Assembly: GCA_030693295.1 (NCBI GenBank)
Contig: JAUYAT010000007.1
Span: forward strand, 1 to 32,261
DNA from: a bacterium
GTDB lineage: Bacteria; Patescibacteriota; Patescibacteriia; Patescibacteriales; VMTK01
Direction: 5' to 3'
DNA: 32,261 bases
Part shown: in pieces, positions 1-32,261 of the stretch
How positions within the stretch are numbered: the first letter of the stretch is position 1
How the letters are laid out: each line of letters starts with the position of its first letter
Notes under the pieces: generated by a model
Told to the model about the DNA's origin: nothing
The model's input: only the letters and a program-made list of their open reading frames with translations
The model's database searches: none
Position numbers and translations under genes: made by a program

Positions 1-1008
1 GATGCCATTTCAATAAATTACGCGGACTTATTGCCAATCAGCGATCAATTGTCAAATTTAAAAGGAAATAAAATAGATATAATTATTGAAACTCCAGGCG
101 GTTCTGGCGAAGTGGCGGAGGATATTGTAAGATTACTGCACGATAAATATGACGAGGTAGGAATTATAATTCCTGGCTGGGCAAAGAGTGCGGGTACAAT
201 TATTGCTATGTCTGGTCATGAAATTTTAATGGGTTCACTTTCTGCCTTAGGTCCAATAGACGCACAACTAAACTGGCAAGGGAAACATTTTTCCGCTCAC
301 GCCCTTATAGAAGGACTAAAAAAGATTAAAGAAGAAATAGAAAAAACAGGAGTTTTAAATAAAGCGTATGTTCCTATTTTGCAAGGCATATCTCCGGGTG
401 AAATTGAAAATGCTGAGAATGCATTAAAATTCGCAGAGGATTTAGTTAAGAAATGGCTTGTTAAATATAAATTCAAAAATTGGGATGTTCATTCAAGTAA
501 TCAAAAACCAGTAACTACCGAAGAAAAAGAAGAAAGAGCCAAAAAAATAGCTCAAGATTTATGTAATCATGGATACTGGAAAACACATGGAAGGTCAATT
601 AAATTAAAAGACCTTGAAAGAATGAGAGTGAAGATAACAGATTATACCAAGAATCAAAATTTGAATGAGGCGATAACAAGATATTATACTCTTTTGCAAA
701 TGACTTTTGCGACTACAATTTATAAAGTGTTTGAGACTCAAGATTCTCAAATTTATCGTTCTATAGCTCAAAATATTCTACAACAAAATCCGAAAAATTT
801 AGCGAATGTTATTATAGATTTTGAGTGTAATAATTGCAAAAAACATTCAAAAATTCAAGCCAGCCTAGATAAAAAGCAACCGCTACAAAATGGTTGTGTT
901 GATTTTCCGAAGGATAATAAACACAAATGTCAAAATTGTCAAACAGAAAATGATTTATCTGAATTGAGACGAGAAATTGAAGCTCAAACTAAAAAAATAA
1001 TAGTATAA
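1..1008 (+). CDS. SDH-family (ClpP/SppA-fold) serine protease, 5' partial
   Basis: The frame is open at the left edge, so the N-terminus is missing. The visible part has the crotonase/ClpP-like core of the SDH_sah family: TPGGSGEVAEDIVRLL followed by GWAKSAGTIIAMSGHEI. The Ser of KSAGT (codon 187-189) is the expected nucleophile, and LGPIDAQL follows as in family members. The last third is unlike a plain protease. It contains two CxxC pairs (CNNC and CQNC) with a spacing that suggests a zinc ribbon, then a charged helix. A TTG at 31 is only an internal codon. Members of this family are often membrane-linked proteases of unclear substrate. The gene is followed after 5 bases by a 63-codon ORF, so the two are probably cotranscribed. 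Family assignment is fairly sure; the zinc ribbon is inferred from the cysteines. Confidence 0.8.
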   Translation, partial: DAISINYADLLPISDQLSNLKGNKIDIIIETPGGSGEVAEDIVRLLHDKYDEVGIIIPGWAKSAGTIIAMSGHEILMGSLSALGPIDAQLNWQGKHFSAHALIEGLKKIKEEIEKTGVLNKAYVPILQGISPGEIENAENALKFAEDLVKKWLVKYKFKNWDVHSSNQKPVTTEEKEERAKKIAQDLCNHGYWKTHGRSIKLKDLERMRVKITDYTKNQNLNEAITRYYTLLQMTFATTIYKVFETQDSQIYRSIAQNILQQNPKNLANVIIDFECNNCKKHSKIQASLDKKQPLQNGCVDFPKDNKHKCQNCQTENDLSELRREIEAQTKKIIV

Positions 1009-1013
1009 AATAT

Positions 1014-1205
1014 ATGGGCAAAACTAATAACTTCGAAATAATTTACAAGGAGCTTGAGAGGATAAATTTATCTCAAAAAGATGCTCAACCTTTGGGGATG
1101 GATCAACAGGAAGCAAGTGTTGACGAAATAGACGAAATTGCAGAGTTAAGACGCATAGTGTTGGAAATTAACGAACCTGAACCGCATACATATACTTCAT
1201 CATAG
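1014..1205 (+). CDS. Small hypothetical protein (63 aa)
   Basis: A short ORF starting at ATG within AATATATGGGC, five bases after the protease stop. It is acidic (pI clearly low; repeated DEIDEIAEL), with no cysteines, membrane segment or recognisable domain. Its N-terminal half could form an amphipathic helix. The tight spacing suggests translation coupled to the protease gene and perhaps a partner or regulatory role, but that is inference. It is followed by a terminator-like hairpin at 1254-1273, which would close this transcription unit. It may be a real small gene or the end of a decayed one. Confidence 0.5.
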   Translation: MGKTNNFEIIYKELERINLSQKDAQPLGMDQQEASVDEIDEIAELRRIVLEINEPEPHTYTSS

Positions 1206-1253
1206 CTTTTGCAAGAATAAATAGTTAAAAAGAAAAAATAAATTTTCAAAAGT

Positions 1254-1273
1254 CGCCGTTCACGGCGGTTTTT
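1254..1273 (+). terminator. Rho-independent terminator after the protease/63-aa pair
   Basis: CGCCG-TTCA-CGGCG forms a 5-bp GC stem directly followed by GTTTTTG. It is correctly placed about 50 bases after the 63-aa ORF. Confidence 0.7.
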
Positions 1274-1298
1274 GTTATAATAAAATTATTAACAAACA

Positions 1299-1463
1299 AA
1301 ATTAAATCCCAAAAAAGACAATCCAAACGCGGACACGAGGAAGTTGGAAAGGGAGATTGACCCCATTAAATAATGGATTATATCTAACGGGGCAGGTGAG
1401 ATGGTTTACGGGTTGTATGGGTTGGGGGAAGAGGAGATTGGGATTGTGGAGAGGAAAAGTTAA
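1299..1463 (+). pseudogene. C-terminal remnant of a type IIG / Eco57I-like restriction-methylase
   Basis: Translated from 1299, the DNA reads KLNPKKDNPNADTRKLEREID. After a 36-bp interruption it continues in the same frame as EMVYGLYGLGEEEIGIVE to a TAA at 1461-1463. This is the characteristic C-terminal tail of large Eco57I/BREX-PglX-like DNA methyltransferases and type IIG enzymes (NPxADTxxLExEID-xxVYxLYGLxxEEIxIVE). Only about 40 residues remain; there is a stop at 1290-1292 upstream and no start codon. Inside it, 1361-1396 is a palindromic insert that brings a TAA. Deleting those 36 bases restores EIDEMVYGLYGL exactly. So a restriction-modification gene once ended here and has been deleted down to its tail. 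The 317-base gap 1206-1522 otherwise holds a terminator and a promoter. Confidence 0.75.
1361..1396. repeat. 36-bp palindromic insertion element in the R-M remnant
   Basis: The insert begins CCCCATTAAATAATGG and ends TCTAACGGGGCAGG. Read on the minus strand as RNA, CCCCGUUAGAUA pairs with UAUUUAAUGGGG over 12 bp using two G-U wobbles, with an 8-base loop; on the plus strand those two positions are A-C mismatches. Removal of the 36 bases joins GAT-GAG and repairs the conserved methylase tail, which fixes both element edges. Confidence 0.75.
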
Positions 1464-1464
1464 A

Positions 1465-1494
1465 TTAGAAAAAATAATTAAATTATGATATACT
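1465..1494 (+). promoter_or_regulatory. Promoter for the DUF6978/DUF1828 pair
   Basis: An extended -10 (TGA then TATACT, 1489-1494) lies 29 bases before the ATG at 1523. TTAGAA (1465-1470) is a weak -35 at 18-bp spacing. It sits in the tail of the dead restriction gene. Confidence 0.5.
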
Positions 1495-1522
1495 GAAAAT
1501 AGTAAAATAACTGTTTATTTAT

Positions 1523-2029
1523 ATGGATACAAGCAACATGCAAATTAGTATAACCGATGATTTTATTGATGAGCTTATTTCTTGCGAAAAAAAAATAATT
1601 ATGCCCCCATCTCCAAAAGATAAAGCAAACGGACTTCATAAACAGACTAATATGGAGTTAGAATCTGTTGATAAAAAACATAAGTTTTCAGTATTTATTC
1701 GCGAGAATACGAAGTTAATGGAATTTTTTTCAATCGGTCTTGTGTATCATAGAGATAAAGAAACCGATATTATAATAATTCGCTATAATGGCAATCACGG
1801 AGCTCATAAAAATTATTTAAACAATGAATTGATTGAAGAAGGATTTCATATTCATAAATACAGCGCTGAAGCCGTAGAATTTGGCATTAAAGCGGAAAAT
1901 CACGCCCAAACCACTGATAAATACGCTACTTTACAAGAAGCATTGCTTGCTTTTTTTACTGATATGAATATTAATAATTTTAAAAAATACTATCAAGAAT
2001 TATCTCAGACCGCATTGCCATTTAAGTAA
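1523..2029 (+). CDS. DUF6978-like protein (168 aa)
   Basis: A soluble protein with no signal peptide or membrane helix. The order of motifs resembles DUF6978: an N-terminal helix with ELISCEKK, the strand ELESVDKKHKFSVFI, RDKETDIIIIRYNGNHGAH, and a histidine-rich GFHIHKYSAEAVEFG followed by a helical C-terminus. Function is unknown. DUF6978-type and DUF1828-type genes can occur side by side, as here: the next gene begins 10 bases after this stop. The location, directly after a decayed R-M gene and behind its own promoter, suggests an accessory two-gene module (toxin-antitoxin or defence-like), but no catalytic motif is visible. The family call is from memory of its pattern and needs a profile search. 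Confidence 0.6.
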   Translation: MDTSNMQISITDDFIDELISCEKKIIMPPSPKDKANGLHKQTNMELESVDKKHKFSVFIRENTKLMEFFSIGLVYHRDKETDIIIIRYNGNHGAHKNYLNNELIEEGFHIHKYSAEAVEFGIKAENHAQTTDKYATLQEALLAFFTDMNINNFKKYYQELSQTALPFK

Positions 2030-2038
2030 AATAAAATT

Positions 2039-2806
2039 ATGGATATAAAAATATTACAAAAAAATATTTCGGATGGTTTTCATAAAAATATTTTTTTGAA
2101 AGAAAAAAGGCCTAACTTGTACCAGGTATTTTTACCTTTTTATTATCCTGACGGCGACATGATAGAAATTTTTTTAGAAGTTAACGGCAATAATATTGTT
2201 ATTCAAGATATGGGAATGACATTAATGAGGTTAAGTTATAATTTTGACTTGAATTCAAAAAATAAAAAAAAGGTTTTTAATGAAATACTAAACAATTATC
2301 AAATGGAAGAATTTGAAGGAAATTTAAAAATAGTCGCTTCATGCGATAAAATTTTTTCTTATCTAATGCAGTTTATTCAAGTAGTTATAAAAATCTCAGA
2401 TTTAGAATTTCTAAAAAGAGAGATTGTAAAAAATTTATTTTATGAATATTTTGAAAAGTTTATTACTGTAGATTTGGGAAAATTCAATCCTATAAAAGAA
2501 TTTTATCCTGACTTTGACACGAAAAAACAATACCCCACTCCTTACGCGATACCAATGAAAAACAAAGAATATTTTTGTATTTATCCAATTGCTTCAGACG
2601 ATAAGTGCAATGAATCTATTATAACAATACAGCACTATGAGTTGCATGATTTTAGGCCTGAAACGCTTGCTGTATTTGAAAATCAAGAATCAATAGGAAG
2701 AAAGCCATTAGCTAGATTAAGTAATGTTGTTGGAAAACAATTTTCCGCGCTGCAGGGCAATGAGCACAAAATAGAAGAGTATTTTAACAGAACTTGCCTT
2801 GCTTAA
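2039..2806 (+). CDS. DUF1828-domain protein (255 aa)
   Basis: Residues about 25-70 carry the DUF1828 pattern: YQVFLPFYYPDGDMIEIFLE, then NIVIQDMGMTLMRLSYNFD. The C-terminal half (IITIQHYELHDFRPETLAVF, then RKPLARLSNV) resembles the DUF1829-like region often fused behind it. There is no signal peptide or transmembrane segment. It lies 10 bases after the DUF6978-like gene and is probably in one operon with it. The unit ends at a strong bidirectional terminator (2929-2960). The biochemical role of DUF1828 proteins is not established to my knowledge. The Asp in the conserved QDMG motif is the most likely functional residue, by inference. Codon use is AT-rich like the preceding gene and unlike the GC-richer ribosomal block. 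Confidence 0.65.
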   Translation: MDIKILQKNISDGFHKNIFLKEKRPNLYQVFLPFYYPDGDMIEIFLEVNGNNIVIQDMGMTLMRLSYNFDLNSKNKKKVFNEILNNYQMEEFEGNLKIVASCDKIFSYLMQFIQVVIKISDLEFLKREIVKNLFYEYFEKFITVDLGKFNPIKEFYPDFDTKKQYPTPYAIPMKNKEYFCIYPIASDDKCNESIITIQHYELHDFRPETLAVFENQESIGRKPLARLSNVVGKQFSALQGNEHKIEEYFNRTCLA

Positions 2807-2928
2807 AAAATTTATTTTTAACATTCGCCAAAGGCGGCAAAACAACAAAGAAAAAATACAAGGTCTATTTCTAAGAGCAAGCATAAATAAATCCATAATA
2901 ATAGAAATAAAAAAGGTAAAATATAATT

Positions 2929-2960
2929 AAAATACAGCGGACAATACCGCTGTATTTTTA
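2929..2960. terminator. Bidirectional terminator between DUF1828 gene and rpmB
   Basis: AAAATACAGCGG and CCGCTGTATTTT are perfect 12-bp inverted arms around ACAATA. T-runs follow on both strands, and it separates two convergent genes. Confidence 0.85.
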
Positions 2961-2974
2961 AAACCGATAATCAC

Positions 2975-3148
2975 TTATTTCGTCTTCAACATCGTCTTTA
3001 AGCACTTGGAGCAGACCTTCATTTTCTTGCCGCCAATAATTCTGGATTGCAGATTAATATGCTGGCGCTTGATTGTTTTTATATTGGAGTGCGAACGGCT
3101 CGCGTCTTTTGTTGAGCCGCGTCCGCATAAATCGCATTTTTTTGCCAT
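2975..3148 (-). CDS. rpmB: 50S ribosomal protein L28
   Basis: The 57-residue protein starts MAKKCDLCGRGST and contains HSNIKTIKRQHINLQ and KKMKVCSKCLKTMLK, the usual bL28 signature including the CxxC pairs of the zinc-binding type. I chose the ATG at 3146-3148. An upstream in-frame ATG near 3172 would start inside a 7-nt tandem repeat and add non-L28 residues. It is the only clear minus-strand gene in the window, divergent from the site-2 protease and convergent with the DUF1828 gene. L28 binds the large subunit near the E site. Confidence 0.93.
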   Translation of the reverse strand: MAKKCDLCGRGSTKDASRSHSNIKTIKRQHINLQSRIIGGKKMKVCSKCLKTMLKTK

Positions 3149-3160
3149 ATCTTTGCATGG

Positions 3161-3188
3161 AACATGAAACATGAAACATGAAACATGA
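3161..3188. repeat. Heptamer array AACATGA x4
   Basis: Four exact copies of AACATGA sit in the 5' leader of rpmB, ending 12 bases before its start codon. This is one of about ten 7-nt-period loci in the window. Confidence 0.9.
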
Positions 3189-3229
3189 AATAAACCGTTA
3201 ATTAATAAACAATTTTATATTATCATTCT

Positions 3230-3258
3230 TTGATTAAACGCGCAAGGTGTGGTATATT
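3230..3258 (+). promoter_or_regulatory. Promoter giving a leaderless site-2 protease mRNA
   Basis: TTGATT (3230-3235), a 17-bp spacer and TATATT (3253-3258) preceded by TGG. The expected start of transcription, 7 bases on, coincides with the A of the ATG at 3265. Confidence 0.65.
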
Positions 3259-3264
3259 TTAGGT

Positions 3265-3954
3265 ATGTTGATTACATTATTCACAATAGTGGCTTTAATA
3301 TTTTCAGCCATCATTCATGAATACGCCCATGGCTGGGCCGCTTATAAATTAGGGGATTATACCGCCAAAGACGCGGGCAGATTAACTTTGAATCCGATTG
3401 CCCATCTTGATTTTTTCGGTTCCATTTTACTGCCCTTGTTGCTGGTTTTGTCAAAATCCGGCTTTATTATCGGCTGGGCAAAGCCGGTGCCTTATAATCC
3501 TTATAATTTGCGCGACCAAAAATACGGCGATTTAAAGGTGGCCATTGGCGGCCCGGGCGCGAATTTTATTTTAGCCGTTTTATTCGGCATCGTTGCGCGG
3601 CTCGCGGTTTTGCCCGATTCGCTAAAACAAGATTTAATAATTAATTTTTTCCAAGGCAATAATGATTTTTTATTAAGCCAGACGCAGGGCTCAATCATGG
3701 TTAGCATTTTCGTGATGTCTTTTATTGTTGTTTTCATTAATTTGCTGTTAATGATTTTTAATTTAATTCCAATTCCGCCGCTTGACGGCTCAAAAGTTTT
3801 AATGACCTTTTTGCCGGCCGGCTGGCAAATTAAATTCCGCAGGATAGAGCCGTTTGGAATTTTTATTATTTTATTTTTGCTGATGTTCGGCTTTTTCAAC
3901 TTAATTTGGCCGGTTATATTGTTTTTGTTCAGTTTGCTGGTTGGCGCTTCTTGA
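3265..3954 (+). CDS. Site-2 (M50) intramembrane zinc metalloprotease
   Basis: A 229-residue polytopic membrane protein. HEYAH at residues 18-22 in the first transmembrane helix is the M50 zinc motif. GWAKPVPYNP and IGGPGANFILAV follow in order, and the third ligand lies in NLIPIPPLDGSK (Asp about residue 174). It belongs to the compact group without a PDZ domain that is common in CPR and Firmicutes. It would cleave transmembrane substrates, perhaps anti-sigma factors or signal-peptide remnants; the substrate is unknown. A GTG at 3247 is also in frame, but it overlaps the -10 box, so ATG 3265 is preferred and would be leaderless. The TGA stop at 3952-3954 overlaps the -35 box of the next promoter. 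Confidence 0.9.
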   Translation: MLITLFTIVALIFSAIIHEYAHGWAAYKLGDYTAKDAGRLTLNPIAHLDFFGSILLPLLLVLSKSGFIIGWAKPVPYNPYNLRDQKYGDLKVAIGGPGANFILAVLFGIVARLAVLPDSLKQDLIINFFQGNNDFLLSQTQGSIMVSIFVMSFIVVFINLLLMIFNLIPIPPLDGSKVLMTFLPAGWQIKFRRIEPFGIFIILFLLMFGFFNLIWPVILFLFSLLVGAS

Positions 3955-3979
3955 CTTATTTTTAACAATTTGCTAAATT
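3951..3979 (+). promoter_or_regulatory. Promoter for the str operon (rpsL-rpsG-fusA)
   Basis: TTGACT (3951-3956), a 17-bp spacer, and an extended -10 TGC-TAAATT (3971-3979). The leader to ATG 4046 is about 60 nt. Confidence 0.55.
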
Positions 3980-4005
3980 AAAATAGTAATTTAAGTTATA
4001 TACAT

Positions 4006-4028
4006 CCCGACTATTCGGGGTTTGTTTT
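4006..4028 (+). promoter_or_regulatory. Leader hairpin with U-tract upstream of rpsL (possible attenuator)
   Basis: CCCGA-CTAT-TCGGG followed by GTTTGTTTTAA. It lies between the candidate promoter and rpsL, so it is either the terminator of the protease gene or a leader attenuator for the str operon. Confidence 0.5.
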
Positions 4029-4045
4029 AATTATTATATATTTAT

Positions 4046-4471
4046 ATGCCGACTATTAATCAATTGGTTCGCAAAGGGCGGACGACAACTAAAAAGAAAA
4101 GCAAATCGCCGGCTCTGCAGACAACTCTGGATACTTTGCATAGAAAAAGAAAAAAGCTGCCAAAAGGAGCTTCGTTTAAACGCGGGGTATGCTTGAAAGT
4201 GACAACCACCACGCCTAAAAAGCCGAATTCGGCATTGCGCAAAATCGCCCGCGTCAGATTGTCCAACGGCATGGAGGTTACCGCCTATATTCCGGGAGTC
4301 GGCCATAATTTGCAGGAACATTCCATAGTTTTAGTTAAGGGCGGAAAAACGCCTGATTTGCCCGGAGTCCGCTATAAAGTAATACGCGGCGTTTATGACG
4401 CTCAGGGAGTGGAAGGCAGAAAGCAGTCAAGGAGCTGCTATGGAGCAAAAAGGGAGAAAGCAAAAAAATAA
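4046..4471 (+). CDS. rpsL: 30S ribosomal protein S12
   Basis: It starts [12 protein letters not shown] and contains [27 protein letters not shown] and [15 protein letters not shown], all diagnostic of uS12 at the decoding centre. The 141-residue length exceeds the usual 124. About 15 extra residues lie between SPALQ and KRGVC, an insertion also seen in Firmicutes-type S12, plus a short lysine-rich tail. The normally invariant VKDLPG loop reads TPDLPG: Pro103 stands where E. coli K87/K88, a streptomycin-resistance site, is found. The Asp that is methylthiolated in many bacteria is kept. It is first in the rpsL-rpsG-fusA operon with 18 bases to rpsG and no SD. Confidence 0.97.
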
Positions 4472-4489
4472 TTTTTTAACTTATTATTT

Positions 4490-4957
4490 ATGAGAGGAAA
4501 ACCAGCGATAAAACGAAAAATACAAGGCGATCCTATGTACAACGATACCGATATCGCCAAGTTTATCAATTATATTATGCGAGATGGCAAGAAATCCACC
4601 GCGGAAAAAGTTGTTTATCGCTGTTTTGACGTTCTTAAAGAAGAAACCAAGCAGGACCCGCGGCATATTTTTAACAAGGCCTTAAAGCAGGTAAGCCCTT
4701 TGCTTGAAGTAAGAGGCAGGCGCGTTGGCGGCGCCAATTATCAGATACCTTATCAAGTCCGCGGCGACCGCCGTTTTGTTCTGGGCTGCCGTTGGCTGAT
4801 TGAGGCCGCGAGAGCGAAAAAAGGCAAGCCGTTCGCGGAAAAAATGGCAAGCGAAATTTTAGACGCGTCAAGAGGCGAGGGAGCGGCCGTGAAAAAGAGA
4901 ATGGATGTCCATAGAATGGCCGAAGCCAACAGAGCGTTCGCGCACTTTGCGAGATAA
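4490..4957 (+). CDS. rpsG: 30S ribosomal protein S7
   Basis: 155 residues, the usual uS7 length, starting MRGKPAIKRK. KFINYIMRDGKKSTAEKVVY, HIFNKALKQVSPLLEVRGRRVGG and the closing HRMAEANRAFAHFAR are conserved uS7 sequence. The protein nucleates assembly of the 30S head and contacts the 3' domain of 16S rRNA. In E. coli it is also the translational repressor of the str operon; no matching target can be judged here by eye. The 28-base gap to fusA is A/T-rich and lacks an SD. Confidence 0.97.
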   Translation: MRGKPAIKRKIQGDPMYNDTDIAKFINYIMRDGKKSTAEKVVYRCFDVLKEETKQDPRHIFNKALKQVSPLLEVRGRRVGGANYQIPYQVRGDRRFVLGCRWLIEAARAKKGKPFAEKMASEILDASRGEGAAVKKRMDVHRMAEANRAFAHFAR

Positions 4958-4985
4958 ACCGTAATTTTTAATTTATTTCATAATT

Positions 4986-7073
4986 ATGCCCAGAGAATAT
5001 TCACTTGAAAAAACACGAAATATCGGGATTATTGCCCACATAGACGCCGGTAAGACTACTGTTACCGAGCGCGTTTTGTTTTATACCGGCAAAAAACATA
5101 AAATCGGCGAAGTTCACGAAGGCGAAGCGGAAATGGATTGGATGGAGCAGGAACGCGAGCGAGGCATTACCATAACATCCGCCGCAACGACATGTTTTTG
5201 GAAAGATTGCCGGATTAATATAATTGATACCCCCGGCCATGTTGATTTCACCGCCGAGGTTGAACGTTCTTTGCGCGTGCTTGACGGCGGCGTGGTTATT
5301 TTTGACGGCGTTGCCGGCGTTGAGCCGCAATCGGAAACAGTCTGGCATCAGGCCGACAAATACAAAGTGCCGCGCATCGCTTTTATCAATAAAATGGACA
5401 GAACCGGAGCTGATTTTTACGCGGATTTGGATTCTATTTACAAACGTTTGACCAAGAACGCGCATCCGGTCCAGCTGCCTGTCGGGTTTGAGAGCGAATT
5501 CAAGGGCATTATAGATTTGCTTGAAAGAAAAGTCAGAATTTATCTTGATGATTTGGGCGTTAAATGGGAAGATACGGAAATACCCGAGGATATAAAAGAA
5601 AAAGTCGAGGAATATCGCGGCAAATTAGTTGAAGCCATTGTGGAAAATAATGAAGAATTAACAAATAAATATTTATCCGGAGAAGAGATCTCCGTTGAAG
5701 AATTAAAAAAAGAGCTGCGCAAAGCGGTATGCGGCAATAAAATCGTGCCGGTGCTGTGCGGCAGCGCTTTAAAGAATAAAGGCGCGCAGTTTTTGCTGGA
5801 CGCGGTGGTTGAATATCTGCCTTCGCCGCTGGATGTGCCGCCTTTAGTCGGCTTTAATCCCGAAGACAAAGAAAAGAAGATTGAAGTTAAAGCTGATGAC
5901 GGCGAGCCGTTTGCCGCCTTGGCTTTCAAGATCGCGACCGACCCTTACGTGGGGAAACTTTGCTTTATCAGGGTTTACAGCGGAGTATTAAAATCGGGCT
6001 CTTATGTTTTAAATACTTCAACCAACGACAAAGAAAGAATCGGCCGCATCGTAAGGATGCACGCGAATTATCGCGAAGAAGTCGGCGAGGTTTACGCCGG
6101 CGAAATTGCCGCGGTCATCGGGCTTAAAAGCACGACCACCGGCAACACCTTATGCGACGAGTCAAGGCCGGTGGTATTGGAGTCAATAACTTTTCCCGAG
6201 CCGGTGATTTCAGTGGCGATTGAGCCGAAAACCAAAGCCGACCAGGAAAAGATGGGCGTTGCTCTGTCCAAACTGGCTGAAGAAGATCCGACTTTCAGGG
6301 TAAGAAGCGACGAGGAAACGTTGCAGACGATTATTTCCGGCATGGGAGAATTACATTTGGAAATTATCGTTGACAGGATGAAAAGGGAATTTAAAGTTGA
6401 AGCCAACGTGGGTCAGCCGCAGGTAGCTTATCGCGAGACCATTAAAAAACAAGCTGAAGCGGAAGGAAAATATATCCGCCAGTCAGGCGGCCGCGGCCAA
6501 TACGGCCATTGTTGGCTGAGAGTTGAGCCCCAAGAGGAAGGAAAGGGCTATGAATTCGCCGATGAAATAAAAGGCGGCGTTATTCCGAAGGAATATGTTT
6601 CCGCGGTTAATAAGGGAGCGCGTGAAGCGATGGATAAGGGAGTTTTAGCCGGCTATCCGATGGTTGACGTTAAGGTTGCCGTTTTTGACGGCACATACCA
6701 TGAGGTTGATTCAAGCGAAGGGGCTTTCAAAATCGCCGGATCAATGGCTTTCCAAAGCGCGGTTAAAAAGGCGGACCCGGCCATACTTGAGCCGGTTATG
6801 AAGGTTGAAGTGGTTACCCCCGAAGAATTTATGGGCGATGTAATCGGCGATCTTAATTCAAAGCGGGCGCAGATTGAAGAAATGGCCGATCGGGCCAATA
6901 TTAAAGTTATTAAAGCGAGAGTGCCGCTGGCTGAAATGTTCGGCTACGCGACGCAGTTAAGGTCAATGACTCAAGGCAGAGCCAGTTATAGCATGGAATT
7001 TTTGCATTACAGCGAAGTGCCAAGGAGCGTGGCGGAGGGGATTATAGGAAAAAAAGAAGAAGGCAAGAAATAA
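4986..7073 (+). CDS. fusA: Translation elongation factor G
   Basis: 695 residues, full length. The GTPase domain shows AHIDAGKTT (residues 17-25), [11 protein letters not shown] (switch I), DTPGHVDF (81-88) and NKMD (135-138). Domain IV carries [14 protein letters not shown] and the domain V end matches EF-G ([12 protein letters not shown]). It drives ribosomal translocation and, with RRF, ribosome recycling. It ends with a lysine-rich tail. It is third in the str operon; a separate promoter follows it before the next gene. Nothing is truncated. Confidence 0.98.
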
Positions 7074-7079
7074 GAATAT

Positions 7080-7108
7080 TTGACGGACATTAAAAATTAA
7101 TATAGAAT
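7080..7108 (+). promoter_or_regulatory. Candidate promoter for the 132-aa gene
   Basis: TTGACG (7080-7085), a 17-bp spacer, TAGAAT (7103-7108). An alternative -10 TATAAT is at 7114-7119 without a good -35. Confidence 0.45.
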
Positions 7109-7152
7109 GATAATATAATTTCATTTGTTATCAGGATTAATCCGTTAATAAT

Positions 7153-7551
7153 ATGCAGAGCCAATTCCAAAAAGCGATTGATTTAATAAAAAAAACCGGC
7201 GATAAGCTGATAATTTTTGACAGCGCCAAACAGGACAGCGCTTATGTGATAATGGGCTTAAAAGATTATGAAAATCTGGTTTTGGGCAAAAGCGAAGTGC
7301 GCGGCTTGACAGAGAATGAATTACTTGATAAAATAAATCGCGATATCGCTATTTGGAAAAGCGAGCGGGAATTCAAGGAAAATTTAGTCCAATACAAGCA
7401 AGCGAATAAATTTGATTTTTTTGAGGATAAGCTTGGCGAAGAGAAACCGGACAGCAAAGGCAATTTATGGTCCATCCCCAAGGATATAAAAGAAGCCGCT
7501 CTAGAAGTTATTGAAGAAGATCGCCAGTATCTGGAAGATGTGGAATTTTAA
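7153..7551 (+). CDS. Conserved hypothetical, Phd/YefM-like N-terminus (132 aa)
   Basis: The first 45 residues (AIDLIKKTGDKLIIFDSAKQ, then AYVIMGLKDYENLVLG) resemble the N-terminal DNA-binding fold of Phd/YefM-type antitoxins: helix, strand, then the 'MxxxDYExL' turn. The rest is charged and helical, with LTENELLDKINRDIAIWKSE and a C-terminal EEDRQYLEDVEF. No toxin gene lies next to it; it sits alone between fusA and tuf with its own candidate promoter. It could be a solitary regulator of the tuf region or a CPR-specific conserved protein. The fold call is tentative. Confidence 0.55.
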   Translation: MQSQFQKAIDLIKKTGDKLIIFDSAKQDSAYVIMGLKDYENLVLGKSEVRGLTENELLDKINRDIAIWKSEREFKENLVQYKQANKFDFFEDKLGEEKPDSKGNLWSIPKDIKEAALEVIEEDRQYLEDVEF

Positions 7552-7593
7552 AATAAAATTAAATATTTATAATAATTAATAATAATTAAAGAC

Positions 7594-7613
7594 GGCTGGA
7601 TGCCCCGCCTTTT
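7594..7613 (+). terminator. Terminator-like hairpin upstream of tuf
   Basis: GGCTGG and CCCGCC pair with one mismatch around a 4-base loop, followed by TTTTATT. It lies 43 bases after the 132-aa gene. Confidence 0.45.
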
Positions 7614-7643
7614 ATTAAATAATAATTTTTAAAGGGCAAATAA

Positions 7644-7660
7644 CTCCGGTTATGCCGGAG
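7644..7660 (+). promoter_or_regulatory. tuf leader hairpin and SD
   Basis: CTCCGG-TTATG-CCGGAG is a perfect 6-bp GC stem. AAGAGG at 7666-7671 follows, 8 bases before the tuf ATG; it is one of the few SD-like sites in the ribosomal block. Confidence 0.5.
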
Positions 7661-7679
7661 GCCGTAAGAGGACAATATT

Positions 7680-8867
7680 ATGGTAGAAAAATTTGAAAGA
7701 ATAAAACCCCATATCAACGTCGGCACTATTGGCCACGTTGATCATGGCAAAACAACTTTAACCGCCGCAATACTTAAAGTATTGCACGAAAAAGGATTTA
7801 GAGCGTCTCAAAAATCAGTTGATCAGATTGACGCCGCGCCCGAAGAAAAAGAGCGCGGTATCACAATCGCCACTTGCCACGTTGAGTACGAATCTGAAAA
7901 AAGGCATTACGCCCACGTTGACTGTCCCGGCCACGCCGATTATGTGAAGAACATGATTACCGGCGCCGCGCAGATGGACGGAGCGATATTGGTGGTGGCG
8001 GCCACCGACGGCCCTATGCCGCAAACAAGGGAGCACATTTTGCTTGCCCGCCAGGTCGGCGTGCCTTATATCGTGGTGTATTTGAACAAGTGCGATATGG
8101 TTGAAGACAAGGATTTGATTGATTTGGTTGAAGAAGAAATCAGGGATTTGTTGAAAAAATACGAATTTCCAGGCGATGAAACGCCGATTATTCGAGGCAG
8201 CGCCCTGAAAGCTTTGGAAAATCCAAGCGGCGAATACGGCAAAACAATTGAGGAATTGGTCAAGGCGCTGGATGAGTATATTCCCGAGCCGAAGCGAGAC
8301 ACGGACAAGCCGTTTCTTATGCCGATTGAAGACATTTTTTCAATTGAAGGCCGCGGCACCGTTGTCACCGGCAGAATTGAAAGAGGCATCGTTAAGATTA
8401 ACGAGGAAATTGAAATTATCGGCATCAGCGACACAAAAAAGACAGTGGTTACCGGCATTGAAATGTTTAATAAATCGTTAGACGAGGGCAGGGCGGGCGA
8501 TAACGCGGGTCTTTTGCTTCGCGGCACAAAAAAGGACGAAGTGGAAAGGGGCCAGGTTTTGGCCAAGCCGGGAACGCTTACTCCCCATACTGAATTTGAA
8601 GGCGAAGTTTATATCTTAACCAAAGAAGAAGGCGGAAGGCATAAGCCGTTTTTCAAGGGATATAAGCCGCAATTTTATATCCGCACAACCGATGTAACCG
8701 GAGAAGTGGAATTGCCGGAAGGAACCGAAATGGTTATGCCCGGCGATACCGTTAATTTGAAAATCAAGCTGATCGCTCCGATCGCGCTGGAAGAAAAGCA
8801 AAGATTCGCTATCCGCGAAGGCGGCAGGACTGTCGGCGCGGGCGTTGTTACTAAGATTATAAAGTAG
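7680..8867 (+). CDS. tuf: Translation elongation factor Tu
   Basis: 395 residues. GHVDHGKT (18-25), [13 protein letters not shown] (switch I), [12 protein letters not shown] (81-92, catalytic His85) and NKCD (136-139) identify the GTPase domain. Domains II and III are complete and end [17 protein letters not shown]-Tu delivers aminoacyl-tRNA to the ribosome. The gene is separated from the str genes by the 132-aa ORF and has its own hairpin leader and SD-like site. It is followed by a strong hairpin (8877-8905) before rpsJ. A single tuf copy is seen in this window. Confidence 0.98.
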
Positions 8868-8876
8868 ATATTTTGT

Positions 8877-8905
8877 CCAGCTCCGGTTTTTCAAACCGGG
8901 GCTGG
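8877..8905 (+). terminator. Strong hairpin after tuf
   Basis: CCAGC-T-CCGGTTT and AAACCGG-G-GCTGG pair over 13 positions (one T-G) with a TTC loop. The following sequence is only moderately T-rich, so it may be a partial terminator or an RNA-processing or stability hairpin. Confidence 0.55.
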
Positions 8906-8943
8906 GTTGTAATGTTTATTTAAATTTATTGAAATTAAATTAC

Positions 8944-9309
8944 ATGGCGGAAAAAAAAGATAAAGTTGAAAAAAATATAAAAGATAAAGGCGCAGGCGAA
9001 GAATCCAAGCAGAGAATTCGCATTAAAATCAAGGCCTTTGACCATAAGATAATTGACCAGTCAACCAAGACGATTATTGAAACGGCGCAAAGGAGCGGGG
9101 CCCAAGTTTTCGGCCCGATTCCTTTGCCGATAGAAAAAAGCAAGTATACCGTAAATAAATCAACCTTTGTCCATAAAGACTCAAGGGATCAATATGAAAT
9201 GCGGATTCATAAAAGATTGGTTGATATTGTTGAGCCCACCGCGAAGACCGTTGAAGCGTTAACTAATTTAAGCCTGCCGGCGGGCGTAGATGTGGAGATA
9301 AAGATGTAG
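8944..9309 (+). CDS. rpsJ: 30S ribosomal protein S10
   Basis: The S10 core begins at [17 protein letters not shown] and continues [17 protein letters not shown] and [15 protein letters not shown], ending in the typical [12 protein letters not shown] use ATG 8944 ([10 protein letters not shown]); an upstream in-frame TTG at 8929 is less likely. About 22 lysine/glutamate-rich residues precede the usual N-terminus. The protein binds the 30S head and, as NusE, takes part in antitermination in other bacteria. It opens the S10 gene order, but a long structured 193-base gap separates it from rplC. Confidence 0.96.
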
Positions 9310-9343
9310 TTCGTTTAATTTTATTAAAATATATTAATAATTG

Positions 9344-9375
9344 TTTCAGCAACTCCTTGCAGGAAAGTGCTGAAA
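9344..9375 (+). promoter_or_regulatory. Hairpin in the rpsJ-rplC intergenic region
   Basis: TTTCAGCA and TGCTGAAA are perfect 8-bp arms enclosing a second small stem (TCCT-TGC-AGGA). It is not followed by a T-run, so it is more like a structured leader or processing site than a terminator. Confidence 0.55.
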
Positions 9376-9455
9376 TAAGAATTAATACAATTAGCGAGGT
9401 TAAAAATTCAACATTAAAACAGCAAAAATATATATTTAATATAGATTTTTTTTAT

Positions 9456-9485
9456 GCTGGTTTTTGTTGAAAGGACCGGCTTTTT
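9456..9485 (+). promoter_or_regulatory. Terminator-like hairpin just upstream of rplC
   Basis: GCTGGT and ACCGGC pair (one G-U) around 13 bases and are followed by TTTTTG. The rplC start is 18 bases further on. The position fits an attenuator controlling rplC and the downstream genes. Confidence 0.5.
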
Positions 9486-9502
9486 GTTTGATAGTGTATA
9501 CT

Positions 9503-10168
9503 ATGAAATTTATCATAGGGAAAAAATTGGATATGACGCAGGTTTGGAGGGGTGATAAAGTTGTCGGCGTGACCAAAGTTCAGGCCGGTCCGTGTGTTGT
9601 CGTGCAGGTAAAAACGAAAGACAAGGACAGATACGAAGCTGTCCAAATCGGTTTTGGCGAGAGAAAAGAAAAGAACATAAAGAAACCGCAAAAGAATCAC
9701 ATGAAAAAATTGGGCAACTTTAAATCTTTAAGAGAATTTCGAGTCGCGTTAAACGCGCCGAATGACGCCAAAGAACGGCAATTAAAAAAAGGCGATGTGA
9801 TTAATGTAAGTACTTTTGAAGCGGGTGATAATATTCAAGTTACCGGCATTTCCAAGGGCAAAGGATTTCAAGGTGTGGTGAAACGGCACGGCTTTCACGG
9901 ACAGGACAAGACTCACGGCAATAAAGATCAGCTTAGAATGCCCGGTTCAATCGGCGCTACCGGTCCGGCCCATGTTTTTAAGGGCGTAAGAATGCCCGGA
10001 AGAATGGGCAACGAACAGGTAACAACTAAAAATTTGGAAGTTATTGAAGTTGATAAGGAAAATAACATATTGTTAATCAAGGGGGCTGTGCCCGGGGCGA
10101 GAAACGGGTTAGTGTTGATTCAAGGAGAAGGGGAATTAAAGCTCGGTAGAAATAAATTATCACTATGA
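9503..10168 (+). CDS. rplC: 50S ribosomal protein L3
   Basis: 221 residues starting MKFIIGKKLDMTQVW, as expected for uL3. The conserved GKGFQGVVKRHGFHGQDKTHG and MPGRMGNEQVTTKNLEV segments are present. The long loop reaches the peptidyl-transferase centre. The start is ATG 9503; in-frame upstream codons including a TTG at 9464 would translate through the leader hairpin. It overlaps rplD by 4 bases (ATGA), which implies coupled translation. It has no SD: TATACT directly abuts the ATG. Confidence 0.97.
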   Translation: MKFIIGKKLDMTQVWRGDKVVGVTKVQAGPCVVVQVKTKDKDRYEAVQIGFGERKEKNIKKPQKNHMKKLGNFKSLREFRVALNAPNDAKERQLKKGDVINVSTFEAGDNIQVTGISKGKGFQGVVKRHGFHGQDKTHGNKDQLRMPGSIGATGPAHVFKGVRMPGRMGNEQVTTKNLEVIEVDKENNILLIKGAVPGARNGLVLIQGEGELKLGRNKLSL

Positions 10169-10863
10169 AATTAAATATATACAACCAAAAAGCTGAACAA
10201 GCGGGAGAAATTGAACTATCCGATAAGGTTTTTGGCGTGAAAGCGAAAGAAGCGTTGATACATCAGGCAATGGTCGCGCAAATGGCTAACGAAAGGCAAG
10301 TGCTGGCGCACACCAAAGACAGAAGCGAAGTTAGAGGCGGCGGCAAAAAGCCATGGAAGCAGAAGGGCACGGGCAGAGCCAGAGCCGGCTCGTCAAGGTC
10401 GCCGATCTGGATCGGCGGGGGCGTGACTTTCGGCCCGACAAAAGAAAGAAATTTTGAGAAAAAGATTAATAAGAAAATGAAGCAAAAAGCGATGCTCGCG
10501 GCATTGTCCGATCGGCTTGCTAATAAAAGCTTGGTGATTTTAGATAAATTGGAAATGGAGGAATTTAAAACCAAGGCATTTAATGAGATGTTGAGGAAGT
10601 TAGAAGAAAAAGTTTATGAGGCGGGAAAAGGATTAAAGGGAGGAGAGGATAAGAAGGGCGAGAAGACGAAGAAAGAAAAAATTAAGAGAAGCATATTAGT
10701 TATAAACGACAAAAAAGATGAAAAGGTTAAATACTCAGCGAGAAATTTAGCCGGTATGAAAATAATTAATTTGGAAAATATTAATATATTGGATTTGTTG
10801 AAATATAAGAATGTGATATTAACGGTTGAGGGGGTTAAAATACTGGAAGAAAGATACAAATAG
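10165..10863 (+). CDS. rplD: 50S ribosomal protein L4
   Basis: 232 residues. QAMVAQMANERQVLAHTKDR, VRGGGKKPWKQKGTGRARAG and the IWIGGGVTFGP loop are diagnostic of uL4, including the extension lining the exit tunnel. About 25 lysine-rich residues (KGGEDKKGEKTKKEKIKRS) are inserted before the final ILVIND strand, a region variable in CPR. In E. coli L4 represses the S10 operon through its leader RNA; the hairpins upstream of rplC are candidate targets here. It overlaps rplC by 4 bases and is followed by a 106-base repeat-like spacer. Confidence 0.96.
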   Translation: MKLNIYNQKAEQAGEIELSDKVFGVKAKEALIHQAMVAQMANERQVLAHTKDRSEVRGGGKKPWKQKGTGRARAGSSRSPIWIGGGVTFGPTKERNFEKKINKKMKQKAMLAALSDRLANKSLVILDKLEMEEFKTKAFNEMLRKLEEKVYEAGKGLKGGEDKKGEKTKKEKIKRSILVINDKKDEKVKYSARNLAGMKIINLENINILDLLKYKNVILTVEGVKILEERYK

Positions 10864-10961
10864 AATTTTGAATTTCCAATTTTTAATTTTGAATGAATGT
10901 TTAATTTTGAATGTTTAAAAATTAAATCATTAAAAATTATTTCAAAATTCAAAATTCAAAA
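10863..10961. repeat. AT-rich 7-nt-period fold-back spacer, copy A (rplD-rplW)
   Basis: It reads in register as GAATTTT, GAATTTC, CAATTTT, TAATTTT, GAATGAA, TGTTTAA, TTTTGAA, TGTTTAA. The far side has TTCAAAA three times (10941-10961). The two sides are complementary, so the spacer can fold back. A related copy follows rplW. Confidence 0.8.
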
Positions 10962-10969
10962 TTATATAT

Positions 10970-11410
10970 ATGGGTTTATTAAGTAAAATAATAACCAAAA
11001 GCAAGAAAGAAGAAAAGAGGCAGATTAAGCAATCCGTTCAGGTTAGCGATGCCAAAAAAACAGGGACGAAAGAGTTGTACGAGGGCGATAAGGTAAAAAA
11101 GCAAGAAAAAAAAGAAAAAAAATACGGCAATGCTTATAAAGTTTTAGTTAAGCCGCTGGTAACCGAAAAGGGAAGCGTGATGAACGCGGAAAACAAGTAT
11201 ATTTTTGAAGTTGCCAAGAAAGCCAATAAAATTGAGATAGCCAAAGCGGTTATTGAAGTTTACGGCATTAAGCCGGTTAGCGTTAATATAATTAAAATGC
11301 AGGGCAAGAAAACGCGTTACGGCAAAATAGCCGGCAAAAGGAAGGATTGGAAGAAGGCGGTTGTAACCCTGCCGGAAGGAGAGAGTATTAAGGTTTACGA
11401 AGGCGTATAA
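10970..11410 (+). CDS. rplW: 50S ribosomal protein L23
   Basis: The uL23 core begins near residue 52 (YKVLVKPLVTEKGS) and continues NKYIFEVAKKANKIEIAKAV, YGIKPVSVNII and GKRKDWKKAVVTL. About 50 residues precede it, almost all lysine, glutamate and serine (KSKKEEKRQIKQ; KKQEKKEKKYG). Such an N-terminal tail is absent from E. coli L23. L23 sits at the tunnel exit and docks SRP and trigger factor, so the tail would lie near the nascent chain. Its ATG follows TTATATAT without an SD. It is flanked on both sides by copies of the same AT-rich spacer. Confidence 0.94.
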   Translation: MGLLSKIITKSKKEEKRQIKQSVQVSDAKKTGTKELYEGDKVKKQEKKEKKYGNAYKVLVKPLVTEKGSVMNAENKYIFEVAKKANKIEIAKAVIEVYGIKPVSVNIIKMQGKKTRYGKIAGKRKDWKKAVVTLPEGESIKVYEGV

Positions 11411-11413
11411 ATA

Positions 11414-11508
11414 GAATTTTGAATTTTGAATTTTGATTGAATGTTTAATTTTGAATGTTTAAAAGTTCATTCATTGAAAATTGTTTGAAAATTAGAAATT
11501 AGAAATTG
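11414..11508. repeat. AT-rich 7-nt-period fold-back spacer, copy B (rplW-rplB)
   Basis: GAATTTT three times, then GATTGAA, TGTTTAA, TTTTGAA, TGTTTAA, in the same order as copy A. The far side ends in GAAATTA-type units. Copies A and B bracket rplW. Confidence 0.8.
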
Positions 11509-11522
11509 AAAATTATTAATAT

Positions 11523-12365
11523 ATGGGGATTAAAAAAGTAAAACCGACAACACCGGGAAGACGTCAAGCCACCTTTGATGATTTTTTGGATATCACCAAA
11601 AAAGAGCCGGAAAAAAGTTTAATTGTTATCAAGAAAAGACAAGGCGGCAGAAACGCGCAAGGCAAAATCACCATTAGGCACAGAGGAGGCGGAGCCAAGA
11701 GATATATCCGCAAAATTGATTTTACGAGGGATAAATTTGATATTCCCGCCCGTGTTGCCGCGATTGAATATGACCCAAACCGCGGAGCAAGAATCGCTTT
11801 ACTGAATTACGAGGACGGAGAGAAAAGGTACATTATCGCCCCCGTTGATTTAAAAGTAGGTGAAACAGTTATCAGTTCAAAAAAGCAAGTTGAAATCAAA
11901 AGAGGCAACGCTATGCCCATTGAATATATTCCCGCCGGCGTAGCGGTGTATAATATTGAGCTTGAGCCGGGCAGGGGCGGCAAAATCGTCCGCGGAGCAG
12001 GCAATTTGGCGCAAGTTATGGGAGTTGAGGGAAAGTACGCGCAGATAAAACTGCCTTCAGGCGAAATAAGATTAGTTAAGAAAGAATGCTTATGCGCGGT
12101 GGGCCAAGTTAGCAATCCTGACAAGCGCCATATTATATTAGGCAAGGCCGGCAGAATGAGATATCTGGGAGTAAGACCGACTGTCAGAGGAACAGCTATG
12201 AATCCGATTGACCATCCGCACGGCGGAGGTGAAGGCAATCAGCCGATCGGCCTGAAGGGCCCGAAAACCAAGTGGGGCAAGCCGGCGTTAGGCGTTAAGA
12301 CTAGAAAAAAAAGCAAACTTTCAAGTAAATTAATTATTCAAAGAAGAGGGAAAAAGAGAAGATAA
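11523..12365 (+). CDS. rplB: 50S ribosomal protein L2
   Basis: 280 residues, full length for uL2. It contains [35 protein letters not shown] and, near the peptidyl-transferase centre, the conserved [17 protein letters not shown] with its essential histidine. It ends in the basic [19 protein letters not shown] tail. ATG follows TTAATAT with no SD. The 27-base gap to rpsS implies one operon. Confidence 0.98.
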
Positions 12366-12392
12366 GTTTTTAAATCATAAATTTAAAATATT

Positions 12393-12674
12393 ATGCCAAG
12401 AAGTCTAAAAAAAGGGCCATACGTAAATCCAAGAATATTAAAGAAGATCCATGACTTAAAACCCGGCGACAAGACCGTGATTAAGGTTTGGGACAGGGCT
12501 TGCGCGATTACTCCTGAGATGGTAGGATTTACTATTGGCGTGCATAACGGCAAAACGCATGTTCCGGTTTATATAGTTGAAAATATGGTTGGACATAAGC
12601 TGGGAGAATTCGCTCCGACGAGGAAGTTCATCAGCCACGGCGGAAAGATGGCGAAAGAACAAGCGAAATCATAA
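12393..12674 (+). CDS. rpsS: 30S ribosomal protein S19
   Basis: 93 residues starting [19 protein letters not shown], the standard uS19 opening. It continues with [23 protein letters not shown] and [11 protein letters not shown]. The protein sits in the 30S head with S13. It is placed between rplB and rplV as in nearly all bacteria, 20 bases before rplV, without an SD. Confidence 0.98.
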
Positions 12675-12694
12675 AAAATAATTTCAAAAATATA

Positions 12695-13288
12695 ATGGAA
12701 ATTAAAGCCAAGGCAAAACATATCAAGATGTCGCCCAGGAAAGTCCGCCTGGTGGTTGACGTTGCGCGCGGCAAAGAAGTGCAAGCGGCTTTGGAACAGT
12801 TAAAATTTATCAATAAGCTCGCGGTTAAGCCGGTTGTTAAGCTGATTAATTCAGCCGTAGCCAACGCAAAGCATAATTTTGAAATTGAGCCGGATAATTT
12901 ATATGTTAAAGAAATTAAGGTAGATGAGGGACCAACCTTGCGCCGCTGGATGCCGAGAGCTTTCGGGCGCGCCACCCCATTGCGCAAAAGAACCAGCCAT
13001 ATTAATTTAGTTTTATCCGAGATTAAAGAAAGCGGAGTTAAACAAGCCAAAAAACAGAAAATTGAAGCTCCAATTAAATTAGAGAGCAAGCCGAAAGAAG
13101 AAGGGGAGGTTAAGATTGTTGATAAAACAAAGGAGATTAAAGAGAAAATGGAGGAGAAAGAAGCCGCTTCAGAAAAGGATAAAAGCATAGTTGATCTTAG
13201 AGGCGAAGGCAGGGGGAAGCATACTAAAATAGAAGGCAAGAGCCATAAGGGGTTTGTAGGGAAAATTTTCCGCAGAAAGAGCGGGTAA
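12695..13288 (+). CDS. rplV: 50S ribosomal protein L22 with long charged C-terminal tail
   Basis: Residues 1-110 are a normal uL22: AKAKHIKMSPRKVRLVVDVA, the KPVVKLINSAVANAKHNF helix, and the tunnel hairpin RRWMPRAFGRATPLRKRTSH. The protein then continues for about 85 residues of lysine- and glutamate-rich sequence, ending GKSHKGFVGKIFRRKSG. Ordinary L22 is about 110 residues. The tail lies at the protein's C-terminus, on the ribosome surface side, and its function is unknown. The frame stays open to a TAA, so it is not a fusion with rpsC, which starts 28 bases later. Confidence 0.95.
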   Translation: MEIKAKAKHIKMSPRKVRLVVDVARGKEVQAALEQLKFINKLAVKPVVKLINSAVANAKHNFEIEPDNLYVKEIKVDEGPTLRRWMPRAFGRATPLRKRTSHINLVLSEIKESGVKQAKKQKIEAPIKLESKPKEEGEVKIVDKTKEIKEKMEEKEAASEKDKSIVDLRGEGRGKHTKIEGKSHKGFVGKIFRRKSG

Positions 13289-13316
13289 ATAATAAATAAT
13301 TAGAATTTAATTTTAT

Positions 13317-14006
13317 ATGGGACAAAAAGTCAATCCAAAAATATTCCGCTTGGGAATAATCAGAACATGGGATTCAAAATGGTTTAGCGACAGCAAAAAA
13401 GATTACATAACTAATTTTATGCAGGATGTTAAGATTAGGAAGTTTTTAATGAATGAATTGCGCGAATCAGGCGTTGACAGGGTGGAAATTGAAAGAAGCT
13501 CCAATAAAATCAGCATTAATATTTTTGCCGCCAAGCCGGGGTTAATTATCGGGCGCGGCGGCTTGGGCGTTGATGATTTAAAAAAGAAAGTTCATAATAA
13601 ATTTTTAAAGAAGCACAGGTTAAGCGAGATAAATTTAAATATAACGGAAGCGGACAGGCCGAATTTAAGCGCGCAAATATTAGCTCAGTCAATGATTTTA
13701 GATTTAGAAAAAAGAATTCCTTTCAGAAGAGTGATGAAGCAGGCGATGAGCCGAGCGGAAAGAGCGGGGGCTTTGGGCGTTAAAGTTATTGTGAAAGGCA
13801 GATTAAACGGGGCGGAAATCGCCCGCAGCGAGATGCTGACTACCGGTAAAGTGCCTTTGCATACTCTGCGCGCCGATATTGATTATGCCAGAGGCGCCGC
13901 CAAGACTATTTACGGCGCTATCGGAGTCAAAGTTTGGATTTATAAGGGAGAGGTGTTTGAGAAAAAAGAGAAGAGGGGTGAGGTCGTGGGGGAGAGAATA
14001 AAGTAA
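13317..14006 (+). CDS. rpsC: 30S ribosomal protein S3
   Basis: 229 residues starting [22 protein letters not shown]. The KH domain shows [20 protein letters not shown] with the GxxG loop. The C-terminal domain has [18 protein letters not shown] and [21 protein letters not shown], including residues of the mRNA entry/helicase site. It ends with a short basic tail. The 74-base gap to rplP is AT-rich with no SD. Confidence 0.98.
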
Positions 14007-14080
14007 GTGTAAAAAAGATAGAACACAAAATTTAATTCGTTTGTTTCGTTATTATTCGTTAAATTAGTGTTTATATATAT

Positions 14081-14485
14081 ATGTTAGCGCCAAAGAAAAC
14101 AAAATACAGAAAATCGCACAAAGGAAGACGGGGCGGAAAAGCAACCCGCAAGATTAAACTTGGGTTCGGCAGTTACGGCTTAAAAAGTTTGGAAGCCCAC
14201 TGGATTACTTCAAGGCAGATTGAAGCCACTCGCCGCGTTTTAACAAAATACACGAAAAAGGGCGGTAAGATTTGGATTAGAATTTTTCCCGATAAGCCGG
14301 TTACGCAGAAAGGCGGCGAAATTCCCATGGGCAAAGGCAAAGGTTCTGTTGACCATTACGTAGCCGTGGTTAAGCCGGGCATGGTAATGTTTGAAATGGA
14401 TGGCATAAGCCATGAGGCGGCGCAGGAGGCATTGACATCGGCGGCATATAAATTGCCGGTTAAGTGCAAATTTGTAAGTAAATAA
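14081..14485 (+). CDS. rplP: 50S ribosomal protein L16
   Basis: 134 residues starting [17 protein letters not shown], with [40 protein letters not shown] and [14 protein letters not shown], all typical of uL16 near the A-site tRNA elbow. The arginine-rich loop is intact. It is followed after 14 bases by rpmC. ATG follows a run of TATATATATA. Confidence 0.97.
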
Positions 14486-14499
14486 TTCAAATTATATTT

Positions 14500-14688
14500 A
14501 TGGAGTTTAAAGAATTAAAAAAGAAAAGCGAAAGCGAATTGCATAGAATTTTAGCCGAATCTCGGGATAAATTAAGAGATCTCCGTTTTAAGGATGCCAA
14601 TAAGCAGTTGAAGAATGTAAGAGAAATTAGGAAAGTAAGGGAAATGATTGCGAGGATATTGACTTTATTAAATAGCAAGAAAGAATAA
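14500..14688 (+). CDS. rpmC: 50S ribosomal protein L29
   Basis: 62 residues forming two helices: FKELKKKSESELHRILAE, then KLRDLRFKDANKQLKNVREI and RKVREMIARILTLL. This is the uL29 pattern near the tunnel exit. The next start (rpsQ) is one base after the TAA, so the two are translationally coupled. Confidence 0.94.
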   Translation: MEFKELKKKSESELHRILAESRDKLRDLRFKDANKQLKNVREIRKVREMIARILTLLNSKKE

Positions 14689-14689
14689 T

Positions 14690-14959
14690 ATGGAAAATCA
14701 ATTAAAAAATACAAAAGAAACGAAGAAAGCAATAACGAGAAAATTCAAGGGCGTTGTTACCAGCGATAAAATGAATAAAACCATTGTGGTTAGGGTTGAT
14801 CAGGTTAAAATTCATCCAAAATACAAAAAAAGATACGCGGTTAGCAAGAAATATAAAGTTCATGACGAGAAAAACCAGTTTAAAGAAGATGATAAAGTGG
14901 AATTCACGGAATGCAGGCCGCTGAGCAAGGATAAGAAGTGGCGAGTGGTGTATAAATAA
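14690..14959 (+). CDS. rpsQ: 30S ribosomal protein S17
   Basis: 89 residues. After about 14 basic N-terminal residues, [38 protein letters not shown] and [18 protein letters not shown] match uS17, an early 16S rRNA binder of the OB fold. It is in the usual rpmC-rpsQ-rplN order; rplN starts 7 bases later. Confidence 0.96.
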
Positions 14960-14966
14960 CATAAAT

Positions 14967-15338
14967 ATGATACAAATACAAACAATGTTAAAAGTCGCTG
15001 ATAATTCAGGAGCAAAGAAGGTCCAGTGCATTGGCGTTTTAGGCGGTTACAGGAAGCGTTTTGCCAGGGTGGGCGATATTATCACGATTACCGTTAAAGA
15101 AGCGGTTCCGCACGCCGTAGTTAAAAAGAGCGATGTTTTGCCGGCTGTTATTGTAAGGACAAAAAAAGCGATCCGCCGCAAGGACGGAAGCTATATTAGA
15201 TTTGATGAAAACGCCTGTGTGATTATTGATAAAAAAACAAAAGAGCCGAGGGGAACAAGAATTTTCGGCCCGATTCCGCGCGAAGTAAGGCGGGCCGGAT
15301 TTTTTAAGATTGCGAGTTTAGCGCCGGAAGTGCTTTAA
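14967..15338 (+). CDS. rplN: 50S ribosomal protein L14
   Basis: 123 residues starting [20 protein letters not shown], with [32 protein letters not shown] and [14 protein letters not shown]: standard uL14, which binds the subunit interface and the silencing factor RsfS. It is complete with no extensions. rplX follows after 7 bases. Confidence 0.98.
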
Positions 15339-15345
15339 AAATTAT

Positions 15346-15696
15346 ATGAAAATAAAAAAAGGCGACAAAGTAAAAATTATAGCGGGTAAAGACAAGGGCA
15401 AGACCGGAAAAGTTTTGCAGATTTTTCCGTCGCGAAATAAAGCCAGTATTGAGGGTCTGAATTTGCTGATTAAACATATGCGGCCGAGAAAGCAGGGAGA
15501 AAAAGGCCAGAGAATTGAGTTTCCCGCGCCAATGGATTTATCGAATATGATGTTGGTCTGCCCTAAATGCAATAAGCCGGCGAGAATAGGATTTAAATAT
15601 TTAGAAGTAACAAAAGCAGCTTCCGCAATTTCCGAACAAAGCAAAAAGGAAAAGAAAAAAGTCAGGGTATGCGTGAAGTGTAAGGGGGTAATATAA
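15346..15696 (+). CDS. rplX: 50S ribosomal protein L24
   Basis: 116 residues starting MKIKKGDKVKIIAGKDKGK with the KOW motif and GLNLLIKHMRPR. The C-terminal half has VCPKC and VCVKC pairs, the zinc-ribbon form of uL24, with a lysine/serine-rich insert (ISEQSKKEKKK) between them. L24 starts 50S assembly at the 5' end of 23S rRNA. A 42-base AT heptamer spacer precedes rplE. Confidence 0.96.
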   Translation: MKIKKGDKVKIIAGKDKGKTGKVLQIFPSRNKASIEGLNLLIKHMRPRKQGEKGQRIEFPAPMDLSNMMLVCPKCNKPARIGFKYLEVTKAASAISEQSKKEKKKVRVCVKCKGVI

Positions 15697-15699
15697 ATA

Positions 15700-15720
15700 A
15701 ATTTTTAATTTTTAATTTTT
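15700..15720. repeat. Heptamer array AATTTTT x3
   Basis: Three exact AATTTTT units lie in the rplX-rplE gap, 18 bases before the rplE start. Confidence 0.7.
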
Positions 15721-15738
15721 AAAATTTTAATCATAATT

Positions 15739-16278
15739 ATGCGTTTACAGGAATTATATAAAAAAGAAATAGCGTCAAAAATGAAAGAAAAGTTTGGCTA
15801 TAAAAATAATCCGGCCATACCCAAGCTGAACAAGCTTGTGGTTAATGTCGGCGTTGGCAGATTTTCAAAAGATAAGGCGCATATTGACAATGTTGTAAGC
15901 AGTTTAAGCCGCATTACCGGGCAAAAGCCGGTTTTAAGCAAGGCGAAAAAATCAATTTCAGCTTTCAAGGTGAGGGAGGGCAATATAATCGGCGTTATGG
16001 TTACTTTGCGCGGCAAGCGCATGTATGATTTCGTGGAAAAATTAGTTAATATAACCCTGCCGCGCATCAGAGATTTCCGCGGCATAGATGAAAAGGTGGT
16101 TGATAATCAAGGCAATTTAACCATTGGACTGCGAGAGCATTTGGCTTTCCCGGAAATCGGGGCGGATGAAGTTGAGAAAATCCATGGATTGGAAGTTTGC
16201 ATTTCCAATACGGCCAAGACAAGGGAGGAAGGGCTGGGATTATTTAGATTATTAGGTTTTCCGTTTAAGAAAATATAA
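15739..16278 (+). CDS. rplE: 50S ribosomal protein L5
   Basis: 179 residues, full uL5 length: MRLQELYKKEIASKMKEKFGY, KLNKLVVNVGVG, TGQKPVLSKAKKSISAFKVR, the LPRIRDFRGI segment and a C-terminal LFRLLGFPFKK. It binds 5S rRNA and the P-site tRNA. rpsN starts 9 bases after the stop. Confidence 0.98.
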   Translation: MRLQELYKKEIASKMKEKFGYKNNPAIPKLNKLVVNVGVGRFSKDKAHIDNVVSSLSRITGQKPVLSKAKKSISAFKVREGNIIGVMVTLRGKRMYDFVEKLVNITLPRIRDFRGIDEKVVDNQGNLTIGLREHLAFPEIGADEVEKIHGLEVCISNTAKTREEGLGLFRLLGFPFKKI

Positions 16279-16287
16279 ATAACATTT

Positions 16288-16473
16288 ATGGCGAGAAAAG
16301 CATTGATAGCAAAAGCAAAGAAGAAACCAAAATACTCCACGCGAATAGTACGGCGCTGTTGGCGTTGCGGGAAAAACCGCGGTTATATGCGCGATTTTGG
16401 CTTATGCCGAATTTGTTTCCGCGAATTGGCCAGCAACGGCAATATACCGGGAATAACTAAATCAAGTTGGTAA
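16288..16473 (+). CDS. rpsN: 30S ribosomal protein S14, zinc (type Z)
   Basis: 61 residues with CWRCG and CRICF, the four zinc-binding cysteines of the short C+ form of uS14. The core RRCWRCGKNRGYMRDFGLCR and the end GNIPGITKSSW are typical. The start is MARKALIAKAKKKPKY. It is in the expected place between rplE and rpsH. Confidence 0.97.
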   Translation: MARKALIAKAKKKPKYSTRIVRRCWRCGKNRGYMRDFGLCRICFRELASNGNIPGITKSSW

Positions 16474-16507
16474 ATTGTGTATTTTATTTTTAATTTTTTA
16501 TATTTTT

Positions 16508-16921
16508 ATGACAGATCCAATCGCAGACATGTTAACAAGAATAAGAAACGCCCAGTCTGTTCGCAAACCGCAGGTTGTTTTGCCTATGAGTAAGATTAAA
16601 TATGAGATAGCCAAAATTTTAGAGCGAGGAAACTGGGTTGGAAAAGTTGAAATTATAAAAGTAAAAAGCAAAAAAAACAGCGGCGCCGTTTTCAATGATT
16701 TAAAAATAATTTTAAAATATAATAAAAATGGCAGTTCGGCCATAACATCGCTTGAAAGAATCAGCAAGCCGGGCCGCAGGATTTACGCCGGCAAAGGCGA
16801 ACTGCCCAAGGTATTAAATAATTTAGGCATAGCGATAATTTCCACACCCTTTGGCCTAATGACCAATAAAGAAGCGCGCGAAAAAGCCGTTGGCGGGGAA
16901 ATTATTTGCGAAATCTATTAA
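16508..16921 (+). CDS. rpsH: 30S ribosomal protein S8
   Basis: 137 residues from ATG 16508 (MTDPIADMLTRIRNAQ), a standard uS8 start. An in-frame ATG 33 bases upstream would add hydrophobic non-S8 residues and is rejected. RISKPGRRIYAGKGELPKVL and the closing ISTPFGLMTNKEAREKAVGG are conserved. S8 is the translational repressor of the spc operon in E. coli. The gap to rplF is 8 bases. Confidence 0.97.
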   Translation: MTDPIADMLTRIRNAQSVRKPQVVLPMSKIKYEIAKILERGNWVGKVEIIKVKSKKNSGAVFNDLKIILKYNKNGSSAITSLERISKPGRRIYAGKGELPKVLNNLGIAIISTPFGLMTNKEAREKAVGGEIICEIY

Positions 16922-16929
16922 CAAATACT

Positions 16930-17475
16930 ATGTCACGTTTAGGAAAATTGCCAATTATATTGCCCGAAGGAACTCAAGCTAAAGTTGAGAATGATTTTAT
17001 TATCGTTAAAGGACCGAAGGGCGAATTAAAGCAGAAATTGCATAAATTAATAAAAGTTGATATAGATGATAAAGAGGCGAGGGTAAAAGTTGCCAACCCC
17101 GAGGATAAGAGAGAGAGAGCCTTGTGGGGCCTTTACCGCAGTTTGATTAACAATATGGCAATCGGCGTTAACGAGGGTTTTGAAAAAAAGCTGGAAATTA
17201 TCGGTGTCGGCTACAAGGCGTCAATTAGCGGAGATAAAGTGTTGTTGAACATGGGGTATTCGCACCCGGTTATATATGATTTGCCTTCCGGCATTGCCGC
17301 TAAAGTCGAAGGCAACATAATTACAATAAACGGCATTGATAAATATTTAGTAGGCGAGGTAGCGGCTCAAATCAAAAAAGTAAGAAAACCCGAGCCGTAT
17401 AAAGGCAAGGGAATTAAATATGTCGGCGAGGTAATAAAGAGAAAGGCGGGCAAGACCGCGGCGAAAGGCAAATAA
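16930..17475 (+). CDS. rplF: 50S ribosomal protein L6
   Basis: 181 residues from ATG 16930 (MSRLGKLPIILPEG). Two related L6 domains are present, with the GPKGELKQKLH, RALWGLYRSLINNM, EIIGVGYKA and GIDKYLVGEVAAQIKKVRKPEPYKGKG motifs of uL6. An in-frame ATG at 16906 overlaps the end of rpsH and is not favoured. A lysine-rich tail follows. rplR starts 2 bases after the stop. Confidence 0.97.
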   Translation: MSRLGKLPIILPEGTQAKVENDFIIVKGPKGELKQKLHKLIKVDIDDKEARVKVANPEDKRERALWGLYRSLINNMAIGVNEGFEKKLEIIGVGYKASISGDKVLLNMGYSHPVIYDLPSGIAAKVEGNIITINGIDKYLVGEVAAQIKKVRKPEPYKGKGIKYVGEVIKRKAGKTAAKGK

Positions 17476-17477
17476 AT

Positions 17478-17831
17478 ATGGATAAACAAAAAATAAAACA
17501 ATTGAAAAGGGTTAGGCGGAAAGGCAGGGTTCGCGCCAAAATTACAGGCACAAATAAGCTGCCAAGGTTATCCGTGTTCAGGTCCAACAAAGGCATGTAT
17601 TTGCAGTTGATTGACGACGCGAAAGGAAACACTTTAGCCAGCGTTCATAGCAAAGAGATAAAGAAAAAAGATAAAAAAATTTCCATTAGTTTTGAAATGG
17701 GAAAATTAATCGCTAAAAAAGCTCTGGATAAAAAAATAAAACAAGCCGTGTTTGACCGCGGAGGGTATAAATATCACGGCCGCGTTAAAGCCGCGGCGGA
17801 CGGAGCGAGAGAAGGAGGATTAGAATTTTAG
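17478..17831 (+). CDS. rplR: 50S ribosomal protein L18
   Basis: 117 residues: RRKGRVRAKITGTNKLPRLS, SNKGMYLQLIDDAKGNTLAS, KQAVFDRGGYKYHGRVKAAA and the terminal DGAREGGLEF, all uL18, the main 5S rRNA binder. It is complete. Downstream the operon is interrupted by a 74-nt palindromic repeat before rpsE. Confidence 0.97.
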   Translation: MDKQKIKQLKRVRRKGRVRAKITGTNKLPRLSVFRSNKGMYLQLIDDAKGNTLASVHSKEIKKKDKKISISFEMGKLIAKKALDKKIKQAVFDRGGYKYHGRVKAAADGAREGGLEF

Positions 17832-17842
17832 ATACGCCAGTC

Positions 17843-17916
17843 TGTCATTCCCGCGAAAGCGGGAATCCAGGGGTTAAGCGAGTAAAATCTGGATTCCCGC
17901 TTTCGCGGGAATGACA
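17843..17916. repeat. 74-nt palindromic repeat between rplR and rpsE
   Basis: Two 28-nt arms (17843-17870 and 17889-17916) are perfect inverted copies. Each contains its own hairpin TCCCGCGAAAGCGGGA or its complement. The central 18 bases are GGGTTAAGCGAGTAAAAT. The arm (TGTCATTCCCGC... AATCCAG) is of the kind found dispersed in many bacterial genomes, like a MITE. There is no T-run, so transcription should read through into rpsE. Confidence 0.93.
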
Positions 17917-17918
17917 AT

Positions 17919-17927
17919 GGAGGAGGT
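17919..17927 (+). promoter_or_regulatory. Strong SD-like site before rpsE
   Basis: GGAGGAGGT lies directly after the palindrome, 28 bases from the ATG at 17956 but 7 bases from an in-frame ATT (17935-17937). In a block where SD sites are rare, it raises the possibility of an ATT start or of an SD brought by the repeat. Confidence 0.5.
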
Positions 17928-17955
17928 AAATTTAATTATTCAACAGTTTAAATAT

Positions 17956-18531
17956 ATGACAGAACAAAATAAAATACAAGCCAAACCGGCTGAAGCGAAT
18001 AAAGGGGCTTCAAGGGGCGGTAAAAGAGGCGGCTTTAGAAATAGAAGCGAACAAATACCGGAAGAATTTGAACAAAGAATCATAGATATCGCGAGAGTAA
18101 CCCGCGTTATGGCAGGCGGAAAAAGAATGAGATTCAGAGCTTGCGTGGCAATCGGCAATAAAAAAGGCAAAGCGGCCATTGGGCTGGCTAAAGGCGCTGA
18201 TGTTACTAATGCTGTCACCAAAGCTGTTAGTAGAGCCAAAAAAAATATTATTGAAGTTCCAATCGTAAATGACACCATCCCGCATGAAATCAGGCAAAAA
18301 TACGGCGCGGCGGAAATTTTGTTCAAACCGGCCCGCAAGGGCAGAGGCATTATCGCGGGCGGAGCCGTGAGAATTATTGTTGAATTATCCGGAATTAAAA
18401 ATATTACCAGCAAGATATTGGGCACAAACAATAAGGTTAACAATGTAAAGTGCGCGATTGAAGCGCTGAAGAGATTGAAGAAAGTGGAAAAGAATGAAAA
18501 GGCGGATCAAAAAATCGGGGAACAAAAATAG
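17956..18531 (+). CDS. rpsE: 30S ribosomal protein S5
   Basis: 191 residues from ATG 17956 (MTEQNKIQAKPAE). The double-stranded RNA-binding fold has VTRVMAGGKRMRFRACVAIG, and the C-terminal domain IPHEIRQKYGAAEILFKPAR and GIIAGGAVRIIVELSGI, as in uS5 at the mRNA entry site. About 45 charged residues precede the core. An ATG at 17911 lies inside the upstream palindrome and an in-frame ATT at 17935 fits the SD, so the true start is uncertain by up to 15 residues. rplO follows with no rpmD between them. Confidence 0.96.
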   Translation: MTEQNKIQAKPAEANKGASRGGKRGGFRNRSEQIPEEFEQRIIDIARVTRVMAGGKRMRFRACVAIGNKKGKAAIGLAKGADVTNAVTKAVSRAKKNIIEVPIVNDTIPHEIRQKYGAAEILFKPARKGRGIIAGGAVRIIVELSGIKNITSKILGTNNKVNNVKCAIEALKRLKKVEKNEKADQKIGEQK

Positions 18532-18563
18532 TTAAATTAATAATTTTTATATTTTTAAATATT

Positions 18564-18598
18564 TATTTTTGGTATTTGGTATTTAATTTTTGATTTTC
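18564..18598. repeat. Heptamer-period spacer before rplO
   Basis: TATTTTT, GGTATTT, GGTATTT, AATTTTT, GATTTTC: five 7-nt units ending 2 bases before the rplO ATG. Confidence 0.7.
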
Positions 18599-18600
18599 AT

Positions 18601-19023
18601 ATGACATTAAGGTTACATACAATTAAACCGGCCAAGGGCTCAACTAAAAAAAGGAAACGAGTGGGCAGAGGCAATGCTTCAGGCCACGGCACTTATAGCG
18701 GAAGAGGCCTGAAAGGGCAAAAGTCAAGATCAGGCGGAAAAAACGGCTTGAAACGTTTGGGTATGAAGACGACTTTGCTCAATATTCCCAAAAAGCGGGG
18801 TTTTAAATCTCAAAAGCCGAAGAATCAAGCTGTAAATCTGGCCAGTATTAATAAATATTTTAAGGATGGAGATGTTGTTAATCCTCAAAACTTGCTAAAG
18901 GCGGGCTTAATCGGCGCGGCAAAATCGTCTGTTAAGATTCTTGGAAAAGGGGAGCTTAAACTGAAAAATGTAAAGTTTGAAGGAGTGAAGATGAGCGGAA
19001 GCGTTAAAAATCAGATTAACTAA
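18601..19023 (+). CDS. rplO: 50S ribosomal protein L15
   Basis: 140 residues: LRLHTIKPAKGSTKKRKRVG, RGNASGHGTYSGRGLKGQKS, the SGGKNGLKRLGMKT loop and KILGKGELKLKNVKFEG, typical of uL15. In most bacteria L30 is encoded between rpsE and rplO. Here the gap is 69 AT-rich bases with no ORF, matching the L30 loss known for CPR bacteria. secY starts 6 bases downstream. Confidence 0.97.
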   Translation: MTLRLHTIKPAKGSTKKRKRVGRGNASGHGTYSGRGLKGQKSRSGGKNGLKRLGMKTTLLNIPKKRGFKSQKPKNQAVNLASINKYFKDGDVVNPQNLLKAGLIGAAKSSVKILGKGELKLKNVKFEGVKMSGSVKNQIN

Positions 19024-19029
19024 GATACA

Positions 19030-20301
19030 ATGTTAAATAAACTCGTCCAAATTTGGAAAGCCAAGGATTTGCGCAACAGCGTGTTGTATGTTTTAACTAT
19101 GCTGGTTATTTTTCGTTTGGCCGCGCACATACCCATACCCGGCGTTGATATCGCCGCTTTAAAAGAGTTTTTTTCTTCAAATCAGATTTTGGGCTTGCTT
19201 AATATTTTTTCCGGCGGCAGCATGGAAAATTTTTCCATTGTCATGATGGGGATAGCCCCCTACATTACAGCTTCAATTATTTTTCAGCTTTTAGCCATGA
19301 TCGTTCCCAAATTGGAAGAAATGCAAAAAGAAGAGGCGGGCAGGCAAAAAATCAACATGTGGACTCGCTTGGCGACAGTTCCTTTGGCCGCCTTGCAGTC
19401 ATACAGCATGATAACATTGCTCAGGCGGTCTTCCGCCGGCATTTTAGGCGATATCAGCTTTTTTGATTTATTCGCAATGATAGTTACCATAACCGCCGGC
19501 ACTATCTTTTTAATGTGGATCGGCGAGTTAATCAGCGAAAAGAAAATCGGCAACGGCATTTCATTGTTAATTTTCGCCGGCATTGTCGCGAGCTTGCCGC
19601 AGGCTGTTCAGCAGATTCTTGCCACCTTTGATTTATCCCAGCTGTTTACTTTAATCGGCTTTATCGTTATAGCTTTAATTACTGTTGTCGGAGTAGTGAT
19701 TATTACCGAAGGCCAGCGGAATATACCGGTGCAATACGCCAGGCAAATCAGGGGCCACAGGATGTACGGCGGCACCAGCACCCACCTGCCTTTGAGAGTT
19801 AATATGGCTGGCGTAATTCCCATTATTTTCGCGATTTCCGTTGTTTTATTTCCTCCGATGATCGCCCAGTTTTTTATTCATGCCAAGAGCGCATGGATAG
19901 CCAAGGCCTCTGAATGGACAATCTCAATTTTTCAAAATCAATTATTTTACGGCATAATTTATTTTTTGCTGGTTTTCGCTTTCACTTATTTTTACACCGA
20001 AGTTATTTTTCATCCGGCTCAGATCGCGGAAAATCTGCAAAAACAAGGCGGTTTTATTCCCGGCATCAGGCCGGGCAGGCACACCAGCGAGTATTTGGCC
20101 AACACCACCCACAAGATTATTTTTGCCGGCGCCTTGTTTTTGGGCACAATCGCCATTTTGCCTTTGATTATGCGCTATTTTACCGGCATGGAGTCTTTGG
20201 CCGTAGGCGGCACAAGCTTGCTTATCGTTGTGGCGGTTGTCATAGAAACGGTTAAACAAGTTGAATCGCAGCTTACTATGAGAGAATATGAGGGAATGTA
20301 G
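19030..20301 (+). CDS. secY: Preprotein translocase subunit SecY
   Basis: 423 residues with ten predicted membrane helices. It opens LRNSVLYVLTMLVIFRLAAH-IPIPGVD, followed by the plug region, FSGGSMENFSIVMMGIAPYI and ITEGQRNIPVQYARQIRG. TFAYTYFYTEV-like helix 8 and RPGRHTSEYL complete the family signature. SecY forms the protein-conducting channel for secretion and membrane insertion. It closes the spc block here and is followed by a heptamer array and a terminator. adk, usually next, is displaced by about 3.5 kb. Confidence 0.97.
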   Translation: MLNKLVQIWKAKDLRNSVLYVLTMLVIFRLAAHIPIPGVDIAALKEFFSSNQILGLLNIFSGGSMENFSIVMMGIAPYITASIIFQLLAMIVPKLEEMQKEEAGRQKINMWTRLATVPLAALQSYSMITLLRRSSAGILGDISFFDLFAMIVTITAGTIFLMWIGELISEKKIGNGISLLIFAGIVASLPQAVQQILATFDLSQLFTLIGFIVIALITVVGVVIITEGQRNIPVQYARQIRGHRMYGGTSTHLPLRVNMAGVIPIIFAISVVLFPPMIAQFFIHAKSAWIAKASEWTISIFQNQLFYGIIYFLLVFAFTYFYTEVIFHPAQIAENLQKQGGFIPGIRPGRHTSEYLANTTHKIIFAGALFLGTIAILPLIMRYFTGMESLAVGGTSLLIVVAVVIETVKQVESQLTMREYEGM

Positions 20302-20302
20302 A

Positions 20303-20337
20303 GATTTTTGATTTGCGATTTTGGATTTTTGATTTAG
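20303..20337. repeat. Heptamer array after secY
   Basis: GATTTTT, GATTTGC, GATTTTG, GATTTTT, GATTTAG: five units in strict 7-nt register, ending at the secY terminator. Confidence 0.8.
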
Positions 20338-20338
20338 T

Positions 20339-20360
20339 ACCCCTGTTTTCGGGGTTTTTT
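20339..20360 (+). terminator. Terminator after secY
   Basis: ACCCC-TGTTTTC-GGGGT followed by TTTTT. It ends the ribosomal/secY transcription unit. Confidence 0.75.
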
Positions 20361-20375
20361 ATTTGAGAGGATTTG

Positions 20376-20384
20376 TGGTATAAT
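20376..20384 (+). promoter_or_regulatory. Extended -10 promoter for the ABC exporter
   Basis: TGG-TATAAT at 20376-20384; no convincing -35. The same TGG-TATAAT form precedes pyrF (30213-30221). Confidence 0.6.
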
Positions 20385-20413
20385 ATAAGTGCAAAAATTA
20401 AAATTAATTTTAC

Positions 20414-20441
20414 ATTTTGATTTTTAAATTTTGATTTTTTT
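20414..20441. repeat. Heptamer-period leader directly before the ABC ATPase ATG
   Basis: ATTTTGA, TTTTTAA, ATTTTGA, TTTTTTT, then ATG with no gap. It can also be read as a 14-nt unit repeated twice. Confidence 0.7.
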
Positions 20442-21893
20442 ATGCAGCCGCTAATTAAAGCTAAAAATTTGAATTTTGTATATAACAAAGGCAAAGATAA
20501 TGAATTTCAGGCGCTGATAAATATCAATTTGGAAATATACCCTGAAGAATACATTATTTTTTTCGGGCCTTCCGGATGCGGCAAATCAACTTTGCTTAAT
20601 GTAATTTCAGGGCTGGAAACGCCTGATGAAGGCATTATTATAGTCGCGGAAAAGGATTTAACCAAGATGAACGGGAAAGAATTCGCCCAGTATCACCGCG
20701 AAAAAATCGGCATGATTTTTCAGGCGTATAATTTAATCAACAGCTTGTCGGTTTTGGATAATGTCGCTTTGCCCCAGGTCTTTTTAAGTATCAGCAAGAA
20801 AGAAAGGGAAAAGAAATCATTTGAATTGCTGGAGCGTTTCGGCATTATAAAGCAGGCAAAAAAAATTCCCATGGAATTGTCCGGCGGCCAGCAGCAAAGA
20901 ATCGGCATCGCCAGGTCAATTGTCAACAATCCGGATATTATTTTAGCCGATGAGCCGGTTGGCAATTTAGATTCGGTATCGGCGAAAAACGTTTTGGAAA
21001 TTTTAAAAGACCTTAACGAGAAAGAAAAAAAGACGATTATTTTAGTTACCCACAATCCGGAAAATTTGGCGTTTGGCGACAGAATTTTTTATATGAAAGA
21101 CGGAATGATTGTCAGGGAAACGGTTAATCGCGACAGGCATAAATTAAGAGCCGGGCAGAGCGAGATTATTAAAAAAGCGCCGACGGCGGAAATAGAAGAT
21201 TTGATGCGGGCTTATCAAGGATTGACCCAGGAACAAATCAATGTGATTATCATGCCTTATAAAGCCAAAATATTCGCCCATCATTTTATTACCAATCGCA
21301 ACATGGAGGAAGAAAAAGTATTTGAAGAAATTATTTACAGGAAATTATTAAACACTATTTCGCATGAGCAATTTTTAGAAACTTTAAATCGGCCGTACCA
21401 TGAAGGGGGAGTCGGCTTTGACAGGCGAACCGCTGAAAATATAACAAGAAGGATTAATAGAAAAATCAGAATGGCTTTTTATCTTTACAGAAAAGGCCAT
21501 CAGCGCAAGGATGAGCAAGCGGGCCATAAAAAAATAACCGATGAGGAAAAGTCGGAAAAATTAACTTATTATTTGTTAAATACCTGCTATGGAGATTATT
21601 ACAATGATTTGGACAAAACCGCGATGGAGCGGATTAAGCAAGCCGTGGAAGAGCGCTTATTTCGCGGCTTAAGCAAGGTTGATTTTTATAATTTTTTGGA
21701 CAAACCCTTTAAAGAGGGCGGGGTCGGCCTAAACAGCAAGACGGTCAGGACATTAACGGAAGAGCTTGAATTAATATTAATATTGGGTTATGGCATGGCC
21801 CAAAGACTACAGAACAAAAGCGAATTTTTGTCTCCGGCCGGCAAATTAAGCGCGGGTAAATTGGCCATAGCCCAAAAAATCAGATTCCGGTAA
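20442..21893 (+). CDS. ABC exporter ATPase (MacB/LolD-like) with duplicated novel C-terminal domain
   Basis: Residues 1-225 are a complete MacB/LolD-class ATPase: GPSGCGKST (Walker A), QAYNLIN (Q loop), LSGGQQQRIGIARS (signature), ILADEPVGNLD (Walker B) and LVTHNP (H loop). Family members normally end near residue 230. This one runs to 483. The extra 250 residues contain two related segments, one with RPYHEGGVGFDRRTAENITR (motif from residue 318) and one with KPFKEGGVGLNSKTVRTLTE (motif from residue 422). Each is preceded by a helix with an F-x-x-x-L pattern. I do not recognise this domain. With the FtsX-like permease 35 bases downstream it should form a type VII (MacB-like) ABC system, probably mechanotransmission or export rather than import. 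Confidence 0.9.
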   Translation: MQPLIKAKNLNFVYNKGKDNEFQALININLEIYPEEYIIFFGPSGCGKSTLLNVISGLETPDEGIIIVAEKDLTKMNGKEFAQYHREKIGMIFQAYNLINSLSVLDNVALPQVFLSISKKEREKKSFELLERFGIIKQAKKIPMELSGGQQQRIGIARSIVNNPDIILADEPVGNLDSVSAKNVLEILKDLNEKEKKTIILVTHNPENLAFGDRIFYMKDGMIVRETVNRDRHKLRAGQSEIIKKAPTAEIEDLMRAYQGLTQEQINVIIMPYKAKIFAHHFITNRNMEEEKVFEEIIYRKLLNTISHEQFLETLNRPYHEGGVGFDRRTAENITRRINRKIRMAFYLYRKGHQRKDEQAGHKKITDEEKSEKLTYYLLNTCYGDYYNDLDKTAMERIKQAVEERLFRGLSKVDFYNFLDKPFKEGGVGLNSKTVRTLTEELELILILGYGMAQRLQNKSEFLSPAGKLSAGKLAIAQKIRFR

Positions 21894-21911
21894 ATTTAAT
21901 AATTATTTCGT

Positions 21912-21917
21912 TATAAT
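21912..21917 (+). promoter_or_regulatory. Possible internal -10 before the permease gene
   Basis: TATAAT 11 bases before the ATG at 21929 would give a leader of about 5 nt. No -35 is seen. Confidence 0.3.
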
Positions 21918-21928
21918 ACATTAATTTT

Positions 21929-23140
21929 ATGTTAGTCGCGGACATCTTAAGATTATCAACCAGAATGTTCAGAACCAACCGTTCCAGAACTATTTTGACC
22001 ATACTGGGCATCAGCGTCGGCATCGGCACCATATTATTTTTAGTTTCCATGGGTTACGGCTTACAGAGGCTGATTTTAGGCCAAATCACCACCTCTGAAT
22101 CTTTGCTTAGCTTGGATGTAAGCACGGGCGATGCGGCCGGCTTAAAATTAAACAATGAATCGGTGGAGGATATTAAAAAAATCGCCGGGGTTGAAAAAAT
22201 AAGCCCGCTGGTCTCCATAACTTCGCAAATGAATGTATCGGATATTTCTTCCGAACTGGTTACCGATTTTGCCAACAGCGATTATTTCAATTTGGAGGGG
22301 ACGATGCTGAAAAAGGGAAATTTTTATTCCGACAGCGAGCAGGATACGAATAAAATTATTATTTCTTCGTCCGCTTTAAAACTTTTTAATTTAGACGAGG
22401 ACAATTGTTTTGACAATAAAAAAATCGGTTTTACCTTATTTTTACCCGATAAAGACGAAAACGGCGAAAATTTATCCAGAAACACGGTAAAACTGGACCA
22501 GGAATTTCAAATAATAGGCATTATAGAAGAGGAAAACTCCAATTATGTTTATTTGCCTTTTGGCATTATCCAGAAGTTAAATGTTGAAGACTATGGCAGG
22601 TTGAAGGTTAAAGTTGATTATAAAGATAATTTAAATCCGGTAAGGGAATCCATCATAGAGCGGGGATATATGGTAAGCGCGCTGTCGGATATTATTGAAC
22701 AGGCGAACCAGATTTTTAGGACCGCGCAAATAGTCTTGGCTTTATTCGGCATAATCGCTTTGCTGGTAAGCGCCATCGGCATGTTTAATACCATGACCAT
22801 CGCCTTGCTTGAACGAACGCAGGAGATCGGCATTATGAAAACGCTGGGAGCGACCGGCGTGGATATCTGGAATATGTTTTTGGGCGAGTCTTTTATAATC
22901 GGTTTTTTCGGCGGAGTCGGCGGCATAATTATCGGCATGGCGGGCGGCGAGGTTTTCAATTACGGCATTAATTTCTTGGCCAAAGCTTTCGGCGGCGAGA
23001 AGATTGATTTGTTTTACACGCCGATTTGGTTTATCTTTTTTGTCATAATTTTTTCCACCATTGTCGGGCTGATAACCGGCATTTATCCGGCAAGCCGGGC
23101 GGCGAAAATAAATTGCTTGGAGGCTTTAAGATATAAATAA
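21929..23140 (+). CDS. ABC transporter permease, FtsX/MacB family
   Basis: 403 residues. An N-terminal helix (TILTILGISVGIGTILFLVS, residues about 21-45) is followed by an extracytoplasmic MacB_PCD-like domain to about residue 260. Three further helices come next, including MFNTMTIALLERTQEIGIMK, then GGVGGIIIGMAGG and IVGLITGIYPASRAAK. The ERTxEIGIMKTLGAT coupling-helix motif and the PASRAAK-A-EALRYK ending are diagnostic. It pairs with the ATPase gene immediately upstream. In a cell probably lacking an outer membrane it is unlikely to work as a tripartite efflux pump; lipoprotein, peptide or cell-wall stress functions are possible. Confidence 0.92.
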   Translation: MLVADILRLSTRMFRTNRSRTILTILGISVGIGTILFLVSMGYGLQRLILGQITTSESLLSLDVSTGDAAGLKLNNESVEDIKKIAGVEKISPLVSITSQMNVSDISSELVTDFANSDYFNLEGTMLKKGNFYSDSEQDTNKIIISSSALKLFNLDEDNCFDNKKIGFTLFLPDKDENGENLSRNTVKLDQEFQIIGIIEEENSNYVYLPFGIIQKLNVEDYGRLKVKVDYKDNLNPVRESIIERGYMVSALSDIIEQANQIFRTAQIVLALFGIIALLVSAIGMFNTMTIALLERTQEIGIMKTLGATGVDIWNMFLGESFIIGFFGGVGGIIIGMAGGEVFNYGINFLAKAFGGEKIDLFYTPIWFIFFVIIFSTIVGLITGIYPASRAAKINCLEALRYK

Positions 23141-23143
23141 CTA

Positions 23144-23177
23144 CCCGCGAATTTACAAATAAAGGTAAATTTGCGGG
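23144..23177. terminator. Long hairpin after the ABC permease gene
   Basis: CCCGCGAATTTAC and GTAAATTTGCGGG form 13 pairs (one G-T) around AAATAAAG. The following bases are A-rich, so termination on the plus strand is uncertain; it may act as a 3'-end hairpin. Confidence 0.55.
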
Positions 23178-23189
23178 AAATAAAAATAT

Positions 23190-23819
23190 ATGTCTGTAAA
23201 ATCATCATTTTCACTTGCCGAAATCAACCGCAGATTCAGCGGCAAGGATATAGGAAATTTACGGGGTATAGGAAATTTAAGAGAAAGGCTTAAAAGCGCG
23301 GGAGAAAAAGTGCCGACAAATATCAAGGCTAAGGAGGTGCTGGCTCGCGCCTTGAAAGACAAAAGTAAAGAGCAAAGGGAGAAGTATTTTGAAGGGCTTG
23401 GTTTGCAGGATAAAAAAAGGAAAAAAATTGAAAGTGAAATTTTCGGCAAAGGCGAAAAAAGCCTTCATGAGCAGAAAATGGCGAAAAAAGCGGCTGAAAA
23501 AAAAGAAAAAGTAAATATTTATTTAAGCAGAAGGTCTGCCGAGGAAACAGATGAATATAAAAGGCAAAAGGGCGGGTGGTATAAAGGCGATGGATATAAT
23601 CAAGGATTTGCCGGACAGGCCGCCAGCGATGGCTCTAACACCGGATTTGCCGGCCCGGGACAGGCGCCGCAAACAGGGCAAGATGATAAGCCGGCCGGCG
23701 CGCCGGGGCGGTCTAAGTTTCAAACAATAGGCGGCGCGGGCAATCCTCCGGCCGGCGATGATAAAAATAACCCGCCGGAACCTCCTGCCGCGCCGCCGAT
23801 TACGCTTTTGCCGATATAG
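23190..23819 (+). CDS. Hypothetical protein with basic helical N-half and Gly/Pro-rich disordered C-half (209 aa)
   Basis: I do not recognise a family. Residues 1-120 are lysine-rich and helical (AKEVLARALKDKSKEQREKY), with a small duplication GNLRGIGNLRERL. Residues 125-209 are glycine-, proline- and alanine-rich with two similar QGFAGQAASDGS / TGFAGPGQAPQT segments, and end in PPAAPPITLLPI. There is no signal peptide or membrane segment. It lies between the ABC exporter and adk, 29 bases before adk. It could be a nucleic-acid-associated or scaffold protein; that is only a guess from composition. Confidence 0.65.
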   Translation: MSVKSSFSLAEINRRFSGKDIGNLRGIGNLRERLKSAGEKVPTNIKAKEVLARALKDKSKEQREKYFEGLGLQDKKRKKIESEIFGKGEKSLHEQKMAKKAAEKKEKVNIYLSRRSAEETDEYKRQKGGWYKGDGYNQGFAGQAASDGSNTGFAGPGQAPQTGQDDKPAGAPGRSKFQTIGGAGNPPAGDDKNNPPEPPAAPPITLLPI

Positions 23820-23847
23820 GATTTAGAATTTAGAGTTTTATATTTTT
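23820..23847. repeat. Heptamer-period leader directly before adk
   Basis: GATTTAG, AATTTAG, AGTTTTA, TATTTTT, then ATG with no gap. Confidence 0.65.
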
Positions 23848-24549
23848 ATGTTTCAAAAAACATTTCTCATCTTTTTTGGCCCTCCCGGTTCAGGCAAAGG
23901 TACGCAGGCCGATATGCTGGCCAAGAAATTAAATCTTCCCGTTGTTTCGCCGGGAGAATTATTAAGGCACGAGGAAGATTCAAATACGGCGATAGGCAGG
24001 AAAATAAAGCCGATTATAGATTCCGGCAAGCTGGTTCCCGACGAAATTATTGAAAAAATTATTCTCAAATGCTTTAAAAGATTTGACGCTCGGGCGGGAA
24101 TCGTTTTTGACGGCTACCCCAGAAAAAGGGCGCAGCTTGATTTTTTAATTAAAAAATTGGAAAAAATTGCCGGCAAGCCTGCCTGCAGGCAAGGCAGGCA
24201 AGATTATGTTCGCGCGATTTTAATTAATGTGAGCGACAAGGAAGTAAAGCGCCGGCTGGGCGGCAGAAGAGTTTGCGACTGCGGCGCCGCTTACCATTTA
24301 ATATACAATCCGCCGAAAAAGAGCGGTCTTTGCGATTTGTGCGGCAAGAAATTATATATCAGGTATGATGACAAGCCGAAATTGATTGCCGATAGATTAA
24401 AATTATATCATCAAAAAATAAAGCCCCTGCTTGATTATTTTGAGAAAAGTGATAAGTTGATTGAAATAGACGGGGAACAAAATATTAATCAAGTTCAAAA
24501 TAATATTATAAAAGAGTTAGCGGAAAGAGCGATGTATGATAATAATTAA
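23848..24549 (+). CDS. adk: Adenylate kinase
   Basis: 233 residues. FFGPPGSGKGTQADMLAKKL (P-loop, residues 10-19 core), SPGELLRHE, VFDGYPRKRAQLDFL and RYDDKPKLIADRLKLY match Adk. The LID holds a zinc site made by CDC and CDLC. Adk converts ATP plus AMP to two ADP. Between LEKIAG and YVRAILINV there are about nine extra residues (KPACRQGRQ), encoded by a short GC-rich palindrome at 24177-24199, in frame. The gene end overlaps map by 14 bases. The usual secY-adk-map order is kept apart from the inserted ABC cluster. Confidence 0.95.
   Translation: MFQKTFLIFFGPPGSGKGTQADMLAKKLNLPVVSPGELLRHEEDSNTAIGRKIKPIIDSGKLVPDEIIEKIILKCFKRFDARAGIVFDGYPRKRAQLDFLIKKLEKIAGKPACRQGRQDYVRAILINVSDKEVKRRLGGRRVCDCGAAYHLIYNPPKKSGLCDLCGKKLYIRYDDKPKLIADRLKLYHQKIKPLLDYFEKSDKLIEIDGEQNINQVQNNIIKELAERAMYDNN
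24177..24199. repeat. In-frame palindromic insert in adk
   Basis: GCCTGCCT and AGGCAGGC are perfect 8-bp arms around GCAGGCA. The insertion probably spans about 27 nt (nine codons), keeping the adk frame. Confidence 0.7.
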
Positions 24550-25339
24550 AACGGAAAAAGAAATTGAAATAATGCGCCGCGGTGGCAGGATTTTAGCGGA
24601 AATTTTAAAACAAGTAGCTATCGCGGCGAAGCCGGGCGCGACCACGGGCCATTTGGAAAAAACGGCTTGCGATTTGATTAAAGCCGCGGGAGGCAGGCCT
24701 TCTTTCAAGGGCTATAAGTCAATGCGCGACGCGCGCGCTTTTCCCACCGCTTTATGCGTTTCAATAAATAACGAAGTAGTTCATGCTCCGGCTTTGCCGC
24801 CGCGCAAATTAAACCCAGGCGATATAATCGGACTGGATTTAGGCATGGAATACCCCTATGGGAAAAATACGCGCGGTTATTACACCGATATGGCGGTTAC
24901 CGCGGCGATAGGCAAAATTAGCAAGCCGGCGAAAAAATTAATCAATGTAACAAAAAAATCCTTGGAGCTGGCCATTAAACAAGTTAAGCCGGGCAATACT
25001 TTAAATGATATCGGCAGGGCGATCCGGCAATATGTTGAAAAGCAGGGTTTTTCCGTGGTGCGCGAGCTGGTCGGCCATGGCGTCGGCACGGCCGTGCATG
25101 AAGAGCCGCAAGTGCCCAACTATGAAATTTCGGATGGTTCCGAGCGCTCGGGAGAAAATATTATTTTAAAACCGGGCATGACCATAGCCATAGAGCCCAT
25201 GGTTAACGCGGGGGGCTGGAAAATTAAAACCGGCAAAGACGGCTTCACCGTCTTAACCGCTGACTGCGCTTTAAGCGCGCATTTTGAGCATACGGTGGCA
25301 GTGACGGAGAAAGGATGCGAAGTGCTAACTTATTTATAA
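24536..25339 (+). CDS. map: Methionine aminopeptidase, type I
   Basis: 267 residues. The five metal ligands are all visible: Asp in GLDLGM, Asp in YYTDMAVT, His in GHGVGTAVHEEP, Glu in IAIEPMV and Glu in AHFEHTVAV. The enzyme removes the initiator Met from nascent proteins. It carries a short extra loop (SDGSERSGENI) before the LKPGMT segment. Its ATG overlaps the adk stop region by 14 bases, suggesting coupled translation. No N-terminal zinc or SH3-binding extension is present. Confidence 0.96.
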   Translation: MIIIKTEKEIEIMRRGGRILAEILKQVAIAAKPGATTGHLEKTACDLIKAAGGRPSFKGYKSMRDARAFPTALCVSINNEVVHAPALPPRKLNPGDIIGLDLGMEYPYGKNTRGYYTDMAVTAAIGKISKPAKKLINVTKKSLELAIKQVKPGNTLNDIGRAIRQYVEKQGFSVVRELVGHGVGTAVHEEPQVPNYEISDGSERSGENIILKPGMTIAIEPMVNAGGWKIKTGKDGFTVLTADCALSAHFEHTVAVTEKGCEVLTYL

Positions 25340-25350
25340 AAGCATATTTT

Positions 25351-25776
25351 ATGAGATATTTAGGAATAGACTGGGGAGAAAAACGAATCGGTTTGGCGCT
25401 TGGCGATAGCGAGACAAAAATAGCTACGCCTTTTAAGGTTGTTGGCGGCATTAACGAGATAATAAAGACTATAAAAGACGATGAGATAGGCATGGTTGTT
25501 GTCGGCGTTCCGTTAAGGATGGATACCGGAAAATTGGAAATGTCCCGACGACCTCAAAGAGGTGCCGGGATCCCGACTCACACGTCGGGACAAGATGAGT
25601 TTTTAGAATTTTTAAATTCGCTGAAAAAGAAAATAAATATTCCGATTAAAACAATTGACGAGCGGCTGACTAGCAAGGCGGCCGATGCCCTAATCGGCGG
25701 CAAGAAAGTTAAGGCGCCGCGCGATGCGATCGCGGCGATGCTGATACTGCAGAATTATTTGGATAGAAATTTATAG
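25351..25776 (+). CDS. ruvX: RuvX/YqgF-type Holliday junction resolvase-like nuclease
   Basis: From ATG 25351 the protein reads MRYLGIDWGEKRIGLALGDS, the RNase H-fold opening with its catalytic Asp. It continues with VVVGVPLRMDT, IKTIDERLTSKAA and the C-terminal Asp in PRDAIAAMLILQNYL. RuvX takes part in pre-16S rRNA 5'-end processing in E. coli. After GKLEM come 17 residues (SRRPQRGAGIPTHTSGQ) not found in the family, encoded by a 52-nt palindromic element (25541-25592) with no stop. Without it the protein would be about 124 residues. It starts 11 bases after map and 10 before recO. Confidence 0.92.
   Translation: MRYLGIDWGEKRIGLALGDSETKIATPFKVVGGINEIIKTIKDDEIGMVVVGVPLRMDTGKLEMSRRPQRGAGIPTHTSGQDEFLEFLNSLKKKINIPIKTIDERLTSKAADALIGGKKVKAPRDAIAAMLILQNYLDRNL
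25541..25592. repeat. In-frame palindromic insertion element in ruvX
   Basis: Outer arms TGTCCCGACG (25541-25550) and CGTCGGGACA (25583-25592) are perfect. Inside are ACCTC-AAA-GAGGT (25551-25563) and the palindrome CGGGATCCCG (25566-25575), so the element can fold as a three-way junction. It adds exactly 17 codons to ruvX. Confidence 0.88.
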
Positions 25777-25786
25777 AAATTAATTT

Positions 25787-26512
25787 ATGGAAGCTACTTA
25801 TCAAACAAAGGCGATAATTTTAAGCCGCCAGCCGTTCAGGGAAAATGATTGCCGAGTTATTGTTTACAGCCGCGACAGGGGCAAGATTGATTTGGTGGCG
25901 CGGGGAACAAAAAAGATTTCTTCAAAATTAGCCGGACACCTTGAGCCGTTCAATCTTTCCGATTTAATGGTGGCGCGGGGCAGGCAGTATGATTACATCG
26001 GCGCCGCCATCAGCCAAAATTGCTATTATAACATTAAGTCTGATTCAGAAAAGACGGCTTGCGCCGGACAGGCCGCGAATATTTTCAACAAGCTGATTAA
26101 GCCGGGTGAAAGGGGAGAAAGATTGTTCGGATTATTACTGGATTTCCTGGAAACATTAAATAAAAATCAGTTATCGGTTATAAACTATCAGTTATTTTAT
26201 CATTTTTTTGCGTTAAGCATGCTGGTGGAATTGGGTTATCGGCCGGAGCTGTACAAGTGCGTAATATGCGGAAATAAAATTTTGCCTAATGGCAACCAAT
26301 TTGATTTTCTTAAAGGCGGTTTGGTTTGCGCGATTTGCCGAAAAAATAACAAAAATAAGCAGGTCTTGCCAATTTCAGCCGATTGCATTAAAGTGTTAAG
26401 ATTGGCGGTTGAAAGCGATTTGAATAAACTGATAAAATTAAAAATCAGCGATAAGTTAATTAAAGAAATAAACAATATAATAGGTTCTTTTTATAATTAT
26501 AATTTTATTTAG
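25787..26512 (+). CDS. recO: DNA repair protein RecO
   Basis: 241 residues. The N-terminal OB fold reads TYQTKAIILSRQPFRENDCR, YSRDRGKIDLVARGTKK and LEPFNLSDLMVARG. The helical domain follows, then a zinc finger with CVICG and CAIC. RecO loads RecA on SSB-coated DNA. Residues about 128-137 (NQLSVINYQLF) are encoded by a degenerate heptamer array at 26168-26195. Its stop lies 10 bases before a weak TTTAGC/GCTAAA inverted repeat around 26515. Confidence 0.9.
   Translation: MEATYQTKAIILSRQPFRENDCRVIVYSRDRGKIDLVARGTKKISSKLAGHLEPFNLSDLMVARGRQYDYIGAAISQNCYYNIKSDSEKTACAGQAANIFNKLIKPGERGERLFGLLLDFLETLNKNQLSVINYQLFYHFFALSMLVELGYRPELYKCVICGNKILPNGNQFDFLKGGLVCAICRKNNKNKQVLPISADCIKVLRLAVESDLNKLIKLKISDKLIKEINNIIGSFYNYNFI
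26168..26195. repeat. Degenerate heptamer array within recO
   Basis: CAGTTAT, CGGTTAT, AAACTAT, CAGTTAT: four units in strict register inside the coding frame. Confidence 0.65.
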
Positions 26513-26527
26513 CGAAAGGCTTTTTTC

Positions 26528-26556
26528 TTGCTAAAATTGGGAAAATGAGGTAGTAT
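26528..26556 (+). promoter_or_regulatory. Promoter for aspS
   Basis: TTGCTA (26528-26533), a 17-bp spacer, TAGTAT (26551-26556). The leader to ATG 26584 is about 20 nt without an SD. Confidence 0.5.
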
Positions 26557-26583
26557 TTAAGTATAAAGTTTATAATTTTTTAT

Positions 26584-28386
26584 ATGTTGAGGACGCATAC
26601 TTGCGGAAAATTAACCAAAAAAGAAGCCGGCGAAACCGTTGAATTGGCCGGCTGGGTGCATCGCCGGCGCGACCACGGCGGCATTATTTTTATTGATTTG
26701 CGCGACCGCTACGGCCTGACCCAGCTCACCTTTGACCCTGAAGCGCGAAAAGAGGCCTGGCAAGAAGCCGACAAACTGCGCGCCGAATGGGTGATAAAAA
26801 TTAAAGGAAAAGTGGCGGCGCGGCCGGCCGGTATGGTTAATAAAAAATTAAAAACAGGGGAAATTGAAGTGGAATGCTTTGAACTGAAAATTTTATCGGA
26901 GTCAAAAACTCCGCCTTTTGAAATTGACGAGGAAAAAGCCGGCGAGGCCAACGAGCATATTCGGCTGAAATATCGCTTTTTGGACCTGCGCAGGGAAAGA
27001 CTGCGGGAAATTTTAATTAAGCGCGACCAATTAATGCAATATGTCCGCGACTATTTCCATGAGCGGGATTTTATAGAAATACAGACGCCGATTTTGGCAA
27101 ATTCCTCGCCGGAAGGGGCGCGCGATTATTTGGTGCCTTCGCGAATTTATCCGGGAAAGTTCTACGCCCTGCCCCAGGCGCCCCAGCAGTTTAAGCAGTT
27201 ATTAATGGTAGCCGGCTTTGACAAATATTTCCAGATTGCTCCTTGCTTCCGCGACGAGGACCCGCGCGCCGACAGGCATCCGGGGGATTTTTACCAGATT
27301 GACATGGAAATGAGCTTTGTGGAGCAGGAAGATGTCTGGCAGGCGGTTGAGCCGCTGATGATTGAGCTAACTGAAAAGTTCAGCAAGAAAAAAGTTTTAA
27401 GCAAGCCCTTCCCCCGCGTAACTTACATGGATTCAATGAACAAATACGGCACGGATAAGCCGGATTTGCGCTTTGGTTTGGAAATTATACCTATTACGAA
27501 TTTGGTTAAAGATTGCGGCTTCGCGGTGTTCGCCGAGGCGATAAAAAGCGGGGGAGTGGTCCACGCTTTAAAAGTTGATAACGGCGCGAAATTCAGCCGC
27601 AAGGAAATTGACGAGTTAACCGAAATAGCCAAAAGCAAGGGCGCGAAAGGTTTGGCGTATATTATGATAAACACAGAACACAGAACACAGAACACAGAAC
27701 AGTTTGAATTAAAATCGCCTATAATAAAATTTTTGGGTGATGAATTGGCAAATAAAATCGTCAAAGAGGTTGGCGGCAAGCCGGGCGATATAATTTTCTT
27801 CGGCGCCGACAGCTGGAGAATAGTTTGCGCTTGCTTGGGCGCGGCGCGAAACGAATGCGGGGCCCGTTTGGGCTTAAAAGACGAAAAAATCGCGGCTTGG
27901 TGCTGGATTTATGATTATCCGATGTATGATTATTCCGAGCTGGAAGAAGGAAAAATTGATTTTTCCCATAATCCGTTTTCCATGCCCCAGGGCGGGCTTA
28001 AAGCGCTTGAGGAAAAAAATCCACTGGACATTCTGGCCTATCAATATGATATTGTCTGCAACGGCTACGAAGTTTCTTCCGGCGCCATCCGCAATCATGA
28101 ACCCGATATTATGTATAAGGCGTTTGAAATAGCCGGCTATGCTAAAGAAGAGGTGGACAAGAAATTCGGCCATATGGTCCGCGCTTTTGAATACGGCGCT
28201 CCGCCGCATGGGGGAGCCGCGCCCGGCATTGACCGCATTATGATGATTTTATTTGATTGCGAATCAATCCGCGACATTTACGCATTTCCAAAGGACGGCC
28301 AGGCGCGCGATGTGATGATGGACAGCCCGAGTGAAGTTAGCGAAAAGCATCTTAAAGAGTTAAATTTAAAATTTAAAAATAATTAA
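26584..28386 (+). CDS. aspS: Aspartyl-tRNA synthetase, bacterial type
   Basis: 600 residues with the order expected for bacterial AspRS. An N-terminal OB-fold anticodon domain (VELAGWVHRRRDHGGIIFID) is followed by class II motif 1 (LKYRFLDLRRERLREI), FRDEDPRADRHP of motif 2, the bacterial-specific GAD insertion (residues about 290-400), and motif 3 (GAAPGIDRIMMIL). It charges tRNA-Asp, and possibly tRNA-Asn if non-discriminating; that cannot be decided by eye. Inside the GAD region the residues TEHRTQNTEQ are encoded by a 33-nt heptamer repeat (27670-27702), eleven codons that do not look like AspRS. The frame is intact. Confidence 0.97.
   Translation: MLRTHTCGKLTKKEAGETVELAGWVHRRRDHGGIIFIDLRDRYGLTQLTFDPEARKEAWQEADKLRAEWVIKIKGKVAARPAGMVNKKLKTGEIEVECFELKILSESKTPPFEIDEEKAGEANEHIRLKYRFLDLRRERLREILIKRDQLMQYVRDYFHERDFIEIQTPILANSSPEGARDYLVPSRIYPGKFYALPQAPQQFKQLLMVAGFDKYFQIAPCFRDEDPRADRHPGDFYQIDMEMSFVEQEDVWQAVEPLMIELTEKFSKKKVLSKPFPRVTYMDSMNKYGTDKPDLRFGLEIIPITNLVKDCGFAVFAEAIKSGGVVHALKVDNGAKFSRKEIDELTEIAKSKGAKGLAYIMINTEHRTQNTEQFELKSPIIKFLGDELANKIVKEVGGKPGDIIFFGADSWRIVCACLGAARNECGARLGLKDEKIAAWCWIYDYPMYDYSELEEGKIDFSHNPFSMPQGGLKALEEKNPLDILAYQYDIVCNGYEVSSGAIRNHEPDIMYKAFEIAGYAKEEVDKKFGHMVRAFEYGAPPHGGAAPGIDRIMMILFDCESIRDIYAFPKDGQARDVMMDSPSEVSEKHLKELNLKFKNN
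27670..27702. repeat. Heptamer array AACACAG x4.7 inside aspS
   Basis: Four exact AACACAG units plus AACAG, 33 nt, so the frame is kept. Gain or loss of a single 7-nt unit would shift the frame. Confidence 0.9.
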
Positions 28387-28391
28387 AAAAT

Positions 28392-29327
28392 ATGGACACA
28401 CAAAACAATTCGGCTAAATTCGCTTTTTTCTACTTACTGTCCTTAGTGGCGCTGATTTTTATGGCGCTTGCCAGCGGCATGATTATTTTTCAGATTATTA
28501 ACAAGAAAATAATTGATGTTCTTGAGCAGTTTAGCGTAAGTTATTCGCCGGACCAGCTGAAGTTCGCCATTTCAGCGCTGATAATTTCCGCGCCGATTTA
28601 TTATTTGGTTATGAGGCAAATTTTTAAAAGTTTGTTTTCGGGCGAGCTGGCCAAGGATTCAGGGGTGCGTAAATGGCTTACTTATTTTATTCTTTTTGTC
28701 GCGTCGGTCGTGATGCTGGGCTGGCTGATAGCCGTGATAAATAATTTTTTGGACGGCGAGCTTACGATAAAGTTTATTTTAAAAGCCATGACTGCCATTG
28801 TTATCGCCGCCGCTGTTTTTACTTTTTATTTTTACGACATAAAAAGGGAAGAGACGGCCGGCAAAAAAGATAAAGTCATACGGATTTATTTTTACGGCTC
28901 CTTGGCCGCGGTCGCGGCCGTCTTTATCGCCTCTCTTTTCTTTGTTGAATCGCCAAGCCAGACCAGAAACAGAAAATACGACAATGCTATTTTGGATAAA
29001 TTCAATCAAATTGACAACGCTATTAATACTTATTATCAAGATTACGAAAAATTGCCGGCCGGTTTGGAAGAATTAAAAACAGAATTCACCTATATTACCG
29101 ATAAAGATTTGGAAAATCCCGCGACAAAAGAAAAGTTTGAATATAAAATAATCAACGAAAACACTTATGAATTGTGTTCCGCATTTATAACTTCAAATAA
29201 GGATGAAGATGTTATTTATGGTAATTATGATTACAAAGACCGCTGGTCCCATAAAGCCGGCTACCAATGCTTGGGGCAGAAAGTTCGCGATAAAGATTCG
29301 CGGGAAATAGCGCCGATGCCGCTTTAA
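28392..29327 (+). CDS. DUF5671-type membrane protein with pilin-like C-terminal domain
   Basis: 311 residues. The first 180 hold about five membrane helices (FYLLSLVALIFMALASGMII; AISALIISAPIYYLVMRQIF; WLTYFILFVASVVMLGWLI; AMTAIVIAAAVFTFYFYDIK; IYFYGSLAAVAAVFIASLFF), matching the DUF5671 pattern common in CPR. After SPSQTRNRKYD the soluble part (FNQIDNAINTYYQDYEKLPA, then TDKDLENPATKEKFEYKI) resembles the globular domain of type II pseudopilins. The function is unknown; it may belong to a surface or type IV pilus system. It starts 5 bases after aspS and is probably cotranscribed. Confidence 0.7.
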   Translation: MDTQNNSAKFAFFYLLSLVALIFMALASGMIIFQIINKKIIDVLEQFSVSYSPDQLKFAISALIISAPIYYLVMRQIFKSLFSGELAKDSGVRKWLTYFILFVASVVMLGWLIAVINNFLDGELTIKFILKAMTAIVIAAAVFTFYFYDIKREETAGKKDKVIRIYFYGSLAAVAAVFIASLFFVESPSQTRNRKYDNAILDKFNQIDNAINTYYQDYEKLPAGLEELKTEFTYITDKDLENPATKEKFEYKIINENTYELCSAFITSNKDEDVIYGNYDYKDRWSHKAGYQCLGQKVRDKDSREIAPMPL

Positions 29328-29373
29328 TTAGAAAGTTTGATTTTTATGCAGGATTAGCTATTTTTTATCATCC

Positions 29374-29401
29374 TTGACAAAAGCTGATAATCAGCTATAA
29401 T
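29374..29401 (+). promoter_or_regulatory. Consensus promoter with palindromic operator in the spacer
   Basis: TTGACA (29374-29379), 16 bases, TATAAT (29396-29401): a perfect match to both sigma-70 boxes. The spacer contains AGCTGAT-A-ATCAGCT (29382-29396), a perfect 7-1-7 palindrome well placed for a repressor. Confidence 0.85.
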
Positions 29402-29412
29402 ATAAAACTAAA

Positions 29413-29450
29413 CAAGAATTAAGAATTTTAAAAATTCTTGATTTTTTGTT
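29413..29450 (+). promoter_or_regulatory. Leader hairpin with U-tract before the secreted protein gene
   Basis: CAAGAATT (29413-29420) pairs with AATTCTTG (29433-29440), then ATTTTTTGTTT. AAGAATTTT (29421-29429) can compete for the same downstream arm. It lies between promoter and SD (AAGGAGG, 29461-29467), so it is a candidate attenuator rather than a gene end. Confidence 0.55.
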
Positions 29451-29475
29451 TAAAAAACAAAAGGAGGATATAGGC

Positions 29476-30138
29476 ATGAAAAAGATGTGTATGGCAGTAG
29501 CAGTATTGGTAGTTTTGTTTTTCGGTTTGGCATCTTTCGCTTACGCGATTGATGTGGAAGTTGAGCCGTCTGTAAAGGCGGCAGGCATGAAGTGGAAAGA
29601 GAATGGCGTGTCCGAGGGGCATAAGTCTTATGTCGGCGTGGGGATTCAAGGCAACCTCAGCGATTTTTCCAGTTTGCCTGGTTTAAAACTCAATTTTGGC
29701 CTTGAGGAATGGCGGATGGGAGAGGCCGTTGACGAGGACGCGGAGATACCCCGGAAAGGGTATCGTTTTTATGGGGAAATCAGCCGCCCCATAAGATATC
29801 TTGAGTTCTCTTTTGCTCCATGCATTGGTGCCGGATTTGAGGAATGGCACCGCAGGGAAGGGAATCCGAAGATTGCCGGAAGCTGGCAGTCTTTGAGATT
29901 TTTTTCGGGAACAGCAGGCATCAAAGCTGGCTATGACTGCTATTTTGCGAAAGTCATAGCGATACAGCCCTTCAATATAGAGGGCGGTACGTTAAAAGCG
30001 AGAACAGGCTACGAGATCAGTCTCGGAGCTAATATTTGGAAAGATTTGGACCTCGCTCTTTTTTATAAAGATGTCCGTTTTGCCCGTCCGGACACGGAAA
30101 TGCAGCTCACGGGAGCTGCTGTAAGCTATAAGTTCTAG
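29476..30138 (+). CDS. Secreted protein resembling an outer-membrane beta-barrel (220 aa)
   Basis: ATG 29476 is chosen because AAGGAGG ends 8 bases before it. The start MKKMCMAVAVLVVLFFGLAS is a signal peptide, with likely cleavage after AYA. The mature part is built of alternating polar/apolar strands (LKLNFGLEEWRMG; LEFSFAPCIGAGFEEW; LKARTGYEISLGAN; DLALFYKDVRF) and ends GAAVSYKF, with the terminal Phe typical of outer-membrane proteins. About eight strands fit an OmpA/OmpW-sized barrel. CPR cells are generally thought to lack an outer membrane, so this is odd. It has its own regulated promoter and a strong terminator. The specific family is not recognised. Confidence 0.7.
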   Translation: MKKMCMAVAVLVVLFFGLASFAYAIDVEVEPSVKAAGMKWKENGVSEGHKSYVGVGIQGNLSDFSSLPGLKLNFGLEEWRMGEAVDEDAEIPRKGYRFYGEISRPIRYLEFSFAPCIGAGFEEWHRREGNPKIAGSWQSLRFFSGTAGIKAGYDCYFAKVIAIQPFNIEGGTLKARTGYEISLGANIWKDLDLALFYKDVRFARPDTEMQLTGAAVSYKF

Positions 30139-30150
30139 GCATCTATTTTT

Positions 30151-30190
30151 AGGCGGAGCGCTTTTTAGCTCCGCCTTCTTTTATTTTAAT
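30151..30190 (+). terminator. Strong terminator after the barrel-like gene
   Basis: AGGCGGAGC and GCTCCGCCT form a perfect 9-bp stem followed by TCTTTTATTTT. Confidence 0.9.
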
Positions 30191-30212
30191 AAGCTTGATT
30201 TTTATATAAAAT

Positions 30213-30221
30213 TGGTATAAT
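30213..30221 (+). promoter_or_regulatory. Extended -10 promoter for pyrF
   Basis: TGG-TATAAT (30213-30221), with TTGATT (30195-30200) as a -35 at a short 15-bp spacing. Confidence 0.6.
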
Positions 30222-30230
30222 ATAAACACA

Positions 30231-30265
30231 ATCCAAGGAGGAGTAAAAATCACCTTGGGTTTTTG
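30231..30265 (+). promoter_or_regulatory. 5'-terminal leader hairpin with U-tract before pyrF
   Basis: ATCCAAGG and CCTTGGGT pair over 8 positions and are followed by TTTTG. The loop side carries an SD-like AAGGAGGAG. The real pyrF SD (AAGGAG, 30313-30318) is about 55 bases downstream. This would give a terminated RNA of roughly 38 nt. Confidence 0.55.
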
Positions 30266-30324
30266 TTAATTTTGGTCTTTGAAAATGAGTAAAAATTTAA
30301 TTACAAAAAGGGAAGGAGAAGATT

Positions 30325-31227
30325 ATGGCAGAAATGGGATTTAGGGAAAAATTGGCAAAAAGGCAGAAAAAGGTTAACTCTCTTGTATGCGTAGGGCTTG
30401 ATCCATTGCCAGAGAAGCTTCCTAAGCGATGCGAAGAAGAATGCGATGGATATGATGCCAGCGCTATTGCTTTTTGGATGGCAAGGATTGTTGACGCGAC
30501 CGCACCTTTCGCTTCAATGTTTAAGCCGCAAAGGGCTCATTATGAAGCGCTGGAAGACGGCCGCAAGATTCTTCGGTTTGTAGTAAATCATATTCATAGC
30601 AAATACCCCGACATTCCGGTTTTTTTGGATTGCAAGCGCGGAGACATCGGCCGCACGCAACAGCGGTACCGAATAGCTCATTTTGAAATTGACGGTGTTG
30701 ACGGTATGAATTTCAGCCCTTATATGGGAAAGGATTGTATGGAGCATCTGGTTGATAAATCAAAGCCTGGCAGAGCCATTGTCGGCCTTTGCTATACCAG
30801 CAATTCTTCCGCCAGAGAAATGCAAGATGTAAGAATGCTGGAAGACAGGCGTTATTATTGGGAGGTTGTGGCGGAAAGAATTCTGAAATGGTCAAAGGAA
30901 CTCGGGGTAGTGGAAAATGCCGGCTTGGTGATGGCAGCGGCTCATGAGTATCCCAAAGGATCGGGGAATGTTTTTTCTTGGCATTTATCTCGTGTCAGAG
31001 AAATCGTAGGCGATAAACTATGGTTTTTGATTCCTGGAATAGGAACGCAGGACGGTTTTATTGAAGAAACCGTAAAAACCGCTTATGCCGGACCAGGCAC
31101 AATCGCCATTAATTCTTCATCAGGCATTATTTTCGCCAGTTCCGGCGATGACTTTGCCGAAGCCGCGGCTGAAAAAACTCAAGAACTGCGCGATCAAATC
31201 CGTGAAGCAGGAGGAAATGCAGTATGA
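30325..31227 (+). CDS. pyrF: Orotidine 5'-phosphate decarboxylase (group 2)
   Basis: 300 residues with a strong SD 6 bases before the ATG. SLVCVGLDPLP, SMFKPQRAHYEALEDG and FLDCKRGDIGRTQQRY (catalytic Asp102, Lys104, Asp107) are the group 2 OMP decarboxylase motifs. The phosphate-binding end reads FLIPGIGTQ and INSSSGIIFAS. It converts OMP to UMP, the last step of pyrimidine synthesis. It is followed by an orotate-phosphoribosyltransferase-like gene, giving the two final steps together. No other pyr genes are in the window, so the pathway may use scavenged orotate. Confidence 0.93.
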   Translation: MAEMGFREKLAKRQKKVNSLVCVGLDPLPEKLPKRCEEECDGYDASAIAFWMARIVDATAPFASMFKPQRAHYEALEDGRKILRFVVNHIHSKYPDIPVFLDCKRGDIGRTQQRYRIAHFEIDGVDGMNFSPYMGKDCMEHLVDKSKPGRAIVGLCYTSNSSAREMQDVRMLEDRRYYWEVVAERILKWSKELGVVENAGLVMAAAHEYPKGSGNVFSWHLSRVREIVGDKLWFLIPGIGTQDGFIEETVKTAYAGPGTIAINSSSGIIFASSGDDFAEAAAEKTQELRDQIREAGGNAV

Positions 31228-31248
31228 ATTCATTGTAGTCAAGAATCC

Positions 31249-31273
31249 AGCCCCAATCTTTTAAGTTGGGGCT
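31249..31273 (+). promoter_or_regulatory. Hairpin between pyrF and the PRTase gene
   Basis: AGCCCCAA-TCTTTTAAG-TTGGGGCT, a perfect 8-bp stem followed by AAAAATT, with the SD AAAGGAGG (31281-31288) directly after. It is not a T-run terminator; it may affect translation or RNA stability. Confidence 0.55.
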
Positions 31274-31298
31274 AAAAATTAAAGGAGGTAAACTATAT

Positions 31299-32111
31299 AT
31301 GGATGATTTTGAAGCCAAAGAGATTTTTAAGAAAAGGAATTCAATAATAACCGGTAGCCATTTCGTTTACGCGAAAAAAGCTGACGGATGGTATCATGGC
31401 TCTGATTATGTGAATAAAGACGCCATATTTCCATATGTTAGAGATGTCAGCGAATTATGCAGTATGATAGCTTACAATTTTCGCGACGACGGAATAGAAG
31501 TTGTGGTCGGGCCGACTGTGGGCGGTGTGAGCCTGGCTCAATGGGTTACTTATGGGCTTCTCTTATTAAATAGATCGCGACAGGAAGTTTTGGCGGTTTA
31601 TGCCGACGAAGAGGATGTAATTGAAGAATGGACCTTAACCAAAGATGCTATCAGAGAATTAGGATTTAATTTTGGCTTCATGGCTTCAGGCGGAGTAAAC
31701 ATATCGCTTTCCACTGATGGCGCTATTAAGAAAATTGTTTACAATGCCAAAGTGGGCACCAAGCGTGTTCTTAAACGCGGTTATGATAAGATTGTTGCCG
31801 GAAAGCGCTGCTTAATTGTGGAGGACATTATCAACTCAGGCGCTACCGTTCAAAAAGTAATTAAAGCTATTGCGGCAGCAGGAGGAGAGATAATCGGAGT
31901 GGGGGCGCTTTGTAATCGAAGTGGCGGCATGGTAGCGGCGGAAACGCTTGGTGTACAAATGCTGTATTCTTTACTGGAACTTAGTATGGTTATGTTTCCG
32001 GAAGACGAGTGTCCGATTTGCCAAGAAAGGGGATCGGAGTCGGTACGAACTGATTTAGGCAAAGGAAAGGAGTTTTTAATACGAAAAGGGGGTGGTGAGG
32101 CGTATGCCTGA
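31299..32111 (+). CDS. Orotate phosphoribosyltransferase-like protein
   Basis: ATG 31299 follows AAAGGAGG by 10 bases; an upstream TTG at 31266 lies inside a hairpin and is rejected. The 270-residue protein has HFVYAKKADGWYHGSDYVNK and DAIFPY at the N-terminus, as in OPRTases. VVVGPTVGGVSLAQW follows, and the PRPP-binding motif CLIVEDIINSGATVQK at residues 171-186. It is longer than usual OPRTase (about 200-230): an extra stretch lies near residues 113-150, and CPICQERG with GKGKEFL forms a C-terminal addition. With pyrF upstream, orotate to OMP is the likely reaction. Another PRTase specificity cannot be excluded. Confidence 0.82.
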   Translation: MDDFEAKEIFKKRNSIITGSHFVYAKKADGWYHGSDYVNKDAIFPYVRDVSELCSMIAYNFRDDGIEVVVGPTVGGVSLAQWVTYGLLLLNRSRQEVLAVYADEEDVIEEWTLTKDAIRELGFNFGFMASGGVNISLSTDGAIKKIVYNAKVGTKRVLKRGYDKIVAGKRCLIVEDIINSGATVQKVIKAIAAAGGEIIGVGALCNRSGGMVAAETLGVQMLYSLLELSMVMFPEDECPICQERGSESVRTDLGKGKEFLIRKGGGEAYA

Positions 32112-32261
32112 CGAAGAAAAAAAGATAGAAAACCCGTGGTGCCTGTACGGCATCATCTCATGGTGGGGATTTAGCAAGGTAGTTGAAGAACAAAGGAATA
32201 TTTTATTTATTAAATATTCGGAAAAAGGCGAGTGGCATGCATGGGATTCGGATTATGTCAA
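32104..32261 (+). CDS. Unknown gene, 3' partial
   Basis: An ATG at 32104 overlaps the PRTase stop by 8 bases, and a GGTGAGG-like SD lies just upstream. The frame is open to the window edge for 52 codons. The protein starts MPDEEKKIENPWCLYGIISW and is tryptophan-rich. ILFIKYSEKGEWHAWDSDYV loosely recalls the HFVYAKKADGWYHGSDYVNK segment of the upstream PRTase, so it might be a second PRTase-like protein. That similarity is short and uncertain. Confidence 0.55.
   Translation, partial: MPDEEKKIENPWCLYGIISWWGFSKVVEEQRNILFIKYSEKGEWHAWDSDYV

Follow-up and report, generated by a model that had tools for sequence, protein, structure and literature searches.

A two-hairpin palindromic element inserted in frame in the ruvX gene of a Patescibacteria genome

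Described palindromic repeats and the ruvX locus

In published descriptions, palindromes that code for protein are a speciality of Rickettsia, and the few cases outside it come from Wolbachia, Methanocaldococcus, and some REPs. The Rickettsia palindromic elements (RPEs) occupy solvent-exposed sites of conserved proteins, where they keep the reading frame (PMC2229807, PMC3767692), and have also been reported in the genes of tmRNA and RNase P RNA (PMC2229807). The CGTC-tagged REPs, which include RPE-4 and RPE-6, are recognized by a CGTC tag and a CCA tail (Di Nocera 2013, PMC3733652). In addition, the rRNA genes of CPR bacteria carry intervening sequences, group I and group II introns, and homing endonuclease genes (PMC11270868).

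The window analysed here is a stretch of 32,261 nucleotides, contig C1 of the 1.06 Mb genome of a very small uncultured bacterium (62 contigs, G000), whose gene set is Patescibacteria-like, in line with the original prediction of a probable CPR genome. The palindrome had been assigned to an rRNA-processing nuclease, and this assignment was confirmed: the essential RNA-processing gene ruvX/yqgF (25351–25776, forward strand), coding for a putative pre-16S rRNA nuclease of 141 aa from the ATG at 25351 and carrying the in-frame insert, matched Pfam PF03652 over the full length of the protein (E 3e-27) and had PDB homologues 1vhx, 7ess, and 1nu0.

As had been proposed, the element behaves like an RPE, with in-frame copies in conserved proteins and copies in structural RNAs, but it is a distinct family, since its sequence, length, and fold differ. 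RPE-1 to RPE-7 and the Wolbachia palindromic elements lie in frame in conserved proteins, and so does the CPR family described below; RPEs and this family also share a reading frame kept open through the repeat, the lack of a transposase of their own, a lineage-specific presence, and locations inside tmRNA and RNase P RNA. In contrast, RPEs are described as 100–150 nt long, with ATGAC in RPE-4/6/7, whereas the ruvX element is 48 nt long and lacks ATGAC, and their hosts are Alphaproteobacteria, whereas those of the present family, with its TCCCGAC/GTCGGGA arms and two abutting hairpins, are mostly CPR. The unpaired CGTC tag, the AT pairs at the stem base, and the CCA tail of the CGTC-tagged REPs are all absent from the ruvX element. 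In GTAG REPs and REPINs, the hairpin has a GTAG foot and the repeats flank a RAYT gene; here there is no such foot (positions -3/-4 are variable), and the RAYT loci are not flanked by full copies. All these REPs resemble the CPR family in being short hairpins, often two-hairpin dimers and sometimes in frame (PMC3733652), although the CPR family is low in copy number, with 1–7 pattern matches per genome. The insertions in CPR rRNA genes also lie in structural RNA genes, but in rRNA, and neither palindromes nor tRNA appear in that text (PMC11270868). A search of the open-licence literature for palindromic in-frame repeats in CPR/Patescibacteria returned nothing on point, and from the literature searched we know of no earlier account of this family in CPR, which is weak evidence of novelty.

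Extent, fold, and position of the insert in RuvX

The original prediction of a palindrome at 25541–25592, with perfect 10-bp outer arms and no stop codon, proved exact: the arms are TGTCCCGACG (25541–25550) and CGTCGGGACA (25583–25592), with the frame open throughout. In the alignment of related ruvX genes that had been proposed with it, a search of 60 genomes, drawn from the family and order of the window, gave matches in 54, and the 16-codon insert SRRPQRGAGIPTHTSG was found in none of the 49 homologues aligned (29, and then 20 more). BLASTP against the homologue of genome G035 (L004) showed a single gap of exactly 16 residues, and at the DNA level, the 48 nt stand between AAATG and CAAGATGAG in the window, whereas G035 reads AAATG^CAAAATGAA. 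From this gap and the aligned flanks, the insert corresponds to positions 25543–25590 of the forward strand, 48 nt or 16 codons, residues 65–80 of the protein. The in-frame insertion therefore stands, but the size of 51 nt and 17 codons first given to it was too large, because the outer TG..CA of the element as then drawn is target sequence, with the TG at 25541–25542 and the right side starting with CA at 25591.

Arms of such length and G+C content did not arise by chance in this window. In 20 first-order Markov resamplings, between one and eight perfect 10-bp arm pairs (loop ≤40 nt) were obtained, none of them with at least seven G/C per arm, and the only G+C-rich pairs of the real window were those of the ruvX palindrome and of the dimer at 17843–17916. 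The 48-nt unit alone folded with a z of -4.0 against shuffles, and the element with its flanks, with a z of -2.6 as RNA and -3.0 as DNA. The three-way junction put forward initially was recovered as the minimum-energy fold of the DNA, but the RNA fold and the covariation within the family favour two hairpins side by side. Hairpin 1 (25543–25570, forward strand) has the arms TCCCGAC..CCGGGA around a nested stem ACCTC-AAA-GAGGT; hairpin 2 (25571–25590, same strand), TCCCGAC-TCACAC-GTCGGGA, is predicted by the RNA fold too, and an exact 24-nt match of that half is present in genome G005. Between arms 1 and 2 of the family copies, the pairs were C-G in 57, T-A in 20, and G-C in 2, with few mismatches, counts that are to be read with arms 3 and 4 fixed by the search pattern and with related copies not independent. 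This covariation supports two hairpins, rather than a three-way junction, as the conserved fold, and some 36-nt copies fold via their outer arms instead.

The original prediction also placed the element in a loop following the VPLRMD segment, and the modelling that had been suggested agrees with this. In an AlphaFold2 model built on 29 sequences (mean pLDDT 81.5), residues 58–77, which lie between a strand (48–53) and a helix (79–94), had no secondary structure and a pLDDT below 50, so the inserted peptide is predicted to sit in a disordered loop. Gaps in the alignment with 1vhx fall in the same RuvX region, only loosely. Unrelated palindromes were found in frame in this same loop in G024 (L003, GTTCCCGCTGAGCGGGAT) and in G032 (L006, TCTGGCTATGCCAGATCTGGCGAAGCCAGA), and a further one, CCTCCTTCACTAAAGTTTCGGCGG, is in frame in a different RuvX loop of a genome of the same family (G001, L013). 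On the sequences compared, the loop is a hot spot for insertions. In the ruvX genes of several relatives (L005, L010, L015, L016, and L260), it contains AT-rich tandem heptamers of the ATTACAA type.

Other repeats were present in the window and its genome. A different palindrome, GCCTGCCTGCAGGCAAGGCAGGC (24177–24199, forward strand), lies in frame in adk, where it adds about seven residues (PACRQGR) absent from 18 Adk relatives; it belongs to another family, and a second hairpin of the same type occurs elsewhere in the genome. The intergenic element at 17843–17916, TGTCATTCCCGCGAAAGCGGGAATCCAG, is an inverted dimer of the TGTCATTCCCGC..GCGGGAATCCAG palindrome, with perfect 28-bp arms, located between two ribosomal protein genes; it resembles CGTC-1/dRS3 REPs, as judged from their description (PMC3733652), and fits the features of CGTC-tagged REPs better than the ruvX element does. 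Similar TCATTCCCGA..TCGGGAATCCAG hairpins recur in the genome, as does a 16-nt palindrome type, TCCCGAGNNCTCGGGA (L231, L234, L237, L239, L241, L242), some copies of which stand in long frames reading NPExSG and which is possibly another protein-coding mini-palindrome. Finally, an AT-rich repeat of 94–108 nt (10864–10971 and 11407–11514) lies on either side of the ORF at 10970–11410, its copies being both direct (85%) and inverted (74%).

A repeat family in CPR genomes and its target sites

The ruvX element shares its build, [TCCCGAC-loop1-GTCGGGA][TCCCGAC-loop2-GTCGGGA], with a whole family whose members consist of two directly adjoining hairpins. The loops vary, with GTAAA, GCTTCG, GTTTCA, and a nested hairpin among those combined in numerous ways, and the length is 33–71 nt, mostly 36–60 nt. 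BLAST against 241 relatives detected the same build in G005, G012, G122, G127, G138, G175, and G212, among others. GTDB genomes were scanned for the right half of the element with the pattern CGGGATCCCGACN{3,12}GTCGGGAC, which gave at least 118 stretches, mostly in Patescibacteria (CPR), the matches listed including Nomura-, Kerfeld-, Kuenen-, Falkow-, Magasanik-, Gottesman-, Kaiser-, and Uhrbacteria and others, as well as Bacteroidetes, Margulisiibacteriota, Kryptoniota, and Omnitrophota outside the CPR; a few GC-rich actinobacterial matches look like chance. Within the class of the window, the pattern was present in 30 of 381 genomes, and the reversed-pattern control in none. Related TCCCGA..TCGGGA hairpins numbered 20 in the genome containing the window versus one in the control. 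The original prediction, which looked to other copies for its support, is borne out in this respect: they are sparse in this genome and numerous elsewhere in the CPR, where they occupy core genes without breaking the frame, and no unrelated loop of the same length was found in the RuvX relatives.

In-frame copies were counted as distinct copies in open frames of at least 140 codons with at least 20 codons on either side. The hosts identified are ArgRS (L036 and L151, with L176 homologous to the latter), SecA (L098 and L156, with L128 homologous to the former), MurB, peptide deformylase, a class II tRNA synthetase, RpoD, a penicillin-binding protein, RpoA, MnmA, a Mur ligase, MetRS, a CarB-like MGS domain, RNase R, an SMC-like ATPase, LepA, and also acetolactate synthase, in which the copy gave one clean 13-residue gap against the PDB homologue 13bb. 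Since the ArgRS and SecA insertions are common to pairs of related genomes, copies can be inherited. A length divisible by three was found in 34 of the 39 distinct copies in long open frames, compared with 26 of 63 elsewhere (Fisher p 4e-6), an excess that follows in part from the way of counting, since a copy that broke the frame would not score as inside an open frame, and that is thus a consistency check and not a proof of selection. In addition, one copy was located inside an RNase P RNA (L070, 1773–1825) and another, from a Ca. Uhrbacteria genome, inside the tmRNA (L149, 1049–1085).

The flanks of 97 distinct copies were compared, 20 of them in tRNA-like sequence and 77 in others. All 20 tRNA-like copies lie at AG^CT, in the context TAG^CTC or its complement. 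The other copies have a G before or a C after the element in 73 of 77 cases, and where only one side conforms (51 of the 77), A or T precedes the G in 45. The element thus appears, from these flanks, to insert after WG without target duplication, none having been seen at the copies compared, and the ruvX site TG^CA, whose empty counterpart AAATG^CAAAATG is preserved in L004, fits this WG^ preference. The copies located in tRNA sequence are partial, usually a 5'-half fragment beside an intact tRNA. That they might lie within otherwise intact tRNA genes was rejected: upon removal of the element, ARAGORN recognized a tRNA at only one of 116 distinct sites (L048), and in that tRNA the acceptor 5' strand is unpaired, so these copies are remnants or partial duplicates. 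A GIY-YIG ORF was found between the intact tRNA and the displaced partial copy in L048, L063, L094, L096, and L145 (also L035 and L208), and the partial copies carry the palindrome at precisely TAG^CTC, an arrangement that looks like a tRNA-targeting homing cassette.

Movement, persistence, and alternative explanations

The best explanation, to which we give a probability of about 80%, is that a non-autonomous mobile palindrome was inserted in a RuvX loop and has been maintained without a visible function for RuvX. One copy of the two-hairpin family, whose TCCCGAC/GTCGGGA arms are constant and whose loops can be exchanged, and which is spread over Patescibacteria and some further phyla, would have been inserted after TG, with no target-site duplication, in the loop that comes after the VPLRMD strand, and seems to serve no purpose for the host protein. 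Its persistence in ruvX would be due to a net length divisible by three, arms free of stops in all six frames, and a loop tolerating extra disordered residues. Gene-breaking copies would have been removed by selection, which would leave those that are in frame in protein loops, at the periphery of structural RNAs, in tRNA copies that have decayed, or in intergenic regions. The single full double-hairpin copy in the genome of the window weighs against this explanation as far as recent movement is concerned.

Movement would most likely depend on a transposase of the single-strand type (HUH/Y1, RAYT-like) that acts in trans on the hairpins in their folded form; within the overall explanation, this is our best guess for the mobilising enzyme, at roughly even odds. 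A strand-specific target without duplication is the outcome of IS200/IS605-like Y1 enzymes, whose insertions show a short 5' motif, and here the net insertion equals the element length and prefers WG^. Y1_Tnp was matched in 24 of the 30 element-bearing genomes versus 179 of 351 others (p 0.002, phylogeny not corrected for). Counting against this, the remaining six element-bearing genomes gave no Y1 match, two of them being 100% complete. At the loci examined, no full element copies flanked Y1 transposase genes, only a single 16-nt TCCCGACGCTTCGGGA, about 600 nt from the weak Y1 match in the genome of the window (L227), and one 17-nt hairpin in locus L229. CGTC repeats likewise lack flanking transposases (PMC3733652). 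A phage carrier is not supported: the only match among phage records was a weak one of 32 nt, in an unannotated phage scaffold and lacking the second hairpin and pairing arms, and viral contigs gave none. Plasmid records contained no match to the element either.

The copies in tRNA-like sequence suggest a different origin, in which small GIY-YIG homing nucleases would cut TAG^CTC in tRNA genes and the break would be mended with the palindrome, the other WG^CW sites being off target. The exact placement of those 20 copies and the 85–134 aa GIY-YIG ORFs that adjoin several of them, between the intact and the displaced tRNA (L035, L048, L063, L094, L096, L145), speak for it, but tRNA context accounts for only about one-fifth of the copies, GIY-YIG ORFs are rare elsewhere (L186, L193), and the G on one side only of 51 of the 77 non-tRNA sites points to a strand-specific rather than a palindromic cut. 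GIY-YIG cassettes may, moreover, just be frequent neighbours of tRNA genes in CPR, and we regard this origin as quite improbable.

An insert removed at the RNA level, either as an intron or as an intervening sequence excised by RNase III, would leave a RuvX protein without the 16 residues, and it would agree with the presence of copies in the genes of RNase P RNA and tmRNA and with the stable RNA hairpins that the element forms. However, copies in reading frames are open and have a length divisible by three, which removal would not demand, no Rfam intron match overlapped a copy in the loci tested, the element is only 33–71 nt long, and excision without ligation would cut the mRNA, all of which makes this reading very improbable. 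Still less credible is a selected functional loop of RuvX, palindromic by coincidence: the frame is intact and the RuvX match full-length, but similar sequences turn up in genes unrelated to ruvX, where the frame and orientation differ, and the 49 homologues lack the insert, two having different palindromes in the same loop, so that the copies outside ruvX largely refute it. As for the mobile palindrome itself, its extension to a phylum-scale Patescibacteria family of protein-coding palindromes, moved by a site-specific enzyme with a hot spot at tRNA G10^C11, tied to GIY-YIG/tRNA cassettes, and supplying core proteins with extra peptides and tmRNA and RNase P RNA with extra stems, is doubtful when taken as a whole.

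With a separate family of palindromes in the reduced genomes of CPR bacteria, the same outcome is seen in another lineage of small bacteria. The family accounts for odd inserts of the types VPTxVGIPTxVG and SRRxxGIPTxxSG, which disturb CPR annotation, alignments, and structure models, and its sharp WG^ preference, together with the tRNA hot spot, makes the mobilising enzyme a testable question.
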